Origin: Hanleya hanleyi
Lineage: Eukaryota; Mollusca; Polyplacophora; Lepidopleurida; Hanleyidae
DNA: 64,000 bases
Direction: 5' to 3'
NCBI GenBank assembly: GCA_036873755.1
Contig: JAVTVY010018858.1
Span: 1 to 64,000 of the forward strand
This document shows positions 1 to 64,000 of the stretch, in pieces. The notes beneath the pieces are model-generated. The model ran no database searches. It was given only the letters and a program-made list of their open reading frames with translations, and was not told the origin of the DNA. The position numbers and the translations under genes were made by a program. Each line of letters opens with the position of its first letter. Within the stretch, counting starts at the first letter, position 1.

Positions 1-509
1 AATGATTTTCCGAGATTGGATTTAAAACTTCTTCAAAGTGCATTGTTTCTGTGTCTTATGTTGACGCGAAATTATCCTGGGGGAATTCCCAGTGCATTAA
101 CCTTGACCCCATACGTTTAGGAAATGTGATTGGTCAAAATAGGCCACGTGATCATCGCAGGTCTGTTTTGGCCCATGTGCTTTCTTCACTCCATCATATG
201 ACAAATTCAAATTCAAAAGTATATTTGGTTCACCTGGCGAACATTTATATGTTAAGATTGCGCGAGTATATATATCTGCTACTTCATAAATATAATAAAC
301 CCTGTCCGGAATGAAATCAGGTGTATTTATCGCTATTTGAAAAAAAATCTTCACTGTTGAGATGTATTTTCTCCCGACTAGCAGACAAAAATCTGTGAAA
401 GAGTTCTCTCCCTTCACGTGCACTTTGACATATACCAATGGCGGCATAACTTGACGAGTTAGTTAAGTTTTAGTTTGTGTTTTGGTCGTCGAAACTCAGT
501 TATTGAACA

Positions 510-671
510 ATGTCTGGACGTCGCGGCCGCCCAAGGAGTACTGGGAAGTCCCATAACAAATCTAGCTCGACGTATACTACAAAACGAGATGACGGGAATG
601 TGTCGGCACCAACTGAGACTGTGACAAACTTTGGAATCAGACATTTCTTTGCTCCACGTGCCGTTCATTGA
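510..671 (+). CDS. Small hypothetical ORF with a PIP-box-like C-terminus (53 aa)
   Basis: An ATG-to-TGA ORF that starts MSGRRGRPRSTGKSHNKSSS. The basic N-terminus and the end NFGIRHFFAPR resemble a PCNA-interacting (PIP) box, in the form N-x-x-I-x-x-F-F followed by a basic residue. It lies in what should be an SCLY intron, on the opposite strand. I do not recognise a full family. It could be the first exon of a nested gene, a transposon-derived fragment or chance. Confidence 0.25.
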   Translation: MSGRRGRPRSTGKSHNKSSSTYTTKRDDGNVSAPTETVTNFGIRHFFAPRAVH

Positions 672-1237
672 CTCGGAGGCATTTATTCCTACAATTAACT
701 CCTAGGTGAATTTACAGACTGTCCACTTAAAGTAAGTCAATAGCTTTGGTGGTTATAATGATGAATTGCATTGTACTAACTGCAATTAAAGTACAATTTA
801 TGAACAACAAAGCTGATTGAAAATAAAAACAAAACACAAAAACATCATGAATGGTTGCAAGCCTGGAAATAGGCACCAGTCAAATTTGAAATCACCCCTG
901 TGAATAAAGTGGTACGGTTCAGTTTACTCTTACTATATAGGCCAAAGGTTAATCCATGATTATACCAAAAAGGGTGGTCAATATGACAGGCACCTATTTC
1001 CAGACATGGACTGAAGATGTTGATTGCAACTTGGTTTTATACTTCAAAATTTTGGTTAGAAATGATGAATAGTTGGACATAAAATATACCTTCAAAAGGG
1101 TCCAAAATCGCTTAGAATCAATCTCCGGGCGTCTGGGGGCTCCGGCGGCCCCCGGACCCCCGGCCTAAAAAAATTTTCGCCTCGCTTCGCTCGCAAAAAT
1201 ACAGGGGGTGCCCAAATTACGGTAATATAAAGCCCTG
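672..1237. other. Non-coding stretch with a foldback and a GC-rich repeat
   Basis: Contains a loose inverted repeat (CTGGAAATAGGCACC near 863 and GGCACCTATTTCCAG near 989). At about 1120-1215 there is a GC-rich block rich in CCGG/CCCCCGG followed by TTTTCGCCTCGCTTCGCTCG. The last motif recurs on the opposite strand near 16868, so it is an interspersed repeat end. No gene is seen. Confidence 0.5.
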
Positions 1238-1313
1238 AACACCTGTCTCATTATTGGCCATCATTAAGGTGATCATACAGGTGTTAGGTCTGATAGCTGA
1301 TATAATGTCATCA
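1238..1313 (-). repeat. Partial duplicate of SCLY exon 6 in the downstream intron
   Basis: About 76 bp that match 1326-1401 (the 3' half of SCLY exon 6) at a constant 88 bp offset with only a few differences. Read on the minus strand it still encodes [19 protein letters not shown] and NNETGV. It lacks its own acceptor, and the donor is replaced by GTTCAGGG, so it should be intronic and silent. It is a recent short tandem duplication. Confidence 0.88.
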
Positions 1314-1319
1314 CCTCAC

Positions 1320-4300
1320 CTGTATAACACCTGTCTCATTATTGGCCATCATCAAGGTGATCATACAGGTGTTAGGTCTGATAGCTGATATGATGTCATC
1401 AACTTCCACGCTTCCTGTTCTTTTAGAAGCTGATACATAGGTCACTTCTGTAAGAAAACAGATCAAATCTATTAAGCTTGTGGGAAGATTTCTTAAGTTT
1501 TCATTTATCAAAATGCATGTAAATCACTTTGGAACAATTCCCACCATCATGTAGTTGAAGAATGGGGAAGTAATTTGAGCTGATCTGTGAGAGTTTAACT
1601 TTTTATTCTCTTAGATAAACTTCTGCATATATATTTCCATTTAGGTGTAATATTTTATGTGCCTGTATACAGACTGATGTGTGACAGTAGATAATGATGT
1701 GTGACAGTATGCAGACTAACAATGTGTGACACAGCATGCAAGGCTGACAATGTTTGACACAGTATACAGATTGATGTGTGAGAGAGTAGCTAATGACATG
1801 TGACACAGCATGCAGACTGATGATGTGTGACACAGCATGCAAGGCTGACACTGTGTGACACAGTATACAGGAGTGAGTGAGTGTGACATAGTAGGCAGAC
1901 TGATGTGTCACAGAGTAGGCTAGCTAATGATGTGTGACACAGTATGCAGACTGACGACGTGTGACACAGCATGCAAGGCTGACAATGCGTGATGCAGTAT
2001 ACAGACTGATGATGCGTGACACAGTAGGCAGGCTGATGTGTGGCACAGCATGCAGGCTGATGTGTGACAGAGTAGCTAATGATGTGTGAGACAGTATGCA
2101 GACTGATGATGCATGACACAGCGTGCAAGGCTGACAATGTGTGGACACAGTATATAGACTGATGTGTGACATAGTAGATAGGCTGATGTGTGACACAGTA
2201 TGCAGGCTGATATGTGACAGTAGCTATGATGTGTAACAGTATGCAGACTGACGATGTGTGACACAGCATGCAAGGCTGACAATGTGTGACACAGTATACA
2301 GACTGATGATGTGACACAGTAAGCAGGCTGATGATGTGACAGTATATGCAAGGCTGACAATGTGTGACAGTATACAGACTGATGATGTGTGACACAGTAT
2401 ATGCAAGGCTGACTGTGTGACAGAATACAGACTGATGATGTGTGACACAGTATATGCAAGGCTGACAATGTGTGACACAGTATAGACTGATGATGTGTGA
2501 CAGTATATGCAAGGCTGACAATGTGTGGCACAGTATACAGACTGATGATGTGTGACACAGTATATGCAAGGCTGACAATGTGTGACACAGTATACAGACT
2601 GATGATGTGTGACACAGTATATGCAAGGCTGACAATGTGTGACACAGTATACAGACTGATGATGTGTGACACAGTAGGCAGGCTGATGATGTGTGGCACA
2701 GTATGCAAGTCGATATGTGACAGTAGCTAATGATGTGTGACACAGTATGCAGACTGATGATACGTGACACAGCATGCAAGGCTGACAATGTGTGACACAG
2801 TATACAGACTGATGATGTGTGACATAACAGGTAGGCTGATGTGTGACACAGTATGCAGGCTGAAGTGTGACAGTAGCTAATTATGTGTGACAGTATGCAG
2901 ACTGACGATGTGTGAGACAGCATGCAAGGCTGACAATGTGTGACACAGTATACAGACTGATGATGTGTGACACAGTAGGCAGGCTGACAATGTGTGACAC
3001 AGTATACAGACTGATGATGCGCAACACAGAATATGGGCTGAAGATGTGTGACACAGTATGGGCTGACAGTGTGTGAGACAGCATGCAAGGCTGACAATGT
3101 GTGACACAGTATACAGACTGATGATGTGTGACACAGTAGGCAGGCTGACAATGTGTGACACAGTATACAGACTGATGATGCGCAACACAGAATATGGGCT
3201 GAAGATGTGTGACACAGTATGGGCTGACAGTGTGCGGCAGCAAGTAGACTGACAATGTGCGACACTATACTGTTTTTTTGCCTTGGAAGTACAAATAAAT
3301 CAACCCAACATCGCCACAAAGAGTTAACATAGGAGAGCCGCAATTTTGATGATTTTCAGTGATATGCAGTATCACGGCCTCTCGCAAAACTCCCATGATT
3401 CATTGGGCCACCTTTGGCGGTTCGACACAGAATGCTGGAGTTGCATTCGCGGCAGTTTGAGTCATTTCCTGACCTTCCAAAATTGTGTCCCTTTGCAGTT
3501 CATCAGTTCCCGCTAGGGGTCGATGTTTTCAACTGGATGCACTTATATACGGATAACCTGCCGTCGATGATACTGAATACATCGTTGGACACTTCTAGTT
3601 TTATGGACTTCTGATAATAAGGATTAGATATCTAATCTATTTAAATGACTAAATAAACATGGACGAGTCTGTCAACATGACAAAGTATAACTGGTCTGGA
3701 CTAGGAAAGAATAAACCAGAAAGAATGTTCTCCTGTATTCTTCATTTAATCCTAAAAACATTGAACACAGAATGAAGCGCTGTAATAATGAAGGACTTAC
3801 CTGCCACCCCTTCATCCTCAAAATGGGAGAGGACCAGTTTAACAGAATCATGTTCAAGGTTGGAGGTGATGAAATGCGGTAAAGTTTTCTGCCCTGAGCT
3901 GATGTTGACCTTCCAGTAATACTTCACCGCAGACCAGAACACCATGTTATTAGCCTGTGTCAAGACAAAACAGTCGCATAAAACATTCATCAAACCTTTG
4001 GGCAACATAAAATAGCATAATGCTCAACTAGGAATCATTTTTATGGGCCCTTATTCAATCTATTACTGATGGTTATTTAGATTAAAATGGATGGATGGGG
4101 TATTCATGAATGATTGTCCCAACAGATGAGAATGAAATAAATGTCTCCAATTTCGGTACTTTCACAACATCAATGTGAATATTCGACTACTATTATCAGT
4201 TTCTGATTCAAGTTGCAGCTTGGCTGGTAATTAATTGAATTTCTAGAGAATTTGTCATCTTACCTCAGTTCCTCCAGAGGTGAATATGATGTCTGAAAAC

Positions 4301-7300
4301 AAATAAATTATCTTAAGTTTGGACAGTTAACAAGGGTAACACAAGTATTTGAATAATATTACTAAATACAAAATTTTGCACATGTGAATGGGGTTATTAA
4401 TAGGAAAGACAGTACATGTATCAGTAGCATGGTTTGGACTTTGGGGGAAAAGAGTATGATTATCTGGCATTGTAGCAACATCTTAATGTGGAACATACAT
4501 ACCATTGGCTTGTCCACCTAGCATGGTAGCAACAGTATGTTGGGCTATGCATACCATCGGCTTGTCCACCTAGCATTGTAGGAACATTAACATGGGCTAT
4601 ATACATACCATGGGGTTGTCCACTTACATGCAGCATTGCAGCACTTCTATCCTGAGCTCTACATACCATCTGCTTGTTACACTAGCATTATTAGCAGCCT
4701 TATCTTGAGCAATACATACCATTCACTTGTCCACCTAACATTGTAGTAACATTAGCTTGAGCTATATACCATTGCCTGGCTTAATTGTCCACCTGTCATT
4801 ATAGCAAGATTAGCTTGACATTTCACAATGTAGGAATATAATTAAATTATAATTTATCCCTGAAGATGACTGAGATTATTAGTCGAAACATTGTATCTTG
4901 GAATATACATATCCAAAATTCACTCGTTATCGCGGCGATATGCCGTGTACTTGTGAAATAGATTGAATTAGCGAGCTGTTCCCAACTGGACTCGGTAGCT
5001 CAGTTGGTAACTTGGTAGAGCAGTGGGACGGTATCCCCTAAGTCGTGAGTTCGATTTGGCAGGGTGTTTCACAATGTAGGAATATAATTAAAAGATTAGC
5101 TAGAGCTGTACATATTATTGGCTTGTCCACCTAACATTATAGCAACATTAGCTTGAGCTATACATATTATTGGCTTGTCCACCTGGTATTGTATCAACAT
5201 TAGCTTAAGCTATACATATTATTGGCTTGTCCACCTAACATTATAGCAACATTAGCTTGAGCTATACATACCATTGGCTTGGCCACCTGGCATTGTAGCA
5301 ACGTCCTATTGGGCTAAACATTATGGCTTGGCCGCCACATGGCATTGTAGCAACATTAGCTACATTTTTCAGATAATGTAATTCCAAAATAATGAAAATA
5401 CTTTGATAACATTATCTTGGGCTATACATACCATTGGCTTGTCCACCTAACATTATACATGTAGCAACATTAGCTTGAGCTATACATACCATTGGCTTGT
5501 CCACCCAAGATTGTAGCAGCATTATGGCTATATTCACCACTGGTTTGTTCATCTAGCATTATAGCAATATCATCCACATGTGGCTACATTTACCATTGGT
5601 TTGTCCACCAAACATTGCAAAAAATATCAAATTGGGCGATATGTACCATTGGCTTGTCCACCCAACATTGTAGCGATGTTCTTTCGGGCCTCAGCGATGA
5701 TGGCTTTCGCTTTGACTCCTAAAATCAATAATTAAAAAAGAGTAGTTACTATAAAATCCGGAAATAAAGGTTACAAAATGGTAATCAACAACAGGAACAT
5801 GACAATAATGGTAGGTGAACTGTAGGCTCCAATTCCTTAGTTGTTATACATGTACACGTAAGTTCCCCGCCAGTAAAAACATTTGTGTCCAGAGTGGTAA
5901 GGTACCATAACGGTGACTTCGTCTTCATCGTAACGGTAGTACTGTACCATTATAGTACCGGAGCGGGCCTTTGATGATTGTGTGTCTGTTCCGGTACCAC
6001 TATGGTACCATTACGGTGAAGACATAGTCACCGCTGTGGTACCATACCACTCTGGGCACTTATTTGAGTATGTCATGATATATATGTTGGAAAAGTGAAA
6101 GCCTAAAATAGCCAATTTGTCAGATCACAGTCACCTTTTGCCGTTAATTAGACTGCAAAAAAGAGCAATATGAAAAATTTGAAAATCAATTTTCCTATTT
6201 CTAAGCTTAAACTTACCTTCACATACTTTTTGCTATCGTGTTCTTACGCGATTGCCTAATTGTAATATATTACCACAGAATAAAAATAGTCCCTGTACTG
6301 CCCCAATGCCCATGCGCGAGTACCCAGATCCCACGTGACCGACCACGTCACTTCCTTCTTCCCCATTCAACGCAGTGTGAATAACCCATCAGCGGGGAGG
6401 CTGGGAGGGCCATCACAGTATGTGAAGGTAAGTTTAAGCTTAGAAATAGGAAAATTGATTTTCAAATTTTTCATATTTCTTGCGCTGTTAAACTTACCTT
6501 CACATACTTTTTGCTAGAATACCATAGCAGGACGGAGGGAATGAGTGGTCGGAAACAAAAGGATCCCGAGCATAAGCGAAGGGGAGTACAGGAGTCAGCG
6601 AAGTAATCAAAGACCATAAATGTATAATAATGACGATACGGTCCTTGATATACTCATCCGGCCTATAGTAACTACAGGCCCAGTGAATAAAGCTGACATA
6701 CACTAGACCCATAAATCTCACCCCCCCCCCCCTTCTTTTGAAAAATTGGGGAGAGCAAGATTACTTACCAAATTACAAAATGGTAAAACCACAAGAAGGT
6801 CTAGTGCATAGAGCAGGCATGGGAATTGTAACCACAGGAAAGTGTAAAATCTACTTCAAAAAAGGTCTGAAATTTCAACATTTGATAAAAGTCTGCAATC
6901 AGCCTTATTGAAGAAAATTTCCATGCCAGATAGATATGGACGAGTGACCAGCAGCCTGGGCACCACAACGGTCCCAGGGTGTAGCAATCCCGTCTTAACA
7001 ACATCCAATCCCATAGGTGGTGACAAACAAACGTATCGCAAACCTCCAGATACGGTCCTAAAACGTCGTCCACAGTCTCCAAAGGAAACAGGATGTCAGT
7101 ACAGCCCTGAACTGATGAAGCAATACCAACGAGAGTGAAATAGCCTCCGCAGGTACGTCCGTGTACGCCAAACGAGAAGTTAGGAAAGCTAGGAAGAACA
7201 TATATAATATTTCCTGCTAGAAGAGGGACCGAAACCGGCATCGTACAAAACAAAACACGTGTTTGTACGAGAGCTCTCTAATCAGGGCCCATAACTCTGC

Positions 7301-10300
7301 CATGATTTCAATTATAGACTGCAGAACAGAGTCGGTAGACGGACTCCGGAAAAAGCCATAAGGAGACATAAACCAAAGACAAATCCGTAAGAGTAGAACC
7401 TGTAGATATGCCGGGATGACGAAATCCGGTTCATACTCCATGAATCACACGACAGTGCATAAAATAGCGAAGTCTGGGGGAAAAAATGACTAGGTGTTAG
7501 AGCCCATCAGCTGCACTAAGACCTAGACAATAGTTTCCCGTGAAGTATCAGCCAAACTCCAGCGGTAACAAGCTACCAGACTGCAGGAATATAAAAACAT
7601 AAGTCATCTATGATCACAGAAGGTTATAATTAGATGTCATACATGTAGACTGAAAAACACTCCTGAAAACGATACAGCGCCCAAACCAGCTCCGGAACTG
7701 CAACGTCTGGAGTGAATCTCAGTACCCATCGGAAAGCGACGGGTGAACAAACGACTCCATGCAACCATCATACTCCAGGGAGTGGAAGAAAAATTACGTG
7801 GAACGATGGGATGACACCTGAACAACCCGAGAGATCGTTCTAGAAGAAAAGCTGGCAGAAGGAGTAGCAGCGGCCGAGGAATGAGTCCTTCAGCCAGATT
7901 ACGCCCAAACGTACGCAAAACGCTGCCAAGACAGGTGGAATCGTAGTATGAGAAATAACAATCAGAAACAAAAAGTCGCTGAAATTACTCATAAATGAAG
8001 CATTCTACGAGTATAACAGTCACCCGGTCGTAAGAACCTGATAGAGAGTCCGACATACCGGAAACGTGATAAACTCGTAGCGACGATCCCTAAAAGCAGG
8101 AGCAACAGGGGAAACAAAACACAGTTCCCCGTGCTTGTTATGAAGGACAAAAGCTATGATAATGTCTGACACAACACAAGCGTAGGTTATTGAGAATTAG
8201 TTGACTTCCGCTGTAACGAGAGGAGTGTCAATTCTCGAACCAAAAATGTTCTCCAGCCCTCCTCGACGCAGTCTTACAAGACTGGCTGAGACGGAGGAAG
8301 AAACACCGGTCAAAAAGTTCTCCGATAAAAGTAGTGCAGTACCGGTGAGATTTGACCTCCAAAAACGATATAGGTGCGTACTGGGCCGAACACAACAACG
8401 CCACCGCAAAGATACCTCAGTGTCGGAAGAAAAGAACAGCAACACTACCGCCGGAATGAAGGCTCTTCCATCTATTCATCCACTAGAAGAGGAAAATAGA
8501 TTCTGTGCTTACACTGCAGGTAATACAGAAACTGAAAAAGTCCGGGGTAGCTCGGTAAGTGACAAAGGTCATGGAAACCGAAGGAGTATCCTTCAGCATA
8601 CAAACCCGTACATGTTGCTGAACTACTCCACAGCAAACTGAAGGAAACGATGACGAAGCGACGCAGCCTCATACACCACTCTGGATACTCACGTAAAAGA
8701 CGGAACCGACCAGGTCAGTCAAATCCGAATTAGCCCTCCTCGTATAGGAAGAACGGAAATGAGGAAGCCAGGAGTAGTGTATAGCAGCGACAGGGAAGTA
8801 ACCTCAAGAAGAATAGCTAGAACGTAGTTTCTTCTAGTCACGTAACATCGAAGATGGTGTCCCCAAGCCGCGGTGTTAGACTACGTCGCCAAGAAGTCAG
8901 TCATCAATTCCACATTCTCTACCAGAAGTAAAGAAGATAAGGGAATGCGATTAAACATGAAAGGGTTCGAAGAAGCCAATCCGTGTTAAGCAGAATCAGA
9001 TAACTAGTTCTGATGTTACTGACCGGAGTAATCGCAAACCCATGACGATCTGTGCATGCAAGAAGGCGAGTCGAAACAGGTCTTCCTAAAAGGTTCACTA
9101 AAGCACAGTCGAAGTGGAATACGAAGAGGATCAACCAAAATCCGCGAGGGAAGAAACCGTAGAAAATCTCTCCTCGTTTCATTAAGATGACCAACTCGGG
9201 GAGCATTGTCAGAATTTTTGGAGTATAGATGAGACGTACAACTAGTTGAACGAAACAAACCCAAAACGTTTGGATCAAACGAATCGATCCAAATTCTGAC
9301 AAAAAAACCCATATCCGGTGATGATGCTCCCATGACGCAACAGCAACACCCAACCCTCACGGCCTACATAAATCATATGGGTCAACGAGGAACCGGCAAG
9401 GACGGTAAAGGAAAGCGCATGCGCGACCCTCGTTAAAACCCCAAGATAAATGTAAAACTGACCGGATGACCCGGATGAGGCTGTGACACTACAAAATGAG
9501 TTATATTCCGGAGTGGAATAGAATTCATAGTGTCTAGCTGCAAAATAATACAACAATGTATCAACTTCCAAGTTGATAAAAGTTGTAGACAAGAAAGAAT
9601 GCTCTATGTAAGATAGGCAGAACTTCAGGCAGCTAGATATACGAATAAACCACCAGTGATCTCGGAACGGTAATAATAAAAATAGACCGAAGTACCGTTA
9701 TAAAGGTTTTATACGAAACGTATAAAAACTAAACAGACGAGACACAGAGGTGGAAATTCGTCAAAGCGGAAACCGTTGAAGCAAATAATGGAGTGAAATA
9801 TCCTAATGCATAAACAGTTCCGTAGTGACCAACGTAAGCGTTTGCACGGTCGAAACCAATACGTAAAACGTATACGATGATCAGATGTCTTCACAACTTA
9901 CGATAGTAAGTTAAAGAGTGAACGAACGGAAATAACAAGTGCCCCAGGGGCTATAACCGACGAGCACAAATTGAAGACGAGTTACTCTCAATAGCTGCGT
10001 AATTATCACCAAAAAGTTGATAAAATGGATCAGCAACATCATGGTGACATAATCTGTACTTCCTCACCGGACGTGACAGAAACTGTTGAGAGTTAGCCGG
10101 CCTAACTGGGTATTTAGGCCGGAGACGCAGATGCACGACAACCAGTGCCTGAAAAGGATAGGATAAAAACGATACCCTATGCCTAACAGGACCGAAATGG
10201 AAGATAAGATCTGCATAACCGGAAGTAGTCGAATGTGATGTCAGACCAGACTGACTGATAACATTCAACGTTGCCGGACGTGGAGAAGCAACCGAGACAA

Positions 10301-13300
10301 TAGCATACGATGAACCCTGTAGCGCCACCCCTCCCTTTCTTCCGTAACGGGGGGATACAAGGCGGAGTAGGCCAGTTATTCTTATCGTAGAATAAACAGC
10401 CCGATAAAGTAGGCATTTATTCTTTATCGTAGAATAAATAGCTCGGTGATACATCGTATCATGTCAGTAAAATCGGAAGCTGATGCCACGTAAATTGAAA
10501 CATGCGCCGCAGATAGCTAGGCCGCAACTGCGGGCATGTAACCTTAACTTCCACGTCTCAGAATCGGTGCGTGGTACATACGTTGAATACCTCACGGACT
10601 GACGAGAACGTAAGAAACACCCGTAGAGTGGGACATAACATGATAAGTCACACGACGAGGTACATAAGTGGAAGTAACTGCAGCCGTAGACGAAGCTTCC
10701 ACAGAAACAAAAGTGGAAGACCCGTGATATAACGATGATACCGGAAGGTATGTAGATACCGGGAGGTACAACGTTAATGGTTGCACCATCCGATGAAATC
10801 GGAATAAACGCATACCGAAAGACGGGCCTACGTTGTTCCAGTACCGGTTTAACAGAATGAGGGGGCGCTGACGATGTAATACGTAGCAGAGCCCTCGATA
10901 AGTTCAGCACATTCAATAAAGAACGGCGAATTTCTGTAAACCGCAGCCCCCACAATTCACCTCAGCAATTCTTTGCCGAGGTAAATGCCGTGGCACAATC
11001 AGTTCACCTCCGCAATATTTACATGGAATATTTATTATTGCCGAGGTGACCTTTCTGAATTGTGAGGGCTGAAAACCGGAACCTGGAGTAATAACGACCG
11101 AGTGGTGTTATTACGTGTAGGTGCAATAGTAAAGGTAGCTTGCGCTAGCACAGAAGCTTAAGTACCATTACAAAACGACAATACCGCAAAGTATGTAGAT
11201 ATTGGAAGGTATGACGTTAATGATTGCACGATGCATAAGTAAAGGTAGGTTGCGCTGTAGTAGATGCGGCAGTACCGTTACTAATACAACAATGATACCT
11301 GAGGGTGTGAAGATCCCGTATGGTATAATGTTGTTGGTTGCATATGAGTGTCCGATAAAATCGGACGTGACGTACGTCGTAGATTGATATTGTATATCAG
11401 TCGATGCATAAGTAAAGGTAGGTTGCGCAGATGCTGCAGTACCATTACTAATACAACAATGATACCTGAGGGTGTGAAGATCCCGTATGGTATGATGTTG
11501 TTGGTTGCATATGAGTGTCCGACGTAGGTTGATATTGTATATCAGATGGTGCATAAGTAATGGTAGGTTGCGCCAATGCTGCAGTACCAATACTTTGCAT
11601 GCATCTATCCACAGTGGCTGGGATAGATGCAGATTGATATAGAATATCAGTAGATGCACAAGTAAAGGTAGGTTGCGCCAATGCTGCAGTACCAATACTT
11701 GACGAAACTACCGGCATGTAACAAGATACAGTAGGGTAATTCGAATGCATATATCTATCCACAGAGGCTGGGATAGACGCAGACCGTGCGGGTCTACGAT
11801 AATCCGGTCCCGATATGACAGACTGTGAAGGTCCTGACTTTAGCAGATGAACAGGCGCCCTCGATAAATTCGGCACGTTCCTTAATAGGGAACGGCTATA
11901 GTCTACATAATCGGGGGCCGGATTATTACCAACAGATGTGTTTATAGATGCAGCAGTCGTCGGAAACGAACTGCGCTGATTGGTTGTTAATTTATGTAAT
12001 GACGAATCCTAACAGGGACATTAGTCACAAACTCCGAACTTACCATTCCGTATTGAGAGCCCGATGTCGGAATTGACGTCGTGGTTGAAAGGTCCAAGGT
12101 GGCCGTCAAGGTGAAGGTCGTCTGATTGTTGACATGACGACCGCCATCTTGTTCCCCCAACCCGGCCGTAACAATATCGGAATTAGTGGGTGGTGGAGAT
12201 ACATTAACAACCTCCGGAAAATTAACGCGAGCCGAAAGAGCCGAAATGGAATTCGCAACGGACATTACTACCGAGCCTTGTATCTCCGACCCATTCCCGA
12301 AAGACTGAGGCGGAGATACGACCAAATTCTCGGCCCCGGTAAAGCCGGGCGGCGGCATAATTTCACCAGCATATGAGCCGACAAGATACTCTAAAATATA
12401 TTGTCGGGCCACGTTTCACATTCATCACACTTTGCGTACTGGTCGCACCAAACCCCCCGGCACGGAGGACAGGCGGAATGGGGATCTGTAGTCGGTTTGG
12501 ACTTCTCACAAACAATACAGAAAACGGACGCCATGTTGGTTTTTATTTGATTCTCTCTTTGATACTCCCTGATGCGTTGACGAAATCCAGGCCAGTAATC
12601 ACACAGAATCACAGTAAATCCCACGTATACAACAGGTAAATATCCCAGGTAAACAGCCAAGGTAAATATCCAGGTAAAGACGTAGGTAATCCGAGGTAAT
12701 CCAATGTAGAAGTTTAACTTTTTTCCAAGACACAAAGAACAACGACTCCTCCACTACGAGTTGCAATGGGAAGAAAGAAGTGACGTGGTCGGTCACGTGG
12801 GATCTGGGTACTCGCGCATGGGCATTGGGGCAGTACAGGGACTATTTTTATTCTGTGGTAATATATTACAATTAGGCAATCGCGTAAGAACACGATAGCA
12901 AAAAGTATGTGAAGGTAAGTTTAACAGCGCAAGAAATAAGAGTTATTTCTTTAAGCAACAAATATGATCATTCAGCTCCTTTGTTTGCAAAGCTGAAACT
13001 GCTGACCCTAAACGACATTAATTCTGACCTTACTCTATGCCTTGCCCACAAATTTCTCTACCACCCTTTCCTTTTACCGTCTGAATTCCGATCCTACTTC
13101 ACGAGATTGAAAGAAATACACCAGTACCACACTCGTGGCCATGATCTTGACCTATATAGACCCTTTTATCGTACTGACCTTAGTCTGTACACTCCTAAAA
13201 TAAAGGGGCCAAACGAGTGGAATAAATTACCCTCGGAACTGAAACAATGCAAATCTATTTCTCTTTTTAAATCTAAGATACAAACATATTTATTGCAAAA

Positions 13301-15827
13301 TACCGCTAATTAATATATTTTTATGTGCAAAGCTGAGCAATTGCATCATACCTGTTGATTATTCACCCGAAATATAAACTTTGTGCTCTTTTATTCCATA
13401 CCTCCACTATCATGTTAGACATTCTTTAATAGAAGCTGTCTTTTCTTTTATTATATCTTGATTTTGTAATTAATCCGGGATAATTCAAACTCTTCGGGGT
13501 TTATCTCCCGCCAATCTATATGTTTTCTAATCTGTATATATTACTGTACTTGTATTCCCTTTCTGTATATGACTGTTTAATTTGATTTCTTTTGATTGGT
13601 GAATAAACAAACAAACAAACAAACAAGATCTGTGATCACTATGAACCACAAATAGAGAGAGAATAAGCAAACATGTTGATTATATGAACACGGAGAGAAA
13701 GATATCGAATACAACTGTCATATATACAAACCTAATATTAGTTTACATTTTCACACCAAATATTTAATATTTCTTTCCAGCCCTTGTTGAATAATTGGCT
13801 AATTTGCTAATTTTTCCTGTTGTTTTCTATAAGAACCCATCTTGTACATCCCCAATAAAAGCTCATTTGTTCGGCCTGCACCGTCCCCATCTGTGTATGC
13901 TGGTGCGTAATGATCACAGAACTGACACTAGAACTATACAAGTAGTCCCATACCTGCTTCATGAGAACTGCTGGGGTTGCCCCAGGCCTCCGCTAGAGCC
14001 TCATGAATGGCCCTCAAAACTTGAGGTTCCAGAGGGGTAGTGGCATTGTAATCCAAATAGACTCTGTCAAATAATACAAGACATAAACTTTAATTTAAAT
14101 GCAGCTCACTCAAAAATATTTTTTCAGGAATTCAGTTCACCAAATCTATACTCAATGTAGTGAGTGAAGGTATTGTTTAGGGTCATAATAACTAAATGTT
14201 GTTGTTGCAAACATGTTAGACATGTAATGGAGCAATAGTTTTTCATTATGATTTTGGTGTGAAAGTATGGCACATCTAAATTTATATGCACTTCTTGGTT
14301 ATTATTCTCTTTCTAGAATTTCAACGATATGCGTCTATGTTGGTTTTTCACTGAGTATTCAGTCAATTACAAAAATTGTTCTTCTCTGAAACCTTCAAAT
14401 CTATCACAATCTAAATGAAGATATAGCATTCACATGTAAGAAACACATGCACAAACAACTGCATATAAGCTAAACATGTAAGAAACACAATCACAAACAA
14501 CTGCATGCTAACTTCTAAAGTCACTCATAAGTTTCGTGAAATAATTGACAAATACTAATATTATGTTTGAAGGGCTTACAGATTCATTTTCTTTTGTCTC
14601 AGAGATGTCATTAATTTGTCTGCTTTAATTTCAGGCCTGATTGCGGGTTACCATGGTCAGACAATAGGTAACCTGTAGAAACCTGTTAAGGGTACTGAGC
14701 TCTCCTGCAGACACTTTCACACACCCTTTAGCATTTGTCTTTATATAGATAAAAGTATGCCTTAAAGCTATGGTAATAGATATATGCTTAAAGCGCATTT
14801 CTTAAGGATTCCAAATATATAATTGTGTTCACTGTAAATCTGTAGCTTGTGAAGATATTTGAATTTAAAAAAAAATAATAAAAAAAAATGAGCCTTTTTG
14901 AAATGGCTATTTTCAAAAAAGTATTCAACTTATCGTAACTTACATCATCATTTCCTGTAGAAGACAACTCCAACAGGAAATCTGTGTCTCAGTTTTATCA
15001 ATTTTGGTTTAGTTCATATTCTATTGATATTTGATTCAATTTCAAAGTTCAAAATTTTGAGTTGCTCAATTTTGTAAAGAAATATTCCATTAAATGCCAA
15101 TAGAATGAGAACAAAGCCAAAATTGATAAAATTGAGACCCTGTTTTCCTGTTGGAGTTGTCTTCAACAGGAAATGATGATGTAAGTTATGAGAAGTTGAA
15201 TACTTTTATGAAAATAGCATTTAAAAAATTCAAATTAAATTTTAAATTATTTTTTTTTTCAATCCGAATATGTTCACGACCTAAAGGTTTACAGTGAACA
15301 AATTTATATATTTGAAATCCTTAAGAAATATGCTTTCAATAAATATATACATAACCATAGCTATGAGGCATACTTTCAGTTTGATAAATACAAATTCTAG
15401 AAGGTGTGCAAAAGTGTGGGCAGGAGGGCTCAGTATCCTTAAATACATGTTTACATAGAGAGGGTCTTCTAAAACTGGAATTGAGAAACCTCCTAGAGTA
15501 TGGGGTGTACCGTTCATCATTACAGCACAGGGCCAAATTTTCAGCTAAGTCAATGAACTCGACTATATTAGCCACTGATTTTAAGAGATCAAATATACAT
15601 GTAGTGATCAATTACATTCCAAAATTGGTTCCTGATTGAATTTACTCCCAACCAGTTTGTCAAAATTGTCTTACTACAGTTGACGTCCCATTAGGTTCCC
15701 TTATAATATTAACCAAGAGAGATCAGTAATTTATAATGTAATATTTCAAGCAGAGTTTAGCTACCGGGTAACAAAAAGTGTCAGATTACCGAGAAGTGGA
15801 AGAAGTTGTAGAGTTGGCCTCATCCAT
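1320..15827 (-). CDS. SCLY: Selenocysteine lyase, N-terminal half (6 exons; partial, continues off left edge)
   Basis: PLP-dependent class V aminotransferase-fold enzyme that releases selenium from selenocysteine. Coding exons, in transcript order: 15827-15790, 14063-13954, 5718-5647, 4292-4264, 3954-3801, 1447-1320, all with GT-AG borders and matching phases (177 codons). Visible motifs: [15 protein letters not shown] near residue 14, the PLP-site stretch [25 protein letters not shown], and [14 protein letters not shown]...[13 protein letters not shown] and ANNETG fit the SCLY family better than NFS1 (typically TEHK and VNNEIG). The catalytic lysine and C-terminal half are not in the window. 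ATG at 15827 is chosen because [12 protein letters not shown] joins in frame to the conserved [11 protein letters not shown] possible acceptor at about 15888 suggests a 5' UTR intron. Introns carry unusual duplications of exons 3 and 6, a minisatellite, a DIRS element and MITEs. Confidence 0.92.
1640..3270. repeat. Minisatellite in SCLY intron 5
   Basis: About 1.6 kb of degenerate tandem units of 25-30 bp that alternate between a GATGTGTGACACAGTATACA type and a GACAATGTGTGACACAG type. Longer composite units (e.g. with TATATGCAAGGCTGAC) repeat in the middle at 2340-2680. The unit lacks stop codons in several minus-strand frames, which gives spurious long Cys/His/Ser-rich frames (517 aa in one). 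It lies between SCLY exons 5 and 6. Confidence 0.93.
4821..5092 (+). mobile_element. Hammerhead + tRNA-like short element (SINE/retrozyme-like)
   Basis: A 246-bp unit starts with the hammerhead-like fold and contains a tRNA-like region at about 4993-5058. That region has an A-box-like TAGCTCAGTTGGTA, an 8-nt duplication, GAGCAGTGGGAC, and a B-box-like GAGTTCGATTT. The first 26 bp of the unit (4821-4846) recur exactly at 5067-5092. The repeat includes the predicted cleavage site, so a transcript would have two equivalent sites 246 nt apart, although only the first has the full ribozyme. The 26-bp repeat could also be a long target duplication. It is inserted in the SCLY exon-3-derived array. 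Confidence 0.6.
4825..4894 (+). ncRNA. Hammerhead-ribozyme-like fold (type III arrangement)
   Basis: Stem III: ACAATGT (4825-4831) pairs perfectly with ACATTGT (4888-4894). The unpaired A at 4832 would be H17, so the predicted cleavage is after GTA. Stem I begins GGA (4833-4835) with TCC (4857-4859) and has an inner AT-rich stem. The core CTGAAGA (4860-4866) fits CUGANGA. Stem II is GACT/AGTC (4868-4871, 4881-4884), followed by GAAA (4885-4888). One deviation: an extra T at 4867 sits between the core and stem II, so activity is uncertain. The element topology is what is expected when the ribozyme lies at the start of a repeat unit. Confidence 0.6.
5719..5888. other. SCLY intron 2, distal part
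   Basis: AT-rich intron sequence next to the exon 3 acceptor. No feature is seen. Confidence 0.4.
5889..6063. mobile_element. Foldback MITE
   Basis: Two arms of roughly 75 bp in inverted orientation. Left outer GTCCAGAGTGGTAAGGTACC matches the complement of the right outer GGTACCATACCACTCTGGGC. The inner arms contain CGGTGACT..GTCTTC..CGTAA. No ORF. TIR-type nonautonomous element; superfamily not assigned. Confidence 0.75.
6099..6169 (+). pseudogene. Non-LTR retrotransposon RT fragment, upstream half (split by DIRS insertion)
   Basis: Open in one frame from 6099. It encodes [19 protein letters not shown], typical of the region just before the C-terminal domain of Jockey/CR1-like reverse transcriptases. 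It breaks at 6169, and the frame resumes exactly at 12939 ([10 protein letters not shown]). Confidence 0.72.
6170..6367. repeat. DIRS inverted terminal repeat, left (3' side of element)
   Basis: The outer 40 bp (ATGAAAAATTTGAAAATC...) are unique to this end. The rest, from AAACTTACCTTCACATAC to about CACGTCACTTC, is matched in inverted orientation at the right end. Confidence 0.82.
6418..6516. repeat. DIRS internal complementary region (circle-junction complement)
   Basis: 6418-6475 is the reverse complement of the left terminus (about 6170-6228). 6476-6516 is the reverse complement of the right terminus (about 12896-12938). The junction TTTTTCATATTTCTTGCGC matches a head-to-tail join of the two ends, as in DIRS replication through a circular intermediate. 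Confidence 0.85.
6517..10463 (-). pseudogene. Degenerate interior of the DIRS element (ORF2/ORF3 region)
   Basis: By position this should encode RT/RNase H, recombinase and possibly a methyltransferase. I see only short minus-strand frames (up to about 150 aa), none with a recognisable catalytic motif such as YLDD. Contains a C13 run at 6721-6733. Treated as decayed coding sequence; the domain assignment is inference from element structure only. Confidence 0.45.
10464..12534 (-). pseudogene. Broken DIRS gag-like gene
   Basis: Starts [20 protein letters not shown], then ACPPCRG and a [12 protein letters not shown] stretch: a Cys/His zinc motif of the form CxxC-KP-x3-D-x-H-S-x-C-PPCR-...CxxCxxW, shared with the intact gag at 61617. 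A stop at 12391-12393 ends this frame, and similarity continues in the neighbouring frame ([10 protein letters not shown], matching VYLAGSLAANE), so there is a frameshift. Downstream, the [18 protein letters not shown] block occurs twice (about 11876 and 10930), and units such as [10 protein letters not shown] are tandemly repeated at 11170-11700. Another small element is inserted at 10944-11071. Confidence 0.7.
10944..11071. mobile_element. Short foldback MITE nested in the DIRS element
   Basis: About 128 bp with terminal inverted repeats CAGCCCCCACAATTC and GAATTGTGAGGGCTG. Inner GAGGTAAATGCC/GCCGAGGTGA blocks are also partly complementary. No ORF. Superfamily not assigned. Confidence 0.7.
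12767..12938. repeat. DIRS inverted terminal repeat, right (5' side of element)
   Basis: Reverse complement of the left repeat over about 145 bp. The outer end reads GTTTAACAGCGCAAGAAAT, and its complement (TTGCGCTGTTAAACTTACC) closely resembles the start of the second DIRS-like element near 61327 (TTGCGCTGAAAACTTACC). Confidence 0.83.
12939..13626 (+). pseudogene. Non-LTR retrotransposon 3' end (RT C-terminus, UTR and (AAAC)n tail)
   Basis: Continues the frame interrupted at 6169. It encodes [20 protein letters not shown], then [19 protein letters not shown], then [20 protein letters not shown], and stops at 13311-13313. This is the standard C-terminal region of Jockey/CR1-type reverse transcriptases. 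A roughly 300 bp 3' UTR ends in an (AAAC)n tail at 13603-13626. The element is strongly 5' truncated and predates the DIRS insertion. Lies in an SCLY intron. Confidence 0.82.
14064..14689. other. SCLY intron 1, proximal part
   Basis: AT-rich intron with a short direct repeat (ACATGTAAGAAACACA at about 14430 and 14475). No gene is seen. Confidence 0.4.
14690..15438. mobile_element. piggyBac-like MITE with long inverted arms (749 bp)
   Basis: Flanked by TTAA on both sides (14686-14689 and 15439-15442), the piggyBac target signature. Termini are GGGTACTGAGC and GCTCAGTATCC. The arms extend about 300 bp (e.g. CATTTCCTGT..GACAACTCCAACAGGAAA against TTTTCCTGTTGGAGTTGTC) with moderate divergence. 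No transposase ORF. Confidence 0.8.
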
Positions 15828-16154
15828 AATGTTTATATTCATGTGGTCATCAGACTTTCCTAGCCAATGGTGGGTACTCCTTGTTTACCTAAAAGAAGAT
15901 TGAAACTAAACTTTTTGATGAGCCAGTTTCATGGGAAACCAAAGCAACTCTCAGGTAAGTCAGAGCCACTGCAACATCATATTTTTATCAATATTGCGAT
16001 AACATTAAATGATGGACAAATTATTTTCAATTTCACATTTTCTTGACTTCCATTTTCTTTTCATTTTCTAATGGAAGATAGTCTAGTCAACTTTGATGTG
16101 ATTGTGGTCAATAAGCATATAGATCTGCATCTGAGGTTTAAATCTAGAAAAGCC

Positions 16155-16234
16155 ATCTTCGTTGCACCAAACCAATTTCTACGTTCCCAGTTCGAAGTAG
16201 GAACATAGAAATTGGTTTGATGCAACGAAGATGA
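16155..16234. repeat. Compact hairpin, pre-miRNA-sized
   Basis: Arms of about 34 nt: left CATCTTCGTTGCACCAAACC... and right ...GGTTTGATGCAACGAAGATG. There are only two mismatches (C/T), which would be G:U pairs in one transcript orientation, and a loop of about 12 nt around CAGTTCGAAGTA. It could be a tiny foldback element or an RNA hairpin. Confidence 0.6.
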
Positions 16235-17031
16235 GAAAAGCTAGCTTTAAAGCTTTCTGAGATATTGTGCAGCATTACCATATAATTTGACCTTGGAAAA
16301 TAGGCCAAGTTCAGTCATATTGAAAAGGATTCTGGTTGACCATTTCACAAGAAGGCTGTATAATTTTTCAGGGTTTCTTAGTCCGAGATTCCTGGCCAAT
16401 GACAACAGATAGTATACCATAGATTGTCGGCTGGGGTCAGAGAATTATCACCTCAAAAAACGCTAAATGGAGAAACCATGAGGCCGCGCTAGTACCCTTT
16501 TCCCGGAAAAAAATCTGTAAAAATCATCCAGTCATTTTATTGTGTTTACTTCACATCAATGGAGTGCCTGAATAATTTCACTTTTTCAAAATCGTGCCCG
16601 GAGTCTGACTGGTCACCAATCTCATGCCTGCAAGTGGCTCACAGTGAAAATATAGGAGGGAATTTGCAAAAATATAGGAGAAATATAGGAATTTTCTGAA
16701 TAAAATATAGGAAATAAAGGAGTGTAAGACAGGTCTGTACTACATCGTATGTTCCAAACTTGGTAGTTTTCTGGTGTTTAATCAAATTACTTTCACTGAG
16801 TGGTGGTCTTTTCAGGTGACCTGTTCTGTGTTTGATTCAGCATAGAGAGATTGAAATGTTTTCATAATTGCCGAACGAAGCGAGGCGAAAAAAAAATAGG
16901 TCTGTCAGAGCAAGTTTTTTTCAAATTGCAATGAAACAGTAGAAAGTGGCGTAACTTGTGACAAGTTGCCGAAAAGCATGTCGGCATGGTCACCACTGGG
17001 CATTGAGACGAACCCAGTCCCTAACAGTAAC

Positions 17032-17720
17032 CATAGGAGACATGTGACAATGCTGCAGGCCTCTGATATATAGAGAAAGAGAGAAGGAATGAAACAGGAG
17101 TCCAGCAAAACGGCCGAATAACCACTAATAAAGCAATTTTGCCACCAAAAATTCACCCAAGTCTTCCTAATATATTAGTTAGTGCTCACGAACAGTTGTT
17201 CCGATCATATCCCGTTCTCAGCTCGAGTTTTTATCGATCTTTTCAAAGTCGTCCACTCGCCCTTTTTCCTGAGACAGGCGCCATTTTCAACTGCTCCGGT
17301 GGTGTGGTTTGACCTAGATCGTTCGCCAGAGGTCGCTACGTATTCGCTTGACCTTCAAGTTCTAGCCAATCAAACAATAACATAGATTTTCAGTCCTTGA
17401 ATGACAGCGAAATCGACGATCACGTGCCATATTAGCGCCACGGTTTCTAGGTCAAACCACGTTGAAAATGGCGCCTGTCTCAGGAAAAAGGGCGAGTGGA
17501 CGACTTTGAAAAGATCGATAAAAACTCGAGCTGAGAACGGGATATGATCGGAACAACTGTTCGTGAGCACTAACTAATATATTAGGAAGACTTGGGTGAA
17601 TTTTTGGTGGCAAAATTGCTTTATTAGTGGTTATTCGGCCGTTTTGCTGGACTCCTGTTTCATTCCTTCTCTCTTTCTCTATATATCAGAGGCCTGCAGC
17701 ATTGTCACATGTCTCCTATG
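17032..17720. repeat. 260-bp perfect inverted repeat in a divergent promoter region
   Basis: Left arm 17032-17291 and right arm 17461-17720 are exact reverse complements as far as I can read (260 bp each). A further 15 bp (GTGGTTTGACCTAGA / TCTAGGTCAAACCAC) follows after a 12-bp insertion in the left arm. The spacer is about 169 bp. Arms include GGCGCCATTTTCAAC and CTCGAGCTGAGAACGGG. No TIR-transposon end is obvious. Confidence 0.9.
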
Positions 17721-17732
17721 CAGTAACACAGC

Positions 17733-17759
17733 TGTTGTTGTTGTTGTTGTTGTTGTTGT
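17733..17759. repeat. (GTT)n microsatellite
   Basis: Nine near-perfect GTT units directly outside the right arm of the inverted repeat. Confidence 0.9.
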
Positions 17760-18207
17760 CGTACCGTAACACACACTGCAAGTTACACTCTGCACCGATT
17801 CCCGGATAGCCAGAGTGGACAGAGTGGAGACACGATGAGAGGATTGTGAATTTAAGGGAATCTTTTTGGTCAAATTTGCGATGCCCGAGAGCTATGTTCA
17901 TGTTCAAGACATTGTCATAATTTGCAGATCGCCGAGAAGAGCGTTGTTTTGTTATTTAACAACAACAACGTCACGATACCCCAAACGATGTTGCAAAATA
18001 GATGGGTTCGAGTTTGTTTGCTCCATTTCACCCCAAGTAGAAACTTACCCATTTTTCCCACTTAAATATCGGTATTTTTCTTGTTGTATAGTAAGTTATT
18101 TTTCCGTATTGTCGTTCAATTTTTCCATTTCAACATTTTATTGCTGTACGCGGCCCATGTAAACAAGAAAGGTCATCGAGGTCATTTCACACTTCTGCTT
18201 GTGCAGA

Positions 18208-21200
18208 ATGGGTGACGGCTGGATGGACGTTTTGATTGACATTATAAAGACATCATTCATTGTTTTGTACCACGTGTGCCGATCAACGACTGCATGGTTT
18301 CTTCCTAAGCGGTACAAAAGCATTAAAGATGATGTCATTCTGATAACCGGCGGGGGTCGAGGCATTGGGAGGCGGCTGGCTGTGGAATTCTCCAAATTTC
18401 AACCCAAGCACGTGAGCATCATTTGGCGGTCTCAATCTCATTCAGTCATTGACATTACAATTACAGCTGTATTTATATTGAACAAGTGGCTTGTCTTCCT
18501 AACACGTGGATGGCCATTACTTAATGTTTAAAAACATTTAAAATACCGCTCACTCAGCAGGGGGAGAATACTATACGCAGAAAAATTATACCAGGCATCA
18601 GTGGCCATTCAAGTATTACATATATGCCAAAAAAATGGGGTTTTTTTTTACCCCCCTCCCCTCCCATGTACACAAAAATTTAACCAAGCGTACGTAGGAA
18701 AAATGTCTTTTTTTTAGACCCCCCTCCCCCCTGAAGTATTGCTTGAATACCCCTTTATTATAATTATACCGTGTTTTCGATATGGTTTTCTATAACAATA
18801 CGAAAGCTTCAGCATTATCGGTAAACCAGCTAAGATCAAGACCTTGTTTTAAATTTGAGATTTCTTTTTGTATCGTACAGTCATTATCATATGATATTAA
18901 TCCGTGAAAAAGTTTGAATAGCGCAATTAGAAAATGTGGAACAGAAGCCCTAGTGCTAATGGGGTCTGGGGGCATGCCAATTAAAATGAGCAAATATTAA
19001 TAGATGCTCTTCTCGTATCCCTCTGTTACTAAACCACATTGTAATCCCAGAAGTAACGCATATTATCGCATTATTCATGCCAGGCGTGAAACTGAGGGGC
19101 AGGTTCACACACATGCATTTTTTCACAAGAGCCTGCAGCCACAATCTTGGAAAGCTCACTTGCACTAAACTGCTAAAATTATTCTAACAACATTCATTGT
19201 GCAATTTCTCAAACTGTTGAACCGACACTCCGACAAAATACCCTGGCGTTGTTGGCTGTTGTGAAAAAATACATGTGAGTGAACTTGCTCTTCAGTCATG
19301 CCTTGCATGAATATGCGATACTTCTAGGATTACGATGTGGCTCATTGAACAGCTCCTCTCCCATTGTTGACCTGGTGCACTGGTGGTCCACTACAAAAAA
19401 AAAATATTTATTTTTCCTGTGCACATCGGATATTTACACCTGTGCCCAAAAAATTTTGCCCAATCTGTTTGTTTGTTTTTTTTTTTATTTGCCAAAATAT
19501 TTGATCCTGGCAATGAATTTCAATTTTCTGAGGTATACGTTCCCACCAGTTAAATGTGATGGAAAGTTACAATGTATGAGAGTGGGATTGCTGTATTATC
19601 ATGATTATCTGACATTGATTCCATGTGAGTCTACGAAAAAATAAAATATGCCCTTTATCATCATTTTTATGTAACAAAAAGAATGATAAATTTTTTTTAA
19701 TGGGTCTGAACTGGGTTATTTCAACCCCTGATCTATGCAAGTTATTATTTCTTAAAACCCAGAAATTTTCGATCTAAACATTAATTTGTATATCAACATG
19801 TTGGGAAACCATTTTGACAGTGGTAGTACATAGCAATTTAACTTTACGTAATTAAGCCTGTTTATCAACACTTTGCATGTAGCTAACCCTGCAATTATGC
19901 ATTATCATAGCTGCCTGTCTGAGTGTGTGACTAGACTGGATCCAGCCCCTGTTTCATAATGTATTTTAAACGGGAAACAAGAGGAAGTAACTCTGCCTAT
20001 TAAGAAATGCTTGAAACAGGGACTGGACGGAACGTCACAAGGGAGCTAACTTTGCAAGAAAAAATGCACAATATACTGTTCATTTTTTGTCACCAATGAA
20101 AACTCTGTATTCCGACCCCGCCCCCAACTCAAAGGATTTGATTGGTTCGTTCATATACGCATGCTGGAAGCAATGCGTTCATGTGACGTCAACATTGAGA
20201 ATGACGTTACTACCATGACCTCAACAATGGGAATGACGTTACTGCCGAGACGTCACAGTATGGCGTTAGAATGAAATTGATACAAATGTTGCGACCCAAG
20301 GTAAAAACATGTCAATCGTCCAGACTATTAAACCACGCCTCCAGATGGAATCTTCACACGACGAAACCCATCAAATCGTCCAGTCTCTATTTTAAAAATA
20401 TTTTTTCATTTTTTTTTCATTCTATTTATTTATTTATTTATCAAACGTACATGTATATATTTAACATCATTTTATTATTATTAAAGAGTACATATGAAAT
20501 AGAGACTCGTCCAGTCTAAGTGTGTGACCTGATATGCCCACATTCTCTGATGTCTGGCTGCATGACCGACCTGAAGTGACCTTAGCTTGACCTGTCCAAA
20601 GCCAGTCATGCATGGAGGGAAGAGTATGAATGGGTGAACAGTCCTATTGTAATCTGTGTCATTCTCTAGCTGATTCCTCTAGATAATGCAAACTGGTGAC
20701 CACCGCAGGTCAACATTCGGTCATCCACATAATTAACATACAGGCAGATCCGTAACGGTAAATACAATAGTGTCAATGGGGACATTGTTAAGTGTTAGAG
20801 AATAGTATTAACTCCTTGAGCAGCATTTCAAAGAAGCTATGTCACTGTGACCATGATATCGATGTGATACACTACAGACACCTTACATGGATAACAACTT
20901 CTCTATTTACAGATACAGTACAATGTAAATCAAGAAACATTGTTTTCCATGAAATAATGTAACTGGCTAAATTTGTCACCCATAATATATTAAAAAAAAC
21001 TTCTAGATTAGTTTTCTCAGCCTGTAAAATGCCACTCAAGAGATCCATTATCAAAGGGTGTTAATCAGAAAAACATTTTTTTGATTTATCTGCATCAAGG
21101 GATATCTTCCAGATTTGAAACATTCTGTTTGGTCATTTCAAATTTTCAAAAATAAATCCACTCTTTTCATTAGCTGGGAGAACAACCAGTGAATCACAGA

Positions 21201-24200
21201 GATTCTGTAAAGGCCCATTGTGTCATACAAACCTCACAGACAGACACGATTCTATTTCTATTACGACGCTAATCCCTCTAATAATTCAACCCCCCTATCA
21301 AAATTCAGTCGTCTATTCTGATAAACTTGATCACCCTCTAAAATTATTGAAATTACAAAGAATTAACAGATTATCTGCCATATCTGCAGGATTTTGAACC
21401 ATTTTTCCAACTTTCCATTCTAATAAATTTGATCACCCTCTGACTTTATAATGCAAAATTTCACTTCCTGTGATTGAATTATTAGAGGGATGACCATTCT
21501 CTGTTATGCAATACTGATAATTTTATGATTTATGATATTATTAAGGCATATGCTTGTGTAGCAATTTTCATAAGCTGTTCAAGGATCAAATTGAGTGATG
21601 GAGTCAACATGGTCAATGTGGAACATACACATTAGGTCCGTGAAATAAACCAGAAGTGCTAGTCCTGTCAGTTGGATGGTTAATAACTGGGCCAAAATCG
21701 ACAAAGGAAGTGGCAGTCATAGATTCTGATTGGATAATTTGTATTGCGCAAGTCCCTCATTAACATGAATAGGTCTGATCTGGGTTACAATATAACTGAA
21801 TAGTGTATCCCATGTGTGATATTATAGAATTGTAAAACTTGCTAATGACATGAATGAAGTCTCAACACGCTTGCCATATATAAGTAAGTCCTGGTGTAGC
21901 TACATGATGTATCTGTTGTCTGTATTTCCAGATAGTTTTGTGGGGTCGTCATTCCGACACTTTACTCAGTGCTTCCAAAGAGGTAATTAGTCATGGAGTA
22001 CCCTGTACCTATATGGTTTGTGATGTCAGCCAAAGAGAGAACATTCACCAACAAGTAAGCCTGAACGACTGCCTGGATTAAAAATATTTTTGTATTATTT
22101 TACATATGAGAAGTATACAATCCCAGACTTGATCAAAATGGCAGCATCTCACATTAATCCTTAGACAATGCTATCTTGCCCCGGTGTCAGCAACACTGGT
22201 AACCAGTATAAATGTAGGTCAGATGTATTGTTTAGATTTCAAGTTATATGCTAAACACTGTTGACACTGTCACTCTATCTTTAAATATTTTAAATGTGAA
22301 ATAATCCGAAATAATATGACTAAACAAATTTTCTTTTTGTATGATTAAAATAAACGTCTGCAAGACTGTTACTTAGATAAAAATCATATAAATACTACAT
22401 GTATATAAATGTTTTTCTTGTAAACATGTAATTTATCATTTCACCAACAGGCTAAACAAGTGAAGGAGACAATTGGTCCGGTGACGATTCTAGTGAACAA
22501 TGCTGGCATTGTATATGGAAATCCCATTCTGGAAAGTCGAGATGATGAAATAGAAAAGACACTCCGAGTCAATACCTTGGCTCATTTCTGGGTAAAGGAA
22601 AAAAGTCACCAGCCCCAATCTAGAACTAAGCCTGCTAGGAAAAACAATTTTATAATCTTTTTCTTCAAGATATTACCATGGTAGTTGTGGAAAACACAAA
22701 GAACTGGCACCCTTTGCCGTGAAATTAAGATGTAGCATTTTGTCTGCAGATTCGATTTAATTCTGGATTAGTATCTGAAATACTTACATGTATCTGAAGG
22801 AAAATTAATATTCTTTTCTTGAAATTGTATAAACTTCCAGAAGTAATTTATTTCAAGTAACAAACACTTCAATATGCCTTGTCTATGAATATTTCTCTTA
22901 CAAGTATAACTTTGTCTGTATTTCAGACTTTGAAAGCATTTTTACCTGATATGATAGCGGCGAATCATGGCCATATCGTGGCTTTAGACTCCATGTTGGG
23001 CTTGATGGCCCTGAACGGAGCAGGAGATTACTCCACATCAAAATATGCCACATCTGGTCTGACAGAGGCCCTTCTCGTGGAACTGAAAGAGGAGGTGAAC
23101 GTTCCAGACATCAGAATGACTATTGCTTATCCATACCAGGTCAATAACACCATGTTTGCTGGCTGTACATCCAGGTAATATATGACTCGAAGAAGATAAT
23201 AATTTATCACATTTCAGAGTAAATTGTAGGGTTTTGATTGGTTAATTACCATAGTGCATTAGACCGTATTGCAATTTTTCGTTATCCACCGTTGGTATAC
23301 CAATTCAGAATTCTCGTATACCAATGCTGTCAAGGTTGCGCGTGCTCATATACCAACGCAGTCAAGGACGCGCGTGCAACACCTGTAGACAAAGCCTGTT
23401 TCAGGCGAATTTGTCTGCGCGAGTTTGTATGGGCGAGTTCCGCCACTGGAACAAGTTGTGCGAGGCAAATTGCGTATTTGCGGATGAAGATAAGAAATAA
23501 ATTATCATCCAAAGCTTTATATGCCACATAAACAGGAACTTCAGAATGTCAGCTAAGTACTTCATCCAGTTTATTGTTCATCGCAGAACAGATCGAAAAG
23601 AGTTCGAAGCACTTTGCCTGTCCGACTCACGATGTCTTACCGTAGCTACGTTGTTCAACGTTGAGTTATATTCCTGTTTTTCTTTCGAGTTGGTGATATA
23701 TGTTAAACCAACCAGGAAAATAGCTCTTCAATGTGATAAATTCGTTATACCAGTGTTTTGCGTTGGTATACAGGCTGATATTTCGTCTCGAAGATATCTT
23801 CGTCTCGAAGATAAATATTCTTCGTCTCGAAGATAAATATTTTCACTCGCCCTTCGGGCTCGTGAAAATATTTATCTTCTCGACGAAATATCAGCCTGTA
23901 TACCAACGCAAGACACTGGTATAACTTATAATATCCAATATACAGAAGTCATATTAAGATATGGTAATTTCTCTAATAATTCAATCTCCCTATCAAAATT
24001 CCATCATCCCTAATGTTAGGGATAAAATTCAATTGTCTTTTTCTGATAAATTTGATCTCCCTCTAAAAAGCATTGAAATAATGAAGAAATAATGGATTAT
24101 ATGGATCAGTTTGAATGATTTTGCCAATTATCTCTGGGAGCCTTCGTGGATGGGCTGTTTTCCAAGTTTTTGTCATTCGATGTAAATGATGATGAAAACG

Positions 24201-27200
24201 AGCAATGACCTATCCAAACATTTTTTTTTTTTAATCTTTCAGACGTTGTCTTCAAACATGTAGTAGTTGATAATCTCTCAGTTCGGAATGTCATACAATT
24301 TCCAATGGCCGAACTGTTTTTTTTTTTATAATTTTCATTTTTGGGATAGTGGTGGTTTTTCAATTAATATTAGGTCCAGTTTCCTACATAACTTTTATGT
24401 CAGGCTTTTTTATAGACCATTTTGTAGATGAAATTCTTACAATTTTTAATATACTGTTATCAATGGATAGCCACATCAACCTTTATTATGATCAGAGGGG
24501 TTTATGATAGTGTATCACTGAAAAACCTGTTCCTCGCATGAAAAACTCTTTTCTGCGCCCTTAGAGGGATTACCATATGGGATACATCCAATATAAACAC
24601 AAGCTTAAAGGAGGTGAAATGCAAAGGTTTTTAAATTCTACGTTTTACATTTAAAGATGTAATCAGCCTCAAAATGGATGGATTTTGTAAACTCTCCACT
24701 GCACGTTTTTTCAACAGGAAAGATTACCAAAGCATCATATGTATTATATTTGATGATAGTGGGATCGTCATATACAACGAATGTAAGAATATCTTGTCAG
24801 AGAAATTTGTAACTCTGCACGCTTCGACGGCTTTTCTGTCTCGCCATTGAGTGTGTGTTTTACGCGGAGAGGAAAATGACCCCGAGTGATGTAGCGATGC
24901 TCACGAATTTGAATGCTGCACAGCTGCAGCCATGGGATAACGTCATGGCTCGTGCCTACGGTTCGGTAATGTCGCACAGCATACGTGTATACGCTTGTTG
25001 ACACGGCCGTGGAAAAATAAACAGCATGCCATGCCGTTTATTTTTAAAGATCAATTCCTTCTATTTTCTCGTGAATGGTAGAAACAAGTTTAGTTTTTTG
25101 TGGTCAAATGTATCGCATTTTGTACCTGTTGTAACATATGTCACTTTCGCTGAGTTTGAGAGACATTGATTTCAGCCCAGATTTGAGGCTGATTACATCT
25201 TTAACATAGGTTGAATAATGATAGAAATACCAGTATAACTACTTCACTTTATAGATTAACTTGAATTATTTTGTCTGCTAAAATCTCTTTAAAAGTTGGT
25301 ACCCCTAGCCCAGCTGAATTCAGATTGCAAAACATCATCACTTAACTTTCCTTGATTGTGACGTCGCGTCAGACCAGCCACCCGGAGACTGATCATTACA
25401 GGTATTGACGTCTGGCCGGGTGGTCTGATGTGACATCACAAACCCGTGTCAAACAAGGGCAGATAAGTGATGCGGATTTCATTTCTGAAATCAGCCGGGC
25501 TTGAGATACCAACTCTGAAGCACTTTTCAAAAGCTACCATGAGACAAAATATTTTTTTAAAAAGCAAACGTAATAGATAGGCTGATATTTTCATCATTTA
25601 CTAGCCCAGGAAACCTTTGTATTTTACCTTTAATTACTGAACTAGGCCCATGGGCATATATAGAAAGGTGGTTCAGAAGATAAACGCTGTTGCTTGATTG
25701 AGGGTTGGAACAGACACCATCCATCGCAAGTGAACTTTTCTTTGCATAATCTAGATTTTATTGCACTGTACTTCCATTTGTAAATTAGTATTTTATAATT
25801 TATGACTCACATGAAAAATAGTTTTTAACTGATTGTGATATCAGTATGAGTATCATTTTCAGAGACTATCAATTGACTGGCTGCAATAGCAGAAATAGTA
25901 AAACTCAAAAGAATAGCTCTTCCGGAGTAGCAGATTTCTTTCCTAGAGTTTCAATTCAAAATAGTTCATATTTGTTTGAAAAAGCCCCCAAAAACCACAC
26001 GAAAAACTGGCCATAATACCAAGCCGATCAATATGTAGTGGTACTACTAGTATATATGCACCCGGTACTGGCAATGAATGAAAGTATTAGAGCACATGAG
26101 TGCATGAAACAACCAGTGGCAAGACATCCATCTCAGAATATTTCAGTTCTCAGACATGTCAGATAGTATTATTTCTAAGTTTAAGTTCAATTGATTCATT
26201 AATTTCACTACATACATGTACATATATTCCTAACATCAGTCCATGTGATGACCTAGTTTTAGCTTGACCCCTTCATTCATCAGAAACTAGACCCAGCATA
26301 GATACATGTACAGCCCCCAGAGCTATGGTAGGGCAGCTCTTTACACATGTACATGTTGCCTCCTGGACTGTATTTCTCTGAGCTGAGGTCATTCTTTGGA
26401 AGAGTGACCATAGCAGGCTTCCATACTTTAGTGCGTATTAATCTGATATCTTGCAGGGAAACAATTAACAGAGTATTATTTAATACAGGTAAGGGATCAA
26501 GTACATGCTAAGTGACTATATATAGGCCTACAAAGCCTGCCAACCACTGAAGGATAACTATTCTGGTCTGGGAAAGAATAAACAATTTGGAACTATTTTA
26601 TACGTGTACTTCGGACAACCCTAAAATCAGAAATTTTCTAGATCCCATAATAAAGGTGAGACAACTCACCTTTCTAAAAAGACAACATTAAACCTTCTTG
26701 GCACATTTAGTAGATTTACATGTAATACATTTAATTCATTGGAACCACTGATGATTTTTCCAATAATAGAGAAGAAAAGCAACTCTGAGTTGGGATGACA
26801 ATTTCATTCTGTATATTTTGCTTTTAGTTATAGCATCTTCCATTCAATTCAATTCACTAGTCAGTTACGTGTGAGTTCTTTGCTGCTACATATACATGTA
26901 TATACCATACCAGATGGATATCATGTTTTTTCTATATTCAGGGTTTTCTATGCTACCTTTAAAGTCCGCATTTGCACTTTGCTAATATCAGGGCCTTGCA
27001 AGTCCTTGCTTGTGCGAATAAGAATGAAGATATAAAAAAAAATCTAAAATGTTAACACATCATCCAATAGATTTCATGGCATTTCACTTTCACCATCATT
27101 TAGTATCTTAGAATTGGATCTACAGTCCTCAAAGTGGGTGGTTGGCCAATGGGTGGGTTCAGGTTCCTGTTGCTTCAATGCATTTTGCTGAGAAGCAACA

Positions 27201-30200
27201 GGAACTTGATAATGTGATGTCTAGCACTGTAACATCACTTGTCTTTATTGCACCATGTAAGCATCCTGTCTGTGTCTTGTGCACTGTCCTCAGTGTTTTA
27301 TAGGGTGGATGGAGGGCGTCTGGTTCCATGCTGCTTCAAAGATTTCTTCCTCGAAGTAGCAGGAACACAACTAGACTGGGTGGTGCTTAGTTGGTTCATC
27401 GTTAGCTGAAATATTGATGAAAGCGACGTTGAATTCTATTCACTCAATCACTTACAGTCCTCAAAAAATCCTTAAAAAATCTTTGAAGTCTCAACAGAAT
27501 AGCAACTATCCCTGTATTATCATTTGGACCAACCGGTTCTCGTCGGATCACCGAAGTTAAGCAGCGTTGAGCTCGGTCAATACTTGGATGGGTGACCGGG
27601 TGCTGTAGTGGCTGGGCTGATCAGTGTCCAGAATAATAGGAACTGTGGACACTCTCGTGTTCTGGCACATGTAGGCACCGTCGTGATATGACTGAAACAA
27701 TGTTGAAAATGACGTTAAATCCTACTCACTTACTCATTTGGACCATCAGCAGGGCTAAACATTGGAGGCTCATTCATTCATGTGTAACTAGGGTTTTCTG
27801 GATAAAATGTCGTGTTCAGAGATTTTCTTTCGAAAAGTAGTGACTTTCACGAGTTGATATTTTCAAAACTCAGAATAGGACAATTCTGAAATGCGTCTTG
27901 CTCCACATTTCAATATTTCTGGATGTACTGAATGAATTGATCTTTCCAGTGCTCCAAAATGCTGAAGTAAGATGTGTAGCCAATGAATTGTGATGGGTAG
28001 CCAGCCCATTAACCTATGATGCATAGCTATGAAATCCTAATGTGCCTCTATCAAATCCTAGTATGTAGCCATCCAATTTTGTTTTGTTTACCAGGTTTCC
28101 ACGCCTCTTCCCACCATTACCGGAGCAATATGTCGCTGAAAAGACCATAGATGCTGTATTGTCCAATCAGAGACAAGTTATCATGCCACGAATGATGTAC
28201 CTCTTGGTCTGGATGAAAAGGTAAGCAGCAGTTATCAATCAACTATCAACATCTTGTAGAGTGATAATGTGAAAGGTGGATGCAAAGGGTTTCATGTTTT
28301 CATTTTTATGTTCTTCATGTGTTAATCAACTTTCAGCCTGGCTACTTTGTTTGGTTTTATTTGAAGTATTTTGTCTCCTAGTAGCGATAGAAAAGTGCTC
28401 CAAAGTTGGTATCTCATCTACCCTTGTTTGATGCTGGTTTGTGACATCACATCAGACCACCTGGTCGGACGCCAATACTTGTAACATTGTCTTGAAGGCT
28501 GGTTTGACGTGATGTCACAATTAAGGAAAGATAAGCGATGATTCAGCTGAGGGCTCTTCCATGTAAAAAGATGTACCCCCCCAGGAAGGAAAACTTTGTA
28601 TACCCCAACCACCAATATATGCGAATTAATTCTCCTTGCCTCCACCAAGAACAGCAAATAAATGTCCAGTACAACCTGGAAGAGAAGCATTTTCTTTTTT
28701 TCATCATAGCAGCCCACCCACTCACATTTTTTATTTGGAAGGGAAAAGGTACCCACCCATATTTGCCAGCCAGCTACATGTATTGCGCACGCACGGCTAT
28801 TGTTCAAAATGTAAACATAAACAGTCCACGTGAGTATTCATTGACACAGGCCTATCGTCACACTTCCCCTTTGGATTTGCCCAGGACCACGTGGTGTCAC
28901 AATGTACCGTTAATATTTTCAAGAACGCCGTTACAAGACATATTTGCAAGTGATTAGTATTTCGCGTTCGTTGAATACATATTGAATAAAATAATGTCTC
29001 ACCTTCGAAGGTTTGACCCTCCCAAGCCCTCCCGCCTCAACCATTCGCCAACAGATTTACAATCCCAGTCCACCATTTTACCCTGAATTTTCAAGGCTGA
29101 ACAGAAAACCACAGACATATCCGAAAGGAGTAAAGGGAGACCACTCAGCCCACGCCCGTTCTTTGTTTTCAAGGGAAACTACTCCAAACAGCCGGAAGTC
29201 ATCAGAGCGCAGTGAAGAATGTCGAGGACCAGATAAAGCTCGTTTTCCGCGATTTTTCACATCAATTTCGATTAAAAAGGAATCCCTTTCCAAATAAAGT
29301 GCATATTGGTAAAAGAGGGCCCACCCATAGAAGCAATATTTTTACAGGCTTAAACAATCACCAAGAGAAGCAATTTATTACCTGGAGGGACCACCAAGAG
29401 ATTTCTGTTCTGGACAACCCCACCCACCAATATATTATTATTATTTTTTCCCTTCCTGGGGGGGGGTACATATTTTCAAATGGAACAGCCCTGAGCTTGG
29501 GGTACCAACTTTTTAGAAGCTTCTAGCAGAAACACTACTTCAAAGTAAACCAGGCAAAGTAGATTAGACCGATATTTCTCTCATTATTCAACCTATATGT
29601 ATGTAAAATAAAAAATGAAAATATTAAAAACTTTGTATTTCACCTTTAAGAGTTCACCAGTTATGCTCAGAACATAACATGATCTCAACCAGCCAAAGAA
29701 CAATTGTATATGGAAATACTATTCAGAGCTGTACATGAGATTTGAATACATCAGTCCGATCACTAAGTTAGCCACGCTAGTGGGGCTGATGACGATGTGT
29801 GATGTGTGAACTGTTGTAGACTGCTGCATGCTGAAAGAACTATTTATTGTTTTCATAAGCCTGAGAAAAATCTAAAGTAAAGGAGTAAGACATTTAGCAA
29901 CCTCTGTGAGTCTGTGGGAGCCACGCCCACATCAAAGAAATGTGAATCACTCAGAACACTGATCATCATAACATCAGCAGTTAAAGGGATGATTCAGTCA
30001 ATTCGAATACACTTTCGTTGTGAAGGTTTGTACATGAAAATAAAGTGCCAAGTATTTTTTGCCACTGAAGACCGGAAAGTATTATTTTTAGTCATGGTCT
30101 TTATTCTTTATCTTATTTCTGAGCAACTGGGTACTGCCATTTACTTGGTGAGCTTGATGTAATTTGGTGCTCTGAGCATCACCATCAGGTAAAATTGTAA

Positions 30201-33108
30201 ATTACCTCAAATTTTAAGGCCTCGGAAGTCGTCAGCTGAAAAAGAGCAATGAAAACATGCAATATCTATTTTTTTTCGAGCATACTATCAGCATTGAGAA
30301 TATGAACACATTCCATCATTGAATTAGATGATGAGTGGTACTCATTTTAACAATGGACACATCATTGTGGAAGTTGTGTTGGGCCAAAGATGTTCCAATC
30401 CTTAATACAGCATCATCAGTTCAAACAGCTTCATTTTCGTGCAGCACAAGCAGTGGCAAATGTGGCTGACTTGGGAATAGGACATAGAAATAAATGAAAC
30501 AATACTTCTCCATCATCAGTGACAATAGATATTCGGTACACTTTAGCGGGTGGTTGGGTGGGTTCAGGTTCCTGTTGCTTCAATGCATTTTGCTGAGAAG
30601 CAACTGGAACTTGATAATGTGATGTCTAGCACTGTAATATCACTTGTCTTCAATGCACCATGTAAGCGTCCCGTCTGTGTCTTGTGCGCTGTCCTTAGTG
30701 CTTTATAGGGTGGATGGAGGTGTCTGGTTCCATGCTGCTTCAAAGATTTCTTCTTTGAAGTAGCAGGAACACAACTGGGCTGGGTGGTGCTTACATGTAG
30801 TTGGTTCGTCGTGATATAGCTGAAATATTGTCGGAAGTGACGTTAAATTCTATTCACTCACTCACTCGGTACACTTGATATTTTAGACAGCTTTATGATA
30901 GAAACATATTTGATTTGAATAAAGCATCCCTTTAAGTTTTGATGATCATAAGCACATGTGAAGCTTTCCATGTCAGATTAGACGTCTTCACGTGACATTT
31001 TTTATTTAGAGGGTAGCGGACGTGAAATAGATACATGTAGGTTTGATTTCAGTGACATTAACTCTTTCCCCCTTAGACTTGTGGGGAATTTTCTCACTCT
31101 GACCCATAATAGATTTGTAATGGCGTGGGTCTTTAACCCATTTCATACTTTTTCCGTGATGTAAAATATCCCGTTCATGTCCCATGTCATTTGCAGAAAT
31201 ATTTACCAATGGTCTCCCACAAACCCATTCTATGTTATTTTTTCACGTTTTATAGTAATATCAGCAACATTTATTTCAAAAATAAGCAATCTTGTGAATA
31301 ATTGTGTTGTGTCTGCTTTCCGTCTGTTGGAAATCACAAAAAAGCGAAGAAATTGTCGCATTTTAGCTCCGCTTTGGAGCGTTTTCGTCCTGCTTTCTCG
31401 CTTCCACCCCCGTAAAATCGCATGTCATGGTAAAGCTAATCCTCCGTAGACTCTGGATTTGTCAGTGACATCACGAGATGGCAGGTATAGAACGAGCTAT
31501 AACACTCTACACGATCTCGGACAATGTAGGACATTAGTGCCTCGTCCCGTACTGCTAGGAATCCATATTGGCATCCATGTTGAGAGAATACTATCACGCG
31601 GAAACTTCGAACGGCGCATGCCAGCTGTATGACTTCCGTTACCATGGACATTGATGGAGATTAGCTCAAGAGGGAAAACCGAGAGAAACACCTCAAATTA
31701 GAAGAGATTCTTCCCGGGTAGATCAAGAGAATGTCCATTTCATTTGGATGTATATTTTATCTCCCGATAAGAGAGAAATACAACGAGGACTATTTGAGGG
31801 GAAACACATCCTACAGCATGTGATGTGCCTCACGTGCAGCGGATCACGGTTTACAGCTGAGAGCTGTAAAATCCTTACACCATTAATACGCGAGGTATTA
31901 TGACTTCATGGAATAAGCCGAGCAGTCGCGAATGGAGCTATAACTGTTTTTATCCGATGTACTTCCATAAAGGAGAATGAAGACTGGTAACAAGATTAAG
32001 TAAAACAGCAACACTGATTGGCTCAAGGTTGAGCGACCCGGCGTGATTGGAGCAGCCGGTTTGTTTGCGCGTGGTTGCCATGGCCACTTGTCGACGAAAG
32101 ACAAGAGCGGGCAAGAATGGCGGATAAATTTTAAAACGAGAGATCAACAGGTCCAGCGAAATGTTTATAATAAACTCAGATGCACGGATTTGACGAGTTG
32201 GTCATTAATGTAAGATACTCTGGCTGTTTATACTCGTGTTATGTGAAATATTCAGGAATTTGGAAGCAGATTTTACCATTTTTCGAACGTTTATCTTGGA
32301 GCACGCCAAACACATTTGGGGTTAAATCGCGCCTTTTACGTCAATTATTTTTCTTCCTCTCCTGATTTCATTTTACCCTTATTACAAAACAAACCAACAG
32401 TACATAAGTCAGATTTATTTAAATTTTGGCTTTCTGAAAATGTATAGTTTTTATTAGGTTTAACTCAAAGTAAATGCAAAAAATTGCAAAAGTAATCCAT
32501 CACTCAGTGACACGTCAAAATCCGTCTTCATGGGTTAGGCGTACACCCGTCAAAACACGCTTGCATGGGGATCGACACAAGCCGTCAAAACTCGCTTATA
32601 TGGGGGAAAGAGTTAAGGTTTTATTTTAATCAGATTGTTGAGTACATTTCCTCAGTACTATGGTATAAATTGTTCATAGCCTCAGTTTAAAAAGTGTTTT
32701 TTGAAAAAGCAGGACTGTCATATGATAAAGTCTGTGCAAAATTAGAGATCATGAAATATCATGATATTGAAACATTCGTCATAGCATCCATGGTACACAT
32801 GTATACGGGTTATCATGATAATGAGGGACACAAGTCACATTTGTAACTGAATGCAGACTGCAAACATTTGAATTCTCTCAAGGCAGAGGGGTTCTCGGCA
32901 CTTGAGAGTCTGATGTGGCATATCTGAATGACTTTACTCTGTTATAAAATCTGTATTTCACTGGGTGCCAATCTGTCCTACTCTTTTTACTTTCAGTTGT
33001 TTACCAGTTCCTGCTTTGTTAGCTATGTTCAAGTTCTTAGGGGTGAGCAAAGCTATGGAAACCTTTGAAGGAAGAAGTCGTCACAATGCTGGGAAGGAAA
33101 ATGGATAA
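18208..33108 (+). CDS. Short-chain dehydrogenase/reductase, SDR16C / retinol dehydrogenase-like (317 aa, 6 exons)
   Basis: NAD(P)-dependent membrane-associated oxidoreductase of the SDR16C group (relatives SDR16C5/RDHE2, RDH10, HSD17B11), which act on retinol or steroid/lipid substrates at the ER or lipid droplets. Exons: 18208-18411, 21932-22054, 22451-22591, 22927-23174, 28095-28220, 32997-33108, all GT-AG and in phase, stop TAA at 33106. Hydrophobic N-terminal segment (VLIDIIKTSFIVLYHVC), cofactor motif TGGGRGIG (about 47-54), NNAG in exon 3, catalytic Ser (LDSMLG) and YSTSK in exon 4, then NNTMFAGC and a C-terminus resembling SDR16C5 (FPPLPEQY...MYLLVWMKSCLPV). The start ATG gives a length close to the family norm (about 300-340 aa). 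Substrate not determined; specific orthology uncertain. Confidence 0.93.
18412..21931. other. SDR intron 1
   Basis: 3.5 kb without coding signal. Contains C-rich runs near 18650-18730, a T/A-rich low-complexity stretch (about 20395-20490) flanked by inverted AGTCTCTATTT / AAATAGAGACT, and a MITE at 21273-21490. Confidence 0.5.
21273..21490. mobile_element. MITE, TCCCTCTAATAATTCAA family, copy 1
   Basis: 218 bp bounded by TCCCTCTAATAATTCAA and its exact complement TTGAATTATTAGAGGGA. Inner blocks GATAAACTTGATCACCCTCT and AATAAATTTGATCACCCTCT repeat. The family has further copies at 23960-24090 (partial) and 51248-51494. Confidence 0.8.
23225..23945. repeat. Foldback-rich repeat in SDR intron 4
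   Basis: Contains inverted blocks around GTATACCAACGCAA (e.g. 23745-23775 against 23895-23925), three copies of TCGTCTCGAAGATA, and a hairpin CACTCGCCCTTCGGGCTCGTG near 23846-23867 flanked by complementary AAATATTT arms. Probably a nonautonomous element; ends not defined. Confidence 0.5.
23960..24090. mobile_element. MITE, TCCCTCTAATAATTCAA family, partial copy
   Basis: Left half only (CTCTAATAATTCAATCTCCC to ATTTGATCTCCCTCTAAA); right end not found nearby. Confidence 0.55.
24609..25629. mobile_element. TTAA-flanked long-arm MITE, AAAGGTTT family, copy 1 (carries a nested element)
   Basis: Flanked by TTAA (24605-24608, 25630-25633). Left end AGGAGGTGAAATGCAAAGG matches the complement of the right end CCTTTGTATTTTACCT. 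The core carries inverted blocks such as CAGACCAGCCACCCGGAGAC / GGCCGGGTGGTCTGATG with GTGACGTC. A second TTAA element sits at 24655-25200. Confidence 0.72.
24655..25200. mobile_element. TTAA-flanked MITE nested in the preceding element
   Basis: TTAA on both sides (24651-24654, 25201-25204) with 19-bp terminal inverted repeats AGATGTAATCAGCCTCAAA / TTTGAGGCTGATTACATCT. 546 bp, no transposase. A related end occurs near 39227 (TTTGAGGCCGACTACATCT). Confidence 0.8.
27134..27452 (+). mobile_element. SINE-like element, copy A
   Basis: Flanked by a 13-bp target duplication TACAGTCCTCAAA (27121-27133, 27453-27465). Body contains GGTTCAGGTTCCTGTTGCTT and TTTATAGGGTGGATGGAGG. The tail ends in a GACGTTGAATTCTATTCACT-type sequence shared with other SINEs in the window. 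Confidence 0.82.
27532..27734 (+). mobile_element. 5S rRNA-derived SINE (SINE3-like)
   Basis: Flanked by an 11-bp target duplication CATTTGGACCA (27521-27531, 27735-27745). The head matches 5S rRNA internal sequence: CCGGTTCTCGTCGGATCACC, GAAGTTAAGCAGCGTTGAGC, then TACTTGGATGGGTGACCGGG and TGCTGTAG. These include the pol III internal control regions, while the CCTGGGAATAC segment of true 5S is missing. The 3' part ends GTCGTGATATGACTGAAACA...GACGTTAAATCCTACTCACT, the same tail as the other SINEs here. Confidence 0.85.
28272..29645. mobile_element. Long-arm MITE, AAAGGTTT family, copy 2 (carries a nested element)
   Basis: Left end AAAGGTGGATGCAAAGGGTT and right end ACTTTGTATTTCACCTTTAA match copy 1. 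Core CATCACATCAGACCACCTGG and the complementary block near 28500 are shared. Interrupted by an element at 28553-29492. Lies in SDR intron 5. Confidence 0.62.
28553..29492. mobile_element. Foldback element nested in copy 2
   Basis: Inverted ends AGGGCTCTTCCATGTAAAAA.. and ..ATTTTCAAATGGAACAGCCCT, each next to a C7 or G9 run (28574-28582, 29458-29466). About 940 bp; its short reading frames have no recognisable domain. Confidence 0.62.
30544..30866 (+). mobile_element. SINE-like element, copy B
   Basis: Same family as copy A, flanked by a 10-bp target duplication CGGTACACTT (30534-30543, 30867-30876). The tail contains GTCGTGATATAGCTGAAATA and ends CTATTCACTCACTCACT. Confidence 0.83.
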
Positions 33109-33975
33109 ATCCAATTTTTTTTTCTGTTATACATATAGCATGTATATGGTTGTTCTACCATTTTCCAGGAGAACAGTTCCTCGATACATGTATGTTTTTA
33201 CATATGTTTGATGTTTTATCTTGTCTTTATTAGGAGTCGACTTTGTACATGTATATTTTATATTTACTGGTACCAGTAATGATTTTTATGAATCTATATA
33301 CTTTAGTTAAATGGTTTGGTAAACATGTCCCAAGAAAGGTTGTGTTTGAAGTTTGATGTGCTATAAAGACGAGAAGTCTTTTTTCTGTTACATTTCGCTT
33401 CAGTGTCTAAGCATTCCAGTTCACAGATTTTCATAATATATTCCGCACGCATACATAGTAATATACTTTTTCTAGCTTAGGCTACAGATCGTATACACAT
33501 GACTTGCAGCTCTGGATTTCATAGCCATTTTTTTTTTGCACTATTGGGTGACTTGCTTGCAGGTGCAGTTAAATTTAATATTTACTTTTTAAAGCAGTGT
33601 ATTCTTCGATAACACAATTTTATACTTTTTTTAGTTTCCCAGTGATGGGATGCTACATGTAAATCTGTTGTTATTTTTTTTTTTTTTTTTTTTTTTTGTG
33701 TGTGTACATTTATGTACTTCAGTTGCTTTTCCTCTGCTATAACTAATTAGCACGATTACTTAATTAATCAATTTAATATCGTTCTATTACTTGGGATATT
33801 ATACATGTTGACAGTGGTATTTACTTCTGTGAATTGTACCAGTACATCAACAAACTATAGAATGGCTTGCTGAACTCCCATTAACAATTATCACAAAATA
33901 TACCAAAGAAAATCTGAGAATTTATTCTCGTTTGGGGATTTTGTTTCTATGGAAACATTCAAATGTTTACCGAGT
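33109..33975. other. SDR 3' flank
   Basis: 3' UTR and downstream DNA. A T-run of about 24 followed by GTGTGTGT lies at 33674-33706. No clear AATAAA was found, so the transcript end is not defined. Confidence 0.4.
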
Positions 33976-34612
33976 GATTATCAGACCTGATCATCTGCCC
34001 TCTTAAAGGGTTTATCCAGGGATTATCAGACCTGATCAACTGCCCTCTTAAAAGCAGCGATTATCAGACCTGATCAACTGCTCTCACCCAGTGGTTATCA
34101 GACCTGATCAACTGCTCTCTTAAAGGGTTTACCCAGTGATTATCAGACCTGAACAACTGCCATCTTCAAGGGTTTACCCATTGATTATCAGACCTGATCA
34201 TCTGCCCTCTTAAAGGGTTTATCCAGGGATTATCAGACCTGATTAACTGCCCTCTTAAAAGCAGGGATTATCAGACCTGATCAACTGCTCTCACCCAGTG
34301 GTTATCAGACCTGATCAACTGCTCTCTTAAAGGGTTTACCCAGTGATTATCAGACCTGAACAACTGCCATCTTCAAGGGTTTACCCAGTGATTATCAGAC
34401 CTGATCATCTGCCCTCTTAAAGGGTTTATCCAGGGATTATCAGACCTGATCAACTGCCCTCTTAAAAGCAGGGATTATCAGACCTGATCAACTGCTCTCA
34501 CCCAGTGGTTATCAGACCTGATCAACTGCTCTCTTAAAGGGTTTACCCAGTGATTATCAGACCTGATCAACTGCCCTCTTAAAGGGTTTACCCAGTGATT
34601 ATCTGATCTTTG
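33976..34612. repeat. Minisatellite with 207-bp higher-order repeat
   Basis: Monomers of about 35-50 bp start GATTATCAGACCTGATCAAC and differ in their ends (CTCTTAAAGGGTTTACCCAG, CTCTTAAAAGCAG, CTCTCACCCAGTG). A five-monomer set repeats with exact 207-bp spacing: starts at 33976, 34183 and 34390. Just downstream of the SDR gene. Confidence 0.9.
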
Positions 34613-34659
34613 TAAATAGTTTACCCAGTGCTCAACTCGACAAGTGTTCCATAAACATT

Positions 34660-37274
34660 TGGCCAACGTGTGAAATTTACATTAACATCACTCTATTGCA
34701 TTGAGCCCTTTGGAAGACATACAATTTTGAGTCATTACCCGATCAAAATCATCATGCTGGGAAATACACAAGTTACTTTCTGGCAGATCATATTAATATA
34801 TAATCATATCAAGAAACTTGTAACCATTAATAGCTTCGCTAGTCTCAGATCTGAATAGTTCTAGTTTACATGTATACGAGCGGTTTGTAATTGTACTTGC
34901 CAAGTCTGTTCATATATGGTATGATATAGTGCCGAAACCCGTACAAATGGCCTCCGGATTGACAGATATAGACACCATATGTCTCATCGTTCATTGCAAA
35001 TGTAACTTTGTACATGGAAAGTCCGCACAATTTTGCTCTTTTCTATTTGATTTTACAGATCCATTAGTGTATATTAGCATTACTACTTTCAACAGGACTA
35101 GAGGAAATGTTCATCCTTTTTGAAGGAGAAACGAAATGCTTATGGTCTTCGAAATCTTTGCACAATTGTGTGCATTCTCCTTTCTACTTCTTTATGGAAA
35201 CATTGAATGTTTCATTACATGTATTTTGGGTAGGTGACCATGATACATTTTACACTAGATACCGGTACAGTGTGTAATGTGAACCCTTGTGTGCAAGTTC
35301 ATGTTCCCTTTGTGTCAGTCTTTTTGCAAGTCGGATACCTTTATAGGTGAGTCATTGTTTGTACTCTTGTGTCCAGGTCAGATCCCTTTGAACAAGTCAG
35401 TCTGCCCTAATTACATGTATCTGAGAGTCCGTGTTCATTATTTGTGAGCCAATGTGCCCTTGAATCAAGTCTGTGTTCCCTTCTGTTTGGGTCACACACA
35501 AGGGTATATTAACTCAATGTTCCTTCATATGAGAGTCCTTGTACCCTTGTCCGAGTCTGCTTTCTCTTATGTGCGAGTCATTTTGCCCATGGTGAGTCAA
35601 TGCATTATAATGCAAGTTAAAAATTTTCCATCAAAAATATCACTTCAAAGAGGTAGTAGCGTCATTTAAAAATTATTCAGCAAATAACATATTTCGATAA
35701 AAGTTATTTAGTAGTCGAGATCAACTGTGGGGAACGGTTTTCTGTGACCTCATTTTTTTAATATCTGACATGGGCATTGAAATCACACTTCCGACCTTCT
35801 CTGAATAACGTGACGGCACCTGCACTTGGCTCCAGTGCCGGAGATGACGTCACAAAACGCACATGGCATTCCAGGCGTGATGCTTTGCAACGTCCTACTT
35901 CTATCTTAGAACTTTTATTGCACTGTGGCAGCTCCCAACGTGACGTCTTGGACACCTGGTCAGGTTAGCCTTATGGGACCAATTAGCGTGTGGGTTGTAA
36001 TAGCATGGGTTGAAAGCTTATATTCCTCCTGCATAGAAAAATATCCAACAGAATGAAATGAAATTTTATAGAATAAAAACTAGTATTATCTTTATTCTGT
36101 GCCATCTAATTTCTGCTTTGGTGGTAAACTTGGCGAATAAATGAAGCAGACGACATCCGTATTTACACCATTGAAAAAGCTATCGACCACTTCAAAGGCT
36201 TGGATTTCCATGAAGCAATTCAGATATTTGCTAAACATAGTATTTTCCGAGTTGATTTTCTATTTGTCAGAATTGGAAAAATTCAGTTTCCTTACCGTAA
36301 ATATTTTCTGTCGAGCAATTTGACCGCACTGAACAGCGCCATGACAAGGGAGCACTTATTGTTTTCCTTCACAATGCGGTTCACTGGCAAATGTTGCATA
36401 GGAAATCAACGTTAGCAGTAGATGACGACTGCTCCATAAACTTTAAGATGTTGGATTTTTTCTTAGTGGGTGCATCATTTGTCTGAAATAATGGGACTTA
36501 CTAGTTAGAATATAACATTTTATTGTTGCAAGGATATTCAAAAGAACCCAGCTTTATTTATACAACAAAATGGTCACCAGTAATGGAATAAAACTTGTCA
36601 AAATAACTAAATCCCAACACCCACGTTAATTGGTTACACAGATCGGCAAATATCTGGAGTAGCCCCTATGCGCTTCTGGGCTTTCAAAGTTGAAAAGTTC
36701 GGTTGGAAACAATGACAATGATACAGAAATCATCCCGACAGGTTCTTCTATATTGTGTCTGTGGAAGTTATAGGATGATTTAGTTTTTAACGAAGTCTAC
36801 TAAAAAATGCAATAAAATTGGTCGCTAATTGGTCACACTAGGCTATCCGACGTCATCTCAGTAATTTCCCATTTTCATGTTGTTCACTAGACCGATTTGA
36901 AGAATCTGACAATATTGGTCCCTATAAGAAATACAAGACTTGAAAATCATTTGGCAAATGTTACAACTTTACAAGTGATCATGCCGTTGAGTTTTCCCGA
37001 ACAATTAAAATCATGCTACTACCTCCTCAACATTTGTATTAAATCGTTTGCATCGTTTTTGTGCCATATTTCATTGAGGATGTGTGCACAAGTGTGATCA
37101 GGCATTTTTTTTCTGGGAAGGAAACGTTAATTTTAATGTATGAATTTGTACGTTGAAAAATTATTGTGTATTGGTTTATTTGGCATCATACAAAAGGCCA
37201 AGTCTGATTAATTTTCTTTACAGTCGTGTTATTGAGTACCAGATAATGAGTGGAATATTGTTTCCATACTCAGA
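34660..37274. other. Unassigned intergenic DNA
   Basis: AT-rich, with only short frames and no convincing exon. A run of loosely repeated GTGTCCAGGTCA / GAGTC...TGTTCCCTT phrases lies at about 35280-35600. Confidence 0.4.
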
Positions 37275-37785
37275 GGTATTATTAGCCAAGATTCATAGCG
37301 TCTCCCTTCCCTCACCGCTACGCCGACAACAAACACATTTCCCTGGTGGTAACTCGAACATCTCCATGGCGCACTTATTATTACCTTTGCGCCCTATTGG
37401 ACCTTCATTAACTTGAGAAAATAGGCCGCCATGAATAAAAATACAGAAATGGCAGACTAAATGGCCATTCGTCGGTCAAAAATTAATTAGACGTTAAAAT
37501 TATCCCTATGGAGTCTCAAAATCACCTGAAATCGAGGGTCAAAAAGATGGGCATTTCCGTCATAATAGACCCTGTGTATTACAGGGGATGATGATCACAA
37601 CATCGATTATGGTATTTTTATTCACAGCGGCCCTTTTTCTCAAGTTAATTAAGGTCCAATAGGGCGCAAAGGTAATACTAAGTGCGCCATGGAGATGTTC
37701 GAATTACCACCAGGGAAATGTATTTGTCATCAGCATTATAGCGGTGAGGAAAGGGAGATGCTATGAATCTTAGCTAAGGTATTAT
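37275..37785. mobile_element. Foldback MITE with arms of about 170 bp
   Basis: Left arm blocks ATTCATAGCGTCTCCC, CATCTCCATGGCGCAC and CGCCCTATTGGACCTT match complements AAGGTCCAATAGGGCG, GTGCGCCATGGAGATG and GGGAGATGCTATGAAT on the right. No ORF of note. Confidence 0.8.
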
Positions 37786-39795
37786 TGAATGCAAGTGAAC
37801 AAATCTCCACAAATATTGTTTTCATCTATATAAGGTGTAAGATAATGATAAGCATAAACATGGCGCTGGATTATTTAAATGAATAAATAATTTGTCAGTA
37901 ATTTTAAGGTAACTCCTGATACAGAATATACATGTACTATGCAGAGATTTCACTCTCACACAGTGACAGAAATGGTGGATAATAAAGCATCTTGTGTTTC
38001 CCTTGAAAATGTATTTAGAAATGAAAAGCTTGTGAATTGTACTAGAACCATTTAATTAGAGATAGAATTTAATAAAATGTTCTCTCAAAGTATGTTCAAC
38101 CTCATGGCATGTCCATGCATTCTTCCATTGTCCAAGTTGTAAACTCTCACCAAACAGTGTAACAGTCTATGACCGATTCACCCTGGAAAACTAAACTGTG
38201 CATTCAATTCTAGCTTATGTTATATCCGTGCGCCCTTACAACGTCCTTTGTACACCAGAATCCCACCAAGCTCGAACATATTTTTAACACTGAACTAAAA
38301 CAGGTCCTACGAGATACGATTAACGTGGAAACGAATTTATTAGCATGAGAGAGATAGAATTAAGGTTAACGTCGCGTTCAGCAATATCTCCGCTATGTAG
38401 CGACGACCAGACAAAATTCTAAGTTTTCAAGTTAATAACTTAGTAATGTAATCCGACACATTAAAACATACACACAAGATAAAGCCCACCATTACATGCT
38501 AATATTTTACAATCTTACATAGGCCTTTAATGTATATTCATTTAGAAATTTTATTTTCATTCTATTTCTATTTTATTTCCTCTTTTGATAATATTGACCA
38601 ACACAATACGAACAATACAATGTTTTTCAAGATGAATGATCTACAATTTCAGCATACATAGTCATTTTGGGGAGCCTTTCATCACTTCTTTAAAAAAAAC
38701 ATGGCAGTCAAATGTATGTATAGGCTTGTCACTCAAAAGCCATAACCCTGAATGTAGGGAGATTTGATTTTTTCTTGCTTGATGCTCATTAAATCTTCCT
38801 CAGATCATTCTCACCTGACAAAGCTCTGGGGTGTGTACATGCACTTTATACACTGCTTTGTGGACTTCTTCAAGCAAATTATGCCGAAAGTACACATTGA
38901 TGTATACAAGACTTACAAATGTGTGTATAAAAGGTGCACACCGCTGTGCATGATAATTTTTGTCACACTTTGTGTATTTTTTGTACACAGTAGTTTTCAG
39001 AGTGTAGCGCTGTTGAGTCTTTTGTTGAGTTTTATTCTATATTGAGGTGCCTGGGTACATTTGTTGGAAAATTCAGGTGTTTTGAAAAATTCGACAAATC
39101 TCATGGGAAATGAACGTCCTCTACAAAGGCAAAGGGAAACTAGCACTAACATGTCAGATGCAGTCTTTAAAAATTTTGGCTATTCAACATCGTTTGTAAT
39201 TCTTGTCCATCCAGCCTACATTTGAGGCCGACTACATCTTTAACCGAATTTTCCACCCGGACATTTTTCAACACCTTTTACCATGTTTCATTCAGCAATG
39301 ACAGATCTGACTGGATCGAAGAATAAATTCAGTTTGTTAGAAAGAAATTCCAATAATTAATTTAATTAGAGCCTGAAAATGGTCTCTCCCATCAATTCCG
39401 CCCCAAGACCTGATACTTCATCATACTACAAATTGTAAATATGAATTTTAGTATTATAGCGTGGCCCGGCTGACAAAAGTTATGTGACTCGCATATATGA
39501 ATTTTCTGACCACTTTACGCTGAATAAAATTAATCTCTAGATTCACAGGCACATTTTTGAGAAATTGATGAACGAGGGAGACCCTGCTTTAAAATCTTAT
39601 GTTTCGCACAAACCAAATATATTCATCTTTTCTGGCACACTGGTGCACAATTGCATGAAACCTACAATGATCTTCGAGTTACTTCTAATAGAAAAAGAAT
39701 GACTTGATGTCTAAGAACATTATTTTGGCAAAACTTTGAGAGAGAGGTGTGTAAAAACGAAAAAAAAAAAAAAAACATCTAGGAAAAATGAAGGC
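37786..39795. other. Unassigned intergenic DNA
   Basis: No convincing exon. An isolated end of the TTTGAGGC..TACATCT TTAA-type MITE lies near 39227-39250 and an A-run at 39761-39777. Confidence 0.4.
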
Positions 39796-40218
39796 TGAGT
39801 GAGTGAATAGGATCTAAAGTCGCTTTCAACAATATTTCAGTCATATCACGACGAACCAGGTGAGTGAGTGAATAGAATTTAACGTCGCTTTCAACAATAT
39901 TCCAGCCATATCATGACGAGTGAATAGAATTTAACGTCGCTTTCAACAATATTTCAGCTATATCACGACGAACCAACTAAGCACCACCCAGCCCAGTAGT
40001 GTTCCTGCTACTTCAAAGAAGAAATCTTTGAAGCAGCATGAAACCAGACACCCTCCTCCACCCTATAAAACACTGAGGACAGCGCACAAGACACAGACAG
40101 GACGCTTACATGGTGCAATAAAGACAAGTGATATTACAGTGTTAGACATCACATTATCAAGTTCCTGTTGCTTCTCAGCAAAATGCAGCAGGAACCTGAA
40201 CCCACCCAACCACCCACC
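39796..40218 (-). mobile_element. SINE-like element, copy C (with duplicated tails)
   Basis: Inverted relative to copies A and B. Starts with three successive tail units (GTGAATAG..TTTAACGTCGCTTTCAACAA near 39801, 39855 and 39920), then the family body to CAGGAACCTGAACCCACCC. Tail multiplication is unusual. Confidence 0.75.
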
Positions 40219-40235
40219 TGTGACCTTGACCTTTG

Positions 40236-40515
40236 AGTGTGTGAGTAAGTGAATAGAATTTAACATCGCTTTCAACAATATTTCAGCTATATCGCAATGA
40301 ACCAACTGAGTACCACCCAGCCATGTTGCATTCCTGTTGCTTCAAAGAAAAAAATCTTTGAAGCAACATGGAACCAGAAACCTGCCATCCACCCTGAAAA
40401 ACACTGAGGACAGCACAAGACACAGGACATTTACAGGTGCAATAAAGACAAGTGCAATAACACCACATTATCAAGTTCCTGTTGCTTCTCAATAAAATGT
40501 ATTGAAGCAACAGGA
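40236..40515 (-). mobile_element. SINE-like element, copy D
   Basis: Directly behind copy C in the same orientation. Tail GTGAATAGAATTTAACATCG, body AATCTTTGAAGCAACATGG and TCAAGTTCCTGTTGCTTCTC. Head end truncated or diverged. Confidence 0.72.
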
Positions 40516-42232
40516 CATGATTCTGAACAAAAACTGACATAGTGGTGACTGAAACTAGAAATTTATTTGATTCAGCCTCAGAAATATGAGGCTTTAAGAT
40601 CTTTAAGATCACCATGGTCAAAGAAAACAAATGCAGAAAATACTATTTTCAGCAATTTCAATTTATTATCTATTATTCCTAAGTTGATTTTTCACTTTTT
40701 CAAATAAATATACAGGCACATGTATATGAATGGGAATGTTACATAAACTTCCAAATGGGTACTGGGTGATATATAAAAATATATGCAGCAAGTTTGATCG
40801 TATATGTTCTCGGAGACATCTCATATACAGTATGTGTATATGTAAGCTACAGTGTGCAGAGAAGGAAACATTCAGTAAAGGGAAACCTTATCCAATACTG
40901 TTAACTTCAAATGATGCAAGAAAGGGAAGTGTCATATCTAATTTTTTAGAGGTATTTCAAGCAATGTAATCATCAGTGAATGGTTGCTAACTGGGAATCA
41001 TATAATTTTAATCACCCTGCAACCTGCCCTTGCCTGAATGAAAACAAAAATGGGCAATTTCCACTACAGTTCAATTTAATCACTAGACAATGCTGTCTGG
41101 CCTCTTTGGCAGCGGGCAGTGCACCAACACTTGGCTGGCCGCTTGAGCTGCAGTTCGTCATTCCAAGCGCTTCCCTATGACTAACCGGCAACATTTTTTC
41201 AAACAATGATAACTGGTATATTTTCAATCTGATTATGCCAAAATCACCATAATTGTAAGCTTATTGGTCTTTCCTTGGAATAGCAAAAATATTTTATCAA
41301 TAACATATTTACACCAGTTATCAGTAGTTGAAAAACCCGCTTCATGTTACAAGAGATCCTGAAGGATCTTGGCGCCCACCATTGTCCGATAATTGTAAGC
41401 TAATGACAAGAGGATCTTTTTGTCCATTGTTACTGAGACGATTGAGTTGTAATTTTGTTTACAGAATTTCGAATCTGAGCGAAAAAGATCGAAAAAGCGA
41501 CACTGGAAAACACCAAGATATAATCTTTCTAAGTTTCGGGAGTTTCAAGATTTCTAGAAACTGAACTTATGTCAGTTGTTATAGTACAAGAGAAATGAGC
41601 AAAGTTAGTCTGAAAGTGAATGTACATGTACGGAGGATCCTTCGTCTTCGTTTTGTAGTATTTTTATTTTATTTATTTTTTTGCACGGGTCATCATTGGG
41701 TACTGGAAGTGAAGAAAAATCTCTTTCATACTTTGGCATACTTAAGATTTTATAATTTGGAACGAATGCTAATTCTGTTCTGTTTACTGGACTAGTTTGA
41801 GATATCTCTTTTAAGATACCATGCTCGAAAATAGTAAGATGGTACAATACTTAATACTGAAGGGATCCGGTCCGCGCAGTAATGTTGAAACTTCGAATTT
41901 GAAAGTGTCTGAATCTTGATTATTTCCCTTGGATCGAAACATGCAGTAGTTTACAGTTGTCGAGTTGTGACATTGTGTCACAAGAGTGACGTCCCTGCAT
42001 GTAGCTGACCTGCCGGCAGACGAAAGGGTGGGGCAGTTCACTTGCAACTGCATGGACTAAAGAAAACTGATTTAAAATTTGACGAAATACATTTTAATTC
42101 CGAATTATTTTAACTCCTTGATATGGAAGGTGAAGATATGGATATTCTCTATAGTCAATATATAGAATATGCCCGACCCTTTAATCCATCGACTCTTGTG
42201 ATGCAATGTCACAACTCGGGATCACCGTATTA
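40516..42232. other. Unassigned intergenic DNA
   Basis: Several 60-80 aa frames without recognisable motifs; none supported as an exon. No other structure noted. Confidence 0.35.
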
Positions 42233-43890
42233 ATTGGATTTTCGAATCGGACTGGAAAAGGTATCTTGCACAACTAGGCCCCATGTGGGACCTGTGTACC
42301 AAATTTCAGAACGATCCATGAAATGTTTCCTGAGAATTCAAGATAAGTGTTTCAAGGGGAAATTCAAGATGGGCGCCTGGTGGCCATATTGGATTTTCGA
42401 AACGGACCAGAAAAGGTATCTTGCACAACTAGGTGACATGGGTAACTTGTGTACCAAATTTGATAAAGATCCATGCGGTAGTTCCTGAGAAATCGCAATA
42501 ACAAAGTTTCATGGGGAAATCCAAGATGGCCGCCTGATGGACATATTGGATTTAGGAATCGGACCAGAAAGGTATGTTGCACAACTGGACCACAAGGGCA
42601 ACCTGTCTACCACATTTGAGAAAGATCCAGGCCGTACTTCCTGAGAAATCACGATAACAAATTTTCATGAGGAAATCTAAGATGGCCGCCTGGTGGCCAT
42701 ATTGGATTTCCAATTTGAACCGAAAAAGGTATCTTGCACAACTAGACTCCAAGGGGAACCTGTGTACCAAATTTGATAAAGATCCATGCAGTAGTTCCTG
42801 AGAAATCGCGGTAACAAGGTTTCAGGGGGGAAATCCAAGATGGCTGCCTGGTGGCCATATTGGATTTTCGAATCGGACCAGAAAAGGTATCTTGCACAAC
42901 TAGACCCCAAGGGGAACCTGTGTACCAAATTTGAGAAAGATCCATGCAGTGGTTCCTGAGAAATCGCGATAACAAGGTTTCATGGGGAAATCCAAGATGG
43001 CTGCCTGGTGGCCATATTGGATTTTCGAATCGGACCAGAAAAGGTTTCTTGCACAACTAGACCCCAAGGGGAACCTGTATGCCAAATTTGAAAAAGATCC
43101 ATGCAGTAGTTCCTGAGAAATCGCGGTAACAAGGTTTCATGGGGAAATCCAAGATGGCTGCCTGGTGGCCATATTGGATTTTGAATCGGACCACAACAGG
43201 TTTCTTACACAACTAGACCCCAAGGGGAACCTGTGTACCAAATTTGAAAAAGATCCATGCAGTAGTTCCTGAGAAATCGCGGTAACAAGGTTTCATGGGG
43301 AAATCCAAGATGACTGCCTGGTGGCCATATTGGATTTTCGAATCGGACCGGAAAAGATTTCTTGCACAACTAGACCCCAAGGGAACCTGGGTACCAAATT
43401 TGAAAAAGATCCATGCAGTAGTTCCTGAGAAATCGCGGTAACAAGGTTTCAGGGGGAAATCCAAGATGGCTGCCTGGTGGCCATATTGGATTTTCGAATC
43501 GGACCAGAAAAGGCTTCTTGCACAACTAGACCCCAAGGGGAACCTGTGTACCAAATTTGGAAAAGATCCATGCAGTAGTTCCTGAGAAATCGCGGTAACA
43601 AGGTTTGATGGGGAAATCCAAGATGGCTGCCTGGTGGCCATATTGGATTTTCGAATTGGACCAGAAAAGTTTTCTTGCACAACTAGACCCCAAGGGGAAC
43701 CTGTGTACCAAATTTGAAAAAAGATCCATGCAGTAGTTCCTGAGAAATCGCGGTAACAAGAATTGTTTACGGACGGACTGACGGACTGACTGACTGACGG
43801 ACGGACTGACGGACGGACTGACTGACGGACGACGGACCACGGACGAAAAGTGATTTGAACAGCCCACCATCTGGTGATGGTGGGCTAAAA
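42233..43890. repeat. Tandem array 1: about 156-bp units, ACGG tract and terminal hairpin
   Basis: About nine units with starts of the AAGATGG block near 42366, 42523, 42678, 42837, 42994, 43150, 43306, 43462 and 43619 (spacing 155-159 bp). Units carry AAGATGGCTGCCTGGTGGCC, ATTGGATTTTCGAATCGGAC and TTCCTGAGAAATCGCGGTAA. The array ends in an (ACGG/ACTG)n tract (43767-43850), a hairpin AGCCCACCATC/GATGGTGGGCT and TAAAAAC. Layout like bivalve pearl-type elements (from memory). Confidence 0.88.
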
Positions 43891-44243
43891 ACATAGGGGG
43901 AGAGATCATGAGAACAACCCATGCATATGGTGACCCACGTGCTGTTCACCAGTGTCGCCGACACAGGGGCCAGAAAGCATTGTCCAAGGATTATGGTGGA
44001 AAGACCCCATTTATATGCTCTGTTGAATAATAAGCCAACACTGTGTGTACTCAGACCAATGATAGCTTCTCAATATAATATTTGACTGGGATTGCACGGT
44101 GAGGTGTGACCCTATCTGGACATCTTTTGTTCATCATAATAGTCATGCAGGCAAGACTTAAAGCGGGTCACACACTGCACTGCGCATTCCGTTCGAGAAA
44201 TATATCGTGAAGCCCTGATTACAGAGGTAGTGTCCAGAACTGA

Positions 44244-44296
44244 GTGGGAGTGAATATGATTTAACGTCGCTTTCAACTATAATTAAATCATATCAT
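44244..44296 (-). mobile_element. Solo SINE tail
   Basis: GTGAATATGATTTAACGTCG to ATCATATCATGACA: only the shared 3' tail domain, no identifiable head. Confidence 0.6.
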
Positions 44297-44789
44297 GACA
44301 TTTGGGTCCTAGTCCTTTTTACACCTGGGAAGCCCTCAGGTGACCCAGTCCGTCGCCTCTTTATGATAAGTTGTCTGAGGAGCTGAGGTCCATTCTTACC
44401 ACGACCTAGGTAGTCTCTATCATCTCTACTGATTCGAACAATCATGAATGTGAGAAGCTTCAGGATCAACTGAAATCGAAACAATCTCTTGTGTCTGTCA
44501 AATTTGTTTGAGCTGTGGATCACTCTCCTGGATTTTGTAAATATTGCGAGAGTGATCAATGTTTCGTGAGAGTGAATCTTGTCAATATTACTCTCCATTA
44601 CTATTCTATTTTCGGGAAGTTAGGTGAGTGATGGAGAGGGAGAGTAATCACTCTCTTCAATACGAAGCTGCGCATCTGGAAACCCCTCGGCTCTGGGCGC
44701 CAGCCATTCATAATGTATTCAATTTGAACCAAGATTTCAGGAACACCAAGCAGTCAAGCGACAAATATACAGATTATCAAAAATTTTGC

Positions 44790-45917
44790 AATTAGAAATG
44801 GCCACTAAGGTTTCCGTCCAATCAGAGAAACCGGTATTCTTTACATAAGTCTCTTGATGCATCGATGATGTATACCAAATTTTACATCGAGCATTCGAAC
44901 GTTATCAGAGATAGAGATCATTAATGATTTCACATAAATTAAAGATGGCCGCCCATCCTTCCCGCTACTCAGAGGAACTGATGTGGTTATTCATTGCAAG
45001 TCTCTTGATACATCGATGCTGTATACCAAGTTTCGTATAGAACACTGAAATGGTATCAAAGATATACATCATTAAATATTTTGCATAAATTAAAGATGGC
45101 CACCGAGGTTTCTGCCCAATCAGAGAAACCAGAACTGTCATTTATCGTATAAGTCTCTTGATGCATCGATGATGTATACCAAATTTTACATCGAGCACTT
45201 GAACGATATCAGAGATAGAGATCATTAATGATTTTGCATAAATTAAAGATGGCCGCCCATCCTTCCCGCCAATCAGAGGAACTGATGTGGTTATTCATTG
45301 CAGGTCTCTTGATACATTGATGCTGTATAACAAGTTTCGTATAGAACACTTAAATGGTATCAGAGATATATATCATTAAAGATTTTGCATAAATTAAAGA
45401 TGGCCACCAAGGTTTCCACCAAATCAGGGAAACTGGTTTGGTCATTCCTTTGAAGGTTCTTGATACTTCGATGATCTATACCAAGTTTCAAACTGAACAG
45501 CGAAATGGTACCGGAGATACACAAGATTAATGATTTCGCATAAATTAACGATGGCCGCCAAAGTTTCCAACGAATCGGGATCCATTCAATAGGGTTCTGG
45601 GTCACGAGCATATGAATGTGCACTGCAAGTTTGGTGTGCCTAGGGTAAGTCGTTCTAAAGATATCTTGGTAATGAGAAAGCTGTGATGGTTTCGCATAAA
45701 TTAAAGATGGCCACCAAAGTTTCCAACCGATCGGGTCCACATTCAATAGGGTTCCGAGTCACGAGCATATGGATGTGCACTGCAAGTTTGGTGTGCCTAG
45801 GGTAAGTCGTTCTAAAGATCTCTTGGCAACGAGAAAGGTGTGACGGACAGACGGACGGACATACAAGACAACGACAATACGGTACCCTTCGGCCAAATGT
45901 TGGCCAAGGGGTAAAAA
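44790..45917. repeat. Tandem array 2: about 152-bp units, ACGG tract and terminal hairpin
   Basis: Six units with AAATTAAAGATGGCCGCC-like cores near 44939, 45091, 45243, 45396, 45548 and 45702. Other unit parts: CTCTTGATACATCGATG and TATACCAAGTTTCGTATAG. Ends with ACGGACAGACGGACGGAC (about 45843), then hairpin CCTTCGGCCAAATG/TTGGCCAAGG and GGGTAAAAAC. Same plan as array 1 with different unit sequence. Confidence 0.85.
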
Positions 45918-46607
45918 CGAGAGACCATTACAGATGTGAGCACTTGTCATCTCTCAAATGTCCACATCAAGCTTCCTATGCTATTGGTTGTATGGCTGTA
46001 CTATTTATACCTCTAAGTCAATCAAAACAATAAATATATCTTATAACCATCACGATAGTAGTTTGGACAAATCACTTTTGCTGCCTTCTGAGAACGATGA
46101 GAATGGGGAAGAATAGAAATGTGGAATCTCAATGTTTCAAACAATACAGACCTGTACTACATGGATATGAACAGAGCACTGTACATGCTATATGAAAATA
46201 AAAACAATTATATATAAGGACGGTGATTTGTATTTCTACAAATACATGTACATTCAAATCTATAATACCGAAAGCAAATAAACTAGAAATCTGTAACCTT
46301 AGTTTAGAGTGCAAGTAAGAATACATTGACCACCGCCTCCCAATATAATACATGTGATGCAAGATGCACAGTAAAATTGAATGTGTCGTGTTCACGCTGA
46401 TAACAAAAATCGAGTGATGCATCAGGGGAGACCAGCTGATCTGGTCTCGTCCATGATTGTGTGCCGACTCCGCATCTCGTCTTTCGTGTGTACAGACTAC
46501 CAACGAGTCGAGTGGTTTCGGCAGTCTACATGCAGCTAGTCCAATCTAATGTTACAGACTTCTAGCTCATTAGCTTCCGATAAATACAAACGACTTTCTA
46601 TGCAGTC
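45918..46607. other. Unassigned intergenic DNA
   Basis: No recognisable exon or repeat. Confidence 0.35.
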
Positions 46608-46984
46608 AACAGGTTTGGGAGATCCAGCTCTCTAAGTGGAGGTAAAAAGGTCGTTTTTGCTCAATAACTTTTGATTTCTTCTTAACCAATACTCCCAAAC
46701 TTCAGGCACATTGATCTATCTATTGTTCCATGTCCTAAAATTAATTTGCCATTTGAAGAACCAGTCAAGAAGACAATGTTGTTGAAATAACAGGACAGAT
46801 ATTTGGCCTATTTGATGCAAATTAGGCAAACGACAATTTATTTCTTTACTACCATTTGATGGGGATATAAATGTCTGTGTGCACCTTCCGAGGATTTTGT
46901 TGAGTTCATTTTGTATGCTAATTTATTGAGCAAAAACTATCTTTTTTACCTCCATTTTAGAGAGCGGGATCACCCTAACCTGTT
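46608..46984. mobile_element. MITE with terminal inverted repeats of about 60 bp
   Basis: Left end AACAGGTTTGGGAGATCCAG.., AGGTAAAAAGG, TTTTTGCTCAATAA; right end TTATTGAGCAAAAACTAT.., CTAACCTGTT, complementary with a few differences. 377 bp, no ORF. Confidence 0.82.
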
Positions 46985-47068
46985 CAACATGTTCAATCAT
47001 TTCAACACCTTTGAATAATTTAGGGGTGACCGAAATAGTATACCAACTATTCAATCAGCTTCCGCGTA

Positions 47069-47437
47069 ATGTCACTTCAATTTAATCAATTTTGCCATTT
47101 TGGACCAACCAATCAACTGACAGAACTGGCATGGAAGAATCGAAAGGTGATTTCATTTCTTGATGAGATACGTGAGAAAAATGCAGATTTGATGATGGCT
47201 CTGAGGGCCCTGGATATACGAGAACAGTGGGTGGTAAGCGACTTAATCCACGTTATTATTTGTTTTGAAGTGAGTGCCAAATATCAAAGGCAATCCTCTC
47301 CAGTGAGCTGGCTCAGCGATTTAAATTGTCAGTTACTGCAGAGAACTGAAAGGAATTTCAAACTGATTGGTGGACTCGATTACCATGATTACAAGCACTC
47401 AAGCTTCGTACCGGTAAAAGAAAATGAAGCAGTCTGA
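47069..47437 (+). CDS. Unrecognised protein or last exon (122 aa)
   Basis: Uninterrupted frame starting MSLQFNQFCHFGPTNQLTEL and ending VPVKENEAV. Composition looks protein-like (helical, e.g. ISFLDEIREKNADLMMALRA) with no repeat hallmark. An AATAAA at 47697-47702 on this strand follows about 260 bp after the stop, and the locus is tail to tail with PPP1R35. A donor-like GTAAGC near 47233 means part of the frame could be intronic. I do not recognise the family; it may be a single-exon gene or the terminal exon of a larger one. Confidence 0.4.
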   Translation: MSLQFNQFCHFGPTNQLTELAWKNRKVISFLDEIREKNADLMMALRALDIREQWVVSDLIHVIICFEVSAKYQRQSSPVSWLSDLNCQLLQRTERNFKLIGGLDYHDYKHSSFVPVKENEAV

Positions 47438-47680
47438 ACCTGGAAGGATGCAGTAGAGTTATGAGGGTATTGGTTTTGGTCTGTATGTCTATCCATGTAT
47501 CTCTCTGTGAGTGTTCATTCCTTTGTCCTCGGTACAAGCAGCAACTATGGATTTCCAGGGAACATTCCAGGGTGTATTGGGCTTTGAATTTTCAAACTTG
47601 CAGACATAATACTAAATCTTGAGCACAATATGTGCAGTCTCTGAATGGTTTATTAAAGTTCTAATACTTTGAGCAACCCA

Positions 47681-47686
47681 TTTATT
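47681..47686 (-). terminator. Polyadenylation signal for PPP1R35
   Basis: TTTATT on the plus strand, i.e. AATAAA on the minus strand, about 50 bp after the PPP1R35 stop. Confidence 0.6.
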
Positions 47687-47696
47687 CTAGGACGGA

Positions 47697-47702
47697 AATA
47701 AA
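47697..47702 (+). terminator. Polyadenylation signal for the converging plus-strand gene
   Basis: AATAAA within GGAAATAAAGTTT, so the two 3' ends overlap by a few tens of bases. Confidence 0.5.
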
Positions 47703-47734
47703 GTTTAACAATTGACTTGAGACTTATTCAATAA

Positions 47735-50588
47735 CTAGTCCAGGCCGTCCCATGCACGGTTATGTCGGTACAAGTCAAACGCCCTCTCATGCGCAGCGAT
47801 TGAGAGCGTTTCCTTGGGAATGGACAACCCGGGAAGGCTGAAGTCTGCTGTCTCCCTTTGTAAGTCTGGCGTGAATAAGTCCATTATGTCTGGCTCTTTC
47901 CCGGTCAAGTCCTGCAGAAACAAATCACAAGCAAGATTATTCTTTCACATTTACTCTAAAACTGTTTGTAACGTTTGTATCTTGGATGTGCAATGAGGAT
48001 GCTTAATTTACACTTGCATGCTTAAAGCATATTTTGTGGTCCATATATATTAGTATGGAGTTTAACAAAAATCTTGCTGCATGATGTCATTCATCTACTA
48101 CCTTAATTGGCTGACATAACATGCCTTTATGATGGAAATTCTTCTGATTCAGTAAGTCAAGGGAAATGATTGAACATGTAGTGTAGTATTTAACTTGATT
48201 CGTGAAGAATGGATCAAATAAATGAGGCAGCTCAGTCATGAAGAAAATATGCAATTGCATGAATACTAATCGACAGAGCTGGTGAATAGGTGAGGAAGGC
48301 AATTGTTTTAAATACAGTAATTCTAAGTGATGATATTGGATTTTCATCCACTGCTAAAAAAAAATCATAAATGGCACTGGACATGCTAGAAGACCCTATC
48401 CAATGACATCCAGATGTCAGCGCCCTTTTGGAGCACCCATCCAGCTTTGTGGACTTGCCAGCTCTAATGTGACATCACTGGTATCACCATCACAGTCCTT
48501 GGTGTTAGTTAACTTAGATCAGGTCCACTTCTGGGCGCTTACAAGACAATGCTCATATGTAGATCATGCAAATAGGAAACTGGGTCCACAGTACATATCC
48601 AATGATCAGATTAGCCATACAGACAGACAATTCACAAAATTAAACATACCGAATATCTTATAGCCTTGCTCACATTAATGAGAATGATAACAAGAGACAA
48701 AATTGGCTTCGATATACGCCATATTTTTGTCAAAAAAAGTGCCTGTGAAGCTATAGTTTAATTTTATTCAGCCTATAATGATACTGGGATCGATTGACAT
48801 GAAAGAATTTTATGTAAAGTTTAGTTCGTCGGAGTGAAACTAAGTAACAATCATAAGAATTTGCCCCAGAAAGCCAAGTCTATGATTCCCAATGAACATT
48901 CCATTCCATATTTATAATATCATATGTATCAGTAAATTGTATACAAACTTTCGACTTTGTGTTTTTCTTTTGCTTGCTGCTGGCGGACTTGACCTTTGCG
49001 ACCTGATCTCGTTCAACCTGTGTGACAATATCATTGACAGGCACCTCCAAACTGACTAATCCTGTAAACACTTCCTGTCTCCTGTTCACCTTCGATGCTG
49101 CCTGCTCCACGAAGAAAAAACAGAGATATTGTTACGAGGATGAACACACTTATTTTCCTTTTTTAGGCGAAATGTTGAAAAATGAACGAACCCTTATTTG
49201 CAGGATTGCCTCTAATCTCTATCATGTTTTTTTCAAGTACATTTGAACTTATGATGATATTTGGGGTTAGAATTATCATGATCCGATCTATTGAATGCCT
49301 TATTTTACCAAAATTCTCATTTTACACAACATCATTGGATATCGGACTCATTTTCTTGCATAACATGCAGGGATCATGAATTTTGGAATGCGTTCATGAT
49401 TTCAGCACAGGCTGCCAAACCAACAGTATTTTTATTTTTATAGCAAAACTCAAATTAGAGCCAGCATTCTGAACTTGAAGGCGAGATTGAACAATCATAT
49501 CAGCATTTTACCTTTTCGTTTATCTCAGTCCGTATAGTTTTAGAACTTTCCAACTTTTTCTTCAAAGCTTTTGCCACATTGGGTCTGTTGGCCTTCAAAC
49601 CTTTCAGTTCTTTACCCACTCGTAATGTGCTGTTGTATTCGGGCCTCTCAAATGCACTTGCGATCAAAATGCCTGTTTCTTCAACAGATTCTGAGTCCTG
49701 AGTGAATGGGAAACTGTATTCAGATACAACAGGTCTCTCTTCCCTTTCTCTAGTAACAACAGCTTGCTTGAAATATCCACTACCTATATCGCTCGTATCA
49801 CTATCCTCATTTGCTACCTCTGAACAGTTATTGCCCTTTGTGGAGCTCTTTGCAATTGTCCCAGGTCTATTTTTCCCTTTCAATCCGACATCTTTACATC
49901 GGTTCTCCGAAGTAAGTACCATTTCAATATCGTCCACTTGACAATTGTTCAGTGTTTTCGATGGCTTCAATGCATTTGATTGGATGGAATACGAATAAAC
50001 TTTTGTTTGCTCCATAAGTCCACCATTAGATTCAGTGTTTGTATCCTCGTTACACACTTTAGGGTCATAATGTTTCTGAATTGTCATCTGCCCTAACAAA
50101 TTCTGTATTTCAGCATCTCCTTCAATGTTCACTATTTCCACACTGTCACTGGGCTTCTTTTCTGGAGACTTCTCAATTTCTGATTCACTGCTAGACTCTA
50201 CGTCGAAACGAACTTTTAGTCCAGCTTTGCCTTTGGTTGTGTCGGGTAAAATGTTTTCATTGGTTTTTAAATTGCTCCTGTGTGAGGGTACTCGTTTTTC
50301 GGGCGTCAGTCCAAGATCTGGATCAGGGGCACATAACTCCGGTCTGGCAGTCGACTTCCAATTTGTGAACAGAGATATCTGTTCTGTGAGCGGTAAACTA
50401 TCTTCATCATCTAATAGCTGAGAAATTTCCAAATCGTCTTTTCCATGGTTATACATGGTGGCATTATCACTAATTGGTTGAAATCTGTATGTCATAGGGA
50501 GGAGGTCAGCTCCCCTAACGACTGGTCGAGGCGGAGGATACAAATGAGGCATCGGCTCATTGCCATGGAAACCGGTAGATGTGGCCAT
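47735..50588 (-). CDS. PPP1R35: Protein phosphatase 1 regulatory subunit 35 homologue (468 aa, 3 exons)
   Basis: In vertebrates a centrosomal PP1-binding protein needed for centriole maturation. Exons: 50588-49512 (359 codons), 49101-48949 (51), 47911-47735 (58 + stop), all phase 0 with GT-AG borders. The conserved C-terminal domain spans the exons: SKVNRRQEVFTGLVSLEVPV corresponds to the vertebrate SKRLFRDLVSLQVP block, DIMDLFTPDL...DFSLPGLSI to the ETLFYESPHLTLDGLPPL block, and the end HERAFDLYRHNRAWDGLD to HRTLRRWEA. A KVRF motif (residues 125-128) fits the PP1-docking RVxF consensus, near the position of QVRF in the human protein. The acidic, Ser-rich N-terminal region is much longer than in human (253 aa in total). 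The start is the first ATG of the open frame, MATSTGFHGN. Confidence 0.85.
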
Positions 50589-51247
50589 TATTCATCTACC
50601 ATACAACCTAACAATGGAATAGTGCTGCAAAAATAAAATTGAAAGTTCATGAAAAAAAAATATTATTAGCTTAAAAACAGTCATAGGACTAAAACAATAA
50701 CTTCAACAAGGTCAGCTGAATTTTAACGACATCTGTTACCTCTCTCGCCTGCTACAGGCACTGCTATTAGTTTCTAAATAAATGATCACTTAATGTGTTT
50801 TGTATTTGGAGTGCCATATTAGTTAATTTTTATTACCAGCACCTTGCTTTGAAAAAAATATGGGGAGAGGCTGGGGGTGTTTCACTTTGAAATGCAGAGA
50901 CCACACATGGTTTGAAATTGCAAGTTTGCACCCAGTTATTTCAACAGTTTTTCAGCAAAGGATTTATGAGCATTGAAAAACCAACTAGCCCTAACTTTTG
51001 GCATTTTGAGGGATGTCCATAACCTGTAGTGAATCAGTGCTATCGCCAGTGTGAGCCACGTGTCATGCTATCGTAAACTTGCTGCTCCCCTGGAAATGTA
51101 CATTTCTTACTGCCACACTGTCTAAAATAGCACATCATTTGCCAAACCCTGGTCACATTGCATGCTGCGATCCAGAATGAAAATTCTCTATTATGGAAAC
51201 ATTTTCAGCAAAAGTTTGTTGAATTTATTCATGTGTTTCATTAATTT
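50589..51247. other. Upstream region of PPP1R35
   Basis: 5' flank of PPP1R35, AT-rich; no promoter motif assigned with confidence. Confidence 0.35.
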
Positions 51248-51494
51248 CTTCAATAATTTCTTCAATAATTCAATCTCTCTATCAAAATAAAGTCACCCAC
51301 AATTTTGGAGACCGTATTTCAATCAGTGTTTCGAATAAATTTGATCACTCACTAAAATCATTGAAACAACGAATAAATAATGGAATATATGCATGACTTA
51401 ACCATTTCGTCAACTTCCTGTTCTAATAAATTTGATCATCCTCCGATTTTATGGTGGGAAATTTCACTTCCTGTGATTGAATTATTAGAGGGAT
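51248..51494. mobile_element. MITE, TCCCTCTAATAATTCAA family, copy 3
   Basis: Right end TTGAATTATTAGAGGGAT is intact, left end diverged (TTCAATAATTCAATCTCTCT). Inner AATAAATTTGATCAC blocks as in copy 1. Confidence 0.72.
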
Positions 51495-51750
51495 TAAAGT
51501 ACCTGCAATCGAGAATGAAATTGAGAAACTGGAGCAAATTATCTGATGAAATTTTCCACGCGAATTTGTGACATGTTTTCAACCCGCACAAGGGATATCA
51601 TGATATGTGTGCATAAATTTTGTGGGCCTAAACAGAAATGTATCAACATACTGTACATTTTAATTCACATTTGGATTGCCCCATTGGGTCTGGATGTCCA
51701 ATGTATGACAGGGAATGTCCAATAACCACCTGGCAATCATGCTACAGGTA

Positions 51751-52211
51751 CCAGACCACTATTAAAAATAGTGCCGATCCGTTAACCCCTTTAGGCAACC
51801 TCTGCCAGAGAAGTGAATTGTTTTCAATATTTTTTCTAGTCTCTGTTGCGAGGAATAATTGAAGGCCAGTGGTCGGTGATTGGGGTATGATATGTGTTTG
51901 GTTCCACTGTGAGTTTGATTTTAACTCAAGGCCTAATAAGGAGTTGCTGAGAGGGACTATTTGGCTGCCTGTGCACCGCTTTCTGAAAGCAGAGAAAAAA
52001 AGCCAAAATTGTGATGTAATTTGTACGAGCGCGCATAACTCAAAATTTCGATGGGCGACCCCCGTCAAGAAGCCTGTCCGGTTGTAGCACTTGAATAAAG
52101 GTACGTCTTGCCGAAATATGGGAGTCTAGACTTAATTAATCAATCGGGGAGATGCAATTACGTTAGCAGCTTTTAACATTGTCGTCAATGTAAATTTTAA
52201 TAGTGGTCTGG
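51751..52211. mobile_element. 460-bp MITE, copy 1 of a near-identical pair
   Basis: Terminal inverted repeats CCAGACCACTATTAAAA / TTTTAATAGTGGTCTGG. Nearly identical to 53514-53973 apart from a few substitutions and single-base indels. Its reading frames (about 100 aa) are shared by both copies but have no recognised domain. Confidence 0.88.
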
Positions 52212-53513
52212 ACCCAAAAAGGGTTCTGTTTTCTGCTGATGTTGGGATCACTTGGTGTTGAAAAATGGACAATGGATAAGGCAGGCCACGCAAAGTTAGG
52301 TATTTTTGGTTGAATTATGAAGTGTTTTAGTAAAATGCGAGAAAGGCCAGGCAATGTGAGGGTGGATACGACGTGTGGATTTTTCTTTAGAACATTTGAC
52401 GCTATTTTTGTGTGATTTGGTTATAGATTATTCGCTGTTGTTTTCTAAATTTTACAGTTGTCTGCTATATATATCGCTTGCTATAATATGCATTTGGGGC
52501 ATGGTTCAAAGTTATGCCTGGAGAATACCCGTAACTAATCGAGGAATCGGAGGATTCCTATAGATGTCCTCTGAAAAGGCCAAAATTATCAGAATATTGG
52601 TACATTGGCCGACAGGGGTAGTGTTCTTCAAAGCCCTATGCAGCCCATGTTGAAGCGACTCAATCCATCACTGTTTCAATCAGCCACGTAATGTTGAATG
52701 ATGACAAGGGACTCCGCTAACAGTGCTCCAGCCGCTGGACGGAGGCTATATTGTATAGTTTTAACTAGACACACCTCCATTTTTCCATGTTTTGCATGGA
52801 TTAATGGACATTTGGTCATATTTAGCCGAGCTCGAGAAGACGAGATAATAGCCGAAGTGGTTAGGGATTACTTTAAGTGACTTTTTCCGTGATAATAAAG
52901 TGTTCGGCTTGAATAGATACGTTCGTTCTCGGCTATTGGCGAACAAAAATGGCAGGGGTCAACCTTTGTTGGTGAAATTGGTTGGGGGGTGGGGTCAGAA
53001 TTCGTTGTATAATTGAAACGTGTTGTTCTTCAGCTGCAACTTCTGTGATTTTATCTGACCAGAAATAGTTTCTCCGTAAAACAGTTCCAAATTTCACAGT
53101 TTCACGATTCTGTTTTTATGATAAAACCTAACATTAATCTTAAAAATTGATCAAAATAAGCGGTTTTGGGGGTACCATTGTAAAAAAAAATCACCATAAT
53201 TCATGAGAAAGGCTAAAGAGGTCGTTTCAGGTGTTGAAATGTGTGCAAATGGGAGGAGCATCTTAGTAATTACTATTTGGGGCTCTGGTCATGGCTGCTC
53301 AAGTCACACAGGATAACATTGTTGACCCATGAATTTGCCTGAGGAAGTGAAAAAGTGCTGTATTTAGGTTGTGGTACATGAATTCGAAGCCCCATAATTC
53401 GTCGACCGCTCAGCGAATCTCACTGAAATTTCTCACATTTTCTAGCCAGTCAACAAGGAACACCCATGCGTAGTTTTGACAGGATGGGGCAAAATTACCT
53501 ACTCTAGTAGGTA
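52212..53513. other. Spacer between the two 460-bp MITE copies
   Basis: No recognised exon or repeat in this 1.3 kb. Confidence 0.35.
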
Positions 53514-53973
53514 CCAGACCACTATTAAAAATAGTGCCGATCCGTTAACCCCTTTAGGCAACCTCTGCCAGAGAAGAGAATTGTTTTCAATATTTTTTCT
53601 AGTCTCTGTTGCGAGGAATAATTGAAGGCCAGTGGTGGGTGATTGGAGTATGATATGTGTTTGGTTCCACTGTGAGTTTGATTTTAACTCAAGGTCTAAT
53701 AAGGAGTTGCTGAGAGGGACTATTTGGCTGCCTGTGCACCGCTTTCTGAAAGCAGAGAAAAAAGCCAAAATTGTGACGTAATTTGTACGAGCGCGCATAA
53801 CTCAAAATTTCGATGGGCGACCCCCGTCAAGAAGCCTGTCCGGTTGTAGCACTTGAATAAAGGTACGTCTTGCCGAAATATGGGAGCCTAGACTTAATTA
53901 ATCAATCGGGAAGATGCAATTACGTTAGCAGCTTTTAACATTGTCGTCAATGTAAATTTTAATAGTGGTCTGG
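53514..53973. mobile_element. 460-bp MITE, copy 2 of a near-identical pair
   Basis: Same orientation, ends and interior as the copy at 51751. High identity implies recent activity or local duplication. Confidence 0.88.
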
Positions 53974-54519
53974 ACCCTACATGAAGTGCCAAGTCGGCAG
54001 AGCATTGGTCGCATCCGGGGAGATAACTCTCTTCTAATCACAATCAAGGGCGATAACCGTCTTTCGTGGTGTTACGGAAATGTCTGCAGAGTTTCAGCAG
54101 CATTTCCATGGATGTTAATAACCTATTGCCCACCTAATCTCGGATAATCTCATTCTACAATTAAATCGGGATATGAGGTGAAGATGAAGTATAAGATTAT
54201 GACAAATACAATAATTTTAATGAAGACATTACCCCCGAAAAGAAAAGAAAAATCAAGATTGGGCTTGTTGCAGGGCGAAAATGAATACGAGATTCCATGT
54301 CTTCGAGCTATGATTCTCACGATACATAACACGATACGCACCTTTACGCAAATCCGGATATATTTAACGATATCTTAGGTGATTCCCGAAAGATGAGCGT
54401 CACTGAAATTCCAATAAACACGACTATCACACCAAACATCACTTCGATTCCACCGCCATACTTACCGGTTACGGAAACTACCGATAATTCCCGACAATTG
54501 GCGGAGACAGTGTGTGAAG

Positions 54520-56746
54520 ATGTCTGCTTTTAGAGGGTTGTTGAAACTTTCTCCTGGAAAGCAAGCCATTGTGTCACTGTTACAGGTAGTTTAACTGTCT
54601 AACTGAAAGCAATCATTTGGTTCTATTATAACTGATGCATAGAGAACAACTACATTCATCCCGTTGCATACATCTGTCATTTTGCAAGCATTTTTCAGAT
54701 GACCTTCAATTTCAAAGTGACGAAGACCCCAGTTGTCGTTTGCGGGATGCGAGCTAGCCTTATAAGACGACAAGCGGAAGCCTTGGCGTCTTATCACGGT
54801 AGTTGCATGTCAAAAAAAACAAAAAAAAACAACAAAAAAATGAAACGTCTGAAAGATACTTACTTTCAAACCTGGTACACTTCCCTGAATATATCCTTTC
54901 CAAACTTTGATCACCTAACTGTGAGTGGATGGTGTCAGTGGGGTATTATTATGCAGGCCCTAAATCTAGAAATGAAATGAAAGGCAGGGGCTGCCAATCA
55001 GGTTGAGGGGTAATCGAGTCGCGAAGTGATTGAGCATCGCTTGCCCCAAATGAGCAGGGTAGTGCTAGCTAAATAATATAGCCCTCAAGAATATGAGGGC
55101 TATACGTCGGCCCCAGTCACCTCCAGCGAGGGTTTTAGATAATTTTATTACGAATCACCCACCTCTGAACCTGCCGTATATCTAAACTCTATCCCCTCCT
55201 GCGCACTATTTCAAAATCTTGCACACTATTGTGAAATAGTAACGAATATATCGCCGTCTGAATTTTCCAGTCGGAAACTTCTAGCTCTCTGCGCGCCATG
55301 TTGGTGACGTCACTCTATACGGTTAACATGGCGCGTTTAAAGTGGAAGTCGTCTGGGAAATTCAGACGGCGATATATTCGTTACTATTCCAAATAGTGCA
55401 AGATGCAAGATTTTGAAATAGCGATAGAGATTAGTGTGGCCCTCGCTGGAGGTGACTGGGGCCGACCTATAGCCCTCATACTCTTGAGGGCTATATATTA
55501 TTTAGCTAGGTAGTGCATGAGGGGAGGGGGGGGGGGATCCCCCTCTCGCTGTGGGAGAAAATTTGTTATGAATGAACTGATAAATGATGCTCTCTGAAAG
55601 CATTTTTGAACAGTTTTTCTGGAGATTCAGCAATAAAGAAAACCTCATACACAGCTAAAATGAAAGAATATTAAGTATCCTGATTGATATACACACAATA
55701 CCTCATTTACTATACTGGATATCCAAATCTATTTAAAAACTGGAAATAAGTAGAATTTGTTCTGGTACAAGTTTCACCATACTTAAGCCTTTTGTAAAAT
55801 TGCTGCCTGTATTTTCAGTTTTTTTTTAGTTTTTTTTTTTATGTGTAATAATTTTTACAAATTGTTTGCATTTTCAATTATTGGCCAAAATAAATTTAGT
55901 AAAAAAAAATATTGAAGCCAGTAAAATGAAATTAATTTAATACTCAACTTTAGTTCAATTGTAGGTCTATTTCCATATTTGTTTGGGTAATTTTGACTGT
56001 GAAAGTAATATTACGTCTATTTAAAATGTTATATTTTCTTGCAGAATTGTGTTCCAAAGAAATATTTAGGTATAAAAGAAGAAATATATCCCCAGAACCA
56101 CTGAATCGATCAATGCAAAACTTGGCATGCTCAAAATCTGGTACTTGACAATCCAACGATTATTGGAAAACGAGGAAGATTTTGAAACCTTGACTCCTCG
56201 GTACTGAATGCCAATTATCACATTGACCAGTTTAGTGGTTCTGGACATTAATACCTTATAAAGATAGTTCTCGTATCAATCCAAAACATCAACCGCGGGT
56301 CATTTTTTTGAAACTTTTTTAGGAAACAAAATTACATAAAATTTATATTTTGGATATCTGAAAATATGGTTGGGGGAATATGTCCAAGGCGAAAATGTCT
56401 AGGGGGGTATGGGGGAGAGGGAATACATTGGGGGTGGAATATATCCGGAGGTGGAGGGATTTGTCCCACAATCTTCATTAGCATTACTTAGCAAGCAAAA
56501 GAGCAAACAGCGGCATAGTACCAGTGACCAATACTCATCAGTTTTGAGAGTGTATAAACAACAACAATAACTGCAACTTCATAATTTCTGTACCACTATT
56601 TTCTTCATTGTGGTTTCGCCCATTGTTGTGTTATTGTTAATAATTTCATTTTATTGTTATTTTTCTAGACGCGATGCACTCAAACAGCAGCTGCGGCCGC
56701 CCCACAGGTTCAACCTAGGATGAAACAGTTCTCTATCTATAGATGG
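54520..56746 (+). CDS. SDHB: Succinate dehydrogenase iron-sulphur subunit, first two exons (partial, continues off right edge)
   Basis: Mitochondrial complex II / TCA-cycle subunit that carries the three Fe-S clusters. Exon 1 54520-54585 encodes MSAFRGLLKLSPGKQAIVSL + LQ, a Ser/Arg/Lys-containing, acid-poor mitochondrial presequence. Exon 2 56669-56746 encodes TRCTQTAAAAAPQVQPRMKQ + FSIYRW. The second exon aligns with the conserved mature start (APRIKKFAIYRW in human), and both it and the human gene break right after YRW. Borders are CAG|GTAGTT, TCTAG|ACGCG and TGG|GTAAG, phase 0. No exon encoding the following PDKxGDKP..YEVDLN region is found up to 64000, so the rest lies to the right, beyond a DIRS element. 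Exon 1 is less certain than exon 2. Confidence 0.82.
54586..55065. other. SDHB intron 1, proximal part
   Basis: No repeat or exon recognised; short A-rich run (AAAAAACAAAAAAAAACAAC) at about 54812. Confidence 0.35.
55066..55508. mobile_element. Foldback MITE with long arms in SDHB intron 1
   Basis: 443 bp. Ends TAGCTAAATAATATAG / TATATTATTTAGCTA, each followed by an internal mini-hairpin ATAGCCCTCA..TGAGGGCTAT. Further inverted blocks GGCCCCAGTCACCTCC / GGAGGTGACTGGGGCC and CGAATATATCGCCGTCTGAA / TTCAGACGGCGATATATTCG. No ORF. Confidence 0.88.
55509..56668. other. SDHB intron 1, distal part
   Basis: Contains a G-run (about 55522-55536) and a G-rich, loosely repeated stretch (GGGGGAATATGTCC / GGGGTGGAATATATCC) at 56370-56465. 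No exon seen. Confidence 0.4.
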
Positions 56747-58377
56747 GTAAGTCTGAGGCATGGTCAGTGAAAACATTTGTTAAGGCCCATTTCCACAGCA
56801 CGCATCATGACTTGCGAATGACATCAACACGTTATTGGTACATTTCCACTCCAGGTGACTTGACGATGTGCTGCAAAGAAAACGCGTTGAAATAGCCCTG
56901 ATTCTAATTTTGTCGCGCATTGAAAATGTCATTAAGATGTCGCCGTGACATGAGGCTTGTTGTAAGTACAACACTATTGAATAACATTCATGAGGGCTAT
57001 TTTTCAGATGTGGTCACTGTCAAAAAATATGCTGCGGAAAGAGCCGTAAAGCTCCATTTCCATTGGGCACAGTGCTGCAAATTCCAATCACACTGCCTTC
57101 AAATTCAGTCTCATATTGTCACAAACCACTGAAACAACCTATGTAATCGTCTGAGCACATCTTGAGAAAACTATATTCCCTAATATTCACCACCAAGAAT
57201 GAGTCGCCATGCCAGGTTGCCTGGCTTTTCCGCTCATGTATATATAGAAGCATTCAACATACATTTTCCACCATTTTATCGAGATACGACTGGCAGGAAT
57301 AAGGTCATTCTGCCCTCCACAAACCAGCGAATTCAGGAGGCAGGCAGTCGAGCTGGCCCAGACTTCTCCAATTAAAATTTGGAGAGGTTGTTTTAATATT
57401 TTTGAGAGTTAAATATTATAAAAACATTTTAAAATAGATCACGATCTATTTTTCGCCAGTCGGGTATAATGACCAATCAATGTTCGCTGGAAGTCAAGTC
57501 CTTCTCACAACCTTACACCCAAAAACTCCAATGCAGAATTGTGACCTAATGCACAGTGCTCACGTAAGAGTCTTCAGTCATCTTGATAACCTCAAGGGCT
57601 TTGTAACCAAGATGCCTCCAGTTACTGATTGTTTTAATATGGATTAATTTGTGCTATTCATCCAAGGTTGTGACTCGTGTACATGGTTCATATTATTCAT
57701 GTGTTTTTGCAAATGTATCTGAAATATGACGATGCTATAGTTGCCATTTACACTGAAGCATGTTTCCAACACGATTGTACTTCCCTTAACTCGTGCTACA
57801 GATGTCAAATCCGACATTCGAAAAGCAGAAGTTTATATATACATGTGTACTTAGGAATCTCGGGATAATCCATACATTAACAGTGTCATTGAGGACATAA
57901 AAATATATATCCACCTTCAATGATTATCTCTTGATTCGAAGGAAAGTCCAGAATGAACAATACCGTTAGAAAACGAAGTTTATGTTAAATCTAAAGATAC
58001 TCCTGTGTTAGTGCTTTGTACCAACTTGATGGAGTGCACAGTAAATCAAGCGAGGGCTTGTGGCCAGGAACAGATGATGAAGGAAAGTGAACGAAAGCAA
58101 CTTAAAACGTCGAAAAATTTCTATAAATATATACTCTACAGAATAAGATGGAGGTGTAGAGACTGGCGAAAAGACTCAGCTAGCACTTAAGTTAGTAGAT
58201 TATTAGATAAAAATACTTACATGTATCAGTATATATCATTAACCTGTTATCTCTTATCACAGTAAAAGGTAAAATATACAAAATATATACATCTAAAGGC
58301 GGTAGTGGATGTTTAGATTCCGATATATTATTGAGGGCTTGTGACCCACCTGAGCGGCCTTTCACACACCTCTGAAC
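56747..58377. other. SDHB intron 2, proximal part
   Basis: Only short frames; no SDHB exon 3 candidate. No repeat recognised. Confidence 0.4.
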
Positions 58378-59550
58378 ATTTTTGTCCCCCGCATTTTTGG
58401 AAATGCTACCCGTCCGTCCGTCCGTCCGTGCGTCCTTCCGTCCGTCCATCCCAACCATGTTGTGAACGCGATATCTCGAGAACAATTCAACTCATCAACT
58501 TCAAACTTGGGGGGTGACTTGACATCAATGAGAGGATGGCTGGGATTGTTTTTCACCAAACTGCGTTATCCAAGATGGCCGCCGTCGGCCATCTTAGATT
58601 CCAACCATCCCAAAAATGTTGTGAACGCGATATCTCGAGAACAGTTCAACCGATTCACTTCAAACTTGGGGGGTGACTTGACATCAGTGAGAAGATGGCT
58701 GGGATTGTTTTCCACCAAACTGCATTATCCAAGATGGCCGCCATCGGCCATCTTAGATTCCAACCATCCCAAAAATGTTGTGAACGCGATATCTCGAGAA
58801 CAGTTCAACCGATTGACTTCAAACTTGGGGGGTGACTTGACATCAGTGAGAAGATGGCTGGGATTGTTTTTCACCAAACTGCGTTATCCAAGATGGCCGC
58901 CGTCGGCCATCTTAGATTCCAACCATCCCAAAAATGTTGTGAACGCGATATCTCGAGAACAGTTCAACCGATTGACTTCAAACTTGGGGGGTGACTTGAC
59001 ATCAGTGAGAAGATGGCTGGGATTGTTTTTCACCAAACTGCGTTATCCAAGATGGCCGCCATCGGCCATCTTAGATTCCAACCATCCCAAAAATGTTGTG
59101 AACGCGATATCTCAAGAACAGTTCAACCGATTGACTTCAAACTTGGGGGTGACTTGACATCAGTGAGAATATGGCTGGGATTGTTTTTCACCAAACTGCG
59201 TTAACCAAGATGGCCGCCGTCGACTATATTTTAACAATATAGTCGACGGTGTTATGAACACGATATCTCAAGAACAATTCAACCGATTAACTTCAAACTT
59301 AGCGGATGGCTGGGATCTCAGAAGAAAGTCACTCATTTTTCGGCACAACTATGCCACCGGATGATCTTTCTCAATCACGCCGTCCCCTTCCTTCCACAGA
59401 CAATTTGCAACATTGTCCTTCACAATTATATCTCCTTCACATCAACAACACCCCACTCCTAGCAACAATTTACCATCACACAAAATATATATGGTGATTA
59501 TATCCCCTGTGTGTGAGAAGCCCATTTCCAGATAAGTTTTTTGGCGGGGG
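58378..59550. repeat. Tandem array 3: about 158-bp units with a CCGT tract
   Basis: Begins near TTTTGTCCCCCGC, then (CCGT)n at 58409-58450, then six units with GTGACTTGACATCA near 58514, 58673, 58831, 58991 and 59147 and a diverged last unit. Units carry CCAAGATGGCCGCC, ATCGGCCATCTTAGATTCCA and GAACGCGATATCTCGAGAAC. Ends near TTTTTTGGCGGGGGACC, complementary to the start. The unit length keeps one plus-strand frame open for 231 codons, which is not evidence of a gene. A 29-nt palindrome lies at 59219-59247. Confidence 0.88.
59219..59247. repeat. Perfect short palindrome
   Basis: GTCGACTATATT and AATATAGTCGAC, 12-bp arms around TTAAC, replacing the usual unit sequence at the end of array 3. 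Confidence 0.85.
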
Positions 59551-60039
59551 ACCTGCTAGCTACTCAGCTTGTTCGTTTTATCGTGAGAGCTATGAACATG
59601 ATCAATATACATATGCACAATAGAAAGCTTATTTCTCTATGATTACAAACAATTAAATATATTGGTTGTGAGATCTATAGGTATAAAGTTACTCCTATTT
59701 AAACGTGTCTACTCTTTTCATTAAACAAGCCTCCATATTCAAACTTTTATTTTGTCGAGAAGTTCCAAGTTGTATAAATTACACAGGAGAACCATGGTAA
59801 TGAGGCCAAATCCCCATGATTTCACTTAGCCAGCTTGCCAGTGTTACTTCACTGCGGTCGTATCGCCTCGAAATTTGAAAAAGACATTATTCAATTCAAA
59901 AACTTCTTAAGAGCTTTTATATATATATTTTTTTTTCTTCAAAAAATATCCTTTAAATATCGCCATGCTGGTAGATGTGCAAAATGAATCATAGTAGACG
60001 TAAGATTGGATTTGTGTAGAACCTCCTTAAAACTTAGTG

Positions 60040-60350
60040 AAATGCAAAGGTTTTTAGATTCTCCTTTTTACATTTTATATACATGTAGGTTGCATAATGA
60101 TAGAAATACCAGTCTATCTACTTGGTGAAATTTGAATTATCTTGTCTGTTAGAATCTTTTTAAAAGTTGGTACAAATGTACTCCTAGCACAGCTAAATTC
60201 AGTTTTGCAAAACGTCATCGCTTATCTTTCCTTTATTGTGACGTCACATCAGACCAGCCGCTTGGAGACTGAACGTTGCAAGTATTGACGCTCGGTCAGG
60301 TGGTCTGATGTGATGTCACAAAACAGCGTCAACCAAGGGCAGATAAGGGA
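60040..60350. mobile_element. Long-arm MITE, AAAGGTTT family, half copy
   Basis: GTGAAATGCAAAGGTTTTTA, ATAATGATAGAAATACCAGT, TTTTAAAAGTTGGTAC, then ACATCAGACCAGCCGC and GGTCAGGTGGTCTGATG as in copies at 24609 and 28272. It breaks off near 60350, so the right arm is missing. Confidence 0.72.
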
Positions 60351-61322
60351 GCATATAAAATATCGGAACATTTGTGTCCAGTATTGGTGCAGTCATGTTC
60401 CATTTTCAGCTGTTGGAACGTTACACATTAACGTTCCCCCTGAACGTTCTGTTCAGAGGGAATGTTCCTGCCGAACATTCTGGTTTTAGAAAGATGTCTC
60501 ATTACACGGAAGGATTTCCAACTTCAAGAAAATAACGAAGATTCATCTTCATTATCCCCAGATTCACAGAGATGTACGGTAAGTTCCCTAAGTAATCGCG
60601 ACCCTAAGTAAATTCGAAAACAGGCATTTTTCGCCAAGTCACGTGACACTGTTCCCCAAGTAATCGAAAACGTCTCATTCGCGGAAAACCGCTGTCCTAA
60701 CTATTCGAAAATCCCCCATTTATTGTGGTCACGAGATTGATAATATTATGTAGTTGTGCGATGGAAAAACTTCCAGATCAACGAGTTTCCTTAGAATTAG
60801 TATTTGATAAACCTTGCAAACTTTTTGAGCATTTTGAACATAGCCAATTGTAACAACTAAATTGATTTTCATTATTTCTCAAACGAAATGTATCCAATGT
60901 TTTGAACCGCGATTTCTCATGGTCATCAAATTGAGAATATTGCCAGTTTACGGGGACGGGCTATATTAAAAATTGAAATTGAGAGCATACCTTCGATATT
61001 ATACTGAAAATATCAAAATGAAGAACTGGAAGTTACGTTTCATTCGGTCTTAAAAAAATATAATGCTGAATTTTGACCGGACATTTGAACCACAGATTTT
61101 CTTAGTCGCGGGGTAGAGATTTACGATCAACCCCAACCCCAAGTTGCATTAATTTTGGCCACTGTATGCCATGTGCGCCTCGCCCTAAAACCAGAAACGC
61201 GCCTGTTTGGGTCCGACTTCGGATTTTTTTTTTCCGAAGACACGAATGTTGAGATTCCCAGCTATGATACTGAGAACATATTTTGTATTGTTCAGACAAA
61301 AATAATTTAGAAACGCATCAGT
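60351..61322. other. SDHB intron 2, middle part
   Basis: A small hairpin AACGTTCCCCCTGAAC / GTTCAGAGGGAATGTT lies at about 60430-60468. Phrases around TAAGTAATCG / CCAAGTAATCGAAAA repeat near 60580-60690. No exon seen. Confidence 0.4.
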
Positions 61323-61616
61323 TATTTGCGCTGAAAACTTACCTCACTTCCACTCTTTGCATTTCTTGTCTACATGAAATACCACAGTAAGAATTTAAAT
61401 GACACAGTTATCTCCCCTGCTAGTCACCTGATAGCATAGCTACCCACAATTCCACTTCCTTCTTGTTCTACTGCTTCGTAGGGCTGGAAGTAAACATTGT
61501 CAACTCCGTGAAAAAGTGCCTTTTCTAGCGAAACTACTCACAGTTGGATTACCTCAGACGTCTGATTTCCTGCAAGAAGTCCTTTGGGAAGTATTCTATA
61601 AGTTATCAGCGTAAAA

Positions 61617-64000
61617 ATGGCTCAAAATATGTCTCAAATGTCATGCATGTCTTGTGGAGGTGACAAGCCTAGTTATGACCTTCACTCATTGTGTCCGCCA
61701 TGCCGCCAGGGTAGAATCTGTACATGGGACACGGCCTGTGAAGAGTGTATTGTGTGGGCGCCCGGCATATTCCAGGTGTATCTGGCCGGTTCTCTGGCAG
61801 CTAACGAAGGAAATAGTGTTGTTATGCCTATCAATCTCGCCAACGAGACATATGTAGCACAGTCTCCTCGTACTAGTGTAGGCGAGGAGTCTAGGGGGTT
61901 TGTTAGTTCTGTAGCTGGGTCTACGTTAGTCAGCCTATTGGATGTAAATAAAGATAAACAAACGCCCCCCCCCGCTCACGATGCTTCCATTTCAGGCCAG
62001 GCGAAGGGTCAATCAGGTAAGGGATCGACCCGGTGGGTACAAGTGGAAGGAGTAATCGAAGATATGGAATCTGGTACTACGACGACTGTGGAAGTGGAGA
62101 TTCCTATTGAGCGGACGCCTGGATGTGACGATGAAGGGAAATCGGTGACGGACCCAGGCTTAGCGTGGGAAAGCCAGGGGACTCCGATCGCTCGATCGGA
62201 GTCAACTTATGATTACGAAAACTTGGGCAGCACCAGTGAGGGGCCTAATGTTAAGTTTTCATTTGGGTCCGGGGTTGGGAAAATACCTTCCTCGACGCTG
62301 TCGAGGCCTGGACTTCCCGGTCGCTCAGTTACGCCTTTAACTGTTGCTTCCGGTTTGTCTGAATTTCCCCAACCTGCTTCCGGTTACTCTGGTGGCCTTC
62401 CTCGTTCCCTTGCCGAGACGTTTGTGTCTACGAGCCTTCTGGGCCACCAGAGATTAAGGTTCCCGCAACAACGGCAGTATGGTATGTATTCAGGTACCTA
62501 TGATATGTCAAATTTTTTGCCTGTGTCTGAGTTGCGTTATCAAGAACCCTCAATCAGACCAGTTCAAATTATGCGGCATCCGGTTGCTGGTCTACCTTCG
62601 CCCTTGCGTGGCTTAGGTCAGATATCTGCTTCCGGGGGTGTTCGTGGTACGGGACCGGGATTATTACGTATGATGCGTCCTCCTATACGTGCTTCCGGTT
62701 TACGACCTCGTATGCCAGTTCACCGACCTTTACAGTGGCCGTGCTCACGTCCAGCTGGAAGGTCCTTGAGTGTGAACACACCTCGTCAGGCCTTGCTTCC
62801 GGTCCACTCTCAAGTGACTGATCCCACATTGGCTGCCATACTGCGCGGTATGGAACAGCAACGTGAGGAAATGAAGGAATTGAGAGAGATGATGACCAGT
62901 CAATTCCGAAGTAGTACGCCACTGCTTCCGGTTTTGACTGAACAGTCTAGGAAACCGGAAGCTAATTTGTCGAGGACTATGCCTTCCAATACTCCCTCCT
63001 GGCAGGAAGCCCCGGAAGCTATGGAAGTGGATAGGGACCAGTACGGTAGATCTGAATTGAATGAACCTACCAATACTGATCCGGATGCTAGGAAATATTA
63101 TGAGCTTATTTCCGGCATCTATGACTTAATTCCTGATATGCAGCTTCCGGTCCCACATGCGGGGGATATTGAAACTGAATCAGGAGAGTCAAACCGGGTT
63201 ACGAGGTCGGCTACCACGCTTCCGGCCTCAACTGCTATTCATTCTATCTGCCATTTATTCCATAGAACTTTAGCAGAACCCGCTACGCAGGAGGAACGTG
63301 CTATAAGGTTGAGACCAAAAGCTCGCTTCCGCCCTGCAGGATCTTCTGGTCCGTTCCCAGTACAGAAGCCAAACACACGAAGTTACGGCGTACATAACTC
63401 ACCGTTTAGCTTCCGGTCTGCAGAGGTGAACGGCGACTTTCAGTATTTATGCTCTAGCAATACTAAAGTACCTAGTAATCCGGATGTTCCTTGCACGAAC
63501 AAACAGGCCGCAGTACTTGAGGAAACTGCTCGACAAGGAGTGGCGATTACGAATCACCTTGACTGGTTTCTTAAAGCCATAAAGGATGGTTTATTTTCGC
63601 TGTCGGGCGCGGACAGTCAAGAGCAGTTACAGGAGGGTATAAACCTCGTTCTTGACTACCAGAAGATTGCTTCCGGTGCTGTAGAAGATTTACTGGTACA
63701 CAATGCCTACCTATCTTCTATGCTAGTGTATTTAAGGAGAAAGGCCTTCATTCCTTTTATGCATAGTTACACACCGGAAGCTGTAAAGAGGAGTCTACTA
63801 GAGACATCTACGGCTCCTTCTTTACTGTTTGGTGATGCTGTTGCCGAAGTTCGACCTGAAATGGATCGTATAGAGCATGACAGGTCAGTTGCTTCCGGTG
63901 CTTCGTCTAAAAGACCTATGGCTTCCGGGTCGGGTCCAAAGGCGAAGAAGGCTAAGAAGAACCCGCCTAGTTCCAAGGCTAATAAGGGTGCTTCCGGCCA
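61617..64000 (+). CDS. DIRS-like gag ORF, open to the window end (at least 794 codons)
   Basis: The frame is open without a stop from ATG 61617 (upstream context GTAAAA) to 64000. N-terminus: MAQNMSQMSCMSCGGDKPSY then DLHSLCPPCR and CEECIVW, a Cys/His zinc motif shared with the broken gag at 12534 and reminiscent of DIRS Gag / LAP2alpha-type domains (CxxC...DxHxxCxxC). A low-complexity Ser/Gly/Pro middle follows, then a helical segment (MEQQREEMKELREMM), a C-terminal Gag-like domain with VEDLLVHNAYLSSMLVYLRR and RSLLETSTAPSLLFGDAV, and a basic KAKKAKK tail. The octamer GCTTCCGG or its complement occurs 16 times from 62346 to 63997. Function as nucleic-acid-binding capsid-like protein is inferred. 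Confidence 0.82.
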   Translation, partial: MAQNMSQMSCMSCGGDKPSYDLHSLCPPCRQGRICTWDTACEECIVWAPGIFQVYLAGSLAANEGNSVVMPINLANETYVAQSPRTSVGEESRGFVSSVAGSTLVSLLDVNKDKQTPPPAHDASISGQAKGQSGKGSTRWVQVEGVIEDMESGTTTTVEVEIPIERTPGCDDEGKSVTDPGLAWESQGTPIARSESTYDYENLGSTSEGPNVKFSFGSGVGKIPSSTLSRPGLPGRSVTPLTVASGLSEFPQPASGYSGGLPRSLAETFVSTSLLGHQRLRFPQQRQYGMYSGTYDMSNFLPVSELRYQEPSIRPVQIMRHPVAGLPSPLRGLGQISASGGVRGTGPGLLRMMRPPIRASGLRPRMPVHRPLQWPCSRPAGRSLSVNTPRQALLPVHSQVTDPTLAAILRGMEQQREEMKELREMMTSQFRSSTPLLPVLTEQSRKPEANLSRTMPSNTPSWQEAPEAMEVDRDQYGRSELNEPTNTDPDARKYYELISGIYDLIPDMQLPVPHAGDIETESGESNRVTRSATTLPASTAIHSICHLFHRTLAEPATQEERAIRLRPKARFRPAGSSGPFPVQKPNTRSYGVHNSPFSFRSAEVNGDFQYLCSSNTKVPSNPDVPCTNKQAAVLEETARQGVAITNHLDWFLKAIKDGLFSLSGADSQEQLQEGINLVLDYQKIASGAVEDLLVHNAYLSSMLVYLRRKAFIPFMHSYTPEAVKRSLLETSTAPSLLFGDAVAEVRPEMDRIEHDRSVASGASSKRPMASGSGPKAKKAKKNPPSSKANKGASG
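62346..63997. repeat. Dispersed octamer array GCTTCCGG / CCGGAAGC (16 copies) inside gag
   Basis: Exact copies start at 62346, 62376, 62628, 62691, 62795, 62924, 63143, 63218, 63409, 63669, 63891, 63921 and 63990 (GCTTCCGG) and at 62955, 63012 and 63774 (CCGGAAGC). Codon phase varies: ASG eight times, LPV/LPA four, SFR once, PEA three. Spacing is irregular (30-260 bp). CCGGAAG is the core of ETS-family binding sites. None occurs in the first 730 bp of the ORF, and I noticed no exact copy elsewhere in the window. Confidence 0.95.

What the first reader, a model, noticed from the sequence alone, without database searches (positions are those of the whole stretch)
62346..63997. ETS-like octamer array written through a retrotransposon gag gene in every codon phase
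Sixteen exact GCTTCCGG/CCGGAAGC octamers lie in 1.65 kb, where random sequence would give about 0.05. They fall in all three codon phases and both orientations (ASG, LPV/LPA, SFR, PEA), so the DNA or RNA word is what is maintained, not a peptide repeat. The core CCGGAAG is the ETS/GABP site. The array could be an internal enhancer or promoter of the element, a host-factor tether, a copy-recognition or packaging signal, or a silencing nucleation site. I know of no described DIRS feature of this kind.
Basis: partly seen in the sequence, partly recalled or inferred. Interest (0 to 1): 0.88.

Follow-up and report, generated by a model that had tools for sequence, protein, structure and literature searches.

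The report
Family-specific word arrays in DIRS gag
A jumping gene in this genome repeats the same eight-letter DNA word inside its protein-coding sequence, and related jumping genes repeat different words in the same region and reading direction, as if each family wrote its own address label into its RNA.

Summary
In detail: 16 exact GCTTCCGG/CCGGAAGC octamers at 62346-63997, against 0.65 expected in the whole 64 kb. The carrier (e1) is a young DIRS-type retrotransposon: 40 copies, the window's included, at 98-100% identity. Synonymous-codon shuffles exclude protein and codon usage as the cause: 13 sense octamers vs 0.92 expected, filling 13 of the 15 positions that the Gag protein permits. 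Among 30 copies, octamer mutations are private, never shared (12:0 vs 123:82 elsewhere, P=0.004).

Two results speak against the ETS reading. The excess is mainly on the sense strand. Other DIRS families of the genome carry other sense words in gag: TTCCGG(T) in e2 and L045, CCCGGA and/or GGACCC in L048 and L044/L050/L051, ACGGAC in L046/L052/L053. The words fade out before the recombinase end.

Best reading: a sense-strand, family-specific recognition array, probably read in RNA. Packaging by the element's own Gag is my leading mechanism, but it is inferred. Host RNA-binding proteins and ETS factors (whose consensus, recalled, fits the e1/e2 flanks) remain rivals. There is no non-DIRS control and no binding evidence.

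The parts
61321..61474 (+). Left terminal repeat region of DIRS element e1 (element begins GTTATTTGC at 61321)
   Evidence: Inverted match 61330-61474 to contig 67725-67583 at 97%; 61321-61362 complementary to contig 67478-67437 at 100%; 30 of 30 copies begin at this base with different left flanks
61617..64000 (+). e1 gag ORF (continues to contig 64103, 828 aa), Cys-rich N-terminus
   Evidence: Open frame; 33% identical to e2 gag over alignment A1; no Pfam match
62346..63997 (+). Word array: 13 sense GCTTCCGG (62346, 62376, 62628, 62691, 62795, 62924, 63143, 63218, 63409, 63669, 63891, 63921, 63990) and 3 antisense (62955, 63012, 63774), plus one sense TTCCGG without GC at 63110; continues into RT on the contig
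   Evidence: excess over synonymous shuffles; no shared variants in 30 copies
9900..12560 (-). Decayed DIRS gag region resembling the L045 family: sense TTCCG 11 vs 3.05 in dinucleotide shuffles, TTCCGG 4, CCGGAA 0
   Evidence: gag N-terminus by tblastn at 12546-12376; peptide shared with L045; words

Best explanation
e1 is a young DIRS-type retrotransposon whose gag gene and early RT region carry a cis-acting array of a short sense-strand word, (t)GCTTCCGG(t), kept by selection on the nucleotides. Other DIRS families in the same genome carry their own sense-strand words in gag (TTCCGG(T); CCCGGA and GGACCC; ACGGAC). The words are most likely read in the element's RNA by a factor whose specificity changes between families. 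The likeliest reader is the element's own Gag, which would bind many dispersed copies to choose and package its own RNA. Shown: word-level constraint in e1 (and word excess in e2 and L045), predominance of the sense strand, different words in different families, fading toward the recombinase end in e1 and e2. Inferred: that RNA is the substrate, that Gag reads it, and that packaging is the purpose.
For: Synonymous shuffles: e1 GCTTCCGG 13 vs 0.92 (max 5 of 2000), e2 TTCCGG 12 vs 2.1 (0 of 2000); L045 TTCCGG 8 vs 2.2 (0 of 600). Best of all hexamers against null maxima: e1, e2 and L048 0 of 200. 13 of 15 permitted octamer positions filled in e1; permitted positions filled 34 of 73 sense vs 5 of 53 antisense, Fisher 5e-6. 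Family-specific words with reverse-complement hexamers not in excess in the same ORF: L048 CCCGGA 12 vs 2.2, L051 GGACCC 13 vs 3.7, L052 ACGGAC 9 vs 1.8. Private vs shared variants 12:0 in octamers, 123:82 elsewhere, P=0.004. Last 945 nt of e1 YR frame: TTCCGG 0 vs 0.55; e2 YR frame 0 vs 0.42. Only 1 of 14 e1 gag sites is within 2 columns of an e2 site, so sites turn over while the word stays.
Against: Nothing shows binding, packaging or even transcription. e1 has a smaller excess of the antisense octamer (3 vs 0.47, 8 of 2000), and in the e2 RT frame sense and antisense are alike (3 vs 0.91 and 3 vs 0.85). Words are not more unpaired than matched hexamers (0.317 vs 0.356; 0.299 vs 0.363). Clade II words were chosen after being seen; corrected for that, L044 (16 of 200) and L053 (32 of 200) are not significant, nor is L045 (68 of 200), nor the short ORFs L042, L047 and L049. 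Word hexamers were not better conserved than other CpG hexamers in 3 of 18 directed pair comparisons and only marginally so in several others. In CpG columns alone the private/shared contrast is not significant (5:0 vs 31:11, P=0.32).
Confidence: 0.38

Rival explanations
1. Host RNA-binding-protein sites. A host export, stability or splicing factor binds the words in the sense transcript and helps a long unspliced DIRS RNA to leave the nucleus or avoid splicing and decay, as repeated export elements are thought to do in intronless mRNAs.
For: Same strand-specific, phase-free, coding-region pattern. TTCCGG is shared by e1, e2 and L045, whose gags have diverged to 33% identity between e1 and e2, which a common host reader would explain easily.
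Against: Other families in the same host use different words, so several host factors, or a host factor per clade, would be needed. No known factor was matched here.
Confidence: 0.27
2. ETS-factor (GABP-like) binding sites in DNA: an internal enhancer, promoter or tether of the element.
For: e1 flanks GC-TTCCGG-T and e2 flanks (A/G)C-TTCCGG-T match the reverse complement of ACCGGAAGY, the ETS consensus (recalled). e1 also has 3 antisense octamers, a small excess.
Against: Sense/antisense imbalance of filled positions (34 of 73 vs 5 of 53); L045 antisense 0 and e2 antisense 2 vs 1.06; in e2 only 10 of 15 sites have C before TTCCGG; clade II words lack the ETS core.
Confidence: 0.17
3. Signal in single-stranded cDNA: DIRS elements are thought to replicate through a circular cDNA, and the words could guide second-strand synthesis or circle handling.
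For: Strand-specific words; the element has the ITR/ICR anatomy that goes with circular intermediates (PMC3266345 section 10).
Against: Words crowd in gag and early RT and do not cover the whole cDNA; no precedent known to me.
Confidence: 0.08
4. By-product of composition, codon-pair preference or small duplications, without function.
For: For clade II the excess is only about 3- to 6-fold in GC-rich genes and partly not significant after correction. No non-DIRS control from this genome could be run.
Against: Shuffles keep protein and codon counts; several codon phases; similarity between sites stops a few bases beyond the word; recombinase frames of the same elements show no significant hexamer (e1 0.20 and 0.21, e2 1.0 of null maxima); no shared variants in octamers.
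Confidence: 0.08

Closest known systems
Dispersed packaging signals of RNA viruses (review PMC6281560, passages read; parechovirus, enterovirus, MS2 and HBV papers seen in the listing)
   Same: Many copies of a short capsid-recognition motif spread through a coding RNA
   Different: Those are described as mostly stem-loops with a short degenerate motif; here the word is an exact 6-9-mer without preference for unpaired RNA, differs between families, and no capsid binding is known
DIRS1-like retrotransposons (PMC3266345: outline, section 10 and passages read)
   Same: gag, RT and recombinase-like ORFs, inverted terminal repeats, internal complementary regions, NTT terminus
   Different: The passages I read describe repeats at the termini and protein motifs, no word array in gag
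gypsy Su(Hw) insulator array (recalled)
   Same: Repeated protein-binding word inside a retrotransposon
   Different: Recalled as DNA-level, in the untranslated leader and one protein; here inside coding sequence, sense-biased and family-specific
CAR-E export elements of naturally intronless mRNAs (recalled; papers naming them seen in the listing)
   Same: Repeated ~10-nt sense word acting in RNA of an unspliced transcript
   Different: Different word; nothing here bears on export

Membership tests
DIRS1-like retrotransposon | Reverse transcriptase of DIRS type | tested here: met
   PF00078 E 1.2e-23; YIDD motif in the translation; 188 protein homologues at E<=0.001, best named one Haliotis cracherodii 46%
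DIRS1-like retrotransposon | Inverted terminal repeats and internal complementary regions | tested here: met
   145-nt inverted match at 97% and 42-nt complementary match at 100%; 30 of 30 copies start with GTT
DIRS1-like retrotransposon | Tyrosine recombinase | tested here: inconclusive
   PF00589 E 0.26, 11.5 bits, cut-off 27.1; ORF in the expected place
ETS/GABP binding-site array | Consensus (A/C)CCGGAA(G)(T/C) (recalled) | tested here: met
   e1: G at -2 in 17 of 20, C at -1 in 18 of 20, T at +1 in 14 of 20 sense sites; e2: C at -1 in 10 of 15, T at +1 in 14 of 15
ETS/GABP binding-site array | No strand preference | tested here: not met
   34 of 73 sense vs 5 of 53 antisense permitted positions filled, Fisher 5e-6
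ETS/GABP binding-site array | Occupancy by an ETS factor | not testable with these tools
   No ChIP or accessibility data; host unnamed
Dispersed packaging signals | Many sense-strand copies of a recognition motif in the genomic RNA | tested here: met
Dispersed packaging signals | Motif presented in loops of stem-loops | tested here: not met
   Mean unpaired probability 0.317 and 0.299 at word sites vs 0.356 and 0.363 at same-composition hexamers (prediction only)
Dispersed packaging signals | Binding by the capsid/Gag protein | not testable with these tools
   Needs a binding assay

The most novel reading that the evidence does not exclude
DIRS families in this genome each write a private, strand-specific address word many times into their gag RNA, and each family's own Gag reads it: a self/non-self recognition code that lets many coexisting retrotransposon families package their own RNA, with word and reader co-evolving and splitting into dialects as families diverge.
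Probability: 0.25. Interest if true: 0.92.

Novelty: new variant of a known kind. Interest (0 to 1): 0.72.

Why it matters
How DIRS elements choose their RNA is, as far as I know, undescribed. If the words are a cis code, sequence alone would give the recognition motif of each family, and packaging specificity, cross-mobilisation and the evolution of self-recognition could be tested across families of one genome. Even if a host factor reads them, a coding sequence that fills 13 of the 15 places where its protein permits an exact octamer is an unusually clean case of a second code inside a gene.

Tried and rejected
Peptide repeat, codon usage and dinucleotide composition as the source of the e1/e2 word: rejected by shuffles. 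Duplication of longer units: the direct repeats holding the word are 14-17 nt with two or three copies. RNA accessibility: no preference for unpaired words; an 11-bp pairing between the words at 62924 and 62955 was seen by eye and not pursued. Rfam at gathering scores: one match in the window, a 5S rRNA away from the array. Relatives elsewhere: e1 gag, none at E<=0.001 among 7999 candidates scored; RT homologues as proteins only; two viral-contig scans gave no relative. Not answered because the machine was busy: a non-DIRS control with the LTR gag family PF03732, the e3 family search, and fetching 8 e2 copies. So there is no non-DIRS control; the control used is the recombinase part of e1 and e2. 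Literature: 8 searches; two papers opened (PMC3266345 outline, section 10 and passages; PMC6281560 passages), the others seen as listings.

Rows dropped or not independent: of 17 stretches fetched from other DIRS families (12, 5), L043 was cut by a contig end and left out of the gag tests (ORF 198 aa); L054, L055, L057 and L058 are near-copies of L045 (97-99.8%) and L056 is 80-93% like it, so they were not added to the later tests. L046/L052/L053 and L044/L050/L051 are close relatives, so the families tested amount to about six groups. One search used 10 of the 13 ORFs, without the short L042, L047 and L049. The clade II strand test used 5 word/family pairs chosen after the words were seen. 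L055 and L056 also showed sense TTCCGG above expectation (7 vs 1.4; 5 vs 1.27) without reaching significance over all hexamers.

Full report
Where it lies. The window is the first 64,000 bases of a 74,279-base contig of an unnamed 2.48 Gb genome. From 61321 to about contig 67740 lies a DIRS-type retrotransposon, here e1: inverted terminal repeats (61330-61474 against 67725-67583, 97%) and internal complementary regions, a gag ORF (61617-64103, 828 aa), a reverse transcriptase (PF00078, E 1.2e-23) and a recombinase-like ORF whose Pfam match is below the cut-off. The best named RT homologue is from Haliotis cracherodii, 46% identical. A different DIRS element, e2, follows directly; the gag proteins are 33% identical. 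The RT-RH frame of the window's e1 copy holds two stops; its gag is open.

The observation. Three more sense octamers follow in the RT part. In 2000 synonymous-codon shuffles, which keep the protein and the codon counts, sense GCTTCCGG averages 0.92 with maximum 5, against 13 observed; the antisense octamer averages 0.47 against 3 (8 of 2000 reach it). Synonymous codons could spell GCTTCCGG at 15 positions of this Gag; 13 do (antisense 3 of 8). Part of this may mean that amino acids evolved to suit the word, which would itself be constraint on the word.

Selection within the family. 40 copies at 98-100% identity (the window's included) were scored out of 1426 loose candidates. I examined 30, the window's included: each has 11-13 sense and 3 antisense octamers. 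All 30 begin at the same base with different left flanks, so they are separate insertions. Of 128 octamer columns none has a variant shared by two or more copies, against 79 of 2256 others (P=0.02); private variants are at least as frequent in octamers (12 in 128 columns against 123 in 2256). Private against shared variants: 12:0 in octamers, 123:82 elsewhere, P=0.004; in CpG columns alone 5:0 against 31:11, P=0.32. So mutations hit octamers after insertion, but none in this sample was passed on. The copies are those that scored best against the query, which lowers their diversity.

Other families of the same branch. e2 gag has sense TTCCGG 12 vs 2.1 (0 of 2000) and antisense 2 vs 1.06. The flanks differ: e1 tGC-TTCCGG-t, e2 (A/G)C-TTCCGG-Tcc. 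Only 1 of 14 e1 gag sites is within two columns of an e2 site in the protein alignment, which is loose in this region. e3, a decayed relative interrupted by an e1 copy (L041), aligned to e1 at 71% identity, keeps 3 of 10 sense sites intact, has six with one or two substitutions and one with three, and keeps 1 of 2 antisense sites. L045 has sense TTCCGG 8 vs 2.2 (0 of 600) and antisense 0; over all hexamers it is not exceptional (68 of 200 null maxima reach it), so it rests on the word having been named by e1. The decayed element in the window at 9900-12560 (minus strand) resembles L045 and shows TTCCG 11 vs 3.05, TTCCGG 4, CCGGAA 0.

Families of another branch. A search with the Haliotis protein scored 91 of 15,090 candidates; I fetched 17 stretches. 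Families unlike e1/e2 show no significant sense TTCCGG but other sense hexamers: L048 CCCGGA 12 vs 2.2; L044 CCCGGA 12 vs 3.7 and GGACCC 9 vs 4.0; L051 CCCGGA 11 vs 3.4 and GGACCC 13 vs 3.7; L050 GGACCC 12 vs 3.8; L052 ACGGAC 9 vs 1.8; L046 and L053 ACGGAC 7 vs 1.7 and 1.6. The reverse complements of these hexamers are not in excess in the same ORFs. Corrected for choice of word (best hexamer against 200 null maxima): e1, e2 and L048 0; L051 and L052 1; L050 3; L046 4; L049 13; L044 16; L053 32; L042 49; L045 68; L047 182. Also seen: sense CCGGAA, the reverse complement of the e1 core, is mildly in excess in L044 (6 vs 1.9) and L051 (5 vs 1.7); the pentamer TCCGG in L048 (8 vs 4.2, p 0.04); and CCGGA on both strands in L049 (5 vs 1.4; 3 vs 0.9). 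L042 and L047 show nothing.

Strand and place. Of positions where the protein permits the core hexamer, 34 of 73 sense and 5 of 53 antisense are filled in e1, e2 and L045 (Fisher 5e-6); in five clade II word/family pairs, chosen after seeing the words, 53 of 122 and 2 of 40 (2e-6). In the e1 RT-RH frame CTTCCG is 10 vs 1.13 and TTCCGG 6 vs 1.20, with CCGGAA 2 vs 0.40; in the e2 RT-RH frame TTCCGG is 3 vs 0.91 and CCGGAA 3 vs 0.85, without strand difference. In the last 945 nt of the e1 recombinase frame TTCCGG is 0 vs 0.55, in the whole e2 recombinase frame 0 vs 0.42, and no hexamer stands out in the recombinase frames. Sense words begin at nt 732 (e1) and 1069 (e2) of gag.

Conservation between relatives. 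In 18 directed pair comparisons, word hexamers were conserved more often than other CpG hexamers in 15, some of them by a hair (for example L044 to L051 41 of 45 vs 61%; L042 to L052 34 of 36 vs 80%; e1 to e2 6 of 10 vs 10%; but L050 to L044 30 of 50 vs 59%) and less often in 3 (L045 to L056 11 of 21 vs 55%; L052 to L046 27 of 41 vs 73%; L051 to L050 35 of 49 vs 79%). Overlapping hexamers and related pairs are not independent and no test was made. This fits gain and loss of sites around a kept density, not fixed sites.

What it means. For e1 and e2 a peptide repeat, codon usage and dinucleotide composition are excluded. ETS sites fit the e1/e2 flanks but not the strand bias nor the other families' words. 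The common property is a short sense-strand word in gag that differs by family. That points to a reader of RNA, or of single-stranded cDNA, whose specificity differs by family. Gag is the obvious family-specific candidate and selective packaging an obvious purpose; both are inference. The nearest known mechanism is the dispersed packaging signals of RNA viruses (passages of PMC6281560); this differs in having a long exact word without preference for unpaired RNA. My judgements: word-level constraint in e1 and e2 0.95; strand-specific function 0.8; RNA as substrate 0.65; Gag and packaging 0.38.

Limits. One genome, host unnamed; no non-DIRS control, since those searches did not complete; clade II evidence is weaker than that for e1 and e2; no functional data.

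Noticed in passing
G000 contigs C4079, C14223, C18930, C8945, C44141 and others; L001-L008: Tandem arrays of an 18-bp unit of the type GCTTCCGGTGATGACGTC, with the same octamer next to a CRE-like TGACGTC (motif name recalled); apparently unrelated to the DIRS elements.
   Followed up: no
contig C16810:67745-74279 (L009, L010): A second, different DIRS element (e2) follows e1 directly; e2-type gag has 40 scored matches at 98-100% over 660 loose candidates.
   Followed up: partly
L041:1430-3140: Decayed relative of e1 (e3) interrupted within gag by an e1 copy: DIRS inserted into DIRS.
   Followed up: partly
whole genome: 15,090 loose candidates for one DIRS-type RT query, with several families at 98-100% identity: a DIRS-rich genome with recent bursts.
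   Followed up: partly
window 27507-27620, + strand: 5S rRNA match (43 bits, gathering 38).
   Followed up: no
window 49500-50588, - strand: 362-aa ORF with a match to the start of the PPP1R35 C-terminal domain (PF15503, E 4.9e-7); possibly a host gene exon.
   Followed up: no
window 1790-3343, - strand: 517-aa open frame made of a short repeated unit (SVCILCHTLSA-like), probably a minisatellite that stays open in several frames.
   Followed up: no
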